Shown here one piece after another: positions 1 through 64,000 of a stretch of 64,000 bases of DNA (within the stretch, counting starts at the first letter, position 1; the number at the start of each line of letters is the position of its first letter). The DNA comes from Quadrisphaera sp. RL12-1S. GTDB lineage: Bacteria > Actinomycetota > Actinomycetes > Actinomycetales > Quadrisphaeraceae. A program made the translations under genes and the position numbers. The stretch covers positions 248,001-312,000 of the forward strand of contig NZ_JACNME010000001.1 of the NCBI RefSeq assembly GCF_014270065.1, written 5' to 3'. Below the pieces are notes generated by a model that was not told where the DNA came from, ran no database searches, and was given only the letters and a program-made list of their open reading frames with translations.

Positions 1-445
1 GCTCCTGGAGGACGAGCACAACCTCCGCAGCGACGCGGTCGCGGCCGCTGAGGTCCTGACCAGCGGCGCCACCACGCTCGTCGTCGGCCTGGAGGTCACC
101 CAGCAGGTGCGGCTGGAGCCGGGCGACGTCGAGCGCATCGCCGCGGCCGGGCCGCTGGGCGCCGCCCTGGCGGCCCAGGTGCGCCAGTGGTGGGAGTTCT
201 GGGACGAGCCGTGGGGAGTCCCGCACGACCCGGTGACCGCGCTGCTGCTCGTGCAGCCGGAGCTGCTCGAGCTCGGCCCGCCGGGTCGCGTCGAGGTCCA
301 CGACCGCGGCGCGGTGGTGCACCACCCCGACCCGGCGGGCACCGTGCGGGTCGCGCTCGGCGTGGACGCGGAGCGGGCGGCGGCAGCGGTCGTCCGGCGC
401 GTGCTGGCCGGCTGCCACCGCGCCGGCGGCCGGGAGCGGGCCTGA
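1..445 (+). CDS. nucleoside hydrolase family protein, C-terminal fragment
   Basis: This is the 3' end of a gene that begins left of the window. The frame is open from base 2 to TGA at 443-445. It resembles inosine/uridine-preferring nucleoside hydrolases, which cleave the N-glycosidic bond of ribonucleosides. Seen: an EHNLRSDAVAAAEVL stretch near the start, followed by VGLEVT. At about fragment residue 75 there is PHDPVTALLL, whose Asp sits where the family places a late calcium ligand. The N-terminal Asp cluster that would confirm the family is outside the window. An adenosine deaminase follows 38 bases later on the same strand, so a purine salvage role is plausible. Confidence 0.72.
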   Translation, partial: LLEDEHNLRSDAVAAAEVLTSGATTLVVGLEVTQQVRLEPGDVERIAAAGPLGAALAAQVRQWWEFWDEPWGVPHDPVTALLLVQPELLELGPPGRVEVHDRGAVVHHPDPAGTVRVALGVDAERAAAAVVRRVLAGCHRAGGRERA

Positions 446-471
446 GCCCCCCACGGCTGGCGACCGCCACC

Positions 472-477
472 TAGCCT
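472..477 (+). promoter_or_regulatory. candidate -10 box for the adenosine deaminase gene
   Basis: TAGCCT lies 6 bases before the ATG at 484. That spacing would start transcription at or next to the start codon and give a leaderless mRNA. No clear Shine-Dalgarno sequence precedes the ATG, and no good -35 box is visible. Confidence 0.45.
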
Positions 478-483
478 GCGCGC

Positions 484-1470
484 ATGACCGCGCGAGACCT
501 CCGCCTGCTCCCCAAGGCCTCCCTGCACACCCACCTGGAGGGCTGCATGCGCCCTTCGACGCTGGCGGAGCTGGCGGCCGGGTACGGCATCCCCGTGCCG
601 GAGACCCGCGGCTACGGGAACTTCGGCGCCTTCGCCGGCCTGTACGACGCCGCGGCGCAGTGCATCAAGACCGAGGACGACCTGCGCCGCGTGGTGCGCG
701 AGGTGGTCGAGGACGCCGCCGCCGACGGTGCGGTGTGGGTGGAGCCGCAGCTGTGGCCGCACTACGAGAGCCCGCAGCTGGCCGACGCCGGTCAGATCCT
801 CGACGTCGCCCTCGACGAGGGCCGCTCGACGGCGGCGCGCCTGGGCGTGGGCTTCGGGCTGATGGTGACGGCCATCCGGGTGCTGCCGCCCGAGGACGCG
901 GAGGAGCTCGCGGAGCTGGCCGTGACCCGGGTCGACCACGGCGTGGTCTCGTTCGGCCTGGCCCACGACGAGGTGCTCGGCCCGCCGGCGCCCTTCGCCC
1001 GCGCCTTCGCGGTGGCGCGCGCCGGGGGTCTGGTCGCGGCTCCGCACGCCGGGGAGCTGCTCGGGCCTGACAGCGTCCGCTCCGCCCTGGACGACCTCGG
1101 GGCCGGCCGGATCGCGCACGGCGTGCGCGCCGTGGAGGACCCGGCGCTCGTCGAGCGCCTGGCGGCCGAGCGCGTGTGCCTGGACGTCTGCCCCACCTCC
1201 AACGTCCTGCTCGGGGTGGTCCCCTCCCTCGCCGAGCACCCCCTGCGCCGGCTCCTGGACGCCGGAGTGCCCTGCTCGGTCAACACCGACGACTCCCTGC
1301 TCTTCGGTCCCGGCCTGCTGGAGGAGTACGAGACGGCCCGCACGGTGCTGGGCCTCGACGACGCGCAGCTCGCCGCCGTGGCGCGCAGCGGCATCGAGGC
1401 CGCCGCGCACGCCCCCGCGACCCTGGTCAGCGGGGCGCTGGAGCGCGTGGAGGCGTGGCTGGCCGGCTGA
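484..1470 (+). CDS. add: adenosine deaminase family protein
   Basis: Zinc-dependent deaminase of the adenosine/adenine/aminofutalosine deaminase family. Adenosine to inosine is the likeliest reaction. Seen: the metal-binding HTHLEG near residues 15-20, the HAGE motif near 188-191, HGVRA near 212 and NTDDS near 267-271. These match the order of the family's zinc ligands and catalytic residues. Most family members have Pro after the Asp pair; here it is Ser. The length, 328 aa, is normal. The upstream nucleoside hydrolase fragment supports a purine salvage setting. The exact substrate (adenosine, adenine or a futalosine compound) cannot be settled from these motifs. Confidence 0.88.
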   Translation: MTARDLRLLPKASLHTHLEGCMRPSTLAELAAGYGIPVPETRGYGNFGAFAGLYDAAAQCIKTEDDLRRVVREVVEDAAADGAVWVEPQLWPHYESPQLADAGQILDVALDEGRSTAARLGVGFGLMVTAIRVLPPEDAEELAELAVTRVDHGVVSFGLAHDEVLGPPAPFARAFAVARAGGLVAAPHAGELLGPDSVRSALDDLGAGRIAHGVRAVEDPALVERLAAERVCLDVCPTSNVLLGVVPSLAEHPLRRLLDAGVPCSVNTDDSLLFGPGLLEEYETARTVLGLDDAQLAAVARSGIEAAAHAPATLVSGALERVEAWLAG

Positions 1471-1474
1471 GCGG

Positions 1475-1520
1475 GTCCGCAGGGGGCTGGTCGGTGGACA
1501 CCGGCCAGCCCCCTGCGGAC
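1475..1520 (+). terminator. strong hairpin after the adenosine deaminase gene
   Basis: Sixteen-base perfect arms (1475-1490 and 1505-1520) begin 4 bases after the add stop codon. The loop contains a further GGTG/CACC pairing. There is no T-run, which is common for actinobacterial terminators. Confidence 0.75.
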
Positions 1521-1537
1521 GAGCGTCCCGGGTGGTA

Positions 1538-1555
1538 GTTTCGGTCCACCGAAAC
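1538..1555. promoter_or_regulatory. TTTCGG-N4-CCGAAA inverted repeat, copy 1
   Basis: A near-perfect palindrome, GTTTCGGTCCACCGAAAC, with CCCGG/CCGGG on the flanks. It lies 48 bases before the small membrane protein gene. TAGTTT at 1536-1541 could be a -10 box, in which case the palindrome would cover the transcription start. Related palindromes occur at 1851 and 1902. It looks like an operator; the protein that binds it is unknown. Confidence 0.5.
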
Positions 1556-1602
1556 CCGGGCGGCACCACCGCCGCCCGAGCCGTCGTCGAGGAGGGCTCC
1601 CG

Positions 1603-1815
1603 GTGTCCACCGCTGTCGTCGTGCTCGCCGTCGCGCTCGCCGCCCCGGTGCTGCTGCTCACCCTGGCCCTCGCCGTCGCGGCCGCCCTGCCGGCCCTGCG
1701 CCCCCGGCTGCGCGCCCGCGCGCCGCGGGTGCTGCGCGAGCCGGTCGACCTCGCCGGAGCTCACGCGGACGTGGAGCGCCAGGCCCCGGAGTGGGCCGCG
1801 GCCCTGCGCTCCTGA
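1603..1815 (+). CDS. small single-span membrane protein of unknown function
   Basis: This 70-aa protein has a GTG start at 1603, with GGAGG about 6-7 bases upstream. Residues 3-30 are strongly hydrophobic (runs of Val, Ala and Leu), which predicts one transmembrane segment near the N-terminus. It is followed by an Arg-rich stretch ([15 protein letters not shown]) that should lie in the cytoplasm, then a short acidic and amphipathic tail. I recognise no family. It sits between two copies of the TTTCGG/CCGAA palindrome and upstream of a cation exchanger, so the two genes may share regulation. It may instead be a lineage-specific protein or a spurious frame. Confidence 0.5.
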   Translation: MSTAVVVLAVALAAPVLLLTLALAVAAALPALRPRLRARAPRVLREPVDLAGAHADVERQAPEWAAALRS

Positions 1816-1850
1816 ACCTTCCCGGACGCGCCCGCCGGTCGCGTCCGCGG

Positions 1851-1866
1851 TTTCGGCCGGCCGAAG
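1851..1866. promoter_or_regulatory. TTTCGG-N4-CCGAAG inverted repeat, copy 2
   Basis: TTTCGGCCGGCCGAAG contains a perfect 14-base palindrome at 1852-1865. It lies in the spacer before the cation exchanger, exactly 51 bases (about five helical turns) upstream of copy 3. Its centre is about 97 bases before the predicted exchanger transcription start. Confidence 0.5.
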
Positions 1867-1901
1867 TCCCCGCGGGCGTTCGCCCAGGTCAGTGGCCTTC
1901 T

Positions 1902-1917
1902 TTTCGGGCGACCGAAC
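1902..1917. promoter_or_regulatory. TTTCGG-N4-CCGAAC inverted repeat, copy 3
   Basis: TTTCGGGCGACCGAAC ends 3 bases before the candidate -35 box at 1921. Its centre is about -46 relative to the predicted start. An activator often binds there, but a repressor could also act from this position. Confidence 0.5.
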
Positions 1918-1920
1918 TGC

Positions 1921-1949
1921 TTGGCCCCCGCCGCAGGACCCGCTAGCGT
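1921..1949 (+). promoter_or_regulatory. candidate promoter of the cation exchanger gene
   Basis: TTGGCC at 1921-1926 and TAGCGT at 1944-1949 are separated by 17 bases. Transcription would start near 1956, giving a leader of about 130 bases before the GTG at 2089. Confidence 0.55.
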
Positions 1950-2088
1950 CGTCATCGGCCCGCCGCGCGGGCCACCACGACTCGTCCTGACCGATGGCGG
2001 TGAGCTGGTCGCGGGCCCCTCGGGTCCCCGGCTCGCCGCCTCCTCGCCGCGCCCGCACGGGGGCGGCGACCTGCTGCGGAGGCACCGC

Positions 2089-3198
2089 GTGCTGCTCACC
2101 CTCGTCCTGCTGCTCGGCTGCGCCGTCCTGATCTACCTGGCGTGCGAGTGGTTCGTCAACGCCGTCGAGTGGCTCGGCGTGCGCATGGCCGTCGGGTCGG
2201 CCGCCGTGGGGACCGTGCTGGCCGCCGCTGGCACCGCCCTGCCCGAGAGCGTCGTCACGCTCGTCGCGGTGCTGTTCGGCTCCGAGGAGACCGGCGCTGA
2301 CGTCGGGGTCGGCGCGGCGCTGGGCGGTCCGCTCGTCGTCGGCAGCCTGGCCTACGCCGTGGTCGGCGTGGTGCTGCTGGCCAACCGCCGCGCGGTCCGC
2401 CGCAGCGCCGGCAGCCGTGTGGTGGCCGCGGAGCGGGTCGGAGCCGCAGGAGCGGCCACGGGCTCCTCCCGGGGCGGGCTCGCGGTGGCCGCCGGCGGAC
2501 CGACCGCCGCCGAGACCGCCCAGCTGGCCGAGCTCGACACGCGCTCCCTGGCGCGCGACCAGGCCTGGTTCCTCGTGAGCTTCGCGGTGGCCGCGGGCCT
2601 CGGCCTGGTGGCGTTCGCGGTGAAGCCGTGGCTCGGCTGGGTGTTCTTCGGCGTCTACGCCGTCTACTGCTGGCGCCAGGTGCGCGCCGGCGGCGAGACC
2701 CACAGCGCGGAGGACCTCGAGCCGCTGAAGGCCCAGCCGAAGCGCGAGCGGCCGAGCACCACAGCCGTCGTCGTCCAGGTGGTCGTCTCGCTGGCCGTCA
2801 TCTTCGCGGCGTCGCAGGTCTTCGTCGGGCAGCTGGAGTCGCTCGCCCCCCAGCTGGGGCTGTCGGCGTCCCTCGTGGCGCTGCTCCTGGCACCGATCGC
2901 CACGGAGCTGCCGGAGATGCTCAACGCGCTGATCTGGGTCCGCAAGGGCAAGGTCTCCCTCGCGCTGGGCAACCTGGCGGGCTCCATGGTCATCCAGGCG
3001 ACCATCCCCACCGGCCTGGGCCTGGCCTTCACCAGCTGGCACGTGCAGGGCCCGCTGCTGCTGGCCGCGGTCGCCACGCTCGCCTGCGTCGGCTACCTGC
3101 TGGTGCTGTTCACCACCCGGCGGGTCAGCGCGGTGCGCCTCGCGGCGGCGGCCTCGGCCTACGGCGCCTTCGCCGTCGGCCTGGCCCTCACCACCTGA
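2089..3198 (+). CDS. calcium/sodium:cation antiporter family membrane protein
   Basis: Integral membrane exchanger of the CaCA superfamily (CaxA/YrbG type), which moves Ca2+ or another cation against Na+ or H+. Seen: two alpha-repeat signatures, GTALPESVVTLVAVLFG near the N-terminus and ATELPEMLNALIW followed by GNLAGSMVIQA near the C-terminus. About ten hydrophobic segments surround a polar central loop. I chose GTG at 2089 because GGAGG at 2078-2082 lies 6 bases upstream and the first transmembrane segment starts at once (369 aa). The same frame opens at a TTG at 1921, but that would add a non-hydrophobic, Pro-rich leader and overlap the promoter. The ion specificity is inferred only. Confidence 0.85.
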   Translation: MLLTLVLLLGCAVLIYLACEWFVNAVEWLGVRMAVGSAAVGTVLAAAGTALPESVVTLVAVLFGSEETGADVGVGAALGGPLVVGSLAYAVVGVVLLANRRAVRRSAGSRVVAAERVGAAGAATGSSRGGLAVAAGGPTAAETAQLAELDTRSLARDQAWFLVSFAVAAGLGLVAFAVKPWLGWVFFGVYAVYCWRQVRAGGETHSAEDLEPLKAQPKRERPSTTAVVVQVVVSLAVIFAASQVFVGQLESLAPQLGLSASLVALLLAPIATELPEMLNALIWVRKGKVSLALGNLAGSMVIQATIPTGLGLAFTSWHVQGPLLLAAVATLACVGYLLVLFTTRRVSAVRLAAAASAYGAFAVGLALTT

Positions 3199-3211
3199 CC
3201 CCGCGCCTGGG

Positions 3212-3274
3212 CGCACCTTCCGCGGCACGTGCGGCTCTCGCGGCGCGCTGGGCGCACGTGCCGCGGAAAGTGCG
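3212..3274. terminator. bidirectional long hairpin between convergent genes
   Basis: A 15-base perfect inverted repeat (3218-3232 and 3254-3268) extends to about 21 pairs with one mismatch. It lies between the convergent exchanger and monooxygenase genes, 13 and 9 bases from their stops. CTGGGCGCAC also occurs twice as a direct repeat here. Confidence 0.7.
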
Positions 3275-3283
3275 ACGAGGGGG

Positions 3284-4594
3284 TCAGCGCTGGGGCGCGG
3301 CAGTGGCCTGGGTGTGCGTGCCGATGGCCCAGACGAACGGCGGCGTGGTGCCGTTGACGGACCAGTCACCCACGATGCGCGTCTTGTAGATCACCGGGTT
3401 GTGCGAGGCGACCGTGCGGGCGTTGCGCCAGTGCCGGTCGAGGTCCTTCGCGCGCGACGTGCCCGAGGCGCCGAGGGTGTTGAACAGGAGCGTCGCGGCG
3501 CGCGGGACGCTCTCCGAGAGCACCACCTGGGCCTGCGCGGTGGCGATCTCCGCGCGGACGTTGGCGGCGAGGTCGGCCTCGCTGTCGCGGTCGTGCGCGG
3601 TGTCCGCCGCCCCCTGGACGGCGGACGCGGCGGCCAGCGCGATCGCGCGGGCGGCGAACGCGACCGAGGAGATCTCCCCGGCCACCGCGAGCACCTGCGG
3701 GTCCTCGCGGACCACCGGTGCCAGCCCGTGGCTGTAGGAGCGGGTGCGCGAGCGCACCTCGTGGGCGGTGTCGCGCTCCACCGCGGCGGCGATGCCGGCG
3801 TGCACCGCCAGCAGCACCAGCTGGTAGAGCGCCGTCTGGTAGCGGAACCTGTCGTCGAACGGCGCCAGGTCGTCCTCCGCGACCACCGCGTCCTCGAGCA
3901 CCAGCGTGCCGGTGCCCGTGAGCTGCTGGCCGAAGCCGTCCCAGTCGTCGCTGACGGTCACGCCGGGCTGGTCCAGCCGCACGAGCGCCGTGACCGTCCC
4001 CGCGGCGGCGTCCCCGGCCTCCTGCGCGGCCACGGTCGCCTCGTCGGTGAGCTGGGCGACCACGTCGGTCCACCCGGCGTAGATCGTGCCGGTCGTGTAG
4101 TACTTGCGGCCGCTGACGCGCCAGCGGCCGTCGGCGTCGCGGCGCACCTTGGTCGACTGGCCGCCCAGGGTGGTGCCGCCCGTCTCGCTCCACGCGTTGC
4201 CGGTCCACTCCCCCGCGGCGACGCGCGCGAACCACGCGTCGCGGTAGGGCCCCTCGGGCAGGGAGAGCAGGTGCTCCACCCACGCGACCTGCCCGCGGAA
4301 GATCTGCGGGAGGTTGGAGTCGACTGCGGCCAGGTCGATCATCAGCTCGGTGAAGGAGACCAGGTCGAGGCCGTCACCACCGTGCTCGACGGGCACGCGC
4401 AGGCGCGTGAAGCCCGCCGCCACCAGGGCTTCCACCTGCTCGCGCGGCAGCTGGTGGTCGACCTCGCGCTGCACCACGTCGCGGACGACGGCGTCGAAGA
4501 CCGGCTGCAGGCGGGCGCGGGCCGCGGCGAGCCGCTCGGCCTGCGTGGTGGGCTGGGCGGTGGGCTGGGCGGTGGGCTGGGTGGTGGTGCTCAT
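3284..4594 (-). CDS. acyl-CoA dehydrogenase-fold flavin monooxygenase, DszC/SfnB-like
   Basis: Protein of the acyl-CoA dehydrogenase fold, 436 aa. It looks more like the sulfur-compound monooxygenases (DszC, SfnB) than a beta-oxidation enzyme. Seen: a central AWSETGGTTLGG stretch with VSGRKYYTTG after it, and a C-terminal DRHWRNARTVASHNPVIYK block typical of that branch. Such enzymes use reduced flavin from a partner reductase to oxidise organosulfur substrates. A SAM-IV riboswitch precedes the gene, and sulfur genes commonly carry one, so the context agrees. The N-terminus has QPTA repeats encoded by a 12-base tandem repeat. No flavin reductase or sulfonate transporter gene is adjacent, so the substrate is unknown. 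Confidence 0.8.
   Translation of the reverse strand: MSTTTQPTAQPTAQPTTQAERLAAARARLQPVFDAVVRDVVQREVDHQLPREQVEALVAAGFTRLRVPVEHGGDGLDLVSFTELMIDLAAVDSNLPQIFRGQVAWVEHLLSLPEGPYRDAWFARVAAGEWTGNAWSETGGTTLGGQSTKVRRDADGRWRVSGRKYYTTGTIYAGWTDVVAQLTDEATVAAQEAGDAAAGTVTALVRLDQPGVTVSDDWDGFGQQLTGTGTLVLEDAVVAEDDLAPFDDRFRYQTALYQLVLLAVHAGIAAAVERDTAHEVRSRTRSYSHGLAPVVREDPQVLAVAGEISSVAFAARAIALAAASAVQGAADTAHDRDSEADLAANVRAEIATAQAQVVLSESVPRAATLLFNTLGASGTSRAKDLDRHWRNARTVASHNPVIYKTRIVGDWSVNGTTPPFVWAIGTHTQATAAPQR
4547..4582. repeat. three 12-base tandem units in the monooxygenase N-terminus
   Basis: The unit GGTGGGCTGGGC is repeated three times; the last copy ends in GT. On the minus strand it encodes QPTA, QPTA and QPTT. 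Slippage would change length in steps of four residues without a frameshift. Confidence 0.85.
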
Positions 4595-4649
4595 CGACAG
4601 CGCTCTCCTCGGCGATCGGTGGTCGTCACCGGGCGCCGCTGCCCGGGAC

Positions 4650-4770
4650 CGACGAGGAGGAGCGCGTCGTTACCGGGCGCGGACGCCTGGTCCGGTCATC
4701 ACCCGGGGCACCCCACGACGCGGGGGTTGCCGGCCAGCGAGCCGGGGCTTGGCGCTGGCGCTCATGACCT
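4650..4770 (-). ncRNA. SAM-IV riboswitch
   Basis: Read on the minus strand from 4769, the leader has a core close to the SAM-IV consensus. Stem P1 pairs GGTCAT (4764-4769) with ATGACC (4694-4699). P2 pairs GCCAGCG with CGCTGGC around an AAGCCCCGGCT loop. Then CGGCAACCCC pairs with GGGGTGCCCC as P3. The 3' extension to about 4650 would hold the pseudoknot and expression platform and is less certain. It begins about 17 bases after the lplA stop and ends before the monooxygenase gene. The class turns downstream sulfur genes off when S-adenosylmethionine is plentiful. Confidence 0.85.
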
Positions 4771-4786
4771 GGGCGGCACCGTAGCG

Positions 4787-5854
4787 TCAGGGCACCCGGG
4801 CGGTCCAGGCAGGGTCGAGGTACTTGCGCTGCGCCAGGTCGCGCGCCGCCGCCAGCTCCGCCTCGGTGACGTCCCCGTCCACGAGGCCGTACCGCGAGCG
4901 GAACGAGGCGGCCATGGCGCTGATGACGTCCTCGCGGGCCATGCCGGTCTGGGAGCGCAGCGGGTCCACGCGCTTGGCAGCGCTGGTGGTCCCCTTGTCG
5001 GAGAGCTTCTCGCGGCCGATGCGCAGCACCCGCAGCATCTTGGTGGCGTCGATGTCGTACGACATCGTCACGTGGTGCAGCACCGCGCCGGGCCTGCGCT
5101 TCTGGGCGGCGCCCGCGATCTTCCCCGCGGCGGAGACGATGTCGTTGATGGGGCGGTACTCGGCCCGGACCCCCAGGTCCGCGAGCGCCTCCAGCACCCA
5201 GGCGTCGAGGAAGGCGTAGGACTCGACGAAGCCCATCCCCGCCACCAGGGACGACGGCACGGTCAGCGACCACGTGATGGTGTTGCCGGGCTCGGCGAAC
5301 ATGGCCCCGCCGCCGCTGATCCGCCGCACCACGTCCACGCCGAGCTCGCCGGCCGCCTCCGCGTCGACCTCGTTGCGCAGCGACTGGAAGCTGCCGATGA
5401 TCACCGTCGGGCGGTCCCACTCCCACACCCGCAGCGTCGGCCCGCGCCGCCCCTGGGCCACCTCCTCCAGGAGCACCTCGTCGAGGGCCATGAGCAGCTC
5501 GGGGCTCTCCGGCCCGCGGTGCACGAGCGACCACGCGTGGTCGGCGAAGCCCGTCGCCCGCGCCAGGGCCCGCCGCACGACGACGGCGACCGCTTCCGGC
5601 GTCACCCCGACGAGCACGGCACCGGCCGGCAGCGCGGAGCGGACCCGAGCGGCCAGGTCGGCGGCCTCGGTGTCGGCGGGCAGCCCCTCGAGCGCGGCGT
5701 CGATCGCCTCGAGGGCGTCGTCCGGCTCCAGGAAGAAGTCGCCCGAGATGCGGACGTCGCGCAGCACTCCCCCGGCGCTCAGCTCGTGCGGGCCGGTGAC
5801 CTCGAGGTCGACCACCACCAGCTTGCCGCCGGGGACCTTGTACTCGCCGTGCAC
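4787..5854 (-). CDS. lplA: lipoate--protein ligase family protein with N-terminal accessory domain
   Basis: Biotin/lipoate A/B ligase family, expected to activate lipoate with ATP and attach it to lysines of 2-oxoacid dehydrogenase E2 subunits or GcvH. The first ~90 residues (MHGEYKVPGGKLVVVDLEV) resemble the LplB/C-terminal accessory domain, here placed first. The catalytic part follows with VRRISGGGAMFAEPGN, the nucleotide/lipoate-binding region. Next come NDIVSAAGKIAG, whose Lys is the usual catalytic residue, and HHVTMSYDID. GTG at 5854 is preceded by GGAGCAGG. The tsaD stop is 19 bases upstream, so the gene is probably co-transcribed with the tsa genes. It could instead be a lipoyl or octanoyl transferase of the same fold. 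Confidence 0.85.
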   Translation of the reverse strand: MHGEYKVPGGKLVVVDLEVTGPHELSAGGVLRDVRISGDFFLEPDDALEAIDAALEGLPADTEAADLAARVRSALPAGAVLVGVTPEAVAVVVRRALARATGFADHAWSLVHRGPESPELLMALDEVLLEEVAQGRRGPTLRVWEWDRPTVIIGSFQSLRNEVDAEAAGELGVDVVRRISGGGAMFAEPGNTITWSLTVPSSLVAGMGFVESYAFLDAWVLEALADLGVRAEYRPINDIVSAAGKIAGAAQKRRPGAVLHHVTMSYDIDATKMLRVLRIGREKLSDKGTTSAAKRVDPLRSQTGMAREDVISAMAASFRSRYGLVDGDVTEAELAAARDLAQRKYLDPAWTARVP

Positions 5855-5873
5855 CGCGGCACCTGCTCCCTGG

Positions 5874-6971
5874 TCAGACGACGATGGTGGAGACCGGCAG
5901 ACCGGGGTCGGTCGCCAGGTCGAGCGGGGAGGGGCCGAGCCCGTCGGCGAGCGCCAGCGCGCCGAGCGCGGCGACCATCGCGCCGTTGTCGGTGCACAGC
6001 CGCAGCGGCGGCACGCGCAGCGCCAGGCCCGCCGCCTCGCACCGCTCGGCGAGCAGACCGCGCACCCGCGCGTTGGCGGCCACGCCTCCGCCGAGCAGCA
6101 CGGTCTGCACGCCGCGGTCCTGGGCTGCGCTCACGGTCTTGCGGGCCAGCACGTCGGCCACGGCCTCCGAGAAGGAGGCGGCGACGTCCGCGACGAAGGG
6201 CCCGTCCACCTCGCCACCGGCGCGGCGGTGCGCGTCCACCTGGCGCGCCACGGCGGTCTTGAGGCCGGAGAAGGAGAAGTCGTAGGGGTGGCGGCGCAGG
6301 TCGTGCGCGGCCGTCAGCCCGCGGGGGAAGGCGAAGGCCGCCGGGTCGCCGGACTCGGCGGCGCGCTGCACGTGCGGACCGCCGGGGTAGGGCAGGCCCA
6401 GGAGGCGGGCGACCTTGTCGAAGGCCTCCCCGGCGGCGTCGTCGAGGGTCTGGCCGAGCAGCTCCACGCGCAGCGCCCCCACCCCGGTCCCGGCGGGGCT
6501 GCGGACGTCGAGCAGCTCGGTGTGCCCGCCGGAGACCAGCAGCGCGACGCTGCGCTCGGGCAGGGCACCCGAGACCAGCACGTCCACAGCCACGTGCGCG
6601 ACGAGGTGGTTGACGCCGAGCAGCGGCACGTCGAGCGCCAGCGCGAGGGCCTTGGCCGCGGCCACGCCGACCAGGAGGGCGCCGGCGAGGCCGGGCCCGG
6701 CCGTGACGGCCACCGCGTCGACGTCGGCGAGGGTCGCACCCGCCTCCTCGCACGCGCGGCGCATCGTCGGCAGCAGCGCCTCGAGGTGCGCGCGGCTGGC
6801 GATCTCCGGGACGACGCCCCCGAACCTCACGTGCTCGTCCACGCTGCTGGCCACGGCGTGCCCGAGCAGCTGCGCACCGCGAACGAGAGCGACGCCGGTC
6901 TCGTCGCAGGAGCTCTCGATGCCCAGCACGAGCGGCGCGGCAGGGTCGGCGGTACCGGCGGCCAGGGTCAC
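5874..6971 (-). CDS. tsaD: tRNA N6-adenosine threonylcarbamoyltransferase
   Basis: TsaD transfers the threonylcarbamoyl group from TC-AMP to A37 of ANN-decoding tRNAs (t6A), working with TsaB and TsaE. Seen: [13 protein letters not shown] near residues 19-31, the metal-binding [19 protein letters not shown] and a C-terminal [10 protein letters not shown]. All belong to the ASKHA-fold Kae1/TsaD family. The length (365 aa) is normal apart from ~15 extra N-terminal residues. The rimI stop is 9 bases upstream, so tsaB-rimI-tsaD form one unit. Confidence 0.96.
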
Positions 6972-6980
6972 CGCCCCACC

Positions 6981-7508
6981 CTACGAGCGGTGGGTCTCGG
7001 CGCCGGAACGGGCTCCGGAACCCCCCAGGCGCAGGCGCAGCACGTGCGCGTCGACGTCCTCGGGCTGGTAGTAGCGCCGGCGCACCCCGATCCGCTCGAA
7101 CCCGCGGGCCGCGTACAGCGCCGCGGCCGGCGCGTTGTCGGCGCGGACCTCCAGCAGCACCGCGCTGGCGCCGCCCTCGCGCGCCGCGGCGACCAGGGCG
7201 TCGAGCAGGAGCCCGCCGACACCGCGCCGCTGCGCCCCCGGCGCCACGGCGAGGGTCTGCACGTCGGCGTCGGGCCCGGCGAGCGCCAGGCCGCCGTATC
7301 CGAGCAGGGCGCCGTCCCGGTCCTCGGCGGCCAGGTAGGTGCGGCCGGGGGCAGCCAGCTCCGACCAGAACAGCTCCGCGCTCCAGGCGCCGGCGCCGAA
7401 CAGCTCCGCCTCGACGGGGAGCAGCCGCTCGACGTCCCACCAGCGCAGGCGGCGCAGCAGCACGCGGGCGAGGGGGCCCCCCGGGGCGGCCGGGACAGCC
7501 GGGGTCAT
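6981..7508 (-). CDS. rimI: ribosomal protein S18 alanine N-acetyltransferase
   Basis: GNAT-fold acetyltransferase of 175 aa. Seen: the acetyl-CoA pyrophosphate-binding loop VAPGAQRRGVGGLLLDAL and, downstream, NAPAAALYAARGFERIGVRRRYY, typical of RimI. RimI acetylates the N-terminal Ala of S18; in actinobacteria broader N-terminal acetylation has been reported for the family. The ATG at 7508 overlaps the tsaB stop as ATGA. Its place between tsaB and tsaD is a widely conserved arrangement and supports the name. Confidence 0.92.
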   Translation of the reverse strand: MTPAVPAAPGGPLARVLLRRLRWWDVERLLPVEAELFGAGAWSAELFWSELAAPGRTYLAAEDRDGALLGYGGLALAGPDADVQTLAVAPGAQRRGVGGLLLDALVAAAREGGASAVLLEVRADNAPAAALYAARGFERIGVRRRYYQPEDVDAHVLRLRLGGSGARSGAETHRS

Positions 7509-8236
7509 CGGCCGGCGAGCGCCGCGGGGACCTGGGCGTCGGGGCGGCGCAGGTACAGCGGCTGCGCGGGCAGCAGCTCCCCCCCTGCGACCAGCCGCCG
7601 GGCCACGAGGGCGCCGAGCACGCCCGGGTCGGGGTCGAGCGGGAGCGCCACGGGGTCCTGGCCGTCGCCCGGGGCGCCCGCCAGGACGTCGGGGCCCGGG
7701 AGCGCGTCGCGGTACAGCGCGGCACCGCGCCCCACGGCCGGCAACCCCTCGGTGACGACGTCGGCGGCGGCGCTGACGTCGGGGCCCGCGGTGCGGCGCC
7801 AGCCCGAGAGGGCGTCCGCGGGGTCGTCCACCGCCACCCGGGCCCAGTGGACCTCGCGCCGGCGGGCGTCCGCGGCGACGACGAACCCGCCGGCCAGCGG
7901 TCCTCGGCTGCCGACCGGTCCGGCCGCGAGCGCGGTGGCGGCCAGGGCGTCCAGGCTGCTGACCCCGTGCACCGGCAGGCCGAGCGCCTCGCCGAGCGCG
8001 AGGGCGGTCACCACGCCGACGCGCAGGCCGGTGAACGGCGCGGGCCCGACGCCCACGGCCACCGCCCGCAGGTCGCGGCGGTCCGCACCGGCGCTCGCCA
8101 GGACGGACCGGACGGCCGGCGCGAGCAGCTCGCCGTGACGGCGCGCGTCGAGGTGCTGCTCGTGGGCGAGGACCCGCTCGCCCTCCAGGAGGGCGACGCC
8201 GACGGCGGAGGAGGTGTCGAGGGCGAGCAGCAGCAC
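7505..8236 (-). CDS. tsaB: tRNA threonylcarbamoyladenosine biosynthesis protein TsaB
   Basis: Inactive TsaD paralogue that scaffolds the TsaBDE complex. Seen: LLLALDTSSAVGVALLEG at the N-terminus, RRHGELLAPAV, and VGVGPAPFTGLRVGV, the standard TsaB signature. The frame is open upstream to 8365, but homology begins at the GTG at 8236 (243 aa). A -10-like TACGCT lies 7 bases before that GTG. The 3' end overlaps rimI by 4 bases. Its usual neighbour tsaE is 2.4 kb away, separated by the plus-strand marR-MFS pair. Confidence 0.93.
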   Translation of the reverse strand: MLLLALDTSSAVGVALLEGERVLAHEQHLDARRHGELLAPAVRSVLASAGADRRDLRAVAVGVGPAPFTGLRVGVVTALALGEALGLPVHGVSSLDALAATALAAGPVGSRGPLAGGFVVAADARRREVHWARVAVDDPADALSGWRRTAGPDVSAAADVVTEGLPAVGRGAALYRDALPGPDVLAGAPGDGQDPVALPLDPDPGVLGALVARRLVAGGELLPAQPLYLRRPDAQVPAALAGR

Positions 8237-8243
8237 GGCCAGC

Positions 8244-8249
8244 AGCGTA
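8244..8249 (-). promoter_or_regulatory. candidate -10 box for tsaB (leaderless)
   Basis: TACGCT on the minus strand lies 7 bases before the tsaB GTG, so transcription would begin at the start codon. No Shine-Dalgarno or good -35 box is visible. Confidence 0.4.
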
Positions 8250-8295
8250 GGCCGCCCGGGTGGCGCGGCCACCCGCCACCCGACGCGCCGGAGAA

Positions 8296-8329
8296 GTTGC
8301 TTGCACGCTGCACACAACAGTCCTAGAGT
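8296..8329 (+). promoter_or_regulatory. marR promoter with overlapping operator-like inverted repeat
   Basis: TTGCAC (8301-8306) and TAGAGT (8324-8329) are 17 bases apart, a very good promoter. Transcription would start at or next to the GTG at 8338, so the mRNA would be leaderless. The inverted repeat GTTG-N2-TGCA-CGC-TGCA-N2-CAAC at 8296-8318 covers the -35 box. Autorepression by the MarR protein is the natural reading. Confidence 0.65.
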
Positions 8330-8337
8330 CATTGCTT

Positions 8338-8820
8338 GTGACATCCATCGACACGTCGAGCGCACCGGCGCGCACGCCGGCCGCCGAGGACCTGGTGGAG
8401 GAGTTCGGCTCGCTCATGCGCGTCGTCCACCTCTACAAGGCCCAGTCGGCGACGCGCTCGGCGCACTCCCTGCTCTTCCCGGTGACCCACCACGGGCCGC
8501 TGCGCACCACCGCCCTGGCCGAGCTGGTCCACGCGGACCCGTCCACCACCAGCCGCCAGGTCGCCGAGCTGGTCGCCGAGGGCCTGGTCGAGCGCCAGGA
8601 CGACCCGGCCGACCGCCGCGCCTGCCTCATCGCCACCACCGCCGCGGGTCGCGCCGCGGTCTCCGCGCTGCGCGCCCAGCGCGCCCGCGTCTTCGCCGAG
8701 GCCCTGTCCGACTGGGCCCCCGAGGAGATCACCTCGTTCACCGCTGACCTGCGCCGCTTCCGGGAGGCGCTCGCCGCCTCCGCGCTCTCCCCCTCCACCA
8801 CCTCCCCCCAGGAGTCGTGA
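8338..8820 (+). CDS. MarR family transcriptional regulator
   Basis: Winged-helix regulator of 160 aa. Seen: a helix-turn-helix region TTALAELVHADPSTTSRQVA, then the wing VERQDDPADRRACLIATTAAG, the DxRxx pattern typical of MarR proteins. I chose GTG at 8338 because the promoter and operator lie immediately upstream; the frame is open further, but an earlier start would contain the operator. The stop overlaps the MFS start by one base (TGATG). The family usually represses itself and an adjacent efflux gene and is released by small phenolic or drug ligands; the ligand here is unknown. Confidence 0.92.
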   Translation: MTSIDTSSAPARTPAAEDLVEEFGSLMRVVHLYKAQSATRSAHSLLFPVTHHGPLRTTALAELVHADPSTTSRQVAELVAEGLVERQDDPADRRACLIATTAAGRAAVSALRAQRARVFAEALSDWAPEEITSFTADLRRFREALAASALSPSTTSPQES

Positions 8821-10571
8821 TGTCCTCCACCGCAGCGGCGCACCCCGCCGCCCCCGCCCCCACCGGGGCGTTCACGCACCGCCAGATCATGACCATCCTG
8901 TCCGGCCTGCTGCTGGGCATGTTCCTCGCCGCGCTCGACCAGACGGTCGTCTCCACCGCCATCCGCACCATCGCGGACGACCTGCAGGGCTACTCCCTGC
9001 AGGCGTGGGCCACGACGGCGTTCCTCATCACCTCGACGATCTCCACGCCGCTGTACGGCAAGCTCTCCGACATCTACGGCCGCAAGCCGTTCTACCTGTT
9101 CGCCATCGCCGTCTTCGTCGTCGGCTCGGTGCTCTGCGCCTTCTCGTGGTCGATGTACTCCCTCGCCGCCTTCCGTGCGGTGCAGGGCGTCGGCGCCGGC
9201 GGCCTCATGAGCCTGGCCTTCGCGATCCTCGGCGACATCGTGCCGCCGCGCGAGCGCTCCCGGTACCAGGCGTTCTTCATGGCCGTCTTCGGCTCCTCCT
9301 CCGTGCTGGGCCCGGTCATCGGCGGTGTCCTCGCCGGCCAGAGCTCGCTGCTCGGCCTCACCGGGTGGCGCTGGATCTTCTTCGTCAACGTGCCGCTCGG
9401 CGTCGTCGCCTTCCTCGTCGTGGGCCGGGTGCTGCGCATCCCCCACGTCCGCCGCGACCACCGCATCGACTGGTGGGGCGCCGCCTCCCTCGTCCTCGCC
9501 CTGGTGCCGATGCTCATCGTGGCCGAGCAGGGCCGCGAGTGGGGCTGGGGCTCCACGAGCTCGGTCGTCTGCTACGTCCTGGCCGTCGTCGGCATCGCGG
9601 CGTTCGTCGTCGCCGAGCGCGTCATGGGTGACGAGGCGCTGCTGCCGCCGCGCATGTTCGGCGAGCGCACCTTCTCCATCGGCATCGTCAGCAGCTTCAT
9701 CGTGGGCATGGGCATGTTCGGCGGGATGCTGCTGCTGCCGCAGTACCTGCAGGTGGTCAAGGGCTCCTCGCCCACCGTGGCCGGCCTGCAGACCCTGCCG
9801 CTGATGCTCGGCATCATGAGCGCCGCCGCGGTCTCCGGCCGCATCACCAGCAAGACCGGGCGCTACAAGGTCTTCCCGGTGGTCGGCACGGCCGTCCTCG
9901 CCGTCGCCCTGGTCCTGTTCTCCTTCGTCGGCGCGGACACGCCGCTGGTCACCACCATGGCGATCATGCTGCTGTTCGGCATGGGCCTCGGCCTGAACAT
10001 GCAGTCGGTGATCCTCGCCGTCCAGAACGCCGTCAACCCCCGCGACATGGGCGTGGCCACCTCCTCGGTGACCTTCTTCCGCCAGATGGGCGGCACGCTC
10101 GGCGCCGCGGTGTTCCTGTCGCTGCTGTTCAGCCTCGTGGTGGGCCGCATCGCGACCGCGTTCACCGAGGCCCGGGGCACGGCCGCCTTCCAGCAGGCCC
10201 TGGCCGCCGACCCCGCCCAGGCCCGGACGCTGGCCAGCGCCACCTCCGGGGGCGGCTCGCTCAACGACACGTCGTTCCTCAACAGCCTCGACGACGTCAT
10301 CGCCCACCCGTTCCGGGTCGGCTTCTCCTCCGCGATGGACACGATCTTCCTCATCGCGGCGGGCGTCATGGTGGTCGGCTTCCTCGTCACCCTGTTCCTG
10401 CCGGAGAAGCCGCTGCGCGCCACGGCCGGCGTCCAGGCCCAGGCCGAGGACGCGGCGGCCCAGCAGGCGGCCGACGGTGCCGCCGCCGCGGTCGCCGCCG
10501 CGGCGCCGACCTCCACCACCCCCGTGGTGGAGGAGGACGACGACGACCGCAGGGTCGGCGCCTCCCGCTGA
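8820..10571 (+). CDS. MFS drug efflux transporter, DHA2 (EmrB/QacA) type
   Basis: Proton-coupled efflux pump of 583 aa with about 14 hydrophobic segments. Seen: ALDQTVVSTAIRTIADDL in the first segment (the Asp is a DHA2 mark), motif A GKLSDIYGRKPFYL and a motif C region GSSSVLGPVIGG. The C-terminus has a cytoplasmic Ala-rich and acidic tail of about 50 residues. ATG at 8820 is preferred over GTG at 8817 because AGGAG ends 5 bases before it. It is translationally coupled to marR, so expression is probably controlled by that repressor. The substrate cannot be read from sequence. Confidence 0.93.
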   Translation: MSSTAAAHPAAPAPTGAFTHRQIMTILSGLLLGMFLAALDQTVVSTAIRTIADDLQGYSLQAWATTAFLITSTISTPLYGKLSDIYGRKPFYLFAIAVFVVGSVLCAFSWSMYSLAAFRAVQGVGAGGLMSLAFAILGDIVPPRERSRYQAFFMAVFGSSSVLGPVIGGVLAGQSSLLGLTGWRWIFFVNVPLGVVAFLVVGRVLRIPHVRRDHRIDWWGAASLVLALVPMLIVAEQGREWGWGSTSSVVCYVLAVVGIAAFVVAERVMGDEALLPPRMFGERTFSIGIVSSFIVGMGMFGGMLLLPQYLQVVKGSSPTVAGLQTLPLMLGIMSAAAVSGRITSKTGRYKVFPVVGTAVLAVALVLFSFVGADTPLVTTMAIMLLFGMGLGLNMQSVILAVQNAVNPRDMGVATSSVTFFRQMGGTLGAAVFLSLLFSLVVGRIATAFTEARGTAAFQQALAADPAQARTLASATSGGGSLNDTSFLNSLDDVIAHPFRVGFSSAMDTIFLIAAGVMVVGFLVTLFLPEKPLRATAGVQAQAEDAAAQQAADGAAAAVAAAAPTSTTPVVEEDDDDRRVGASR

Positions 10572-10600
10572 CGCCACGACCACCGGGCCCTCCCGGTGAC

Positions 10601-10649
10601 CACGCAGGAGACCCGCACCCCGGCGCCCGGGGTGCGGGTCTCCTGCGTG
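10601..10649. terminator. bidirectional terminator between the MFS gene and tsaE
   Basis: Two 23-base perfect arms (10601-10623 and 10627-10649) enclose a 3-base loop. It lies between the convergent MFS and tsaE genes. Confidence 0.85.
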
Positions 10650-10674
10650 AGCAGCGACCGGCGCGCGCCGGCGC

Positions 10675-11172
10675 TCAGGGAGCGGGCAGCTCCACGCCCT
10701 GCCAGCGGACCCCGACCCCGCGCAGGACCACCCGCCGCACCTCGCCGTCGGCCTCGGTGGAGGGACGCTCCAGCTGCACCTCCAGGCGGTCGGACGCCAG
10801 CTGCTCCACCAGTCCCGCGCCCCACTCGACCACGGTGACCGCCTCCTCCAGGGAGGCGTCCAGGTCGAGGTCGTCCACCTCGCCGGCCGAGCCGAGCCGG
10901 TAGGCGTCCACGTGCACGAGGGCCGGCCCGCCGACGAGGGAGGGGTGCACCCGGGAGATGACGAACGTCGGCGAGGTCACCGGACCGCGGACCCCGAGAC
11001 CGTCCCCGAGGCCCTGGGCCAGCGTGGTCTTGCCCGCGCCCAGGTCACCGGTGAGGACGACGAGGTCCCCGGGGCGCAGGAGCCGTGCGAGCGCACGGCC
11101 CAGCTCGTGCATGTCCTCGGCGGTCGGCACCGCCAGCACCTGCTCCTGCTCCTGCGTCGAGCGCGCGGTCAC
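10675..11172 (-). CDS. tsaE: tRNA threonylcarbamoyladenosine biosynthesis ATPase TsaE
   Basis: P-loop ATPase that cycles the TsaB-TsaD complex during t6A synthesis. Seen: TGDLGAGKTTLAQGLGDGL (Walker A) near residues 41-59, TSPTFVISR and a VVEWGAGL motif near residues 113-120. The length, 165 aa, is normal. GTG at 11172 overlaps the alr stop as GTGA, so translation is probably coupled. The usual continuation into tsaB is broken here by the marR-MFS insertion and a strong terminator. Confidence 0.95.
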   Translation of the reverse strand: MTARSTQEQEQVLAVPTAEDMHELGRALARLLRPGDLVVLTGDLGAGKTTLAQGLGDGLGVRGPVTSPTFVISRVHPSLVGGPALVHVDAYRLGSAGEVDDLDLDASLEEAVTVVEWGAGLVEQLASDRLEVQLERPSTEADGEVRRVVLRGVGVRWQGVELPAP

Positions 11173-12437
11173 AGCCCTGGCCCTCCCTGCTCGCTGGTCT
11201 CGTGGCCGGTGGTCTGGCCGGTGTCCTGGTCGTCATCGGTCGCCGGTGCCCCGGCGGAGCCGGTGTACCGGCGGGGCAGCCGCGCGGAGACCCGCGCCAC
11301 CACCTCGTAGCCGATGGTGCCGCACGCCCGGGCCCAGTCGTCAGCGGTGGGGGCGCCGAGCGCGCCGTCGCCGAACAGCTCCACGAGGTCACCCGCGGCG
11401 GCCCGCTCCGCCCCCGGAAGGCCTGACAGGTCCACCACGAACTGGTCCATGCAGACCCGGCCGGCCACGGTGGTGCGGCCCCCCGCCACCACCACCGGGC
11501 CCACGCCGCTGGCCGCGCGGGGCACGCCGTCGGCGTACCCCAGGGGCACCAGGGCCAGCCGCGTCGGACGGTCGGTGGTGTAGGTGTGCCCGTACGAGAC
11601 GCCCTGCCCCGCCTCCACGTCCTTGACCAGCGCCAGGCGCGTCCGCACGGACATCGCGGGTCGCAGCCCCAGCTGCTCGGAGCTGCCCACGCCGTCGCCC
11701 GGCGACAGCCCGTAGAGGGCGATGCCCGGTCGCACGAGGTCGTACCGGAGACCGGGGTCGGTGAGGACGGCGGCGGAGTTGGCCAGGTGCCGCACCGCGA
11801 AGGTGGCGCCGAGGTCCTCCGCGACCTCCAGCGCGCGCTCGAACGCCTCGCGCTGCCGCGCCAGGCTGGGATGCCCCGGCTCGTCGGCGCGGGCCAGGTG
11901 CGACCACGCGCCCACCAGCTCGGCGGTCCCGTCAGCCCGGGCGCGCAGGGCGGCCCGCACCGCGTCCGGCCAGCCCGCGGCGGTCGCGCCGCCGCGCCCC
12001 ATCCCGGTCTCGGCCTCCAGGTGCAGCCGCACGGGCCGGCCCGCGGCGCGTGCGGCGTCCGCGAGGACCTCCACGGCGTCGGCGGAGGACGCCGAGAGGT
12101 CCACCCCGGCGGCCACCGCGGCCGCCACGTCCTGCCCGGGTGCCCACAGCCAGCACAGCACCGGGGCGTCGACCCCGCCCGCGCGCAGGGCCAGCGCCTC
12201 CGCCAGCTGCGCCACGCCCAGCCAGGTGGCTCCGCCGGCGAGGGCGGCCCGCGCGACGGGAACGAGCCCGTGGCCGTACGCGTCGGCCTTGACCACCGCC
12301 ATGACCGCTGCGGGAGCGGCCCGCTCGACGAGCAGGGCGGCGTTGGCGGCGATGGCGTCCAGGTCCACCACCACCTGGCCCGTCCAGTGCTCGTGCCAGC
12401 GGCCGCCGCTCAGGCCGTCGCTCAGGTCGCTGCTCAC
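11169..12437 (-). CDS. alr: alanine racemase
   Basis: PLP enzyme that makes D-alanine for peptidoglycan. Seen: AVVKADAYGHG with the PLP lysine, GMGRGG, and near the C-terminus VCMDQFVVDLSG, all canonical. Among possible starts, GTG at 12437 overlaps the nnrD stop as GTGA and has GGGAG 8 bases upstream (422 aa). GTG at 12446 would add three residues but lacks a ribosome-binding site. It sits between nnrD and tsaE, as in many actinobacteria. Confidence 0.96.
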   Translation of the reverse strand: MSSDLSDGLSGGRWHEHWTGQVVVDLDAIAANAALLVERAAPAAVMAVVKADAYGHGLVPVARAALAGGATWLGVAQLAEALALRAGGVDAPVLCWLWAPGQDVAAAVAAGVDLSASSADAVEVLADAARAAGRPVRLHLEAETGMGRGGATAAGWPDAVRAALRARADGTAELVGAWSHLARADEPGHPSLARQREAFERALEVAEDLGATFAVRHLANSAAVLTDPGLRYDLVRPGIALYGLSPGDGVGSSEQLGLRPAMSVRTRLALVKDVEAGQGVSYGHTYTTDRPTRLALVPLGYADGVPRAASGVGPVVVAGGRTTVAGRVCMDQFVVDLSGLPGAERAAAGDLVELFGDGALGAPTADDWARACGTIGYEVVARVSARLPRRYTGSAGAPATDDDQDTGQTTGHETSEQGGPGL

Positions 12438-14002
12438 GAGGGCCACTCCCGCCGGGTCAGGAGGTGGGCGACCACGCCGGGAACCGCCCGCGCCACCGCC
12501 TCGGCGTGCAGGGGGCCACCCCCGCTGGCCACCACCGCGGCGCGGCCGTGCACGGCCGTGGCCAGGGCCCCGGCGTCGAAGGGGTCCAGCCCCGCCGCCA
12601 GGAGCGTCCCGGCCACGCCCGCGAGCACGTCACCGGCGCCCGCGGTGCCGAGCCAGCCCGGCCCGTCGGTCTGCGAGCGCACCCACCCGCCGGGGGTGAC
12701 CACCAGCGTCGTGGACCCCTTGAGCAGGACGACGGCGCCGGTCCTGCGCGCCGCGCGCTGCGCGTGCTCAAGCGGGCGGTCCTCGACGGCGGCGCGCTCG
12801 ACCTGCCCGTCCCCGTCCCCGAGGTCGGTCAGCAGCCGGGCGAGCTCCCCGGCGTGCGGGGTGAGCAGCACTGACGTGCGCGCGGGGTCGAGCGGTCCGC
12901 GCTCGCGCACGCGCCGTGCCAGGGCGGGCAGCGCGCCGGCGTCCAGCAGGCACGGCACGCCGTCCGTGCCGTCGTCGGGGGTGGCGGCGGCCAGGGCGTG
13001 CGCCACGGGACCGGCCTGGGCGTCGTCGTCGGGGTCGACGCCGGAGCCGACGGCCCACGCCTGCACCCGGCCGGGCCCCGGGACCACCTCGGGCAGCCGC
13101 TGGCGCACGAGGTCGCTGGCGCGGGGCGGGCCGACGTAGCGGACCATCCCGGCCCCGGCCAGCACCGCCGCGGTGGTGCACAGCAGCGCGGCGCCGGTGT
13201 ACGTGTCACCGCCGGCCACCACGCCGAGCACGCCGCGGGAGTACTTGTCGTCGTCGGGACCCGGCACGGGCCACAGCAGCGCCGCCTGCTCGGGGTCGAA
13301 CTCCTCCACCGCGGCCGGTCCCAGCACGGCGGGGTCGAGGCCGATGTCGACGACGACGACGCGCCCCGCCGCCCGGGACGCGGGCGGCAGCAGCAGTGCG
13401 GGCTTCGCGGTGCCGAAGGTCACCGTCACGTCGGCGTGGACGCAGGCCGGTCGCCCGTCCGCGTGTCGCGGGAGCTCGCCGCTGCCGGCGGCGACCCCGC
13501 TGGGCACGTCCACGGCCACGACGAGCGCCCGCGCGGGCACCGCCTCCACCAGGGCGGAGGCGGAGGCGTCCAGCCCGGGACGGCCACCGGTGCCGAGCAG
13601 CCCGTCCAGCACCACGTCAGCGGCCGCGAGCGCGGAGCGGGCCGCGACGCCGTCCGCGGCGGGGGGCAACACCCTGCCGCCGGCCGCCCGCAGGGCCGCC
13701 AGACCGCCGGCGTGCGCGCGGGCGCCGGACTGCAGGGCCACCACGTGCACCCCGCCGGCCGCGAGGCGGGCCCCCGCGTGCAGGGCGTCCCCGCCGTTGC
13801 TGCCGGGCCCGACGAGGAGCACCGCGCGCGCCCCGTAGAGGCGGCCGCGCCGGCGGCGGACCTCACCGGCCACCACGGCGGCGAGCCCAGCGGCCGCGCG
13901 GAGCATGAGCGGGCCGTCGTGCCCGGCCGGGCGACCGGCCAGGCCGGGGTCGGCGGCCTGCTCGGCGCGCCGGACGGCCTCGACGGTGTGGGCGGCGGTC
14001 AC
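12434..14002 (-). CDS. nnrD: bifunctional NAD(P)H-hydrate epimerase / ADP-dependent dehydratase
   Basis: Repairs hydrated NADH and NADPH. The N-terminal half (YjeF_N, ~1-215) carries [19 protein letters not shown] and the catalytic-region [18 protein letters not shown]. The C-terminal half is a ribokinase-like dehydratase with [12 protein letters not shown] near 370 and [16 protein letters not shown] near 470. The length, 522 aa, fits the fused enzyme. GTG at 14002 overlaps the acpS stop as GTGA. The acpS-nnrD-alr-tsaE order suggests a single transcript. Confidence 0.94.
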
Positions 14003-14358
14003 GGGGTCCCACCCTCGGCCACCACGACGGCGGACGCGACCCCGGCGTCGTGGGTGAGGGAGACGTGCCAGGAGGTGACGCCGAGCGCGGCGGCCGCGGC
14101 CGCCACGCTCCCGCGCACCCGCAGCGCGGGACGCCCCGACGCGGTGCGCTCGACCTCGGCGTCGTGCCAGGCCAGGCCGCCGGGCGCGCCGAGGGCCTTG
14201 GCCACGGCCTCCTTGGCGGCGAACCGCGCCGCCAGGGACTCCAGCGGCAGGTCGCGCTCGGCGGGGGTGAAGAGCCTGTCCCGCAGCGCGGGCGTGCGGG
14301 ACAGGGTGCGCCCGAACCTCTCCACGCCCACGACGTCGATGCCCACGCCGACGATCAC
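13999..14358 (-). CDS. acpS: holo-[acyl-carrier-protein] synthase
   Basis: Phosphopantetheinyl transferase that charges ACP from coenzyme A, 119 aa. Seen: [13 protein letters not shown] at the N-terminus, with the Mg-binding Asp, and [16 protein letters not shown] near 65-80, both AcpS signatures, then WHVSLTHD. The GTG start at 14358 is the first in the frame that keeps the conserved N-terminus. It lies 30 bases after the glmS stop. Confidence 0.95.
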
Positions 14359-14388
14359 GGAGCTGTCACCGCCGGACCTCCTGGACCC

Positions 14389-16302
14389 TCACTCGACGGT
14401 GACGGACTTGGCGAGGTTGCGCGGCTGGTCGACGTCCAGGCCCTTGGCGCTGGCCACCTCCATCGCGAACACCTGCAGCGGGACCACCGTCACCAGCGGC
14501 GCCATGAGCGTGGGGACCCGGGGCACGCGCACCACGAGGTCCGCCGAGCCGAGCACCGCGTCGTCGCCGTCCTCGGCGATGACGATGGTGCGGGCGCCGC
14601 GGGCGCGGACCTCCTGCGCGTTGGAGACGACCTTGGCGTGCAGGGAGTCGCGGCTGTCGGGCGAGGGCACGATGACGAACACCGGCTGCCCCTCCTCCAC
14701 CAGCGCGATGGGGCCGTGCTTGAGCTCGCCGGCGGCGAAGCCCTCGGCGTGCAGGTACGCCAGCTCCTTGAGCTTCAGCGCGCCCTCCAGCGCCACCGGG
14801 TACCCGACGTGCCGGCCCAGGAAGAGCACCGACTTCGAGTCCGCCAGCTCGCGGGCCAGCTCGCGGACCTGGTCGGACCGGTCCAGCACGGTCTGCACGG
14901 CGTCGGGCATGGCGTGCAGCTGGCCCAGCACCGTGCGCACCTCGTCGGCGAACATGTTGCCGCGCAGCTGCGCCAGGTACAGGCCCAGCAGGTAGCACGC
15001 CGTGATCTGCGCGAGGAAGGCCTTCGTGGAGGCCACCGCCACCTCGGGACCGGCGTGCGTGTAGAGCGCGGCGTCGGACTCCCGGGGGATGGTGGCGCCC
15101 TGGGTGTTGCAGATGGCGAGCACCTTGGCGCCCTGCTCGCGGGCGTGGCGGATCGCCATGACCACGTCCATCGTCTCCCCCGACTGGGAGATGGCGACGA
15201 CGAGGGTCCGCTCGGTGAGCACCGGGTCCCGGTAGCGGAACTCGTGGGCGAGCTCCACCTCCACCGGGATCCGGCACCAGTGCTCGACCGCGTACTTGGC
15301 CACGTGGCCCGCGTAGGCGGCGGTGCCGCACGCGATGACGATGATCTTGTCCGTGCGGCGCAGGACGGCGGTGTCCATGCGGAGCTCGTCGAGCACGAGC
15401 GCCCCGCTGGCGTCGGTGCGGCCGAGCAGCGTGTCGGCCACGGCCTTCGGCTGCTCGTGGATCTCCTTGTCCATGTACCACTGGTAGCCGCCCTTCTCGG
15501 CGGCCGCGGCGTCCCAGTCGACGGTGAACGCGCGCGGGGTCACCGGAGCGCCGTCGAACCCGGTGACCTCCACGCTGGTGGCGGTGATGGTCGCCACCTG
15601 GTCCTGGCCCAGCTCCAGCGCGCTGCGGGTCCGGCCGATGAACGCGGCGACGTCGGACCCGAGGTAGTTGGCGCCCTCCCCCAGGCCGACCACGAGGGGG
15701 GAGTTGCGGCGGGCGCCCACGACGGTGCCGGGGGCGTCGACGTGCACCGCGAGGAGGGTGAACGCGCCCTCCAGGTCGGCGCACACCTGGCGCATCGCCG
15801 TGGTCAGGTCGGCACCGGCGGCCACGGCCCGGCCGAGCAGGTGGGCGACCACCTCGGTGTCGGTCTGCGAGGTGAACGGCACGCCCTGTTCGACGAGCTC
15901 GGCCTTGAGGACCGCGTAGTTCTCGATGATCCCGTTGTGGATCACGGCGAGGCGGCCGTCGGCGCTGGTGTGCGGGTGGGCGTTGGCGTCGGTGGGCCCG
16001 CCGTGGGTGGCCCAGCGGGTGTGGCCGATGGCGGCCGCGGCGTCGGGGAGGGGCTCGGCCTCGAGGGCCTCCACGAGCCGCGCCAGCCGGCCCGCGCGCT
16101 TGGTGACGCGCAGCTCGTGCTGGTCCCCGCCGCCGGTCGCGGCGCCCTCCACCTCGGTGACGACGGCCACGCCGGCGCTGTCGTAGCCCCGGTACTCCAG
16201 CCGCCGCAGACCCTCCAGGACCACCGCGAGGGCCTCACCACCGGTGGGTCCGCTGGGCCGGACGGTGGGACGGGGACCTGCGTAGCCCACGATGCCGCAC
16301 AT
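14389..16302 (-). CDS. glmS: glutamine--fructose-6-phosphate aminotransferase (isomerizing)
   Basis: First step of UDP-GlcNAc synthesis for the cell wall. The N-terminal glutaminase starts MCGIVGYAG; Cys2 becomes the nucleophile after Met removal, which fixes the start at 16302. HNGIIENY and the SQTDTEVVAHLL region follow. Two SIS domains bind the sugar (SQSGETMDVV, STKAFLAQ). The C-terminus PRNLAKSVTVE is canonical. The length is 637 aa. A -10-like TAGCCT lies 7 bases upstream, so the transcript may be leaderless. glmM is 2 kb upstream on the same strand, so both hexosamine steps are encoded here. Confidence 0.97.
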   Translation of the reverse strand: MCGIVGYAGPRPTVRPSGPTGGEALAVVLEGLRRLEYRGYDSAGVAVVTEVEGAATGGGDQHELRVTKRAGRLARLVEALEAEPLPDAAAAIGHTRWATHGGPTDANAHPHTSADGRLAVIHNGIIENYAVLKAELVEQGVPFTSQTDTEVVAHLLGRAVAAGADLTTAMRQVCADLEGAFTLLAVHVDAPGTVVGARRNSPLVVGLGEGANYLGSDVAAFIGRTRSALELGQDQVATITATSVEVTGFDGAPVTPRAFTVDWDAAAAEKGGYQWYMDKEIHEQPKAVADTLLGRTDASGALVLDELRMDTAVLRRTDKIIVIACGTAAYAGHVAKYAVEHWCRIPVEVELAHEFRYRDPVLTERTLVVAISQSGETMDVVMAIRHAREQGAKVLAICNTQGATIPRESDAALYTHAGPEVAVASTKAFLAQITACYLLGLYLAQLRGNMFADEVRTVLGQLHAMPDAVQTVLDRSDQVRELARELADSKSVLFLGRHVGYPVALEGALKLKELAYLHAEGFAAGELKHGPIALVEEGQPVFVIVPSPDSRDSLHAKVVSNAQEVRARGARTIVIAEDGDDAVLGSADLVVRVPRVPTLMAPLVTVVPLQVFAMEVASAKGLDVDQPRNLAKSVTVE

Positions 16303-16309
16303 GGCGGGA

Positions 16310-16315
16310 AGGCTA
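16310..16315 (-). promoter_or_regulatory. candidate -10 box for glmS (leaderless)
   Basis: TAGCCT on the minus strand lies 7 bases before the glmS ATG. It faces the coaA start across a 43-base divergent spacer. Confidence 0.4.
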
Positions 16316-16331
16316 CGGCCCGCGCGCCAGG

Positions 16332-16337
16332 CATGAT
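16332..16337 (+). promoter_or_regulatory. candidate -10 box for coaA (leaderless)
   Basis: CATGAT lies 8 bases before the coaA GTG at 16346. No Shine-Dalgarno sequence is visible in the 43-base spacer. Confidence 0.3.
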
Positions 16338-16345
16338 GGCGCCCC

Positions 16346-17353
16346 GTGGAACCAGCCCCGCCGCGCACCGGCCCGCAGACGGCCGTGCCGGCTGCGGCGC
16401 GGCCCGGCGCCTCACCCTTCGTCGACCTCGACAGGGCCGCGTGGAGCCGCCTGCGGGCGTCCACGCCCATGAACCTCACCGCCGCGGACCTGGAGCGCGT
16501 GCGCGGCCTCGGGGAGCGCATCGACCTGCGGGAGGTCGAGGAGGTCTACCTGCCGCTGTCGCGGCTGCTGAACCTCTACGCCTCCGGGGTCCAGCGCATG
16601 CACGCCGTCACCTCCACGTTCCTCGGCGAGGGGTCGGGGGTCGCCCCCGGCCCGCGCACGCCGTTCGTCATCGGCGTCGCAGGGTCGGTGGCGGTGGGCA
16701 AGTCCACGGTGGCCCGCCTCCTGCGCGAGCTGCTCTCGCACTGGCCGGAGACGCCGCGCGTGGAGCTCGTCACCACCGACGGCTTCCTGCTGCCGAACGC
16801 CGAGCTCGAGCGGCGGGGGCTGCTCGGCCGCAAGGGCTTCCCGGAGTCCTACGACCGGCGCGCCCTGCTGCGCTTCGTCACGGCGGTGAAGTCCGGCGCC
16901 CCTGAGGTGCGGGCGCCGCTGTACTCCCACCTCGTGTACGACATCGTGCCCGGCGCCGAGGTGGTCGTCCGCTCCCCCGACGTCCTCATCGTCGAGGGCC
17001 TCAACGTGCTGCAGCCCGCCCGCCCCCGCAGCGACGGCCGCACCGGACTGGCGGTGAGCGACTTCTTCGACGTCTCGCTCTACGTGGACGCGCGCACCGA
17101 GGACGTGGCCACCTGGTACGAGGAGCGCTTCCTGCGGCTGCGGCAGACGGCGTTCTCGCGCTCGGAGTCGTACTTCCGCCGCTACGCCGACCTGTCCGAC
17201 GAGCAGGCGCGCGCCCGCGCCCGGGAGATCTGGTCGAGCATCAACGAGCCCAACCTCGTGGAGAACGTGCTCACCACCCGCGGGCGGGCCACCATCGTGC
17301 TGCGCAAGGCCGCCGACCACTCGGTGACCCGGGTGCGCCTGCGCAAGCTGTGA
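16346..17353 (+). CDS. coaA: type I pantothenate kinase
   Basis: Phosphorylates pantothenate, the committed step of coenzyme A synthesis. Seen: Walker [18 protein letters not shown] near residues 110-126, [21 protein letters not shown] and a C-terminal [10 protein letters not shown]. All are CoaA marks, separate from the CoaX type. It has 335 aa with a Pro-rich, unconserved N-terminal ~25 residues. It diverges from glmS. crcB begins 7 bases after its stop, so the three plus-strand genes are probably one unit. Confidence 0.95.
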
Positions 17354-17360
17354 GCCGCTG

Positions 17361-17843
17361 GTGAGCCCCCCTCCCGCACCGGCGCCGCGCCCGCGGGTGC
17401 TGCCGCCCTGGCCGCTGGTGGGGCTGGTGGCCCTGGGTGGGGCCGTGGGAGCCCCCGCGCGGTGGGCCCTGGCGCTGTGGCTGCCGGGGCCCGCCTCCGG
17501 CTGGCCGACGGCGACCTTCACCACCAACCTCGCCGGCGCGTTCCTGCTGGGGGTGCTGCTGGAGGCCCTGGCGCGGCGGGGTCCGGACCGCGGCGGGCGC
17601 CGGGCCGTCCGGCTGGCCCTGGGCACGGGGCTGCTGGGCACCTTCACCACGTACAGCTCGTTCGCCCTCGAGGTCGACGCGTACCTCAGGTCCGGGCAGG
17701 TGGCCCTCGGCGCGGGGTACGCGCTCGCCACCGTCGTCGGCGGGCTGCTCTGCGCCGCGCTGGGCGTCCTGGTCGGCAGCCGGCTGGACGGCCGGCTGGA
17801 CCGTCGGCGGGACGGTCAGCGGGACCGTGGAGGAGCGCGGTGA
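17361..17843 (+). CDS. crcB: fluoride efflux channel CrcB (first copy)
   Basis: Small four-helix membrane protein that forms dual-topology fluoride channels. Seen: GGAVGAPARWALALW in the first segment, TFTTNLAGAFLLGVLLE with the polar Asn, and GTGLLGTFTTYSSFALEV with the phenylalanine/threonine track. The length is 160 aa, and the last 25 residues are Arg/Asp-rich and unconserved. It overlaps the second crcB by 4 bases (GTGA). No fluoride riboswitch fits in the 7-base gap after coaA. Confidence 0.93.
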   Translation: MSPPPAPAPRPRVLPPWPLVGLVALGGAVGAPARWALALWLPGPASGWPTATFTTNLAGAFLLGVLLEALARRGPDRGGRRAVRLALGTGLLGTFTTYSSFALEVDAYLRSGQVALGAGYALATVVGGLLCAALGVLVGSRLDGRLDRRRDGQRDRGGAR

Positions 17844-18286
17844 GCGCCGCTGCCCTCCTGCTCGTGGTGCTCGGCGGCGTGGTCGGCGCTCCGGCGCGCT
17901 ACGCCGTCGACACCGCCGTCACCGCGGGCCGCCAGCGGCGGCTCGAGGGGCGCGGCGAGCAGGCGGTGGCGCAGCGGCCGGCGGCGGTCGCCCCCGGGAC
18001 GCTGGCCGTCAACCTCGTGGGCGCCTTCGTGCTGGGCGTGCTGGTGGGCCTGGCACCACCCGGCGCCTCCACGTCGCGCGGGCCGCTGTGGCTCGTGGCG
18101 GGAGCCACCGGGTTCTGCGGCGCCTTCACCACCTTCAGCAGCGCCGTGGTCGAGGTGGTGCGGCTGGCGCAGACCGGGCGCTGGGGCGCCGCGGCGCTCT
18201 CGACGGCGGTGCACCTGCTCGGCAGCCTGCTGGCGCTGGCGGTGGGGCTGGCCGTCGGCCTGGCGGGACGGACCGCGGTGGGCTGA
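17840..18286 (+). CDS. crcB: fluoride efflux channel CrcB (second copy)
   Basis: Paired partner of the preceding gene, 148 aa. Seen: GGVVGAPARYAVDTAVTAG, GTLAVNLVGAFVLGVLVGLA and GATGFCGAFTTFSSAVVEVV, the same three conserved segments. GTG at 17840 overlaps the previous stop and is preceded by GGAGGAG. Tandem crcB genes usually encode opposed-topology subunits of a heterodimer. The frame is open far upstream, but that part runs through the first copy out of phase. Confidence 0.93.
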   Translation: MSAAALLLVVLGGVVGAPARYAVDTAVTAGRQRRLEGRGEQAVAQRPAAVAPGTLAVNLVGAFVLGVLVGLAPPGASTSRGPLWLVAGATGFCGAFTTFSSAVVEVVRLAQTGRWGAAALSTAVHLLGSLLALAVGLAVGLAGRTAVG

Positions 18287-18300
18287 GGGCGCCCGGGCGC

Positions 18301-19647
18301 TCAGAGCGCCAGGCGCTCCCCGACGACCGCGGCCAGGCGATCGGCCACGGCGCGGGCCTGCGACTGGTCGCCGGCCTCCACCATGACGCGGACCAGCGGC
18401 TCCGTGCCCGAGGGACGCAGCAGCACCCGGCCGCTGTCGCCCAGCTCGGCCGACGCGGCGGCCACAGCAGCCGCCACGTGCTCGTCGGTGCTGGCCCGGG
18501 ACTTGTCGACCCCGGGGACGTTGAGCAGCACCTGCGGCAGGCGCTGCACCGCACCGGCGACCTCCGCCAGGGGCAGGCCCACCTCCGCGACCCGGGCGAG
18601 CAGGTGCAGGGCCGTCAGCACACCGTCACCCGTGGTCTGGTGCTCGAGCATGACCACGTGCCCGGACTGCTCACCGCCCAGGGCGTAGCCGCCCTCGCGC
18701 ATCGCCTCGAGCACGTACCGGTCCCCGACGGCGGTCTGCAGCACCTCGACACCGGCGGCGCGCATGGCGAGCAGCAGCCCGAGGTTGCTCATGACGGTGG
18801 CGACGAGCACCTTCCCGGGCAGCTGTCCGCGCTCCGCCAGCGCCAGCGCCAGGACGCCCATGATCTGGTCACCGTCGACGACGGCCCCGGACGCGTCCAC
18901 GGCCAGGCAGCGGTCGGCGTCCCCGTCGAAGGCGATGCCGGCATCGGCACCGTGCTCGCGGACCGCGCGCTGCAGGGGCCCGAGGTGCGTCGACCCCACA
19001 CCGTCGTTGGTGTTGAGACCATCCGGCTCGGCGCCGATGACGACGACGTCAGCGCCAGCGCGGCGCAGCGCCTCCGGCCCGACGCTCCAGGCGGCGCCGT
19101 GGGCGCAGTCGACGACGACGCGCAGCCCGTCCAGCCGGTGCGGCAGCGTGGCCAGCAGGTGGTCCACGTACCGCGCCCCGGCACCGGCGTCGGCGGTGAC
19201 CCGCCCGACGCCGGCGCCCGTGGGGCGCGCCCACGGCTCGCGCAGGCGCCCCTCGATGGCGTCCTCCACCTCGTCGGGCAGCTTGTGGCCGCCCCGGGCG
19301 AAGAACTTGATGCCGTTGTCCGGCACCGGGTTGTGGGAAGCGGACAGCACCACGCCGAGGTCCGCACCGGTGGCGGCGACGACCTGGGCGATGCCCGGGG
19401 TCGGCAGCACCCCGACGTCCGAGACGTCGACCCCAGCGCTCGCCAGACCCGCGACCACCGCGGCCGAGAGGAACTCTCCCGACGCGCGGGGGTCACGCCC
19501 GACCACGGCGCGCGGGCGGTGCCCGGAGAACGCTCCTGCGTCTCCGAGCACGTGCGCCGCGGCCACCGACAGGTCGAGGGCGAGCTCCGCGGTGACGTCG
19601 ACGTTCGCGAGACCGCGAACGCCGTCGGTGCCGAAGTAGCGACCCAT
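18301..19647 (-). CDS. glmM: phosphoglucosamine mutase
   Basis: Converts glucosamine-6-phosphate to glucosamine-1-phosphate for UDP-GlcNAc. Seen: [20 protein letters not shown] at the start, [17 protein letters not shown] with the phosphoserine, the metal loop [12 protein letters not shown] and [15 protein letters not shown] near the end. The length, 448 aa, is normal. It lies 54 bases after rpsI, the usual rplM-rpsI-glmM order. Confidence 0.97.
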
Positions 19648-19701
19648 GTCAGCCTCTGGTCCTGCTCGTGCTGCGGGGAAGCTGCAGCCGGACGAGCCGG
19701 A

Positions 19702-20208
19702 TCAGCGCTTGCTGTACTGGGGAGCCTTGCGGGCCTTCTTGAGGCCGGCCTTCTTGCGCTCCTTGATCCGCGCGTCGCGGCTGAGGAAGCCGGCCTTCTT
19801 CAGCGAGGGGCGGTTCGCCTCGACGTCGATGCCGTTGAGGGAGCGGGCGATGCCCAGGCGCAGCGCACCGGCCTGCCCGGAGACGCCGCCGCCGTCGATG
19901 CGGGCGATGACGTCGAAACGGCCCTCGACCTCGGTGACGCGGAAGGGCTCGTTCACCATCTGCTGGTGGACCTTGTTCGGGAAGTACGACTCGAGGTCGC
20001 GCCCGTTGATGGACCACTGGCCGGTGCCGGGGACGATGCGCACCCGCGCCACGGCCTCCTTGCGACGGCCGGTGGCCGCGCCCGGAGCGGTGATGCTCGA
20101 CCCGCCGCCGGCGATGCCGGGGGTGGTGGTCGAGTAGCTGCTCAGCTCGTCCTCGTCGTAGGTGCCGTCCTCGAGGGGGGCGTCGACGGGAGCGGTGTCG
20201 GTGCTCAA
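19702..20208 (-). CDS. rpsI: 30S ribosomal protein S9
   Basis: The conserved core starts at [16 protein letters not shown] (about residue 46) and ends in the decoding-site tail KAPQYSKR. At 168 aa it is ~40 residues longer than usual because of an acidic, Ser- and Gly-rich N-terminus. The start is TTG at 20208, with AGGAGG about 8 bases upstream. It lies 19 bases after rplM and is co-transcribed with it. Confidence 0.96.
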
Positions 20209-20227
20209 CGGAGGTCCTCCTGCGCGC

Positions 20228-20671
20228 TCACTGCGCGACCTGGGTCAGGGTGTACGGCGTGGGCTTCTGGGCGGCGTGGGGGTGCTCGGGGCCCGCGTAG
20301 ACCTTGAGCTTGCCGAGGACCTCGCGGCCCAGGGAGTTCTTGGGGATCATGCCGCGCACAGCGCGCTCGATGGCGCGCTCGGGGTCGCGGGCGAGGAGGT
20401 CGGTGTAGCGCTCCGACTTCAGGCCGCCCGGGTAGCCCGAGTGGCGGTAGACCCGCTTCTGCTCCGACTTGCTGCCCGTGAGGACCACCTTGTCGGCGTT
20501 GATGATGATGACGAAGTCACCGGTGTCGACGTGCGGGGCGAACACGGGCTTGTGCTTGCCGCGCAGCAGACGCGCGGTCTGGCTGGCCAGACGGCCCAGG
20601 ACGACGTCCGAGGCGTCGATGACGTGCCAGGCGCGGTCGACCTCGCCGGGCTTGGGGGTGTACGTGCGCAC
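20228..20671 (-). CDS. rplM: 50S ribosomal protein L13
   Basis: 147 aa, the normal length. Seen: [20 protein letters not shown] at the start, [20 protein letters not shown] and [22 protein letters not shown] at 20671 is chosen because family similarity starts there, although the frame continues to 20773. A strong promoter lies 130 bases upstream. Confidence 0.97.
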
Positions 20672-20800
20672 GCTCGGACCTTCGCTCTGTGGACAGTGGT
20701 TCGTGAGGGGTGGATCTGGTACTGCTGGGAGTGCGTCTCGACCGGGTGCGCCGGAGGTGTGCCCACCGTTCACGGCGACGTCGAACGCACGACGGCCAGC

Positions 20801-20830
20801 AGACTACTCGGCGTCGTCCCGCCGGGTCAA
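20801..20830 (-). promoter_or_regulatory. promoter of rplM-rpsI
   Basis: On the minus strand, TTGACC (20825-20830) and TAGTCT (20801-20806) are 18 bases apart. Transcription would start near 20794, leaving a leader of about 120 bases. The -35 box is part of the T-run of the preceding terminator. Confidence 0.75.
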
Positions 20831-20834
20831 AACG

Positions 20835-20867
20835 CGGCCCCGGCCCGGACGAGCCGGGCCGGGGCCG
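20835..20867 (-). terminator. rho-independent terminator upstream of rplM
   Basis: Fourteen-base perfect arms (20835-20848 and 20854-20867) with a 5-base loop are followed on the minus strand by CGTTTTGACC. It ends the DUF5709 transcript, and its T-run merges into the rplM -35 box. Confidence 0.85.
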
Positions 20868-20899
20868 TGACGACGCGACCCGCGCTGCGGGTCCCTCAG

Positions 20900-20947
20900 G
20901 CGTCCTCTCGGGCGTCCTCTTGCGCGTCCTCTCAGGCGTCCTCGGGG
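20900..20947. repeat. four 12-base tandem units at the DUF5709 gene 3' end
   Basis: Four units of GCGTCCTCTCGG-like sequence start at 20900, 20912, 20924 and 20936. On the minus strand each encodes Glu-Asp-Ala plus one more residue. The stop codon of the gene lies inside the third unit, and two further units follow it in frame before another TGA. Confidence 0.85.
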
Positions 20948-21450
20948 TCCGGGACCACGTGCACGGCGGCCTCCTCCGCGGAGGCGGCTCCGCCGTCGAT
21001 CCCGGCGTCGCTCGCCACGGCGCTCTTCTCGCGGTCCTCACCGGCGCCCTGGTCGGGCTCCACGAGGCGGCCGGCGCGCTGGTCGCCGACCTCGTCGTCC
21101 AGCAGCTCCCCCTCGAGGTCGCCCGAGGCGGGCTGGTCCGCGGGGAGGTCGCTGTCGTCGGCGAGACCGGCCGAGGCGTCGGGGTCGCCGCTGCCCCGGG
21201 CCTGGCCCTCCTCGTCGCTGCCGTCGAGGACGACGGAGGTCGACGGGTCGGGCTCCTCCTCCGCGAGGCGCTCGTCGAGGCTCTCTCCCGCGAGCTCCTC
21301 GTCGGCGGTCATGCCGAACCTGCCGACGCGGGCCTCGCGCTCGCGCGGCGAGTGCCCCTCGTCGAGGAGCTCGCTGGCGTAGGCGTCGTCCTCGGTGTCG
21401 GCCAGCGAGGTGATCGGGTCCTGGTCGGGCTGGGCCCCGGGGGTGCTCAT
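20932..21450 (-). CDS. DUF5709 domain-containing acidic protein
   Basis: Strongly acidic, 172-aa soluble protein. The N-terminal part carries DEGHSPREREARVGRFGMTA followed by DEELAGESLDERLAEEEPD, the actinobacterial DUF5709 signature; its function is unknown. The rest is low-complexity Asp, Glu, Ala and Gly. ATG at 21450 is the start because the conserved part follows it; the frame is open further upstream into truA. The gene lies 25 bases after truA on the same strand. Its 3' end runs into a 12-base tandem repeat that contains the stop codon. Confidence 0.8.
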   Translation of the reverse strand: MSTPGAQPDQDPITSLADTEDDAYASELLDEGHSPREREARVGRFGMTADEELAGESLDERLAEEEPDPSTSVVLDGSDEEGQARGSGDPDASAGLADDSDLPADQPASGDLEGELLDDEVGDQRAGRLVEPDQGAGEDREKSAVASDAGIDGGAASAEEAAVHVVPDPEDA

Positions 21451-21475
21451 GGTCACGAGGCTGCCACGGGGCGCC

Positions 21476-22387
21476 TCAGACGTCCTGCTGAGCGCGCCCC
21501 ACCGGGTGCGGCACCGCCTCGTCGTCGCGTCGCGCACGGGCCTGCAGGACCCGGAGCGCGAGGCGGGAGTCCTCGGGGTAGTCGACCCGCTCGAGGACGA
21601 GGCCGTGGGCGGGGGCCACGGTGACGCCGGGGTCGCGCCGGGCGGAGGCCAGGACCTGCGCGGGCCACTCCACCGGCCGCCGCCCCGAGCCGACCGCGAC
21701 GGCGGCCCCCACCAGCGCGCGCACCATGGAGTGGCAGAAGGCGTCGGCGACCACCTCCGCCACCACCAGACCAGCCTCCCCCGCCGGGGCGCTGTCGGGG
21801 GTGCGGCTCCACCGGTACCGCAGCAGGGTGCGCGTGGTGGTCGCGCCCTCGCGCGGCCGGCAGAACGCGGCGAAGTCGTGCAGGCCCTCCAGAGCGGCGG
21901 ACGCCGCGTCCATGGCCGCCACGTCCAGCCGCCCGCGGGCGCTGCCGGCGCGGCGGGCGTCCACCACGTCGTGGCGGCGCAGCGGATCCCCTCCCCCCGG
22001 CCGGTCGGAGAGCCGGTAGGCGTAGTGGCGGCGCAGGGCGGCGAACCGGGCGTCGAAGCCGTCCGGCGCCGGGCTCGCCGACACGACGACGACGTCGGGC
22101 GGCAGGACGCCCGCCAGGCGCGTCACGAGGGACTCCCCCGGGGTCCTGGCGGACCTCCCGGGCAGCTGGCCCCACGCCGCCCGGGGCAGGTCGACGTGCA
22201 CCACCTGGCCTCGCGCGTGCACCCCCGCGTCGGTGCGGCCCGCCACGACCGTGGTGGGGGCCTCGGGCAGCCTCAGGACGCGGGCGAGCCCGGTCTCCAG
22301 CTCCCCCTGCACCGTCCGCAGGCCCGGCTGCCGGGCCCACCCGGCGAAGGCCGTGCCGTCGTAGCCGAGGTCCAGGCGCACCCTCAC
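21476..22387 (-). CDS. truA: tRNA pseudouridine(38-40) synthase
   Basis: Modifies U38-U40 in the anticodon arm. Seen: [19 protein letters not shown] at the start and [18 protein letters not shown] with catalytic Asp53. SHMVR-like [19 protein letters not shown] follows in the second half. GTG at 22387 is preferred, with AGGAGG 8 bases upstream (303 aa). GTG at 22420 and earlier codons are possible but poorly supported. It follows a strong terminator after rplQ, so it needs its own promoter or read-through. Confidence 0.95.
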
Positions 22388-22492
22388 GGCGCCCGCCTCC
22401 TGTCCTCCCGCGTCGGTCACCCGAGGACCCTGCCACGACCGCCACGACTGCCAGGACCACCGCCGCGGCCCCGAGGGGACCGCCCCGGACGA

Positions 22493-22528
22493 CGAGGACC
22501 CCCGCACCGGTCGGTGCGGGGGTCCTCG
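22493..22528 (-). terminator. terminator of the alpha operon after rplQ
   Basis: Sixteen-base perfect arms (22493-22508 and 22513-22528) with a 4-base loop start 16 bases after the rplQ stop. Confidence 0.85.
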
Positions 22529-22543
22529 AGGACGTCGTGGACG

Positions 22544-23140
22544 TCAGGCCTTGGGCGCCTCGGCGGAGCCGGCGGCGTCGTCGACCTGGGCCTCGGCGGG
22601 GGTGACCGCCGTGGTCTCGCCGGCCTCGGCGGCCGGGGCCGCCTGGGTCGTCGCCTCGGCCTGCTCCTGCGGCGCCTGCTCGGCGGCGGGCGCCTCCTCG
22701 GCGGGCGCGGCGGGCTGGTTGCCGCGGGCCGAGCGGGCGGTGGCGGCCTCGGCCTCGCGCACGGTGGCGGCGCGGGCCGTGAGGGGCTCCATGACCAGCT
22801 CGATGACGGCCATGGGGGCCATGTCGCCCTTGCGGGGGCCGATCTTCGTGATCCGGGTGTAGCCACCCGGGCGCTCCGCCATGGCGGGGCCGATCTCGGT
22901 GAAGAGGGCGTGCACGACGCCCTTGTCCTTCACGGTCGACAGGACGCGGCGGCGGGCCGCGAGGTCACCGCGCTTCGCGAACGTCACGAGGCGCTCGGCC
23001 AGGGGGCGCAGGCGCTTGGCCTTGGCCTCCGTGGTCGTGATGCTGCGGTGCTCGAACAGCTGGGTGGCCAGGCCGGCGAGCAGCAGGCGCTCGTGCGCCG
23101 GGCCGCTGCCGAGCCGCGGACCCTTGGTGGGGGTGGGCAT
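22544..23140 (-). CDS. rplQ: 50S ribosomal protein L17
   Basis: The conserved core ([40 protein letters not shown]; the C-terminal [15 protein letters not shown]) fills about residues 1-120. A further ~75 residues form an Ala/Glu/Gln-rich tail, giving 198 aa against ~120 in many bacteria. Such tails are common on actinobacterial L17. It is the last gene of the rpsM-rpsK-rpoA-rplQ unit, 121 bases after rpoA. Confidence 0.96.
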
Positions 23141-23180
23141 CTCGTCTCCAGTGATCGTCAGTCGTGCGTCGGTGCTGCCG

Positions 23181-23245
23181 CTCCGGGCACCGGGCCGCGT
23201 GGCCCGGCGCCCGGAGGCGCTCAGCGCTGGTCAGGGATGACCAGC
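23181..23245 (-). other. two hairpins in the rpoA-rplQ spacer
   Basis: The first in the direction of transcription is 23226-23245 (8-base arms GCTGGTCA/TGACCAGC, loop of 4). The second is 23181-23216 (16-base arms, one mismatch, loop of 4). They fall between two co-oriented ribosomal genes, so they may attenuate rplQ or act as an mRNA processing or stabilising site. Confidence 0.6.
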
Positions 23246-23261
23246 ACCGCGGGGGTGTGGC

Positions 23262-24278
23262 TCAGTACTGCTCGGTCTCGGCGAACGCGGAGTCGTCGTC
23301 CGCGCCGTAGCTGTCGACCGCCAGGCCGGGGTCGAACCCGGGCGGGCTGTCCTTGAGCTGCAGGCCCATGCCCTGCAGCTTGACCTTGACCTCGTCGATG
23401 GACTTCGCGCCGAAGTTGCGGATGTCCATCAGGTCGGCCTCGCTGCGCGCGGTGAGCTCACCCACGGTGTGGATGCCCTCGCGCTTGAGGCAGTTGTAGG
23501 AGCGGACCGTGAGCTCGAGCTCCTCGATCGGCAGGGCCAGGTCGGCCGCCAGCGCGGCGTCCGACGGCGAGGGGCCGATGTCGATGCCCTCGGCCTCGAC
23601 GTTGAGCTCGCGGGCGAGCCCGAACAGCTCCATGAGCGTCTTGCCCGCGCTCGCCATCGCGTCGCGGGGACGCGTCGACGGCTTGGTCTCGACGTCCACG
23701 ACGAGGCGGTCGAAGTCGGTGCGCTGCTCGACGCGGGTCGCCTCGACCTTGTAGGTCACCTTGAGGACCGGAGAGTAGATGGAGTCGACCGGGATCCGGC
23801 CGATCTCCGCGTCCGCGTCCTTGTTCTGGGCGGCCGACACGTAGCCGCGACCGCGCTCGACGGTCAGCTCCACCTCGAGGCGGGCGGTCTCGTCGAGGGT
23901 GGCCAGCTCCAGCTCGGGGTTGTGCACCTCGACGCCGGCCGGAGGCGCGATGTCGGCGGCGGTCACCACCCCGGGGCCCTGCTTGCGCAGGTACATCACC
24001 ACGGGCTCGTCGTGCTCGCTGGAGACGACGAGGCCCTTGATGCCCAGGATGAGCTCGGTCACGTCCTCCTTGACCCCGGGCACCGTGCTGAACTCGTGGA
24101 GCACGCCGTCGATGCGGATGCTCGTCACGGCCGCGCCCGGGATGGACGACAGGAGCGTGCGGCGCAGGGAGTTGCCGAGGGTGTAGCCGAAGCCGGGCTC
24201 GAGGGGCTCGATGACGAAGCGCGAGCGGTGCTCGCCGATCGGCTCCTCGAGGAGCGTGGGGCGCTGTGCGATGAGCAC
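23262..24278 (-). CDS. rpoA: DNA-directed RNA polymerase subunit alpha
   Basis: 338 aa. The N-terminal assembly domain ([20 protein letters not shown], near residues 26-45) is followed by a linker. The C-terminal DNA- and activator-binding domain follows from about residue 250 ([34 protein letters not shown]). The tail is acidic. The start is GTG at 24278. rpsD does not separate rpsK and rpoA here, as in Streptomyces. Confidence 0.98.
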
Positions 24279-24388
24279 GGGTGCTGCCTTCCTGCCGCGG
24301 GTCCGCCATATGACCCGAGCGGCGTGCGTGCGCCCCGGTCGGCGTCGGTCTGCCGTCCGGGGGTGGGGCTGGTGGAGCGGGAAGAGCT

Positions 24389-24424
24389 CACCGGGGCGCG
24401 GACCAGCAGGCCCGCGCCCCGGTG
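24389..24424 (-). other. terminator-like hairpin in the rpsK-rpoA spacer
   Basis: Thirteen-base perfect arms (24389-24401 and 24412-24424) with a 10-base loop begin 7 bases after the rpsK stop. The spacer to rpoA is 152 bases. It may reduce read-through into rpoA. Confidence 0.6.
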
Positions 24425-24430
24425 GGCGCG

Positions 24431-24844
24431 TCAGACGCGGCGGCGCTTCGGGGGGCGCGTGCCGTTGTGCGGGACGGGCGTCACGTCGGAGATCTGCCCG
24501 ACCTCCAGGCCGGTGGCCTGCAGCGAGCGGATCGCGGTCTCGCGGCCGGAGCCGGGGCCCTTGACGAAGACGTCGACCTTGCGCATGCCGTGCTCCTGGG
24601 CGCGGCGGGCGGCCGCCTCAGCGGCCATCTGCGCGGCGAACGGCGTGGACTTGCGCGAGCCCTTGAAGCCGACCTGGCCCGCGGAGGCCCAGGAGATCAC
24701 GGCGCCCGAGGGGTCGGTGATCGACACGATGGTGTTGTTGAAGGTGCTCTTGATGTGCGCCTGGCCGACGGCGACGTTCTTCCGCTCCTTGCGGCGCGGG
24801 CGGCGGGCGGCGCCGGCTGCGGCGCGACGGGTCGTGGGGGGCAT
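24431..24844 (-). CDS. rpsK: 30S ribosomal protein S11
   Basis: 137 aa. Seen: [40 protein letters not shown] and the C-terminal [18 protein letters not shown], all characteristic. The N-terminus is basic and Ala-rich. It forms the platform of the small subunit near the mRNA exit. It follows rpsM after 113 bases. Confidence 0.98.
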
Positions 24845-24957
24845 GGCTGTTCTCCTGGGTCCGAGGTCTCGTGTGCGGCTGGCCGTGGGGCCGTGGGGCG
24901 GCTGGGCGGTCGCTGCGCCGTGACGAGGTCGCGGCAGCAGCGGTGCTCAGCCGCGCG

Positions 24958-25338
24958 TCACTTGCGCCCGGCCTTCTTCTTGCCGGCGACCGTGCGCTTC
25001 GGGCCCTTGCGGGTGCGCGCGTTGGTCTTGGTGCGCTGGCCGCGCACGGGCAGACCGCGGCGGTGCCGCAGGCCCTCGTAAGTGCCGATCTCCACCTTGC
25101 GGCGGATGTCGGCGGCCACCTCGCGGCGGAGGTCGCCCTCGACCCGGAAGTTCGCCTCGATGTACTCGCGCAGCGCGACCTGCTCGGGCTCCCCGAGGTC
25201 GCGCACGCGGACGTCACCGCTGATGCCGGTCGCTGCGAGCACCTCGTGCGCGCGGGTCCGGCCGATGCCGAAGATGTAGGTGAGCGCCACCTCGAGCCGC
25301 TTCTCGCGGGGGAGGTCGACGCCGACGATGCGTGCCAC
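24958..25338 (-). CDS. rpsM: 30S ribosomal protein S13
   Basis: 126 aa from the GTG at 25338, which has AGGA 5-8 bases upstream and gives the usual N-terminus [14 protein letters not shown]. An in-frame ATG at 25356 would add six residues and has no ribosome-binding site. Also seen: [14 protein letters not shown] and the basic tail [18 protein letters not shown] that contacts tRNA. Confidence 0.96.
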
Positions 25339-25500
25339 TGCTGTCCTGTCCGTCATCCGGAGGTCTGCGGCAACCCGTCCCCGCCGGACGGCGGGTCCCC
25401 GGCCTCCGGGCCGGGGGTGTCGGCCCTGGGGGCCGTGGGCTGCTCTGCGTGCTGGTGGTTCTGGTGGAGCTGGGTGGTGCGTCGTGCGGTGGTGCTCTGC

Positions 25501-25614
25501 TCAGCCCTGGCGCTGCTTGTGGCGCAGGTTCTCGCAGATGACCATCACGCGACCGTGCCGGCGGATCACCTTGCACTTGTCGCAGATCTGCTTGACGCTC
25601 GGCTTGACCTTCAT
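25501..25614 (-). CDS. rpmJ: 50S ribosomal protein L36 (zinc-ribbon form)
   Basis: A 37-aa gene. The product starts [20 protein letters not shown] and ends in NLRHKQRQG. Cys11, Cys14, Cys27 and His32 form the complete zinc site of the C+ type. It lies between infA and rpsM, its usual place. The ATG at 25612-25614 has no competing start nearby. Confidence 0.97.
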
Positions 25615-25677
25615 GATCGTCCTGTCGTGCGGGGTGGCGGCTGCGGGGTGGGGCTGCGGACCGCTGCTGTCAGCGGC

Positions 25678-25899
25678 TCACTTGTAGCGGTAGACGATGC
25701 GACCGCGGGAGAGGTCGTAGGGGCTGAGCTCCACGACCACCCGGTCCTCGGGGAGGATCCGGATGTAGTGCTGCCGCATCTTCCCCGAGATGTGCGCGAG
25801 CACCTTGTGGCCGTTCGAGAGCTCTACGCGGAACATGGCGTTCGGCAGGGCCTCGACCACCGCGCCCTCGATCTCGATGACGCCGTCCTTCTTGGGCAT
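25678..25899 (-). CDS. infA: translation initiation factor IF-1
   Basis: A 73-aa single OB-fold protein. Seen: [38 protein letters not shown] and the C-terminal [13 protein letters not shown]-1 blocks the ribosomal A site during initiation. It is separated from map by 191 bases that hold a promoter candidate, and from rpmJ by 63 bases. Confidence 0.98.
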
Positions 25900-26032
25900 G
25901 TCCTCCGCTCACCGACCGGCGGCGCGCTCGCGCCCCCGGCCCTTGCAACTGGTCGTCGACCGGCCGTTGGGGGCCGGTCGGGCTCCGCAGGTGACCGACC
26001 ACGAGGGGGCGGACGCACGGGAGCGACCCTCC

Positions 26033-26062
26033 ATGCTAAGCCACAGCGACCGGCTCGGTGAA
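26033..26062 (-). promoter_or_regulatory. candidate promoter of infA-rpmJ-rpsM
   Basis: On the minus strand, TTCACC (26057-26062) and TAGCAT (26033-26038) are 18 bases apart. Transcription would start near 26026, about 127 bases before infA. It would separate this unit from map. Confidence 0.5.
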
Positions 26063-26090
26063 ATCGCACCCCCCGAGCGGTCCCGCCCGC

Positions 26091-26945
26091 TCAGGCGAGG
26101 GGCGCCACCTGCACGCCGAGGGCACCCAGCTCCGCCGCACCGCCGTCCTCGGCGGTCAGCACCCAGGCCCCGCGCTCCCCCAGGGCGATGGTGTGCTCCC
26201 AGTGCGCGGCGCGGCCGCCGTCCGTGGTCACCACCGTCCAGCCGTCCTCCAGCACGTCCGTGTCCGCGGTCCCCCGCGCGAGCATCGGCTCCACCGCCAC
26301 GCACAGCCCCGGCCGGAGCTTGGGGCCGCGGGACCGGCTGCGGTGGTTGAGGACCTCCGGCGCCTGGTGCATCGCCGTGCCGATCCCGTGACCGACGTAG
26401 CCGTCCACCACCGCCAGCGGTGCACCGCCCGCCGCGGCGGCGTCCTCGACGAGGCCCTCCACCGCGTCGCCGACCACTCCGAGGCGCTGCCCCTGCGACA
26501 GGCCGCGCGCGAGCGCGGCCACCCCCGCCCACATCGCCCGGCGGGTGGTCTCGACCAGAGCGGTGTCGGCCGGGTCGTGGTGCTCGGGGTCGCCCACCAG
26601 CACCGAGAAGGCGGCGTCGCCGTGCCAGCCCTCGACGACGGCGCCGCAGTCCACGCTGAGCACGTCACCGGCCACCAGCACGCGGTCGCCCGGGATGCCG
26701 TGGACCACCTCCGCCCCGACGGAGGTGCACAGCGTCTTCGGGTACCCGTGGTAGCCGAGGAACGACGGCACGGCTCCCGCCGAGCGGATCACCTCGGCCG
26801 CCACCTCGTCCAGGGCGGCGGTCGTCACGCCCGGGCGGACGGCCCGGCGCACCGCCTCCAGCGCGTCCGCCACCACCAGGCCCGCCCGGCGCATGAGGAG
26901 CACCTGCTCCGGCGTCTTGTACTCGATCCGCTCGCGCCCCAGCAC
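26091..26945 (-). CDS. map: type I methionine aminopeptidase
   Basis: Removes the initiator Met. The pita-bread fold metal ligands are visible: Asp in LSVDCGAVV, Asp in WHGDAAFSV, His in YVGHGIGTAMH, Glu in CVAVEPML and Glu in HWEHTIAL. The substrate-binding His is in LGYHGYPKTLCTSV. The length is 284 aa. It follows adk by 16 bases, within secY-adk-map. Confidence 0.97.
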   Translation of the reverse strand: MLGRERIEYKTPEQVLLMRRAGLVVADALEAVRRAVRPGVTTAALDEVAAEVIRSAGAVPSFLGYHGYPKTLCTSVGAEVVHGIPGDRVLVAGDVLSVDCGAVVEGWHGDAAFSVLVGDPEHHDPADTALVETTRRAMWAGVAALARGLSQGQRLGVVGDAVEGLVEDAAAAGGAPLAVVDGYVGHGIGTAMHQAPEVLNHRSRSRGPKLRPGLCVAVEPMLARGTADTDVLEDGWTVVTTDGGRAAHWEHTIALGERGAWVLTAEDGGAAELGALGVQVAPLA

Positions 26946-26961
26946 CGCCGAGGACCCGCCC

Positions 26962-27621
26962 TCAGGCGCCGGCGGCGGCGGCGCTGCCGGCGTCGCCGCC
27001 GGCTGCGCGCAGGGCCGCGGCCACGCGCTGGGCCACCTCCTCGACCGGCCCCACGCCGTCCACGGTGACCAGCAGGCCCCGCGCGGCGTAGGCGGCCGCG
27101 AGCGGGGCCGTCTGCTCGGCGTAGACCTCGAGGCGCCGGCGCACCACGTCCTCGGTGTCGTCGCTGCGCCCCTGCTCGCTGGCCCGCTTCAGCAGCCGCT
27201 CGACGACGACGTCGACGTCGGCCGTGATCTCGAGCACCGCGTCGAGGCCGGTCGACCGGGCGGCCAGCACCTCGTCGAGGGTGCGCACCTGCGCGGTCGT
27301 CCGGGGGTAGCCGTCGAGCAGGAAGCCGCCGGAGGCGTCGTCCTGCGACAGGCGGTCGGCCACCATCCGGTTGGTGACGTCGTCGGGGACGTACTCGCCG
27401 GCGTCCATGTAGCGCTGCGCCTCGCGGCCCAGGTCGGTCCCGGCCGCCTTGTTGGCGCGGAAGATGTCGCCGGTGGAGATGGCGGGCACCCCCAGGCGCT
27501 GGGCCAGCAGGGCGGCCTGGGTGCCCTTGCCGGCGCCGGGCGGCCCCAGGAGGACGACGCGCGAGGGCGTGGGCGCGGGGCCGGCGTCGACGGCGGTGCG
27601 GGTGTCAGGGCTGTTGGTCAA
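26962..27621 (-). CDS. adk: adenylate kinase
   Basis: Interconverts AMP + ATP and 2 ADP. Seen: P-loop LLGPPGAGKGTQAALLAQRL near residues 24-43, the AMP-binding region FLLDGYPRT, and a short LID without zinc cysteines. TTG at 27621 overlaps the secY stop as TTGA and has GAGGGG 8 bases upstream. No in-frame ATG or GTG precedes the P-loop, so this start is needed. It adds ~18 unconserved residues (219 aa in all). Confidence 0.95.
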   Translation of the reverse strand: MTNSPDTRTAVDAGPAPTPSRVVLLGPPGAGKGTQAALLAQRLGVPAISTGDIFRANKAAGTDLGREAQRYMDAGEYVPDDVTNRMVADRLSQDDASGGFLLDGYPRTTAQVRTLDEVLAARSTGLDAVLEITADVDVVVERLLKRASEQGRSDDTEDVVRRRLEVYAEQTAPLAAAYAARGLLVTVDGVGPVEEVAQRVAAALRAAGGDAGSAAAAGA

Positions 27622-28922
27622 CGGAGGAACCCCTCGTAGTGGCGCTGCTGGAGCTGGGACTCGATCTGCTTCACCGTCTCCAGGCCGACGCCGACGACGA
27701 TGAGGATGGACGTACCACCGAAGGGGAAGTTCTGGTTCGCACCGACCGCCACGAGGGCGACCAGCGGGACCAGCGCCACGAGCCCCAGGTACAGGGCGCC
27801 CGGCAGGGTGATGCGCGTCAGGACGTGGTCGAGGTACTCGGCCGTGGGTCGACCGGCGCGGACGCCGGGGATGAAGCCGCCGACCCTCTTGATGTTGTCC
27901 GCCACCTCGTCCGGGTTGAACGTGATGGCCACGTAGAAGTACGTGAAGAACACGATGAGCAGGAAGTACGCGACGATGTAAGCGGGGTGGTCGCCGCGCG
28001 TGAAGGTGTTCCGGATGAAGGTCACCCAGCCAGCGGTCGGGTCGCCGAACTGGGCCGCGAGCCCCGGCAGGTAGAGCAGCGACGACGCGAAGATGACCGG
28101 GATGACCCCCGCCATGTTGACCTTCATGGGGATGTAGGTGCTGGTCCCCCCGTACATGCGGCGTCCGACCATGCGCTTGGCGTACTGCACCGGGATGCGT
28201 CGCTGCGACTGCTCGACGAAGACCACGGCCGCCACGATGAGCAGGCCGACGACGATGACGACGGCCGTGGTGCCCCAGCCGCGCTCGCGACCGATGGCGG
28301 CGACGGAGGTCGGGAACTGGGCGGCCACCGAGGTGAAGATCAGCAGCGACATGCCGTTGCCGACACCGCGCTCGGTCACCATCTCGCCCATCCACATGAC
28401 GAGCCCGGTGCCCGCGGTCATGGTGAGCACCATGAGCAGCAGGACCGGGATGGAGTCGTCAGGGATGACGTCGGCGCAGGCGCCCGAGCTCGAGCCGAAG
28501 AGGTTCCCGGAGCGGGCCACGGCCACGTAGGTGGTCGACTGCAGCACGGCGAGGGCGATGGTCAGGTACCGCGTGTACTGCGTGAGCTTCGCGGTGCCGG
28601 ACTGCCCCTCCTTGTGCAGCTCCTCGAAGCGGGGGATCACCACGCGCAGCAGCTGGATGATGATGCTGGCGGTGATGTACGGCATGATCCCGAGCGCGAA
28701 GACGCTCAGCTGCAGCAGCGCGCCGCCGCTGAAGAGGTTCACGAGCCCCAGCAGGTCGCTCTGGGTGTTCAGCCCCGCCAGGCACTGCTGCACGTTCTTG
28801 TAGCTGACGCCCGGCGCCGGCACGAAGGACCCGAGGCGGAACACCGCCATGATCGCCAGCGTGAAGACGATCTTGCGTCGCAGGTCGGGCGTCCTGAACG
28901 CCCGCACGAACGCACCTAGCAC
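27618..28922 (-). CDS. secY: preprotein translocase subunit SecY
   Basis: Ten-helix core of the Sec translocon, 434 aa. Seen: FRTPDLRRKIVFTLAIMAVF at the N-terminus and LGIMPYITASIIIQLL in the plug/helix-2 region. Near the C-terminus are EYLDHVLTRITLPGALYLG and TSILIVVGVGLETVKQIESQ. The adk gene overlaps its stop. SecE is encoded at 55745, elsewhere in the window. Confidence 0.98.
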   Translation of the reverse strand: MLGAFVRAFRTPDLRRKIVFTLAIMAVFRLGSFVPAPGVSYKNVQQCLAGLNTQSDLLGLVNLFSGGALLQLSVFALGIMPYITASIIIQLLRVVIPRFEELHKEGQSGTAKLTQYTRYLTIALAVLQSTTYVAVARSGNLFGSSSGACADVIPDDSIPVLLLMVLTMTAGTGLVMWMGEMVTERGVGNGMSLLIFTSVAAQFPTSVAAIGRERGWGTTAVVIVVGLLIVAAVVFVEQSQRRIPVQYAKRMVGRRMYGGTSTYIPMKVNMAGVIPVIFASSLLYLPGLAAQFGDPTAGWVTFIRNTFTRGDHPAYIVAYFLLIVFFTYFYVAITFNPDEVADNIKRVGGFIPGVRAGRPTAEYLDHVLTRITLPGALYLGLVALVPLVALVAVGANQNFPFGGTSILIVVGVGLETVKQIESQLQQRHYEGFLR

Positions 28923-29287
28923 GTGTCCTCCTGGTCAGTCTCCGCCGGCGCCTCGTCCGAGGCTCGGCTGCGAGCGCGGCACCTGCCGCGGCCCGAGGGG
29001 GCCGAGACGGCGGTGCGGGTCTGTCACGACGCGCTCCGCGGTGCCGGCGCTCCGCTCGAGGTCGCCCGAGCGGCCGGGTGCCGACCCGGCGAGGTTACCC
29101 GGCGCCGTGGGTGGCCGTGGCCGCTCGCCGACGTCCGGACCCCCTGGCCGCGCGCGGGCCCACCGGGGAGCGGCTCCCCCGCCCGCCTCCGGGTGGCGCG
29201 CCAGAGGGCCCGGCCCGCGCTGCTCGCGCGGTCCGGGCCCTCTGGCGTCGGCCGGGCGCCTCGAGGGCGCCCAGCGCTACCGCCCGG
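28923..29287. other. 365-base spacer between rplO and secY
   Basis: No gene is supported here. It holds the terminator at 29199-29247 and a weak minus-strand -10-like TAACCT at 29092-29097 with no convincing -35 box. A secY promoter presumably lies in the rest. Confidence 0.5.
29199..29247 (-). terminator. terminator after rplO, ending the spc operon
   Basis: Fifteen-base perfect arms (29199-29213 and 29233-29247), with further GC-rich pairing inside the loop, begin 41 bases after the rplO stop. Confidence 0.8.
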
Positions 29288-29746
29288 TCAGAGCCGGGTG
29301 GTGGTGCCGCCGGCGGCGGCGATCTTCGCCTCGGCCGACGCCGAGAACGCGTGCGCGGTCACCTGGACCGGGACGCTGATCTCGCCGGTGCCGAGCACCT
29401 TGACCCGCTGGCCGGCGCGCACGGCGCCGACGGCCACGAGCTCGTCGACACCGATCTCCCCGCCCTGCGGGAACAGGTCGGAGATGCGGTCGAGGTTGAC
29501 GACCTGCGACACGACCTTGGCCGGGTTGGTGAAGCCGCGCAGCTTGGGCAGCCGCATGTGCAGCGGCATCTGCCCGCCCTCGAAGCGCGCGGACACCTGG
29601 TAGCGGGCCTTGGTGCCCTTGGTGCCGCGGCCGGCGGTCTTGCCCTTGCTGGCCTCACCACGACCCACGCGGGTCTTCGCGGTCTTCGCCCCGGGGGCGG
29701 GCCGCAGGTGGTGGACCTTCAGCGTGTGCTCAGTGGTCTCGCTCAT
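29288..29746 (-). CDS. rplO: 50S ribosomal protein L15
   Basis: 152 aa. Seen: [20 protein letters not shown] at the N-terminus, then [20 protein letters not shown] and [16 protein letters not shown]. These Gly/Lys-rich loops thread through 23S rRNA. ATG at 29746 overlaps the rpmD stop by one base. It is the last gene of the long S10-spc run. Confidence 0.98.
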
Positions 29747-29931
29747 CAGCTGCTGACCTCCTCCACGGTCACGAGGTGGCGCACCGCGCGCAGCATGCCC
29801 AGCACCTCGGGGCGGTCCTCACGGACGACCGACTGGCCGATCCGCTTGAGCCCGAGGGTGCGCAGCGTGTCGCGGTGGTTCTGCTTGCCACCGATCTCCG
29901 ACTTGACCTGGGTCACCTTGAGCTGCGCCAT
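29746..29931 (-). CDS. rpmD: 50S ribosomal protein L30
   Basis: 61 aa, normal length. Seen: [20 protein letters not shown] and [20 protein letters not shown]. The ATG at 29931 overlaps the rpsE stop by one base, and its own stop overlaps rplO in the same way. Confidence 0.97.
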
Positions 29932-30584
29932 CAGACGGCCGCCGCCCTGGCGCGCAGGAGGGCCGCCGGAGCGACCTCCTCGACCGACAGGCCGCGGCGC
30001 GCGGCCACGGACTCGGGCTGCTCGAGGCCCTTCAGCGCGGCCACCGTGGCGTGCACGATGTTGATCGCGTTGGAGGAGCCCAGGGACTTGCTCAGCACGT
30101 CGTGGATGCCGGCGCACTCGAGGACGGCGCGCACCGGGCCACCGGCGATGACGCCGGTACCGGGGCTCGCCGGGCGGAGCAGGACGACGCCCGCCGCCTC
30201 CTCGCCCTGGACGGGGTGGGGGATGGTGCCCTGGATGCGGGGGACGCGGAAGAAGTTCTTCTTCGCCTCCTCCACGCCCTTGGCGATCGCCGCGGGCACC
30301 TCCTTGGCCTTCCCGTAGCCGACGCCGAGGGTGCCGTCGCCGTCACCCACCACGACGAGCGCGGTGAAGCTGAAGCGGCGGCCGCCCTTGACGACCTTGG
30401 CGACGCGGTTGATGGTCACGACGCGCTCCAGGAACTGGCTGCGCTCAGCGTCACCGCCGCGGCCGCCGCGGTCGTTGCCGCCGCGCCCGCCCCGGTCGTT
30501 GCCGCCGCGCTGGCCGCGGTCGTTCCCCGGGCCGCCGGTCCCGCTGGGGGGGCCGCCGGCGCCCCTGCGCTGTGGTCCGGGCAT
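29931..30584 (-). CDS. rpsE: 30S ribosomal protein S5
   Basis: 217 aa. The conserved double-stranded RNA-binding core starts at about residue 45 ([20 protein letters not shown]). [19 protein letters not shown] and [20 protein letters not shown] follow. The first ~45 residues are a low-complexity tail with three NDRGxRGG units, encoded by a 24-base repeat near 30450-30525. ATG at 30584 gives [11 protein letters not shown]. The frame is open further upstream, but without similarity. Confidence 0.97.
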
Positions 30585-30621
30585 CAGGCGTTCCTTCCGT
30601 TGCTCAGGTTCGTACGGGTGC

Positions 30622-31017
30622 TCACAGGGAGAGCCCCCCCTCGCGGGCGCCGTCCGCGACCGCGGCCACACGGCCGTGGTAGCGGTTGCCGCCGCGGTCG
30701 AAGACCACGGCCTCCACGCCCGCGGCCTTGGCGCGCTCGGCGACGAGCTCGCCGACGCGACGGGCCTTGGCCGTCTTGTCGCCGTCGTGCCCGCGCAGGT
30801 CCGCCTCCATGGTGGAGGCCGACGCCAGGGTGCGGCCGACGGTGTCGTCCACGACCTGGACGGCGATGTGGCGCGCCGAGCGCGTGACCACCAGGCGCGG
30901 GCGGACCGCGGTGCCGGTGACCTTCTTGCGCACGCGCAGGTGGCGGCGGGAGCGGGCGGCAGCGCCGGTCTTGGCAGCGCCCTTGCGGAGGAGCTTCGTC
31001 CTACTGGCGAGAGCCAT
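30622..31017 (-). CDS. rplR: 50S ribosomal protein L18
   Basis: 131 aa. Binds 5S rRNA. Seen: [40 protein letters not shown] and the C-terminal [20 protein letters not shown]. The ATG at 31017 is 2 bases after the rplF stop. Confidence 0.98.
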
Positions 31018-31019
31018 GA

Positions 31020-31568
31020 CTACTTACCAGCCTTCCCGACCTTGCGCCGGACGACCTCGCCGGCGTAGCGCACGCCCTTGCCCTTGTAGGGGTCGGGCTT
31101 GCGCAGCTTGCGGATGTTCGCAGCGACCTCACCGACGCGCTGCTTGTCGATGCCCGCGACCGCGAAGCGGTTCGGGGCGGACACCGTGAGGGTGATGCCC
31201 TCCGGCGCCTTGACCAGCACGGGGTGGCTGAAGCCGAGGGCGAACTCGAGGTCGGAACCGCGTGCCTGCACGCGGTAGCCGGTGCCCACGATCTCCATCT
31301 GCTTCTCGAAGCCCTGCGTCACGCCGGTGACCATGTTGGCCAGCAGCGTGCGGGTGAGGCCGTGCAGCGACTTCGAGAGCCGCTCGTCGTTCGGCCGCGT
31401 GACGGCGAGCACGCCGTCCTCACCGCGGTCGACGGACAGCGGTGCCGGCACGGTGTGCGTGAGGGTCCCCTTGGGGCCCTTGACGGTGACGGTGCGGCCC
31501 TCGGCGCCGTCGATGGTGATGTCCACCCCGGCCGGCACGGCCACGGGGAGCCTTCCGATGCGCGACAT
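31020..31568 (-). CDS. rplF: 50S ribosomal protein L6
   Basis: 182 aa. Seen: [20 protein letters not shown] at the start, [20 protein letters not shown], and the C-terminal [20 protein letters not shown], the GTPase-centre end. It uses a TAG stop. It lies 11 bases after rpsH. Confidence 0.98.
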
Positions 31569-31579
31569 GCTCTACCCCC

Positions 31580-31978
31580 TCACCAGACGTAGGCGAGGAC
31601 TTCCCCACCCACGCCCTGCTTGCTCGCCTGGCGGTCCGTGAGCAGACCGGAGGAGGTCGAAAGGATCGCCACCCCCAGGCCACCCAGCACGCGCGGCAGG
31701 TTGGTCGACTTGGCGTACACGCGCAGACCGGGCTTGCTCACGCGGCGCAGGCCGGCGATGGAGCGCTCCCGGTTGGGGCCGTACTTGAGGTCCAGCACGA
31801 GGCGCTTGCCCACCTCGGCGTCCTCGACGTGCCACGCGGCGATGTAACCCTCGCTCTTGAGGATCTCCGCGACGCGGGACTTCAGCTTGCTGTAGGGCAT
31901 GGCGACGTCGTCGTGGTACGCCGAGTTGGCGTTCCGCAGGCGCGTCAGCATGTCCGCGATCGGGTCGGTCATGGTCAT
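31580..31978 (-). CDS. rpsH: 30S ribosomal protein S8
   Basis: 132 aa. Seen: [40 protein letters not shown] and the C-terminal [21 protein letters not shown]8 is a primary 16S binder and in E. coli represses its operon. Two start Met codons are present (MTMTD); the first, at 31978, is used here. Confidence 0.98.
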
Positions 31979-32075
31979 CGGGCTCGTCCGCCCTTCCTCG
32001 CCGTGGTCCCCCGGACGGACGTCCGTGCGGGGCCTGCGGCGCAGTGGTTCAACAGGAGTGTGAGGAGCGTGCTGC

Positions 32076-32261
32076 TTACCAGGAGCTCTTGGTGATGCCC
32101 GGCAGCTCGCCGCGGTGCGCCATGTCGCGCAGGCACACGCGGCACAGGCCGAACTTGCGGTACACCGAGTGCGGGCGACCGCACTTCTGGCAGCGGGTGT
32201 AGGCGCGCACCGCGAACTTCGGCTTGCGCGACGCCTTGACGATCAGAGCGGTCTTGGCCAT
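32076..32261 (-). CDS. rpsZ: 30S ribosomal protein S14, zinc-binding type
   Basis: 61 aa. The short form has CQKC (24-27) and CRVC (40-43) as a complete zinc ribbon. Seen: [20 protein letters not shown] and [18 protein letters not shown]. It lies between rplE and rpsH, 20 and 97 bases away. Confidence 0.98.
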
Positions 32262-32281
32262 GTGTCTGCCTCAGTCCTCGG

Positions 32282-32866
32282 TCAGTTCTCGCGGAACGGG
32301 AAGCCGAGCAGGCGCAGCAGCGCCCGGCCCTCGTCGTCGCTCGTCGCGGTGGTGACGACCGTGATGTCCATGCCGCGGACGCGGTCGATCTTGTCCTGGT
32401 CGATCTCGTGGAACATCGACTGCTCGTCGAGGCCGAAGGTGTAGTTGCCCCGACCGTCGAACTGCTTGGGCGAGAGGCCGCGGAAGTCCCTGATCCGGGG
32501 CAGCGCCAGGCTGACCAGGCGGTCCAGGAACTCCCACATGCGGTCGCCGCGCAGCGTGGCGTGCGTGCCGATGGGCATGCCCTCGCGCAGCTTGAACTGC
32601 GCGATCGACTTGCGCGCCTTGGTCACCGCCGGGCGCTGGCCCGTGATGAGCGTCAGGTCGCGCACGGCGCCGTCGATGAGCTTGGAGTCGCGAGCTGCCT
32701 CGCCGACACCCATGTTCACGACGACCTTGACCAGGCGCGGGACCTGCATCACGTTGTCGTGCTTGAACTGCTCGCGCAGCGCCGGGGCGATCTCCTCGGC
32801 GTAGCGGGTCTTCAGGCGCGGCGGCACCTTGGTGCCGGACGCCGTCGAGGTGGTGTCGGTGCTCAT
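32282..32866 (-). CDS. rplE: 50S ribosomal protein L5
   Basis: 194 aa. Contacts 5S rRNA and P-site tRNA. Seen: [40 protein letters not shown] and [14 protein letters not shown]. The ATG at 32866 overlaps the rplX stop as ATGA. Confidence 0.98.
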
Positions 32867-33231
32867 GCGATGTCCTCGCCCGAGCGGCGGGCGACGCGCA
32901 CGCGCACGGTGCGCTGCACGCCGTCGCGCTCGACGGTCTCGGTGCGGATGCCCACGCGGGTGGGCTTCTTGGTCTTGGGGTCCACGAGCGCGACGTTGCT
33001 GATGTGCAGCGGCGCCTCGTGCGTCTCGATGCCACCGGTGCGGGAGCCGCGGGCGGTCTGGCCGGCCTTCACGTGCTTCGTGACGCGGTTGATGCCCTCG
33101 ACCAGCACGCGGCCGCGGTCGGGGTAGACCTCGAGGACGCGACCGGTCTTGCCGCGGTCGCCGCCACGGGCCTGCTTCTTGCCGGTGATGACCTGGACCA
33201 GGTCACCCTTCTTGATGCGGGTCTTGGCCAT
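32863..33231 (-). CDS. rplX: 50S ribosomal protein L24
   Basis: 122 aa. The KOW motif is near the N-terminus ([20 protein letters not shown]), followed by [20 protein letters not shown] and [10 protein letters not shown]24 starts assembly of the large subunit. It lies 3 bases after rplN and overlaps rplE by 4. Confidence 0.98.
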
Positions 33232-33234
33232 GGG

Positions 33235-33603
33235 TCAGAGCACCTCCGGGGCGAGCGAGATGATCCGCATGAACTTCTTGTCACGCAGCTCGCGGCCGAC
33301 GGGGCCGAAGATGCGGGTGCCGCGCGGGTCGCCGTCGTTGCGCAGGATCACCGCGGCGTTCTCGTCGAAGCGGATGTAGGAGCCGTCCGGGCGACGGTTC
33401 TCCTTGGTGGTGCGGACGACGACCGCCTTGACGACGTCGCCCTTCTTGACGGCACCCCCGGGGATGGCGTCCTTGACGGTGGCGACGATGACGTCGCCGA
33501 TGCCGGCGTAGCGGCGTCCGCTGCCGCCGAGCACGCGGATGCAGAGGATCTCCTTGGCACCCGTGTTGTCGGCGACGCGCAGCCGCGACTCCTGCTGGAT
33601 CAC
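33235..33603 (-). CDS. rplN: 50S ribosomal protein L14
   Basis: 122 aa. Seen: [40 protein letters not shown] and the C-terminal [11 protein letters not shown]. Highly conserved bridge protein. A 98-base spacer with a hairpin separates it from rpsQ. Confidence 0.98.
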
Positions 33604-33638
33604 TGCTTCTCTCCTGTCGTCACGCCGGTCCTCGCCCG

Positions 33639-33660
33639 CCGCCGGCCAGCCGGCCGGCGG
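33639..33660 (-). other. hairpin in the rpsQ-rplN spacer
   Basis: Nine-base perfect arms (33639-33647 and 33652-33660) with a 4-base loop lie in the 98-base spacer at the S10/spc operon junction. It may be a partial terminator or a processing site. Confidence 0.5.
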
Positions 33661-33701
33661 GGGTCGAGCCTCGCGGAACTAGATGGGACCGTGGGCTGGG
33701 C

Positions 33702-33995
33702 TTACTTGGCCCGCTCGAGGACCTCGACCACGCGCCACCGCTTGGTGGCCGACAGCGGACGGGTCTCGGCGATGCTGACGAGGTCGCCGATGCCGGCGGT
33801 CTCGTTCTCGTCGTGCGCCTTCACCTTGACGGTGCGGCGGATGACCTTCGCGTAGAGGGGGTGCTTCACGCGGTCCTCGACGGCGACGACCACGGTCTTG
33901 GTCATCTTGTCGCTGACCACGTAGCCGCGGCGGGTCTTGCGGTAGCCGCGCGCCGGCGTCTCGGCAGCCTCGGTGCTGGTGCTGTTCTCGCTCAC
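33702..33995 (-). CDS. rpsQ: 30S ribosomal protein S17
   Basis: 97 aa from the GTG at 33995, which overlaps the rpmC stop as GTGA. The core starts at [20 protein letters not shown]; then [20 protein letters not shown] and the C-terminal [16 protein letters not shown]. The first ~18 residues are a Ser/Thr/Glu-rich actinobacterial tail. The longer open frame upstream runs through rpmC out of phase. Confidence 0.97.
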
Positions 33996-34225
33996 TGGGC
34001 GTCGACCTCCCCGATGCCGAGCTCGCGCTCGCGCATCGTCGTGTAGATCCGGGCGATGTCCCGGCGGACGGCGCGCAGCCGACCGTGGTTCTCGAGCTGC
34101 CCGGTGGCCGACTGGAAGCGGAGGTTGAAGAGCTCCTCCTTGGCCTTCCGCAGCTCCTCGACGAGGCGCTCGTCCTCGAAACCGCGCAGCGCGGTGGGCT
34201 CCAGGCCCTTGGACCCGACGGCCAT
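33992..34225 (-). CDS. rpmC: 50S ribosomal protein L29
   Basis: 77 aa. Seen: [40 protein letters not shown] and [10 protein letters not shown], the helical hairpin near the peptide exit. ATG at 34225 overlaps the rplP stop by one base. Confidence 0.97.
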
Positions 34226-34644
34226 CAGGACAGCCCTCCCTCACGGGTGACGAAGCGGCACTTCATCGGCAGCTTGTGGATCGCGCGCCGCATCGCCTCG
34301 CGGGCGATCTCCTCCGGCACGCCGGACAGCTCGAACATCACGCGTCCGGGCTTGACGTTGCTGATCCACCACTCGGGCGAGCCCTTGCCGGAGCCCATGC
34401 GGGTCTCTGCGGGCTTCTTGGTCAGCGGGCGGTCCGGGTAGATGTTGATCCAGACCTTGCCGCCACGCTTGATGTGGCGGGTCATGGCGATACGAGCGGA
34501 CTCGATCTGGCGGTTGGTCACGTAGCCGTGCTCGAGCGCCTGGATGCCGAAGTCACCGAAGGTGACCGCGGTGCCGCCGGTGGCCTGGCCACGGCGGGTG
34601 GGGTGGTGCTGCTTGCGGTGCGCGAGGCGCCGAGGGATCAGCAC
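34225..34644 (-). CDS. rplP: 50S ribosomal protein L16
   Basis: 139 aa. Seen: [20 protein letters not shown] at the start (GTG at 34644), [20 protein letters not shown] and [20 protein letters not shown]. It lies near the peptidyl transferase centre. It begins 3 bases after rpsC. Confidence 0.98.
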
Positions 34645-34647
34645 GGG

Positions 34648-35472
34648 TCAGCCCTCCGATCCGGGTGCGGACGCCCCGGCCTCGGCCGGAGCGGTGGTGG
34701 CGGCGGCGGGGGCCTGGCCCTCGCCGCGGTGCGGGTTGCCCCCGCGCTGGGGGCGGTCACCGCGCTGCGGGCGGTCACCGCGCGGGGGACGCGCACCGCG
34801 GGGAGCGGTGGCGGCCTGCGCGGCGAGCTCGCGCTGGGTGTGGTCGCCCTTGTAGATCCAGACCTTCACGCCGATGCGGCCGAAGGTCGTCTTGGCCTCG
34901 TAGAAGCCGTAGTCGATGTACGCGCGCAGGGTGTGCAGCGGCACGCGACCCTCGCGGTAGAACTCCGAGCGGCTCATCTCGGCGCCACCGAGGCGGCCCG
35001 AGCACTGCACGCGGATGCCGCGGGCGCCGGCGCGCTGGGCGGACTGCATGCCCTTGCGCATGGCGCGGCGGAAGGACACGCGGCTGGCGAGCTGCTCCGC
35101 GATGCCCTGCGCCACCAGCTGGGCCTCGGCCTCGGGGTTCTTCACCTCGAGGATGTTCAGCTGCACCTGCTTGCCCGTGAGCTTCTCCAGCTCACCGCGC
35201 AGGCGGTCCGCCTCGGCGCCGCGGCGGCCGATGACGATGCCGGGGCGCGCGGTGTGGATGTCGACGCGCACGCGGTCACGGGTGCGCTCGATCTCGACGC
35301 GGGCGATGCCGGCCCGGTCCATGCCCTTCGACATGAGCCGGCGGATCTCCACGTCCTCCTTCACGTAGTCGCGGTAGCGCTGCCCCGGACGCGTGCTGTC
35401 GGCGAACCACCGCGACCGGTGGTCGGTGGTGATGCCGAGGCGGAACCCGTTCGGGTTGACCTTCTGCCCCAT
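34648..35472 (-). CDS. rpsC: 30S ribosomal protein S3
   Basis: 274 aa. Seen: [20 protein letters not shown] at the start, the KH domain [20 protein letters not shown] and [20 protein letters not shown]. The last ~60 residues are an Arg/Gly/Pro-rich tail with repeated GDRPQR units, followed by an Ala-rich end. ATG at 35472 overlaps the rplV stop by one base. Confidence 0.98.
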
Positions 35473-35879
35473 CAGCGGGCCCTCCTCGTCTGCGTCTGCT
35501 GCTCACCGCGGGCACCCGTGGCGGCCTTCTCGGCCTCGGGGGCGACCACGACGGTGATGTGGCTCGTGCGCTTGATGATCCGTCCGGCGCGGCCCTGGGC
35601 CCGCGGGCGGAAGCGCTTCAGCGAGACGCCCTCGTCGACGTACGCAGCGCTGATGACCAGGCTGCGCTCGTCGAAGGCCTCGCTGGCGCGGTCGGCCTTG
35701 ACGCGGGCGTTCGCGATCGCGCTCTGCACGACCTTGAGCACCGGCTCGCTCGCCGACTGGGGGGCGAAGCTCAGCACCGCCACCGCCTCGCTCGCACGGC
35801 GTCCGCGGATCAGGTCCACGACGCGCCGCGCCTTCTGCGGCGTCACGCGGACGTACCGCGCCTGCGCCTTGGCTTCCAT
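35472..35879 (-). CDS. rplV: 50S ribosomal protein L22
   Basis: 135 aa from ATG at 35879, which gives the standard actinobacterial start [20 protein letters not shown]. The frame is open to 35924 without similarity. Also seen: [20 protein letters not shown], and [20 protein letters not shown] in the exit-tunnel hairpin where macrolide-resistance changes occur in other species. Confidence 0.97.
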
Positions 35880-35937
35880 GTCTCGTCCTGCCTCGTGTCT
35901 CGGCTGTGTCGGGGAGTTCGTCACCTGCTGACCCGGG

Positions 35938-36219
35938 TCAGCGGCGACGGCCCCGGCGGTCGTCCTTCTCGTGCCCGCGGAAGGTGCGGGTGGGGGCGAA
36001 CTCGCCGAGCTTGTGCCCGACCATCGCCTCGGTGACGAACACCGGCACGTGCTTGCGGCCGTCGTGCACGGCGATCGTGTGCCCGAGCATGTCCGGGACG
36101 ATCATCGAGCGGCGCGACCACGTGCGGATGACGTTCTTCGTGCCCTTCTCGTTCTGGGCGTCCACCTTCTTGGTGAGGTGGTCGTCGACGAAGGGACCCT
36201 TCTTCAGGCTGCGCGGCAT
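35938..36219 (-). CDS. rpsS: 30S ribosomal protein S19
   Basis: 93 aa. Seen: [40 protein letters not shown] and [20 protein letters not shown]. Standard length and placement, 15 bases after rplB. Confidence 0.98.
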
Positions 36220-36234
36220 GGCTCAGCTACTCCC

Positions 36235-37071
<837 letters not shown>

Positions 37072-37072
37072 G

Positions 37073-37408
37073 TCAGGCCCCTCCCCCGAAGATGTCGATG
37101 GTGCCCTCGCGCAGGGTGACGACAGCGCGCTTGGTGTCCTTGCGCTTGCCGGTCCCGGTGCGCGTGCGGCGCTTCTTGCCCTCGCGGTTGAGGGTGTTGA
37201 CCGAGGCGACCTTGACGCCGAAGACCTTCTCCACGGCGACCTTGATCTCGGTCTTGTTCGCGCGCGGGTCGACCAGGAAGGTGTACTTCCCCTGGTCGAG
37301 GAGCGCGTAGCTCTTCTCGGACACGACCGGGGCGACGAGCACGTCGCGCGGGTCCTTGCCGACGGCGAACACGCTGGTGGTGCTCGTCGTGCTGGACGTC
37401 TCGCTCAT
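37073..37408 (-). CDS. rplW: 50S ribosomal protein L23
   Basis: 111 aa. Seen: [40 protein letters not shown] and the [17 protein letters not shown] loop. It docks SRP and trigger factor at the exit. The N-terminal ~15 residues are Ser/Thr-rich. ATG at 37408 overlaps the rplD stop as ATGA. Confidence 0.98.
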
Positions 37409-38091
37409 CGAGCGGCCTCCTCGCTGCGGGTGGCGCCGGCCAGGAAGGCCTCCAGCGCGCCGGAGGTGAACACGACGTCGTCGGAGCAGAGGACGTCGTA
37501 GGTGTTGAGCTGGTCGGCGAACAGCAGGTGGACGCCGGCAGCGTTCTGCAGGCTCTTCCAGCTCAGCTCGTCGCCGCGCTGCAGCACCACGAGGCGCTGC
37601 TTGCGCTCGGACAGCCCCGCGAGCAGGCTCACGGCGCCCTTGGTGCTGGGCGCCTCGCCCGCCACGACGGCGGAGAGGACGTGCACGCGCTCGTGGCGGG
37701 CCCGGTCCGAGAGGGCTCCGCGCAGGGCGGCGGCCTTCATCTTCTTGGGCGTCCGCTGGCTGTAGTCGCGCGGCTGCGGCCCGTGGACGGTGCCACCGCC
37801 GGCGAACTGCGGGGCGCGGGTCGAGCCCTGGCGGGCGCGGCCGGTGCCCTTCTGCTTGTAGGGCTTCTTGCCACCGCCGCGGACGTCGCCGCGGGTCTTG
37901 GTGGCGTGGGTGCCCTGGCGCGCGGCGGCGAGCTGCGCGACGACGACCTGGTGGATCAGCGGGACGTTGGTCTGGACGTCGAAGACGTCACCCGGCAGCG
38001 TCGCGGAGCCGGCGGCGGAGCCGTCGGGGCCGATGACGTCGACCGTGCGGTCGGCGGGGGCCGCGTCCAGGGTCTCGGTGCTGGTGGTCAT
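37405..38091 (-). CDS. rplD: 50S ribosomal protein L4
   Basis: 228 aa. Seen: [40 protein letters not shown] in the exit-tunnel loop and [20 protein letters not shown]. The N-terminal ~25 residues are a variable tail. It begins 5 bases after rplC. Confidence 0.98.
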
Positions 38092-38096
38092 GGGAC

Positions 38097-38768
38097 TCAG
38101 CCCTCCTGAGCGGCCTTGGCCGCGGTCTTGAGGACGACGACGGCGCCGCGGGGACCGGGGACGGCACCCTTGACGAGCACGTAGCCGCGCTCGGCGTCGA
38201 CGGCGTGGACGAGCAGGTTCTGCGTGGTCTGGCGCTCGCCGCCCATACGGCCGGCCATGCGCAGACCCTTGAAGACGCGGCCGGGGGTGGCGCAGCCGCC
38301 GATCGAGCCCGGCTTGCGGTGGTTGCGGTGGGCACCGTGGCTGGCCGAGACACCGGCGAAGCCGTGGCGCTTCATGACACCGGCGAAGCCCTTGCCGCGG
38401 GTCGTGCCGCCCACGTCGATGCGCTGGCCGGCGCTGAACAGCTCGGCGGTCAGCTCCTGGCCGGCCGAGTAGTCACCCGCGTCGGGGGTGCGCAGCTCGG
38501 CGACGTGACGGCGGGGCGTGGTGCCCGCCTTCTCGAAGTGGCCGGACAGCGGCTTGTTGACCTTGCGCGGGTCGATCGCGCCGAAGGCGATCTGGACCGC
38601 GTCGTAGCCGTCGGTCTCGGGGGTGCGCACCTGCGTCACCACGCACGGGCCGGCCTGGATGACGGTCACCGGGACGAGGCGTCCCGCCTCGTCCCAGACC
38701 TGGGTCATCCCGAGCTTGGTGCCCAGCAGGCCCGCGACGCGGCGCGGCGCGTCGGTGGTCGTGCTCAT
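38097..38768 (-). CDS. rplC: 50S ribosomal protein L3
   Basis: 223 aa. Seen: [40 protein letters not shown] and the central loop [20 protein letters not shown] that reaches the peptidyl transferase centre. It lies 40 bases after rpsJ. Confidence 0.98.
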
Positions 38769-38808
38769 CGTCGTTCTCCTCGCAGCTCTGTCTGTTCCGT
38801 GACCAGGC

Positions 38809-39117
38809 TCAGAGCTTGATCTCGATGTTGACGTCCGCGGGGAGGTCGAGGCGCATCAGCGAGTCGACCGCCTTCGGCGTCGGGTCGATGATGTCGATCA
38901 GGCGCTTGTGCGTCCGCATCTCGAACTGCTCGCGGCTGTCCTTGTACTTGTGCGGCGAGCGGATGACGACGTACACGTTCTTCTCGGTCGGCAGCGGCAC
39001 CGGGCCCACCACCGTCGCACCGGCGTTGCTGACCGTGTCGACGATCTTGCGCGCGGAGCTGTCGATGACCTCGTGGTCGTACGACTTCAGCCGGATGCGG
39101 ATCTTCTGTCCCGCCAT
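38809..39117 (-). CDS. rpsJ: 30S ribosomal protein S10
   Basis: 102 aa, first gene of the S10 operon. Seen: [40 protein letters not shown] and [23 protein letters not shown] at 39117 gives the conserved N-terminus; the frame stays open upstream without similarity. It also serves as NusE in antitermination. Confidence 0.98.
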
Positions 39118-39514
39118 GGCCCGTCCCTCTCTCGTCCCGCTGTGCCACGGGGCGGCCACCGGCCCCCGAGGTCGGGCGTGTCGCCCATCCTCGAGCGCAC
39201 TGGCGCGCTGCCACCTGTGGAGGTCTGCTGTCTGTGCCCGGTGGACCGGGCGCCGGCGATCCGTGACGCGGACCCGTGGGGGCCCGCAGCGGGGCGCCCC
39301 TCGCCGAGAGCGAGGGGCGCGCACGCCGAACGACCATCCCATCTTGCCAGATGCCCCCCGCTCCGGTCCAATCCGGTCGAGGAGGCTCGGGGCGCTGCCC
39401 CGCTCACGAGGCAGCGCCGCGCACCGCCGCAGGCGTCCTGTGGCACGCGAAGGGCCCGGGAGCAGCGCTCCCGGGCCCGACGCGTGTCACCCTTCGCCCC
39501 CGGAGGGGCTCAGG
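39118..39514. other. 397-base spacer between tuf and rpsJ
   Basis: No gene is supported. From the tuf side it holds the terminator 39452-39478. A weak minus-strand promoter follows (TTGGAC at 39366-39371, CAAGAT at 39341-39346, a long 19-base spacing). Then comes a hairpin with 11-base arms (39294-39304, 39310-39320) that would lie at the start of the S10 operon leader. The remaining ~170 bases to rpsJ show no further structure that I can defend. Confidence 0.45.
39452..39478 (-). terminator. terminator after tuf
   Basis: Twelve-base perfect arms (39452-39463 and 39467-39478) enclose a 3-base loop, starting 36 bases after the tuf stop. Confidence 0.85.
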
Positions 39515-40708
<1,194 letters not shown>

Positions 40709-40755
40709 TGGGTGTTCCTCCTCGAGATCTGTCTGTCGATGATGCTAACGAACGG

Positions 40756-40773
40756 CCTGCCGCTAGCGGCAGG
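40756..40773. other. 18-base perfect palindrome between fusA and tuf
   Basis: CCTGCCGCTAGCGGCAGG lies directly after the fusA stop codon. As RNA it would form a stem with almost no loop. It could be a weak terminator or processing site that sets tuf apart from rpsL-rpsG-fusA. Confidence 0.5.
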
Positions 40774-42876
40774 TCACTCGCCGCGGGCCTTCTTGATGAT
40801 CTCCTCGGCCACGTTGCGCGGGACCTCGGCGTAGCTGTCGAACGTCATGGTGTACACGGCCCGGCCCTGGGTCTTCGACCGCAGGTCGCCGACGTAGCCG
40901 AACATCTCCGACAGCGGGACCTGCGCACGCACGATCTTGGCGCCGCTGATGTCCTCCATGGCCTGGATCTGGCCACGGCGGGAGTTCAGGTCGCCGATGA
41001 CGTCGCCCATGTAGTCCTCGGGCGTGCGCACCTCGACGGCCATCACAGGCTCCAGGAGCACCGGGTCGGCCTTCTTGACGCCCTCCTTGAGGACCATCGA
41101 GCCGGCGACCTTGAACGCCATCTCCGAGGAGTCGACCTCGTGGTAAGCGCCGTCGAGCAGGGTGGCCTTGATGCCCACGAGCGGGTAGCCGGCCACCACG
41201 CCGAGCTGCATCGCGTCCTGGATGCCGGCGTCGACGCTGGGGATGTACTCGCGCGGCACCCGACCACCGGTCACGGCGTTCTTGAACTCGTACATCTGGC
41301 CGTCGGAGGTGTCCAGCGGCTCGAACTTGAGCTGGACCTTCGCGTACTGGCCGGAGCCGCCGGTCTGCTTCTTGTGGACGTAGTCGATCTTCTCCACCGT
41401 GCGGCGGATGGTCTCGCGGTACGCCACCTGGGGCTTGCCGACGCTCGCCTCGACCTTGAACTCGCGACGCATCCGGTCGACCAGGATGTCGAGGTGGAGC
41501 TCGCCCATCCCCTTGATGATGGTCTGACCGGTCTCCTCGTCGAGCTGGACCTGGAAGGTCGGGTCCTCCTCGGCGAGCTTCTGGATCGCGGTGCCCAGCT
41601 TCTCCTGGTCGGCCTTCGTCTTGGGCTCGATGGCCACGGAGATGACCGGCTCCGGGAAGGTCATCGACTCGAGGACGATCGGCGCCGACGGGTCGCACAG
41701 CGTCTCGCCGGTGGTCGTGTCCTTGAGGCCGATGACCGCGTAGATGTGGCCAGCAGCCGCCTCGTCGACGGGGTTCTCCTTGTTGGAGTGCATCTGGAAG
41801 ATCTTCCCGATGCGCTCCTTCTTGCCCTTGGTCGAGTTCACGACCTGGGCGCCCGAGGAGATCCGGCCCGAGTAGACGCGGATGTAGGTGAGCTTGCCGA
41901 AGAACGGGTGCGAGGAGATCTTGAAGGCGAGGGCCGAGAACGGCTCCTCGTACTTCGCCGCGCGGGTGAGCACGGTCTCCTCGTCGTTCGGCTTGTGCCC
42001 CTCGACGCTGGGGACGTCCAGCGGCGTCGGCAGGTAGTCGACCACGGCGTCGAGCATGGGCTGGACGCCCTTGTTCTTGAACGCCGAGCCGCACAGCACC
42101 GGGTAGAGCGTGGAGGAGATGGTGAGCTTGCGGATCGCGCCCTTGATCTCCTCGGGGGTCAGCTCCTCGCCACCGAGGTACTTCTCCAGGAGGGCCTCGT
42201 CGGACTCCGCGACCGTCTCGATGAGCTGGTGGCGGTACTCCGCCGCCTTCTCCACGAGGTCGGCCGGGATCTCCTCGATGTCGTAGGCCTCGCCCTTGCC
42301 GGTCTCGCCGCGCCACACCAGGGCGCGGTTGTAGACGAGGTCGACGCAACCGATGAAGCTGCTCTCGGAGCCGATCGGCAGCTGGATGACCAGCGGCGTC
42401 GCCCCGAGGCGGTCCTTGATGGTCTGGACGGTGAAGTAGAAGTCGGCGCCCAGCTTGTCCATCTTGTTGACGAAGCAGATGCGGGGGACGTCGTACTTGT
42501 CCGCCTGCCGCCACACCGTCTCGGACTGGGGCTCGACACCCTCCTTGCCGTCGAAGACGGCGACAGCGCCGTCGAGGACGCGGAGGTTGCGCTCCACCTC
42601 GACCGTGAAGTCGACGTGGCCCGGGGTGTCGATGATGTTGAGCTGGGTGCCCTCCCAGAAGCAGGTGGTGGCAGCGGAGGTGATGGTGATCCCCCGCTCC
42701 TGCTCCTGCTCCATCCAGTCCATGGTGGCGGCGCCGTCGTGGACCTCGCCGATCTTGTAGTTGATCCCCGTGTAGAAGAGGATCCGCTCGGTCGTCGTGG
42801 TCTTGCCGGCGTCGATGTGCGCCATGATGCCGAAGTTGCGGACCTTGTTGAGGTCCATCAGCACGTCGAGTGCCAC
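40774..42876 (-). CDS. fusA: elongation factor G
   Basis: 700 aa. Translocase GTPase. Seen: [20 protein letters not shown] with the P-loop, [37 protein letters not shown] and [15 protein letters not shown] at 42876 ([14 protein letters not shown]) is the standard actinobacterial start, with AGGA 9 bases upstream. An ATG six codons later is possible. It follows rpsG by 88 bases. Confidence 0.98.
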
Positions 42877-42964
42877 GCTGTGGTCCTGCCTGTCCGGCCC
42901 TCGAGGGGCCCTAGGGAGCGGTGGGGTGCGTCCGCGCCGCCCGGTGGGCGGCGCGGACGGAAGA

Positions 42965-43435
42965 TCACCAGCGGTAGTGCGCGAACGCCTTGTTCGACTC
43001 GGCCATCTTGTGGGTGTCCTCGCGGCGCTTGACCGCTGCACCCAGGCCGTTGCTGGCGTCGATGATCTCGTTCATGAGGCGCTCGGTCATCGTCTTCTCA
43101 CGACGCGAGCGGGCGTAGCTGGTCAGCCAGCGCAGCGCGAGCGTGGTGGAGCGGCCCGCGCGGACCTCGATCGGCACCTGGTAGGTGGCGCCGCCGACGC
43201 GGCGGGACTTCACCTCGAGGGCCGGGCGGACGTTGTCCATGGCCTTCTTCAGCGCGACCACCGGGTCCTGGCCGGTCTTCTCACGGGTGCCCTCCAGGGC
43301 CCCGTAGACGATGCGCTCGGCGACGGACTTCTTGCCGTCCACGAGGATCTTGTTGACGAGCTGGGTGACCAGCGGGGACCCGTAGACCGGGTCGACGACG
43401 AGCGGCCGCTTCGGGGCCGGTCCCTTGCGAGGCAT
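42965..43435 (-). CDS. rpsG: 30S ribosomal protein S7
   Basis: 156 aa, normal length. Seen: [40 protein letters not shown] and the C-terminal [23 protein letters not shown] at 43435 overlaps the rpsL stop by one base. Confidence 0.98.
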
Positions 43436-43806
43436 CAGTTCCCCTTCTTCGCGCCGTAGCGGCTGCGGGCCTGCTTGCGGTTCTTGACCGCCTGGGTGTC
43501 GAGCGCGCCGCGCACGATCTTGTAGCGCACGCCCGGGAGGTCCTTCACGCGCCCGCCGCGGACGAGCACGATCGAGTGCTCCTGGAGGTTGTGACCCTCG
43601 CCCGGGATGTAGGCGGTGACCTCGACCTGGCTGGACAGGCGCACGCGGGCGACCTTGCGCAGCGCCGAGTTCGGCTTCTTGGGGGTGGTGGTGTACACGC
43701 GGGTGCACACGCCGCGTCGCTGCGGGCTCCCCTTGAGGGCCGGCGTCTTGGTCTTCGTCGCCTTGTCCTGGCGGCCCTTGCGGACCAACTGCTGGATGGT
43801 GGGCAC
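43435..43806 (-). CDS. rpsL: 30S ribosomal protein S12
   Basis: 123 aa. Seen: [40 protein letters not shown] with the Lys of the streptomycin region unchanged, and [23 protein letters not shown] start at 43806. Its promoter at 44022-44051 leaves a leader of about 210 bases. Confidence 0.98.
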
Positions 43807-44021
43807 TGAGTCTCCGTGGGTCGTGACGTGCGTCTGTCGGTGTCGGGCTGCCGGCGGCTGGATCTGACTCCCACCACCGCTCGTACTGCCTGGCCCCCGT
43901 GGTCGGGCACGTCCGACTGCCCAGCGGGCTTCCCCACAGGACCCTGCCCGGACGGCGGTCCCCTCGCGAGAGCGGGACGGTCCTGGCGCACGGAGGCCCG
44001 GGCGCACCCGGGCTTCTGTCG

Positions 44022-44051
44022 AGGGTACGCGGTGCTCGCTACACCAGTCAA
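44022..44051 (-). promoter_or_regulatory. promoter of rpsL-rpsG-fusA
   Basis: On the minus strand, TTGACT (44046-44051) and TACCCT (44022-44027) are 18 bases apart. Transcription would start near 44015. The first transcribed bases contain a 7-base stem (GCCCGGG/CCCGGGC, 43996-44013). The -35 box is fused to the T-run of the preceding terminator. The leader, 43807-44015, has no gene that I can support. Confidence 0.75.
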
Positions 44052-44054
44052 AAC

Positions 44055-44142
44055 GCCCCCGGCGACGGGGGTGTTCCCCGCCGCCGAGGGCGTCTCGGCG
44101 TCGCTGCCCGGCAGCCCCCCCGGCCCAGCGGGGTCGGGGGGC
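44055..44142 (-). terminator. row of three hairpins ending the rpoB-rpoC transcript
   Basis: After rpoC the order is 44114-44142 (G/C arms of about 7-8 pairs), 44082-44100 (CGCCGAG/CTCGGCG) and 44055-44072. The last has CCCCCG/CGGGGG arms followed on the minus strand by CGTTTTGACT, giving a T-run. Confidence 0.75.
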
Positions 44143-44155
44143 ACCGGACGGTGCG

Positions 44156-48037
<3,882 letters not shown>

Positions 48038-48162
48038 GGATGTCCTCTCGGTGGTGCTCAGGGGTGCTCCCTCGGGGGGAGCAGAGCTGGGGTGCTGGGA
48101 GAGGGAGGCGCCGGCGCGGCCCCCCAGCGGGGGCCGCGCCGGGTCGAAGGCGGAGGAGGTCG

Positions 48163-51645
<3,483 letters not shown>

Positions 51646-51748
51646 GAGGAGTCCTTCCACGGGCCTGCGGACGGTGCGGGCGCATGCCAGCGAACCCCTA
51701 TCCGGTGGTGACCGGCGTCAGGGCATGCAGGAGTGTGCGCAAGGGGCT

Positions 51749-51777
51749 AGCGTACTCTTCCACCCCGCACAAGTCCA
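51749..51777 (-). promoter_or_regulatory. candidate promoter of rpoB-rpoC
   Basis: On the minus strand, TGGACT (51772-51777) and TACGCT (51749-51754) are 17 bases apart, about 100 bases before rpoB. An overlapping alternative is TTGTGC with TAGCCC, also 17 apart. Confidence 0.45.
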
Positions 51778-52014
51778 GCCGCCGTCACCAGTGCTCCCAG
51801 GGCGCTCCAGCCCCGACCCGACTCCGTCGTCGGTCTCCTCGCGGCAGGCGCTGCGCACCGACCCCGGCGACGACGATGGTGCCCCCGCTCATGCCGCGCG
51901 TCAAGCAGGCTCGCCCACGGCGAGGCGGCGGGACCGAGGGCCGCACCCCCCGCGACCGCCGGCGCACCCCGCTGGACTCCCGGCGCTGAGCCGTCGGGCA
52001 CCCGCCAGGACGCG

Positions 52015-52050
52015 GCAGCGGCGCCGGCCCCTCGGGGCCGGCGCCGCTGC
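52015..52050 (-). terminator. terminator after rplL
   Basis: Seventeen-base arms (52015-52031 and 52034-52050) pair perfectly; in RNA about 15 pairs with a 6-base loop. It separates rplJ-rplL from rpoB-rpoC. Confidence 0.85.
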
Positions 52051-52098
52051 GCGGGTGGTGCTGGGGCCCGGGTCACCGCTGGGGCGCCCGGACCGGTC

Positions 52099-52488
52099 TC
52101 ACTTGACGGAGACGGTGGCGCCAGCGCCCTCGAGCTGGGCCTTGGCCTTCTCGGCGGCGTCCTTGGCGACCTTCTCCAGGACGGGCTTGGGGGCGCCGTC
52201 CACGAGGTCCTTGGCCTCCTTCAGGCCGAGGCTCGTGAGGGCGCGCACCTCCTTGATGACCTGGATCTTCTTGTCGCCGGCAGCCTCGAGGATGACGTCG
52301 AACTCGGACTGCTCCTCGACCTCCTCGGCGGCCGCGCCACCAGCGGCGCCACCAGCGGCGGCGACGGCGACGGGGGCGGCGGCGGTGACCTCGAAGACCT
52401 CCTCGAACTTCTTCACGAAGTCCGAGAGCTCGATGAGGGTCATCTCCTTGAAGGCGTCGAGCAGCTCGTCAGCAGAAAGCTTGGCCAT
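52099..52488 (-). CDS. rplL: 50S ribosomal protein L7/L12
   Basis: 129 aa. N-terminal dimerisation part ([20 protein letters not shown]), an Ala/Gly-rich hinge near residues 45-60, then the factor-binding C-terminal domain ([40 protein letters not shown]). It lies 89 bases after rplJ. Confidence 0.98.
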
Positions 52489-52577
52489 GGTGGCTCTCCT
52501 CTTCCATCAGCAGATCGGTGTCAGCAGCGGCGCGCGGTCGCGCAGCCGGGGTGGTGCAGGGGCGAGGGGCGGTGCCC

Positions 52578-53156
52578 TCAGGCCTCGTCGGCCGCAGGAG
52601 CGGCCTCGTCGGCGGCCGGCGCAGCGGCCTCGGCCGGGGAGCCGGCCTCGACCTTGGCGCGCAGGGCGTCGACGGTGCGGGCGGCCTTCGACAGCGGCGC
52701 GTTGAAGACGTACGCGGCGCGGTTGAGGGAGCCCTTGAGCGCGCCGGCCATCTTGGCCAGCAGGACCTCGCGGGGCTCGAGGTCGGCCAGCGCCGTGACC
52801 TCGGCCGCGGTCAGCGGCTTGCCCTCGAGGAAGCCGGACTTGATGACCAGCTGCGGGTTGCCCTTGGCGAACGCGCGCAGGCCCTTGGCGGCCTCCACCG
52901 GGTCACCGGTGATGAACGCGATGGCCGTCGGTCCGGCCAGCTGGCCCTCGAACGCGTCGACGCCGGCGTTCTTGGCGGCGATCGCGGTCAGGGTGTTCTT
53001 GACCACGTTGTAGCTGCCGTGGTCGCCGATCGCGCGGCGCAGCTCCTTGAGCTGCGCGACGGTCAGGCCGCGGTACTCGGTGAGCACGCCGGCGTTGGCC
53101 TCGCGGAAGAGCTCGGTGAGCTCGGCGACGGCTGCTTCCTTCTCAGCGGTGGGCAC
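52578..53156 (-). CDS. rplJ: 50S ribosomal protein L10
   Basis: 192 aa from GTG at 53156, with AAGGAGG very close upstream (3-4 bases). Seen: [40 protein letters not shown] and [20 protein letters not shown]. The last ~20 residues are an Ala/Glu tail. L10 anchors L7/L12 and represses its own mRNA in E. coli; the leader here has the expected structure. Confidence 0.97.
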
Positions 53157-53259
53157 GATCCTCCTTCCGGGGGTGCGTGTCAGTGGTGCGGCGGGCCGCT
53201 CCCCCGGTGTCCCGGAGGTCCGACCCGGCCGCCGGCTGGTCCCGGCCCGCAGACGACGA

Positions 53260-53287
53260 GAGCCCCGGCGCCAGGCGCACGGGGCTC
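53260..53287 (-). promoter_or_regulatory. hairpin in the rplJ leader (possible attenuator)
   Basis: GAGCCCCG (53260-53267) pairs with CGGGGCTC (53280-53287), with GCGCC/GGCGC inside. It lies about 100 bases before rplJ and downstream of the L10 leader core, where an attenuator would be expected. Confidence 0.5.
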
Positions 53288-53329
53288 GCAGGACCCTCGC
53301 ACCGTGCTCGCGCACGGACGGACTGTCCT

Positions 53330-53418
53330 CGGTTCTCGCTCACCTGCGCTGGACTCCCGCTCTGCGGGACCTTCGGCTGCTCCTGGTCAACAGGGCGCAG
53401 CGACCGGCGGTCTTCGGT
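53330..53418 (-). ncRNA. ribosomal protein L10 leader
   Basis: Read on the minus strand after the predicted start, the sequence resembles actinobacterial L10 leaders: GGAGCCACCGAAGACCGCCG, then AGCAGCCGAAGGTCCCGCAG, and GCGCAGGTGAGC at the 3' side. The class binds L10(L12)4 and represses rplJ-rplL. The boundaries are approximate. Confidence 0.6.
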
Positions 53419-53424
53419 GGCTCC

Positions 53425-53430
53425 AGTCTA
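53425..53430 (-). promoter_or_regulatory. candidate -10 box for rplJ-rplL
   Basis: TAGACT on the minus strand would start transcription near 53418, at the L10 leader. The -35 region is poor (TCAGGG at 17 bases). Confidence 0.45.
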
Positions 53431-53487
53431 CACGACCCGAGGCGCGGCCCTGACCAGCGCTGCGCCTGACGACGACCCCGGCGACGG

Positions 53488-53528
53488 CGAAGGCCCCCGC
53501 CCCGGCAGCGCCGGGACGGGGGCCTTCG
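53488..53528 (-). terminator. terminator after rplA
   Basis: Arms of about 18 bases (53488-53505 and 53511-53528) with one mismatch and a 5-base loop begin 12 bases after the rplA stop. It separates rplK-rplA from rplJ-rplL. Confidence 0.85.
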
Positions 53529-53540
53529 ACCTGCGGTGCG

Positions 53541-54263
53541 TCAGGCCGTGGCGGCAGCGGCGTCCTCGAGGAGGTTGCGGGTGCGCGCCGGGTCCACGGG
53601 GATGCCGGGGCCCATCGTCGTCGCGATGGTCGCCTTGGAGATGTAGCGGCCCTTCGAGGCGGCGGGCTTGAGGCGCAGGACCTCGTCGAGGGCAGCCGCG
53701 TAGTTCTCCACGAGCGAGGCCTCGGGGAAGGAGGCCTTGCCGATGATGAAGTGGAGGTTGGAGTGCTTGTCGACGCGGAACTCGATCTTGCCGCCCTTGA
53801 TGTCCGTCACGGCCTTGGCGACGTCCATCGTCACCGTGCCGGTCTTCGGGTTGGGCATGAGGCCGCGCGGACCGAGCACGCGGCCCAGGCGACCGACCTT
53901 GCCCATGAGGTCCGGCGTCGCCACGGCGGCGTCGAAGTCGAGGAAGCCCCCGGCCACTCGCTCGATGAGCTCGTCACCGCCGACGATGTCGGCGCCGGCC
54001 GCCTCGGCGGCCGCAGCGCGCGGGCCCACGGCGAAGACCAGCACGCGGGCGGTCTTGCCGGTGCCGTGCGGCAGGTTGACGGTGCCGCGGACCATCTGGT
54101 CGGCCTTGCGCGGGTCCACGCCCAGGCGGAACGCCACCTCGACGGTCGCGTCGTACTTGGTGACCGAGGTCTCCTTGGCCAGCTTCACGGCCTCGAGGGG
54201 GCTGTGGAGGACGTCGCGGTCGATCTTCTCGGCGGCGGCGCGGTAGGCCTTGCTGTGCTTCAC
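53541..54263 (-). CDS. rplA: 50S ribosomal protein L1
   Basis: 240 aa. Seen: [53 protein letters not shown] and [20 protein letters not shown]. It binds the L1 stalk and, in E. coli, represses rplK-rplA. It lies 112 bases after rplK. Confidence 0.98.
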
Positions 54264-54375
54264 GGTGCTCTCTCCTCTGTGGTCAGGCGGACCGGGGCGA
54301 TCCCGGCCCTCCCACGACTGCGGTGCGCCGCGCGGACGCCCTCACGGGGTGCGCGGCGGTGGTGCTGGGGGCTGC

Positions 54376-54807
54376 TCAGCCCTGGACGGTGATGCCCATG
54401 GACCGGGCGGTGCCGGCGATGATCTTCGAGGCGGCCTCGACGTCGTTGGCGTTGAGGTCCTGCATCTTCTGCTCGGCGATGGCGCGCACCTGGGCCTCGG
54501 TCAGGGAGGCGACCTTGGTGGTGTGCGGCGTCGGGGAGCCCTTGGCCACACCGGCGGCCTTCTTGATGAGCTCGGCAGCCGGCGGGGTCTTGAGGATGAA
54601 CGTGAACGAGCGGTCCTCGTACACGGTGATCTCGACCGGCACGACGTTGCCGCGCTGCGACTCGGTCGCGGCGTTGTACGCCTTGCAGAACTCCATGATG
54701 TTCACGCCGTGCTGGCCCAGCGCGGGGCCGATCGGCGGGGCCGGGGTGGCGGCGCCGGCGTTGATCTGGAGCTTGATGAGTCCGGAGACCCGCTTCTTGG
54801 GGGGCAT
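54376..54807 (-). CDS. rplK: 50S ribosomal protein L11
   Basis: 143 aa. Seen: [40 protein letters not shown] and the C-terminal [20 protein letters not shown]. The Pro-rich region binds thiopeptides in other species. It lies 75 bases after nusG. Confidence 0.98.
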
Positions 54808-54882
54808 GGCTCTTCTCTACCTCGTGGTCATGGCGTCGTGGTGGCTGGTCGCCTCAGGCCGGGCAGGCCTGGTGGCGGCCGG

Positions 54883-55680
54883 TCAGATCTTGGCGACCTG
54901 GCCGAAGGACAGCTCGACCGGCGTCTCCCGGCCGAAGATGGAGACCAGCACCTGCAGCGTGCGCCGATCGGTGTTGATCTCGGAGATCGTGGCGGGCATC
55001 GTCTCGAAGGGGCCCTCCATGACGGTGACCGACTCGCCCACCTCGAAGTCGACCTCGGTGGCGGGAGCCGCCTTGGCCGAGGACTTGGCGCCCTCCTTCG
55101 GCTGCAGCGCCGGGGCGAGCATCGAGAACACCTCGTCGGTGCTCAGCGGCACCGGCTGGTGGGTGTTGCCGACGAAGCCGGTGACGCCCGGGGTGTGGCG
55201 GACCGCGCCCCAGGACTCGTTGGTGAGGTCCATCCGGACCAGCACGTAGCCCGGGATGCGCACGCGGCGCACGAGCTTCGGCTGCCCGTTCTTGATCTCC
55301 CGGACCTCCTCCATCGGGACCTCGACCTGGAAGATGTAGTCCTCCATGTTGAGGCTGCCGATGCGGTTCTCGAGGTTGCTCTTCACGCGGTTCTCGTAGC
55401 CCGCGTAGGAGTGGATCACGAACCAGTCGCCGGGAGCGCGGCGCAGCTGCGTCTTGAACTCCTCGACGGGGTCGACCTCGTCCTCGTCGTCCTCGCCCTG
55501 CTCCTGCGCTGCGGCACCGGCCTCCGCACCGGCCTCCGCGGCGGCGTCGTCGGCGGACTCGGACGAGGGCTCCTCGACGGCGTCCTGCTCCTGCTCGGCG
55601 GCTGCCGCGCCGTCCACCTCGAGGGCCTCGTCGGCGTCGGCGTCGAAGGTCTCGGTGGAGTCGTAGGACTGCTGGGACAC
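54883..55680 (-). CDS. nusG: transcription termination/antitermination protein NusG
   Basis: 265 aa. About 80 N-terminal residues are acidic and low in complexity (Glu, Asp, Ala). The NGN domain follows ([40 protein letters not shown]), and then the KOW domain ([20 protein letters not shown]). GTG start at 55680. It follows secE by 64 bases. The acidic leader is common in actinobacterial NusG. Confidence 0.97.
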
Positions 55681-55744
55681 GATGGGGGGGCCTGCTTCCT
55701 GTCTGCGGGTGCTGCTGGTGCCGGGACGCGGTGTGGTGGGCGGC

Positions 55745-55999
55745 TCAGCTGCCGCCGAGCACCCAGAGCACGAGGCGCCCGAAGCCGAGGTCCAGCAGGG
55801 ACACGTACGTCATGACGACCGCGACGAACACCAGCACGACGGAGGTGTAGGTCACGAGCTCGTCGCGGGTGGGGTAGACCACCTTCTTGAGCTCGCCGAC
55901 CACCTCGCGCAGGAACACGAGCAGGCGGGCGAGGGGGCCCCCGCGGCGACGGGTCGCCGCGGCAGCACCCGAGGCGCTGCCCGGCTGGGTGTCCGTCAC
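55745..55999 (-). CDS. secE: preprotein translocase subunit SecE
   Basis: 84 aa. One C-terminal transmembrane segment ([20 protein letters not shown]) preceded by the conserved amphipathic helix [20 protein letters not shown]. The first ~25 residues are a variable Ala/Arg tail. GTG at 55999 has AGGAGG about 10 bases upstream; the frame is open further. It lies 94 bases after tRNA-Trp. Confidence 0.96.
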
Positions 56000-56093
56000 G
56001 TCGGTCGCACCTCCTCGGCCGGCGTGCGCCGGCGCTCCGCTGTGGTCGTGATGCTGCTGGTCGAGCCGGTGCCCACCAGGTCGTCCCTCGTCG

Positions 56094-56166
56094 CAGGGCA
56101 GGCGGGACTCGAACCCGCAACCGCCGGTTTTGGAGACCGGTGCGCTACCAATTGCGCCACTACCCT
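56094..56166 (-). tRNA. tRNA-Trp (anticodon CCA)
   Basis: A 73-base cloverleaf on the minus strand. The acceptor AGGGTAG pairs with CTGCCCT, the anticodon loop is CTCCAAA (CCA) and the T-loop is TTCGAGT. The discriminator is G, normal for tRNA-Trp, and CCA is not encoded. The tRNA-Trp-secE-nusG order is typical of actinobacteria. Confidence 0.97.
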
Positions 56167-56270
56167 TCGGTGGCCCGCTCCGCCGCGCTGGACCCGGACC
56201 TGTCGGAGCGTCCGGACGCGGGCAGCACACGACCACCGGCCCGCAAGCATACCTTTCGTCAAGGGTGGGT

Positions 56271-56300
56271 GTGACCGAGCACGGACTCCTGCGAGAGGAT
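56271..56300 (+). promoter_or_regulatory. candidate promoter of the aminotransferase gene
   Basis: GTGACC (56271-56276) and GAGGAT (56295-56300) are 18 bases apart, 7 bases before the GTG at 56308. This again suggests a leaderless mRNA. The boxes are only moderate matches. Confidence 0.35.
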
Positions 56301-56307
56301 CGCTGCT

Positions 56308-57552
56308 GTGAGCGCCGCCTCCGCCACCCAGCCAGCCCAGCCGACCGGCCCGCAGCGCCGCGTCTCCGCCCGCCTCTCCGCCATCGCGGAGTCGGCCACG
56401 CTCGCCGTGGACGCCAAGGCCAAGGCGCTCAAGGCGCAGGGGCGACCCGTCATCGGCTTCGGCGCGGGTGAGCCCGACTTCCCCACCCCGGCCGACGTCG
56501 TCGAGGTGGCCGCCGCGGCGTGCCGCGACCCGCGGAACCACCGCTACACGCCGGCCGGCGGCCTGCCGGAGATGAAGGCCGCCGTGGTCGCGAAGACCCG
56601 GCGCGACTCCGGCTACGAGGTGGCCCCGGAGCAGGTGCTCGTGACGAACGGCGGCAAGCAGGCCGTGTACACCGCGTTCGCCGCGCTGTGCGACCCCGGC
56701 GACGAGGTGATCCTCCCGGCGCCCTACTGGACCACCTACCCCGAGGCCGTCCGCCTGGCGGGCGGGGTGCCGGTGGAGGTCTTCGCCGGGGAGGACCAGG
56801 GCTACCTCGTCACCGTGGAGCAGCTCGAGGCCGCGCGCACGCCCCGCACCAAGGTCCTGCTGTTCTGCTCGCCGTCCAACCCGACCGGCGCGGTCTACGA
56901 CGAGGCGCAGGTCCGCGCCATCGGCGAGTGGGCGCTGGAGCACGGCGTGTGGGTGGTCACCGACGAGATCTACGAGCACCTCCTCTACGACGGCGCCACG
57001 GCGCCGTCGCTGCCCGTCGTGGTCCCCGAGCTCGCCGACACCACGCTGGTCCTCAACGGCGTGGCCAAGACCTACGCCATGACCGGCTGGCGCGTGGGGT
57101 GGCTCATCGGCCCGCGCGACGTGGTGAAGGCCGGGACCAACCTGCAGAGCCACCTGACCAGCAACGTCGCCGACGTGTCCCAGCGCGCGGCGGTCGCGGC
57201 GCTGACGGGGTCCCTGGACGCCGTCGCGACGATGCGCGAGGCCTTCGACCGGCGGCGCCGCACGATGGTGGAGATGCTGTCGGCGATCGACGGCGTCGAC
57301 TGCCCCACCCCGCGCGGGGCCTTCTACGCCTACCCGTCGGTGAAGGGCCTGCTCGGGCGCTCCATCCGCGGTCGCGTGCCCACCACCAGCGCCGAGCTGG
57401 CCACCCTGCTGCTGGAGGAGGCCGAGGTGGCGGTCGTCCCGGGCGAGGCCTTCGGCCCGAGCGGGTACCTGCGGCTGTCGTACGCGCTCGGCGACGAGGA
57501 CCTGGTGGAGGGCGTCAGCCGCATCCAGAGGGTGCTGGGCGAGGCCCGCTGA
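56308..57552 (+). CDS. aspC: PLP-dependent class I/II aminotransferase, probably aspartate aminotransferase
   Basis: 414 aa, fold-type I. Seen: [17 protein letters not shown] near residue 50, [22 protein letters not shown] and [15 protein letters not shown]. The PLP lysine is in [20 protein letters not shown], and [14 protein letters not shown] near the C-terminus has the substrate Arg. The Iγ-type aspartate transaminase (oxaloacetate from aspartate) is the best fit; an arogenate or broad-range aminotransferase is possible. GTG start. It is the only plus-strand gene between tRNA-Trp and the MFS genes, and it converges on an MFS gene 6 bases away. Confidence 0.88.
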
Positions 57553-57558
57553 CCGCGC

Positions 57559-58818
57559 TCACCCGGCGGCGGGCCTGCGCAGGCCCGCCGCCACCGCCAC
57601 CGCGCTGAGGACCACCAGACCCGCGACGCCGAGCAGGAGCACCGCGGCGGGCGCCGCTCCCGCCGCCAGCGAGAGCGCCTCGGGCAGCAGGAACCCCAGG
57701 TAGGTGGCGCTGTAGTACCAGCCGGTGAGGGCGCCGAGGTCGCGGGAGGTCGCCATCGCCTGCACCTCCACGAGCCCGGCCACCAGCACCACGCCGTACG
57801 CGAGGCCCAGCACCGCCGCGGCCAGCAGCGCGAGCGGCACCGACGGCGACGCAGCGACGAGGGCGGTCAGCAGCGCGCCGACCAGCGCGGCCGCGAGCCC
57901 CACGAGCAGCTGCCTGCCGCCGGTGAGGGTGCCGAGCCGCGGCACCCAGGGCTGCACGAGCGCGCCGAGCGCCAGGCCCACCACGCACAGCAGCGCCGCG
58001 GTCGCGATGGCCAGCCCACCCGTCCGTCCGGCGACGAGCGCCGGCGTCACGGCGTAGGCGAGGGCGGCCGCGCCGAACACCCAGGGGGCCGCCGGCAGGA
58101 CCACCCCCAGGAAGCGGGCCCGGGCCCGCGGGGGCACGCGCAGGTCCGCCAGCAGCCCGGACGGCGACGGGCGGCCCCCCGCCGCGCGCGCGCGTGCCGG
58201 ACGCGTCTCCGGCGCCCGCAGGAGGGGCACCAGGGACAGCAGCGCCAGCGTCGACTGCACCGCGTAGGGGAGCACGGTCGGGACGGGCCCCCACTGCGCG
58301 AGCGCCCCGGAGACCCCGGCGCCGAGCCCGAAGCCCGCGGTGAGCACCAGTGCCGCCCGCCGGGCCCGGCGGGCGGGGTCCGCGCCGTCCTCGAAGGGCT
58401 CGGCCGACAGCTCCTTGACCCACGACGTGCCCACCACCATGGCCGCCGCCACGCTCAGGCCGGCCAGGAACCGCCCGGCGCACATGAGGACCACCCCGCC
58501 GGAGCCCACGGCCAGCACCGCGCTGGCAGCCATGCCGAGCACCACCGCCACCACCGTGGGCCGCTTGCGCCCGACGAGGTCCGACAGCGGCCCGGCCAGG
58601 AGGAAGCCGGGAACGAGCCCCACCACGTAGAAGCCGAAGAACAGGTCCACCACCACGGCGGAGTAGCCCTCCACCTGTCGGTAGAGCAGCAGCAGCGGCG
58701 TGAAGTGGTTGCCGCCCCAGGCGCACGCCAGCAGCGCGGGCGCGACGAGTCGCCAGGGACGCCCCCCGGAAGCCGCCGCGACGCCGTCCGCCCCGGTCCG
58801 GGGCCCCTGGGAGCTCAG
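57559..58818 (-). CDS. MFS transporter with no standard start codon
   Basis: About 419 aa with roughly 12 hydrophobic segments. Seen: LLACAWGGNHFTPLLLLYRQ in the first segment, motif A GPLSDLVGRKRPTVVAVVLG and GRFLAGLSVAAAMVVGTSWV. No in-frame ATG, GTG or TTG lies between the murB stop and the first transmembrane segment. The best candidate is CTG at 58818, which overlaps the murB stop as CTGA, like the GTGA and TTGA overlaps of other genes here. A start inside the first loop would remove helix 1. The substrate is unknown. Its last codons contain a 28-base palindrome. Confidence 0.8.
   Translation of the reverse strand: MSSQGPRTGADGVAAASGGRPWRLVAPALLACAWGGNHFTPLLLLYRQVEGYSAVVVDLFFGFYVVGLVPGFLLAGPLSDLVGRKRPTVVAVVLGMAASAVLAVGSGGVVLMCAGRFLAGLSVAAAMVVGTSWVKELSAEPFEDGADPARRARRAALVLTAGFGLGAGVSGALAQWGPVPTVLPYAVQSTLALLSLVPLLRAPETRPARARAAGGRPSPSGLLADLRVPPRARARFLGVVLPAAPWVFGAAALAYAVTPALVAGRTGGLAIATAALLCVVGLALGALVQPWVPRLGTLTGGRQLLVGLAAALVGALLTALVAASPSVPLALLAAAVLGLAYGVVLVAGLVEVQAMATSRDLGALTGWYYSATYLGFLLPEALSLAAGAAPAAVLLLGVAGLVVLSAVAVAAGLRRPAAG
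57565..57592. terminator. 28-base perfect palindrome inside the MFS 3' coding end
   Basis: Fourteen-base arms with no spacer lie 13 bases after the aminotransferase stop and within the last dozen codons of the MFS gene (encoding LRRPAAG). It probably terminates the plus-strand aminotransferase transcript and may act on both strands. Confidence 0.6.
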
Positions 58819-59894
58819 AGGGAGCAGCCGACGAGCTCGGGCTCCGGCGCGAGCTCCACGCCGAAGCGCTCCCGGACGCCGTCGCGGACGGCGCGCGCCA
58901 CCGCGAGCACGTCCGCGGCGCTGGCGCCCCCGCGGTTGGTGACCGCCAGGGTGTGCTTGGTGGACAGCGAGGCCCGGGGAGCGACCGGGTCCAGCCCGTA
59001 CCCGCGCCCGAAGCCCGCCCGCTCCACGAGCCAGGCGGCCGAGGTCTTCACCAGGCCGCTGGCCGGGTCGGGGTGGCGCGGTGCGTCCGGCGGGAGGGCG
59101 TCCGCCCGCTCGGCGGAGAGCAGCGGGTTGGTGAAGAAGGAGCCCGTGGACCAGGTGTCGTGGTCGGCCTCGTCGAGCACCATGCCCTTGCGCCGCCGCA
59201 GCGCGAGCACCGCCTCCCGGACCTCGGCGAGCGGACGCCGCTCCCCCGGGCCGGTCCCCAGCCGCTCGGCGAGCTCGGCGTACCGCACCGGGGCGGCGAG
59301 GTCGTTGACGGGCAGCTGCAGGACGACGTCGAGGATGACGTACCGACCGGGCTCGTCCTTGAAGAGCGAGTCGCGGTAGCGCAGGCGGCAGTTCGAGGCG
59401 GGGATGGTGCGCAGCCGTCCGTCCTTGCGGTCCCACGTCTGCACGCTGGCGAGCACGTCCGACAGCTGCTGGCCGTAGGCCCCGACGTTCTGCACCGGAG
59501 TCGCGCCGACAGTGCCGGGGATGCCGGACAGGCACTCCACGCCGGACCAGCCGCTGGCCACGGCGCGGGCCACGAGGGCGTCCCAGTCCTCCCCGGCGTC
59601 GACGTGGAGGAAGGCCCCCCCGCACCAGTCCCCCGACTCGAGCTCCACGCCCGTGGTGCGGACGACGACGACGGTGCCGTCGAAGCCGTCGTCCCCGACG
59701 ACGAGGTTGGAGCCGCCCCCGACGACGAGCACGGGCTCCCCCGCGGCGTCGGCGGCGCTGACGGCGTCCACGACCTGCCGGCGGGTGGTCGCGACGACCG
59801 TGCGGGCCGCCGGCCCCCCGACGCGCAGGGTGGTGAGGTCGGCGAGGCGGACGGGACCGGGCGCGGAGCCCTGCTCCCCGGCGGTGGAGGTCAC
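58815..59894 (-). CDS. murB: UDP-N-acetylmuramate dehydrogenase
   Basis: FAD enzyme that makes UDP-MurNAc, 359 aa, type I. Seen: LTTLRVGGPAARTVVATTRR, VVGGGSNLVVGDDGFDGTVV, GIPGTVGATPVQNVGAYGQQ, RYRDSLFK and the catalytic Ser in WSTGSFFTNPLL. GTG start at 59894. It ends in a 4-base overlap with the MFS frame. It is 9 bases after another MFS gene on the same strand. Confidence 0.97.
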   Translation of the reverse strand: MTSTAGEQGSAPGPVRLADLTTLRVGGPAARTVVATTRRQVVDAVSAADAAGEPVLVVGGGSNLVVGDDGFDGTVVVVRTTGVELESGDWCGGAFLHVDAGEDWDALVARAVASGWSGVECLSGIPGTVGATPVQNVGAYGQQLSDVLASVQTWDRKDGRLRTIPASNCRLRYRDSLFKDEPGRYVILDVVLQLPVNDLAAPVRYAELAERLGTGPGERRPLAEVREAVLALRRRKGMVLDEADHDTWSTGSFFTNPLLSAERADALPPDAPRHPDPASGLVKTSAAWLVERAGFGRGYGLDPVAPRASLSTKHTLAVTNRGGASAADVLAVARAVRDGVRERFGVELAPEPELVGCSL

Positions 59895-59903
59895 CGCAGC
59901 AGG

Positions 59904-61241
59904 CTAGGCGGTGCCCGCTGCGGCGTCGCGGCGCTCGTGCCCGGCGGGCTGGGGGCCGGCCGCCGGGCGCGCCACGCGGCTGACCAGGAGCGAGGGCACC
60001 GCCACGAGGGCCACGACGAGCAGCGCGTCGAGGACGCCCACGTGCTGGCCGAGGAACCCGAGCAGGGGCGGGCCCGCCAGGAAGGCGGTGTAGCCGATGG
60101 TGGTGACCACGCTGACCCGGACGGCGGCGCTGCGCGGGTCGTCAGCGGCGGCGCTGATGCCTACCGGGAACCCGAGCGCGGCCCCGGCGCCCCACAGGAC
60201 CGCGCCGACCAGGGCGAGCGGCAGCCACTCGCCGAACACCACCAGCAGCGCCCCGGTGGCTCCGAGGCCGGTGGTCGCGCGCAGGACGGGCACACGGCCC
60301 CAGCGGTCCAGGGCCCACTGGCCGGCCAGGCGGGCCGCGGTCATGGCGGCGAGGAAGACCGCGAAGCCGACGGCGCCGACGGCGGCGGACGCGCCGTAGC
60401 CGTCGACGAGGGCGATGGCCATCCAGTCGTTGGCGGTGCCCTCGGTGAAGGCGGCGGAGAGCACGAGGACGCCGATGAGCAGCGTGCGCGGCTCGCGCCA
60501 GGCGCCCAGCGCGCTCAGCCGCCCCGGCTCGCCGGCGGTCACCGCGGGATCGGCGGTGGTGCCCTGGGCCGCGGAGGCGGCGTGCTCCGCTCCGGCGGCT
60601 CCCGGAGCCGGCCCGTCCTCGGGCAGGAACCGGCCGCTGGACCACCACAGGAGGGCCAGCGAGACCACGACGACGCCTGCCGCGTGCACCCAGACCGGCA
60701 CGCCGCCCCAGGCCATGAGCGCGCCGACCCCCGCCGACAGCACCGTGCCCCCGCTGAAGCCGGCGTGGAAGGCCGGCATGATCGCGCGCCCGAGGTGCTG
60801 CTCGACCAGGGCGCCCTCGAGGTTCATGCCCACGTCCCAGGCGCCGATCCCGACGCCCATGAAGACCATGCCCACCACCGTGAGCGGCACCGAGTGCAGG
60901 GCGGACGCGGCGAACGAGGCCCACGCCAGCCCGCCCAGCCCGAGGACCGTGGCGAGCCGCACCAGGCGCGTGGTGCCGATGCGGGCGGCCAGGGGTCCCG
61001 CGGTGGGCAGCGCGGTGACCGAGCCGACGGCGATGCAGAGCAGGAGCAGGCCGAGCTGGGCCTGGGACAGCCCGAGGTCGTCACGGGTGGTCGGCAGCCG
61101 GGAGGCCCAGGTGGCGAAGGCGATGCCGTTGAGGGCGAAGACGACGAAGACGGCGGTGCGCGCGGCACGGACGGGAGCGGGCGGCGCGCCGCGGCGGGTG
61201 GGCCCGGCGCCGACGCCGGCGGCCGAGGGGGTGGTGGACAC
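59904..61241 (-). CDS. MFS transporter, probably controlled by the divergent LacI protein
   Basis: 445 aa with about 12 hydrophobic segments and a charged central loop (FLPEDGPAPGAAGAEH). Seen: FVVFALNGIAFATWASRLPT in helix 1, RDDLGLSQAQLGLLLL, a helix-4 region GVGIGAWDVGMNLEGALVEQ and PAFHAGFSGGTVL. This resembles the FucP/YbjJ branch of sugar or inner-membrane MFS proteins. The GTG start at 61241 lies 46 bases from a perfect palindrome shared with lacI. The substrate is not predictable; a sugar or glycoside is plausible given the LacI partner. Confidence 0.85.
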   Translation of the reverse strand: MSTTPSAAGVGAGPTRRGAPPAPVRAARTAVFVVFALNGIAFATWASRLPTTRDDLGLSQAQLGLLLLCIAVGSVTALPTAGPLAARIGTTRLVRLATVLGLGGLAWASFAASALHSVPLTVVGMVFMGVGIGAWDVGMNLEGALVEQHLGRAIMPAFHAGFSGGTVLSAGVGALMAWGGVPVWVHAAGVVVVSLALLWWSSGRFLPEDGPAPGAAGAEHAASAAQGTTADPAVTAGEPGRLSALGAWREPRTLLIGVLVLSAAFTEGTANDWMAIALVDGYGASAAVGAVGFAVFLAAMTAARLAGQWALDRWGRVPVLRATTGLGATGALLVVFGEWLPLALVGAVLWGAGAALGFPVGISAAADDPRSAAVRVSVVTTIGYTAFLAGPPLLGFLGQHVGVLDALLVVALVAVPSLLVSRVARPAAGPQPAGHERRDAAAGTA

Positions 61242-61287
61242 GGGGGGCTCCAGCGCAGGGGGCCGGCGACGTCGCGTCCCGCCCAGG

Positions 61288-61303
61288 ATCGAATCGATTC
61301 GAT
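61288..61303. promoter_or_regulatory. 16-base perfect palindrome, LacI-type operator
   Basis: ATCGAATCGATTCGAT lies in the divergent spacer between lacI and the MFS gene. It contains the central CG step typical of LacI-family operators. It occupies the lacI promoter spacer, so autorepression and control of the MFS gene are both likely. Confidence 0.75.
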
Positions 61304-61306
61304 GAC

Positions 61307-61312
61307 TAGGCT
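61307..61312 (+). promoter_or_regulatory. candidate -10 box for lacI (leaderless)
   Basis: TAGGCT lies 6 bases before the GTG at 61319 and 3 bases after the operator palindrome. The -35 region is poor (CAGGAT at 17 bases). Confidence 0.5.
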
Positions 61313-61318
61313 CGCACC

Positions 61319-62476
61319 GTGCGGGAGGCAGGTCAAGGCGGCGCGGGCGCGCCCGACGAGGCGGTCGCGGCGGACCGCACCAGCGGTCGCCGGGCGCGCC
61401 CCACCCTCAAGCAGGTGGCGGCGCGCGCCGGCGTGTCCACCTCGACGGCGTCGCTGGCCTTCTCAGGAGACGCCCGTGTGGCGCCCGCGACGCGCCAGCG
61501 CGTGGCCGCCGCCGCCACCGAGCTCGGCTACGCCGGGCCGGACCCGCTGGCGCGCTCGCTGAGGCGCGGGCGCTCGCGCGTGGTCGGCGTCGTCGTGGGA
61601 GACCGCCTGGGCTACGCCTTCGCCGACCCGCTGGCCGTCGTGCAGCTGGACGCCCTGGCCGACGAGGTCGGGGCCCTCGGCGCGGGCCTGCTGCTCATCG
61701 GCGGCGTCGAGGACGACCCGGCGCGCCTCGCCGTGGTCGAGCAGACCCCGCTGGACGCCGTCGTCTTCGCGACCTGCGGCGGCGACGACGACCCCGCGCT
61801 GGACCTCCTGCTGCGCCGGCGGGTGCCGGTGGTGGGCGTCGAGGGCCCCTACCGGGACGGCGTGCACCTGGTCGACCTCGACAACCGCGGAGCGGCCCGG
61901 CAGGTGGCGCAGCACCTGGACGGCCTCGGGCACGCGGCTGCGGCCGTGGTGGCGCTGCCGTGGGGCCCCCACCGCCGGCGGGGCTGGCTGGAGGGCTCCC
62001 GCCGGGGCTCGCGCGGCTACAACGACGCCTGGGAGCGCCTGGCGGGCACCGAGGACGTCCTGCGCGGCGCCGGCGCACCCGCGCTGCCCGCCTGGGAGGC
62101 GGCCACGAACTCCCGGGAGGAGGGTGAGGCCGCGGCGCGGGCCCTCCTCTGCGACGACGGCGGCGCGCTGCTGCCGGCCCACCGCCGCCCGACCGCCGTC
62201 GTCGCGCAGTCGGACCTGCTGGCCGTCGGCGTGGTCCAGGCCGCTCGGGCCCTGGGCCTGGGGGTCCCGGGGGACCTGTCCGTGACGGGGTACGACGGCG
62301 TGGAGACGCCGTGGCTGGGCGAGGACCGGCTGACCACCGTCAGGCAGCCCGCGGCGGAGCGGGGCCGGCGGGCCGGGCAGATGGTGGCCGATCTCCTGTC
62401 CGGCGGCACGCCGGACCCGGTGCAGCTGCCGGTGGAGCTGGTGGTGGGGACGACGACGGGCCCCGCCCCGCGCTGA
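61319..62476 (+). CDS. LacI family transcriptional regulator
   Basis: 385 aa. The helix-turn-helix lies near residues 29-48 (TLKQVAARAGVSTSTASLAF), after ~28 unconserved residues. The hinge LARSLRRGRSRVVGVVVGDR and a periplasmic-binding-protein-like effector domain (VAQSDLLAVGVVQAARALGL; SVTGYDGVETPWLGEDRLTT) follow. The operator palindrome sits 16 bases upstream. It probably represses itself and the divergent MFS gene; the effector is unknown. It lies between hadB and murB and may be an insertion there. Confidence 0.93.
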   Translation: MREAGQGGAGAPDEAVAADRTSGRRARPTLKQVAARAGVSTSTASLAFSGDARVAPATRQRVAAAATELGYAGPDPLARSLRRGRSRVVGVVVGDRLGYAFADPLAVVQLDALADEVGALGAGLLLIGGVEDDPARLAVVEQTPLDAVVFATCGGDDDPALDLLLRRRVPVVGVEGPYRDGVHLVDLDNRGAARQVAQHLDGLGHAAAAVVALPWGPHRRRGWLEGSRRGSRGYNDAWERLAGTEDVLRGAGAPALPAWEAATNSREEGEAAARALLCDDGGALLPAHRRPTAVVAQSDLLAVGVVQAARALGLGVPGDLSVTGYDGVETPWLGEDRLTTVRQPAAERGRRAGQMVADLLSGGTPDPVQLPVELVVGTTTGPAPR

Positions 62477-62488
62477 CCTCGTCCGCGC

Positions 62489-62917
62489 TCAGGCGGGCAG
62501 GCGGACCACGGCGCGGGCGCGACCGAGCACGCGGGTACCGCCGCAGGTCGCGGCGATGTCGACCCTGGCGGTGCCGGCCTCGGCGTCCACGGCGCCCACC
62601 GACGCGGTCACCTCGAGGTCGGCTCCGGCCTCGGCGTCCACGGGGACCTGCCCGGTGAAGCGCGTGCCGTAGTCGACGACGGCCCCCGGGTCTCCCGCCC
62701 AGTCGACGACGACGCGGACGGCGGCACCCATGGTCAGCATCCCGTGGGCGATCACGCCCGGCAGGCCCACGGAGCGCGCCACCTCGTCGGAGGCGTGGAT
62801 GGGGTTGTGGTCGCCGCTGGCGTCCGCGTAGCGGAGCAGGTCCGCGCGCGTCAGGTGGACGGTCGTGGAGCCGACGACGTCCCCCACGGACACCTCGGAG
62901 AGCTTCGGTGCGCTCAC
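62489..62917 (-). CDS. hadB: MaoC/HadB-type (3R)-hydroxyacyl dehydratase subunit
   Basis: 142 aa, single hot-dog fold. The hydratase-2 motif YADASGDHNPIHASDEVARS with the catalytic Asp and His is at about residues 30-49, and GVIAHGMLTMG follows. In mycobacteria HadB is the catalytic subunit of the FAS-II dehydratase; in actinobacteria without mycolic acids the role is unclear. GTG start. It is 7 bases after hadA and convergent with lacI. Confidence 0.85.
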   Translation of the reverse strand: MSAPKLSEVSVGDVVGSTTVHLTRADLLRYADASGDHNPIHASDEVARSVGLPGVIAHGMLTMGAAVRVVVDWAGDPGAVVDYGTRFTGQVPVDAEAGADLEVTASVGAVDAEAGTARVDIAATCGGTRVLGRARAVVRLPA

Positions 62918-62924
62918 CGGCCCC

Positions 62925-63368
62925 TCACTCCCCCCGCACGACGAGCATGGACGTGGACGTGCAGACCGGCTCTCCGTCGACGGTGGTGATCTCGTTGCGC
63001 GTGGTCACCAGGTCGTTGCCGGCCATGCGGCGGACGGACTCCACGGTCAGCGCCGCCACCAGGCGGTCTCCGGCGACGGCCGGGCGGTGGTGCGTGAACC
63101 GCTGCTCGCCGTGCACGACGCGGGAGAAGTCGACGCCGGAGGCCGGGTCCTCCACGAAGCGGGCGTCGCTGGACTGGGCGAGGCCGACCAGGAAGGTCGG
63201 CGGGGCGACCACGTCCGCGTGGCCGAGGGCCCTGGCGGCGTCGACGTCGACGTGGGCGGGGTGCGTGGCCCCCGTGGCCTCGGCGAACGCAGCGATGGCC
63301 GCCCGGGTCACCTCGTAGGTGTCTCCGGGCGGCCACGTGCGGCCGACCTGGTCGGCGGGGTTCGGCAC
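62925..63368 (-). CDS. hadA: MaoC N-terminal-type dehydratase subunit (HadA-like)
   Basis: 147 aa. Resembles the FAS1-type MaoC N-terminal domain: VGRTWPPGDTYEVTRAAIAA, ATHPAHVDVDAARALGHADV and VVAPPTFLVGL. It lacks the complete hydratase motif that hadB has, as expected for the substrate-binding partner. GTG start at 63368. The rpmG-hadA-hadB order is widespread in actinobacteria and supports a HadAB heterodimer. Confidence 0.85.
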   Translation of the reverse strand: MPNPADQVGRTWPPGDTYEVTRAAIAAFAEATGATHPAHVDVDAARALGHADVVAPPTFLVGLAQSSDARFVEDPASGVDFSRVVHGEQRFTHHRPAVAGDRLVAALTVESVRRMAGNDLVTTRNEITTVDGEPVCTSTSMLVVRGE

Positions 63369-63413
63369 GGCGATCGCGTCAGCCGGGCAGCACCGGGGTG
63401 CGGCCGGTCAGCG

Positions 63414-63584
63414 TCAGCGGGTCTCGCGGTGGGTGGTGTGGCGGCCGTCGCGCGGGCAGAACTTCTTCATCTCCAGGCGGTCCGGGTCGTTGCGCCGGTT
63501 CTTCTTGGTGATGTAGTTCCGCTCCTTGCACTCGGTGCACGCGAGCGTGATCTTCGGCCGGACGTCGGTCGACTTGCTGGCCAC
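63414..63584 (-). CDS. rpmG: 50S ribosomal protein L33
   Basis: 56 aa from GTG at 63584 ([20 protein letters not shown]). Also seen: [20 protein letters not shown] and a C-terminal [15 protein letters not shown]. The first zinc pair, CTEC, is intact. The second is CPRD, so the usual fourth Cys is Asp. The frame is open to 63746, but similarity begins at the GTG. It lies between tRNA-Met and hadA. Confidence 0.94.
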
Positions 63585-63713
63585 GGCAGGCCGTCCTCTC
63601 ACATCTTCGACAGCCGTCCGCATCGGGTGCGGCGGCACGGGTTCGGCGCAGCAGTCTACGCGGCGCCAGGACTGGTCTGGACCAGTCGGCCCCCGGGGGC
63701 GACGTGCTGCGCG

Positions 63714-63787
63714 TAGCGGGAGAGGGACTCGAACCCTCGACCTCACGATTATGAGTCGTGCGCTCTCGCCGACTGAGCTACCCCGCC
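63714..63787 (-). tRNA. tRNA-Met (anticodon CAT)
   Basis: A 74-base cloverleaf on the minus strand. The acceptor GGCGGGG pairs with TCCCGCT including two G-U pairs, the D-arm is GCTCAGTCGGCGAGAGC, the anticodon loop is CTCATAA and the T-loop is TTCGAGT. It looks like the elongator form, because the anticodon stem lacks the three G-C pairs of initiators. CAT could also be tRNA-Ile2 if C34 is modified to lysidine. CCA is not encoded. Confidence 0.93.
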
Positions 63788-63825
63788 AGGGGGGCTGGCC
63801 CGCTGCTCTCGCCGCTGACCAGCCG

Positions 63826-63901
63826 TGGAGCCCCGATAGGGAATCGAACCCTAGACCTTCTCCTTACCATGGAGACGCTCTGCCGACTGAGCTATCGGGG
63901 C
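63826..63901 (-). tRNA. tRNA-Thr (anticodon GGT)
   Basis: A 73-base cloverleaf plus an encoded CCA (63826-63828). The acceptor GCCCCGA pairs with TCGGGGC, the anticodon loop is ATGGTAA and the T-loop is TTCGATT. It lies 38 bases before tRNA-Met in transcription order. Confidence 0.96.
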
Positions 63902-63960
63902 CGGCGACCGCGAGCCTACACGGCCTCCGGGGGAGGACCGCGCAGACCCGCGGACTCGCG

Positions 63961-64000
63961 TGGCAGGTGCAGGATTCGAACCTGCGAAGGCATTGCCGGC
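63961..64000 (-). tRNA. partial tRNA, probably tRNA-Tyr (3' half)
   Basis: The window ends inside this gene. The minus strand shows a class II variable arm (CCGGCAATGCC), the T-arm GCAGG-TTCGAAT-CCTGC and the acceptor 3' strand ACCTGCC plus A. The variable arm resembles actinobacterial tRNA-Tyr. The anticodon is outside the window, so Leu or Ser is not excluded. CCA is not encoded. Confidence 0.75.

Follow-up and report, generated by a model that had tools for sequence, protein, structure and literature searches.

The question raised by this locus is why a SAM-IV riboswitch should precede a gene for an enzyme of the acyl-CoA dehydrogenase fold whose direct neighbours, a Na/Ca-exchanger-like gene and lplA, include no flavin reductase, sulfur-compound transporter or sulfonate gene, an isolation that the sequence-only reading of the region had already described. 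The explanation that we favour, with a probability of about 0.78, is translational control, by the riboswitch, of a flavin monooxygenase of the two-component kind whose oxidation of a small organosulfur compound would serve methionine synthesis. With ample SAM, the aptamer (P1, P2, P3, P5, PK-1 and PK-2) would fold, the linker that follows PK-2 would pair with the Shine-Dalgarno (SD) sequence and enzyme output would be low; a shortage of SAM (methionine) would open the leader and allow the enzyme to be produced. Five other SAM-IV units would be expressed alongside it: metYX, two methionine-type ABC transporters, a permease unit with a luciferase-like monooxygenase (LLM), and an LLM operon. The enzyme would receive reduced flavin from a reductase encoded elsewhere and would oxidise its substrate, probably at sulfur, thereby feeding methionine synthesis. 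The features of the locus, in positions of the window (the whole stretch of 64,000 nucleotides from Quadrisphaera sp. RL12-1S that was analysed), are as follows.

1921-3198, plus strand: Na/Ca-exchanger-like gene, convergent neighbour
3284-4594, minus strand: predicted monooxygenase, open reading frame of 436 aa with an ATG start (ORF list, NCBIfam, Pfam, PDB search, AlphaFold, fold searches, tree)
4605-4609, minus strand: SD sequence AGGAG (sequence, script)
4653-4662, minus strand: predicted anti-SD strand CUCCUCCUCG, directly after PK-2 without a gap (folds)
4661-4769, minus strand: SAM-IV aptamer, full length (cmscan)
4766-4769, minus strand: P1 5' strand GGUC (Rfam alignment)
4694-4697, minus strand: P1 3' strand GACC (Rfam alignment)
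4742-4746, minus strand: PK-1 5' strand CCCGG, in the P2 loop (sequence read by eye)
4702-4706, minus strand: PK-1 3' strand CCGGG (sequence read by eye)
4715-4722, minus strand: PK-2 5' strand CGCGUCGU, in the P3 loop (scripted exact 8-nt complement search)
4663-4670, minus strand: PK-2 3' strand ACGACGCG (scripted exact 8-nt complement search)
5854-4787, minus strand: lplA, neighbour on the gene's strand

The class of the leader is well defined. A cmscan of the whole 64-kb window returned four Rfam matches, one SAM-IV and three tRNAs, and the SAM-IV match (RF00634; 4769-4661, minus strand) covers model positions 1-116 completely at 83.2 bits (E 2.4e-13) against a gathering score of 38 bits, which bears out the earlier proposal of a SAM-IV leader; among the six copies in the genome, it has the weakest score. 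The P1 and P2 helices (P2, GCCAGCG/CGCTGGC) that had been proposed likewise match the reading of the letters. PK-1 comprises five pairs by eye (RNA positions 24-28 with 64-68), and the scripted search gave eight exact pairs for PK-2 (48-55 with 100-107), joining the P3 loop to the tail; the two-pseudoknot topology of SAM-IV is that of the cryo-EM paper (PMC6890682). By its class the leader is a SAM-IV riboswitch and presumably binds SAM, and by analogy with SAM riboswitches on methionine genes it would shut the gene off with SAM and switch it on at low SAM. The copy resembles known SAM-IV in being full-length, with the same helices, both pseudoknots, an actinobacterial host and sulfur-related downstream genes, but its target is a putative monooxygenase, whereas the targets in the published accounts cited here are an O-acetylhomoserine sulfhydrylase (PMC3774663) and a class-V aminotransferase (PMC8269248). 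A narrow search of the literature found no monooxygenase as a SAM-IV target, and an earlier mention is possible.

The transcription unit is less certain. A gap of 66 nt separates the riboswitch from the gene, and lplA ends 17 nt upstream of the riboswitch on the same strand; because of this proximity, the earlier description of the locus as a single-gene unit is uncertain and, as worded, is not supported, and lplA may be a source of read-through transcripts. The gene could be an internal cistron of an operon, read mainly from the tsaD-lplA side, with the riboswitch merely trimming its translation. The short distance in the window agrees with this reading, as does the occurrence of lplA directly upstream, at 16-17 nt by coordinates, in three of five other genus genomes (L015/L182, L016/L177 and L178). 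A consensus scan of 4500-5300 found no sigma-70-like promoter, yet that scan was not designed for actinobacteria. Moreover, no lplA was found upstream of L017, L019 and L026 in the DNA examined, and therefore the pair of SAM-IV and gene also exists without lplA. We consider the intra-operon arrangement possible, with the odds leaning against it.

How the predicted switch reaches the gene was approached by folding. When the tail and linker were folded, the probability that the SD is unpaired was 0.00 in the window versus 0.41 for shuffled linkers, with 0/60 shuffles as low; for the six orthologous leaders, which include the window and are mutually related, it was 0.00-0.02 versus 0.31-0.41, and 0-2 of the 60 shuffles reached so low a value. 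The hairpin z-score was -3.78 in the window, -2.08 in L015, -1.87 in L016, -1.69 in L017 and -1.83 in L026, and in L017 and L026 another stretch serves as the anti-SD strand for the same SD; the Kineococcus leader had a z-score of -1.04 and, in the whole-leader fold, a probability of 0.34-0.36 that the SD is unpaired. In whole-leader folds, the corresponding probability was 0.01 for the window when free, 0.09 with the aptamer and PK-2 held, and 0.02-0.23 for the orthologs. No SAM switch was seen in these thermodynamic folds of the whole leader; since the SD is hidden with the aptamer held or free, we infer the switching step.

The failure of whole-leader folding to give a translational switch would suit a riboswitch that stops transcription, through a terminator in the leader, whether intrinsic or dependent on Rho, instead of hiding the ribosome-binding site, the rest of the explanation being unchanged. 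We judge this alternative unlikely: nothing resembling an intrinsic terminator came up in the consensus scan of 4500-5300, and the predicted SD hairpin is characteristic of the leaders of this gene, with two or fewer of 60 shuffles as low in 6/6 orthologous leaders versus 1/30 other SAM-IV leaders of the genus (36 of 49 were tested; 8 had no SD by the script). A general hiding of the SD in genus SAM-IV leaders was considered and rejected, the effect being weak (mean probability unpaired 0.31 versus 0.38, p 0.02, in a set that contains the six orthologous leaders). Translational control through the linker remains our preferred reading of the leader.

The sequence-only reading had called the enzyme a DszC/SfnB-like monooxygenase, and the first half of this label was less durable than the second. 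In the 436-aa protein all three Pfam acyl-CoA dehydrogenase domains score above their cut-offs, and the best curated profile is SfnB (TIGR04022, 241.8 bits); the DszC model (NF043015) gives 109.2 bits, and two other monooxygenase models give 41.3 bits, the maximum outside SfnB and DszC. The equivalog cut-offs are 430.9 bits for SfnB and 850 bits for DszC, and the protein lies outside the SfnBs and outside the DszC clade in the tree, so that both identities were rejected. True SfnBs of Shinella and Acinetobacter, in comparison, reach 603 and 648.4 bits against TIGR04022. The same pattern extends to all 56 aligned sequences (the window and 55 of the 80 related loci): SfnB is the best curated profile for every one (in a search at E 1e-50), and none reaches its cut-off as judged by E-value, the best, at 1.1e-88, being far below it because 286.2 bits corresponds to 3.7e-85.

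The fold and the tree place the protein further. An AlphaFold model built on the 56-sequence alignment (pLDDT 89.8) matches MsuC, DszC and TdsC with Z-scores of 41.8, 41.3 and 40.9, versus 37.9 for the best acyl-CoA dehydrogenase; Foldseek rows 1-27 are TdsC, DszC, MsuC and MAB_4123, and rows 1-11 of VIA-align likewise. In an IQ-TREE phylogeny of 71 rows, which contains no true acyl-CoA dehydrogenase, the window belongs to a 58-row clade (support 100/100) that excludes three SfnBs and a group formed by DszC/TdsC/MsuC and a second actinobacterial type. On profiles and the predicted structure, the enzyme is best placed as a group D (acyl-CoA-dehydrogenase-fold) flavin monooxygenase, closer to SfnB, MsuC, DszC and TdsC than to the dehydrogenases. 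Thus the monooxygenase part of the earlier label stands, while the protein is neither DszC nor SfnB and falls in a separate clade; as to its phylogenetic separation from true dehydrogenases, profiles and fold favour the monooxygenases, but the tree held no dehydrogenase. That it is a true acyl-CoA dehydrogenase with a coincidental link to sulfur is scarcely credible, because the three Pfam domains are usual for the fold, whereas curated acyl-CoA dehydrogenase models reach at most 31.2 bits and a related desulfinase 34 against the SfnB score, the top structural matches are MsuC, DszC and TdsC, and SAM-IV and sulfur genes repeatedly adjoin the enzyme gene.

Comparison with the two nearest characterized types defines what is particular to this clade. 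With SfnB it shares the best curated profile, the fold and similar neighbours (LLM monooxygenase and MetNIQ), but the window type scores about half the cut-off and forms a clade of its own, and the two types co-occur within a few kb in Shinella and Acinetobacter records. DszC, TdsC and MsuC are its top PDB matches by sequence and fold, and the window keeps the C-terminal RxWR(N/D)xRT...H(N/D)P motif; identity, however, is 23-27%, and the window lies outside their clade and has Gln at the His92 position. The residue equivalent to DszC His391, the C-terminal His, is His in 56/56 aligned sequences, and the DszC His92 position (window residue 102, ~4460 region) is His in 53/56, the window, L015 and L016 having Gln instead, a point against the favoured explanation; we take both histidines to have functional roles in DszC. 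By analogy with its relatives, the window protein would carry out an FMNH2-dependent monooxygenation with a separate reductase. For a Gordonia sfnB gene, a 312-fold rise on dibenzothiophene has been reported from qRT-PCR (PMC11852219).

Three PF01613 flavin reductase genes are present in the genome, none of them in the window and none, by position, near any SAM-IV, which agrees with the earlier claim that the partner must lie elsewhere: reductases exist but are unlinked. Given a regulon of six SAM-IV units, partners are likely to be found elsewhere in the same regulon. In Acinetobacter baylyi, the group D enzymes Dms1-3 oxidise DMS and DMSO in the first steps of a pathway, and a single reductase, MsuE, serves all of its DMS-pathway monooxygenases (PMC13352529). 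Unlinked reductases are thus no obstacle, and our proposal resembles Dms1-Dms3 of strain ADP1 in that group D enzymes would draw on a common reductase whose gene lies elsewhere. An A. baumannii record contains an adjacent pair of an SfnB-type and a window-type gene, which would fit the dms1-dms2 arrangement, but the same record also has an adjacent pair of two SfnB-like genes; a second window-type gene lies there beside an LLM gene.

Further SAM-IV sites, which the earlier reading had suggested looking for, do occur in the genome, which has six in all. They precede metQNI, metNIQ, metY-metX, a permease with an LLM gene, an LLM operon and the window gene (the MetN and MetI labels being by-eye readings of the ORFs). 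The permease gene is S-methylmethionine-permease-like (501 bits, under its cut-off of 716), and the LLM monooxygenase after it belongs to the NtaA/DmoA family at 441.7 bits, above the cut-off; the LLM operon has four LLM monooxygenases, two of them above a family cut-off, and an acetyltransferase-like gene. Together, the six units look like a programme for methionine supply and sulfur scavenging, and they would be co-expressed. The sulfur-scavenging context proposed for the gene is upheld by these SAM-IVs on methionine-supply and monooxygenase genes and by the sulfur genes near its relatives.

On a wider scale, SAM-IV was present in 29 of 39 genomes searched (the window's own included), with 102 copies, and the first gene behind each was sorted by tblastn, some of the DNA being cut by contig ends. 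These genes were metY (21), metX (6), methionine-type ABC transporter (17), class-V aminotransferase (12), LLM monooxygenase (9), window type (6), a second acyl-CoA-dehydrogenase-fold type (3), APC permease with LLM (2), hydantoin-type operon (3), others (12) and unassigned (11); for three of the 11 unassigned, a metY-like gene follows 0.7-1.1 kb further on. A check of the gene behind the SAM-IV of L175 gave no identification. The second fold type (L133, L154 and L155) is a SAM-IV-led monooxygenase on the DszC/MsuC side of the tree in three genus genomes, and no such gene directly follows any of the six SAM-IVs in the window's genome. In L117 (1767-6107, minus strand) and L162, from two genus genomes, G002 and G004, SAM-IV is followed by a cytosine/purine-type permease, a hydantoinase A-like gene and an S-methyl-thiohydantoin-desulfurase-like gene (PF06032/PF20906, scanned in L117 only), likely another organosulfur scavenging operon. 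Close pairs of SAM-IVs (L117, L132 and L113) were also observed: a tandem with a spacing of about 0.8 kb precedes the hydantoin operon of G002, and divergent pairs, with about 0.1 kb between the two copies, occur in G001 and G003.

The pairing of riboswitch and enzyme recurs beyond this locus. Among 80 related loci from a genome scan, searched with a model built from the genome's six SAM-IV copies (its consensus structure includes some lone pairs), SAM-IV lies within 2 kb upstream on the same strand at 17, in three actinobacterial groups: the Kineosporiaceae group (5: L015, L016, L017, L019 and L026), Arthrobacter (8: L034, L035, L036, L039, L042, L045, L054 and L088) and Citricoccus/Micrococcus (4: L064, L067, L078 and L087). 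At L078 and L087 another SAM-IV lies close to where the following LLM gene starts, and in Sinomonas (L063, L066 and L076) a SAM-IV lies 4-5 kb downstream. SAM-IV was not found near the gene at the remaining 63 loci, among them L018, which is cut off at the gene and is a fragment from the MAG of L026. On the first enzyme tree, the presence of SAM-IV requires at least six changes, gain and loss being indistinguishable. All six genus genomes examined, the window's included, carry SAM-IV directly before an ortholog; in a profile search (E 1e-60), the family was present in those six and in 0/7 other genomes of the GTDB family. L015 (NZ_VDMJ01000003.1) is named Streptomyces sp. NP160, a name that looks wrong, since the enzyme tree groups it with Quadrisphaera and it has the order lplA-SAM-IV-enzyme.

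Gene neighbours of the relatives also favour the proposed explanation. An LLM monooxygenase cluster accompanies the gene at 43/80 loci (family identity tested on the member at L021), and in Microbacteriaceae, the nearest relatives, LLM, a second acyl-CoA-dehydrogenase-fold gene and the window-type gene are consecutive (L021, L025, L027, L028, L030 and L032); at 11 Microbacteriaceae loci (L020, L021, L022, L024, L025, L027, L030, L032, L033, L037 and L040), Rfam gave no riboswitch and one tRNA at gathering level. Among proteobacterial plasmids, the window-type gene lies beside LLM, MetNIQ and MFS genes in Pantoea, beside SsuD, MetY-like, MetNIQ, SfnB and LLM genes in Shinella and beside an LLM gene in Burkholderia. 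The relative on an Eleftheria plasmid has a branched-chain-type ABC transporter, a polyketide synthase and a second acyl-CoA-dehydrogenase-fold gene nearby, with neither an LLM gene nor an annotated sulfur gene, which speaks against a general link to sulfur. No SAM-IV was detected in seven proteobacterial stretches (four plasmid records and three of Acinetobacter; best 16.6 bits, E 0.49). Because SAM-IV was not found near the gene at 63/80 loci or in these seven stretches, the enzyme does not need it. The record L193 (NZ_CP077849.1; 3.66 Mb), labelled an A. baumannii plasmid, appears chromosome-sized.

The nature of the substrate may be approached through one more neighbour. An AmiS/UreI gene stands directly before the enzyme gene at 11/80 loci, and SAM-IV precedes both at seven of these (L034, L035, L036, L039, L042, L045 and L088); Pfam confirmed AmiS/UreI in all three such proteins scanned (L034, L035 and L039). 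These neighbours hint at a small neutral substrate, and the substrate class would be dimethyl sulfide/sulfoxide/sulfone-like, with oxygenation at sulfur. In another genus genome (L136; 5213-6007, minus strand), an AmiS/UreI gene (Pfam, 155.4 bits) immediately follows a SAM-IV, and the next 4.5 kb downstream contain no window-type monooxygenase; the window's genome has no AmiS/UreI. A bolder proposal, which we regard as quite improbable, is that actinobacterial SAM-IV runs a dedicated uptake-oxidation module for a small uncharged organosulfur compound, for example DMSO or dimethyl sulfone, in which an AmiS/UreI-type channel would import what the window-type enzyme oxidises; the window would have a pared-down version, in which only the enzyme follows a riboswitch whose linker hides the ribosome-binding site. 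If this were true, UreI-type channels would have an unrecognised organosulfur role.

The locus and its relatives widen the range of genes that SAM-IV is seen to control: beyond those for making and importing methionine, it now takes in likely organosulfur monooxygenases of several scattered kinds. For an enzyme clade with no substrate assigned, candidate partners and neighbours can now be named, and the AmiS/UreI link offers a testable guess at how compounds of the DMS/DMSO type enter the cell. If the favoured explanation is true, the SAM level would govern the use of DMS and DMSO in these actinobacteria.
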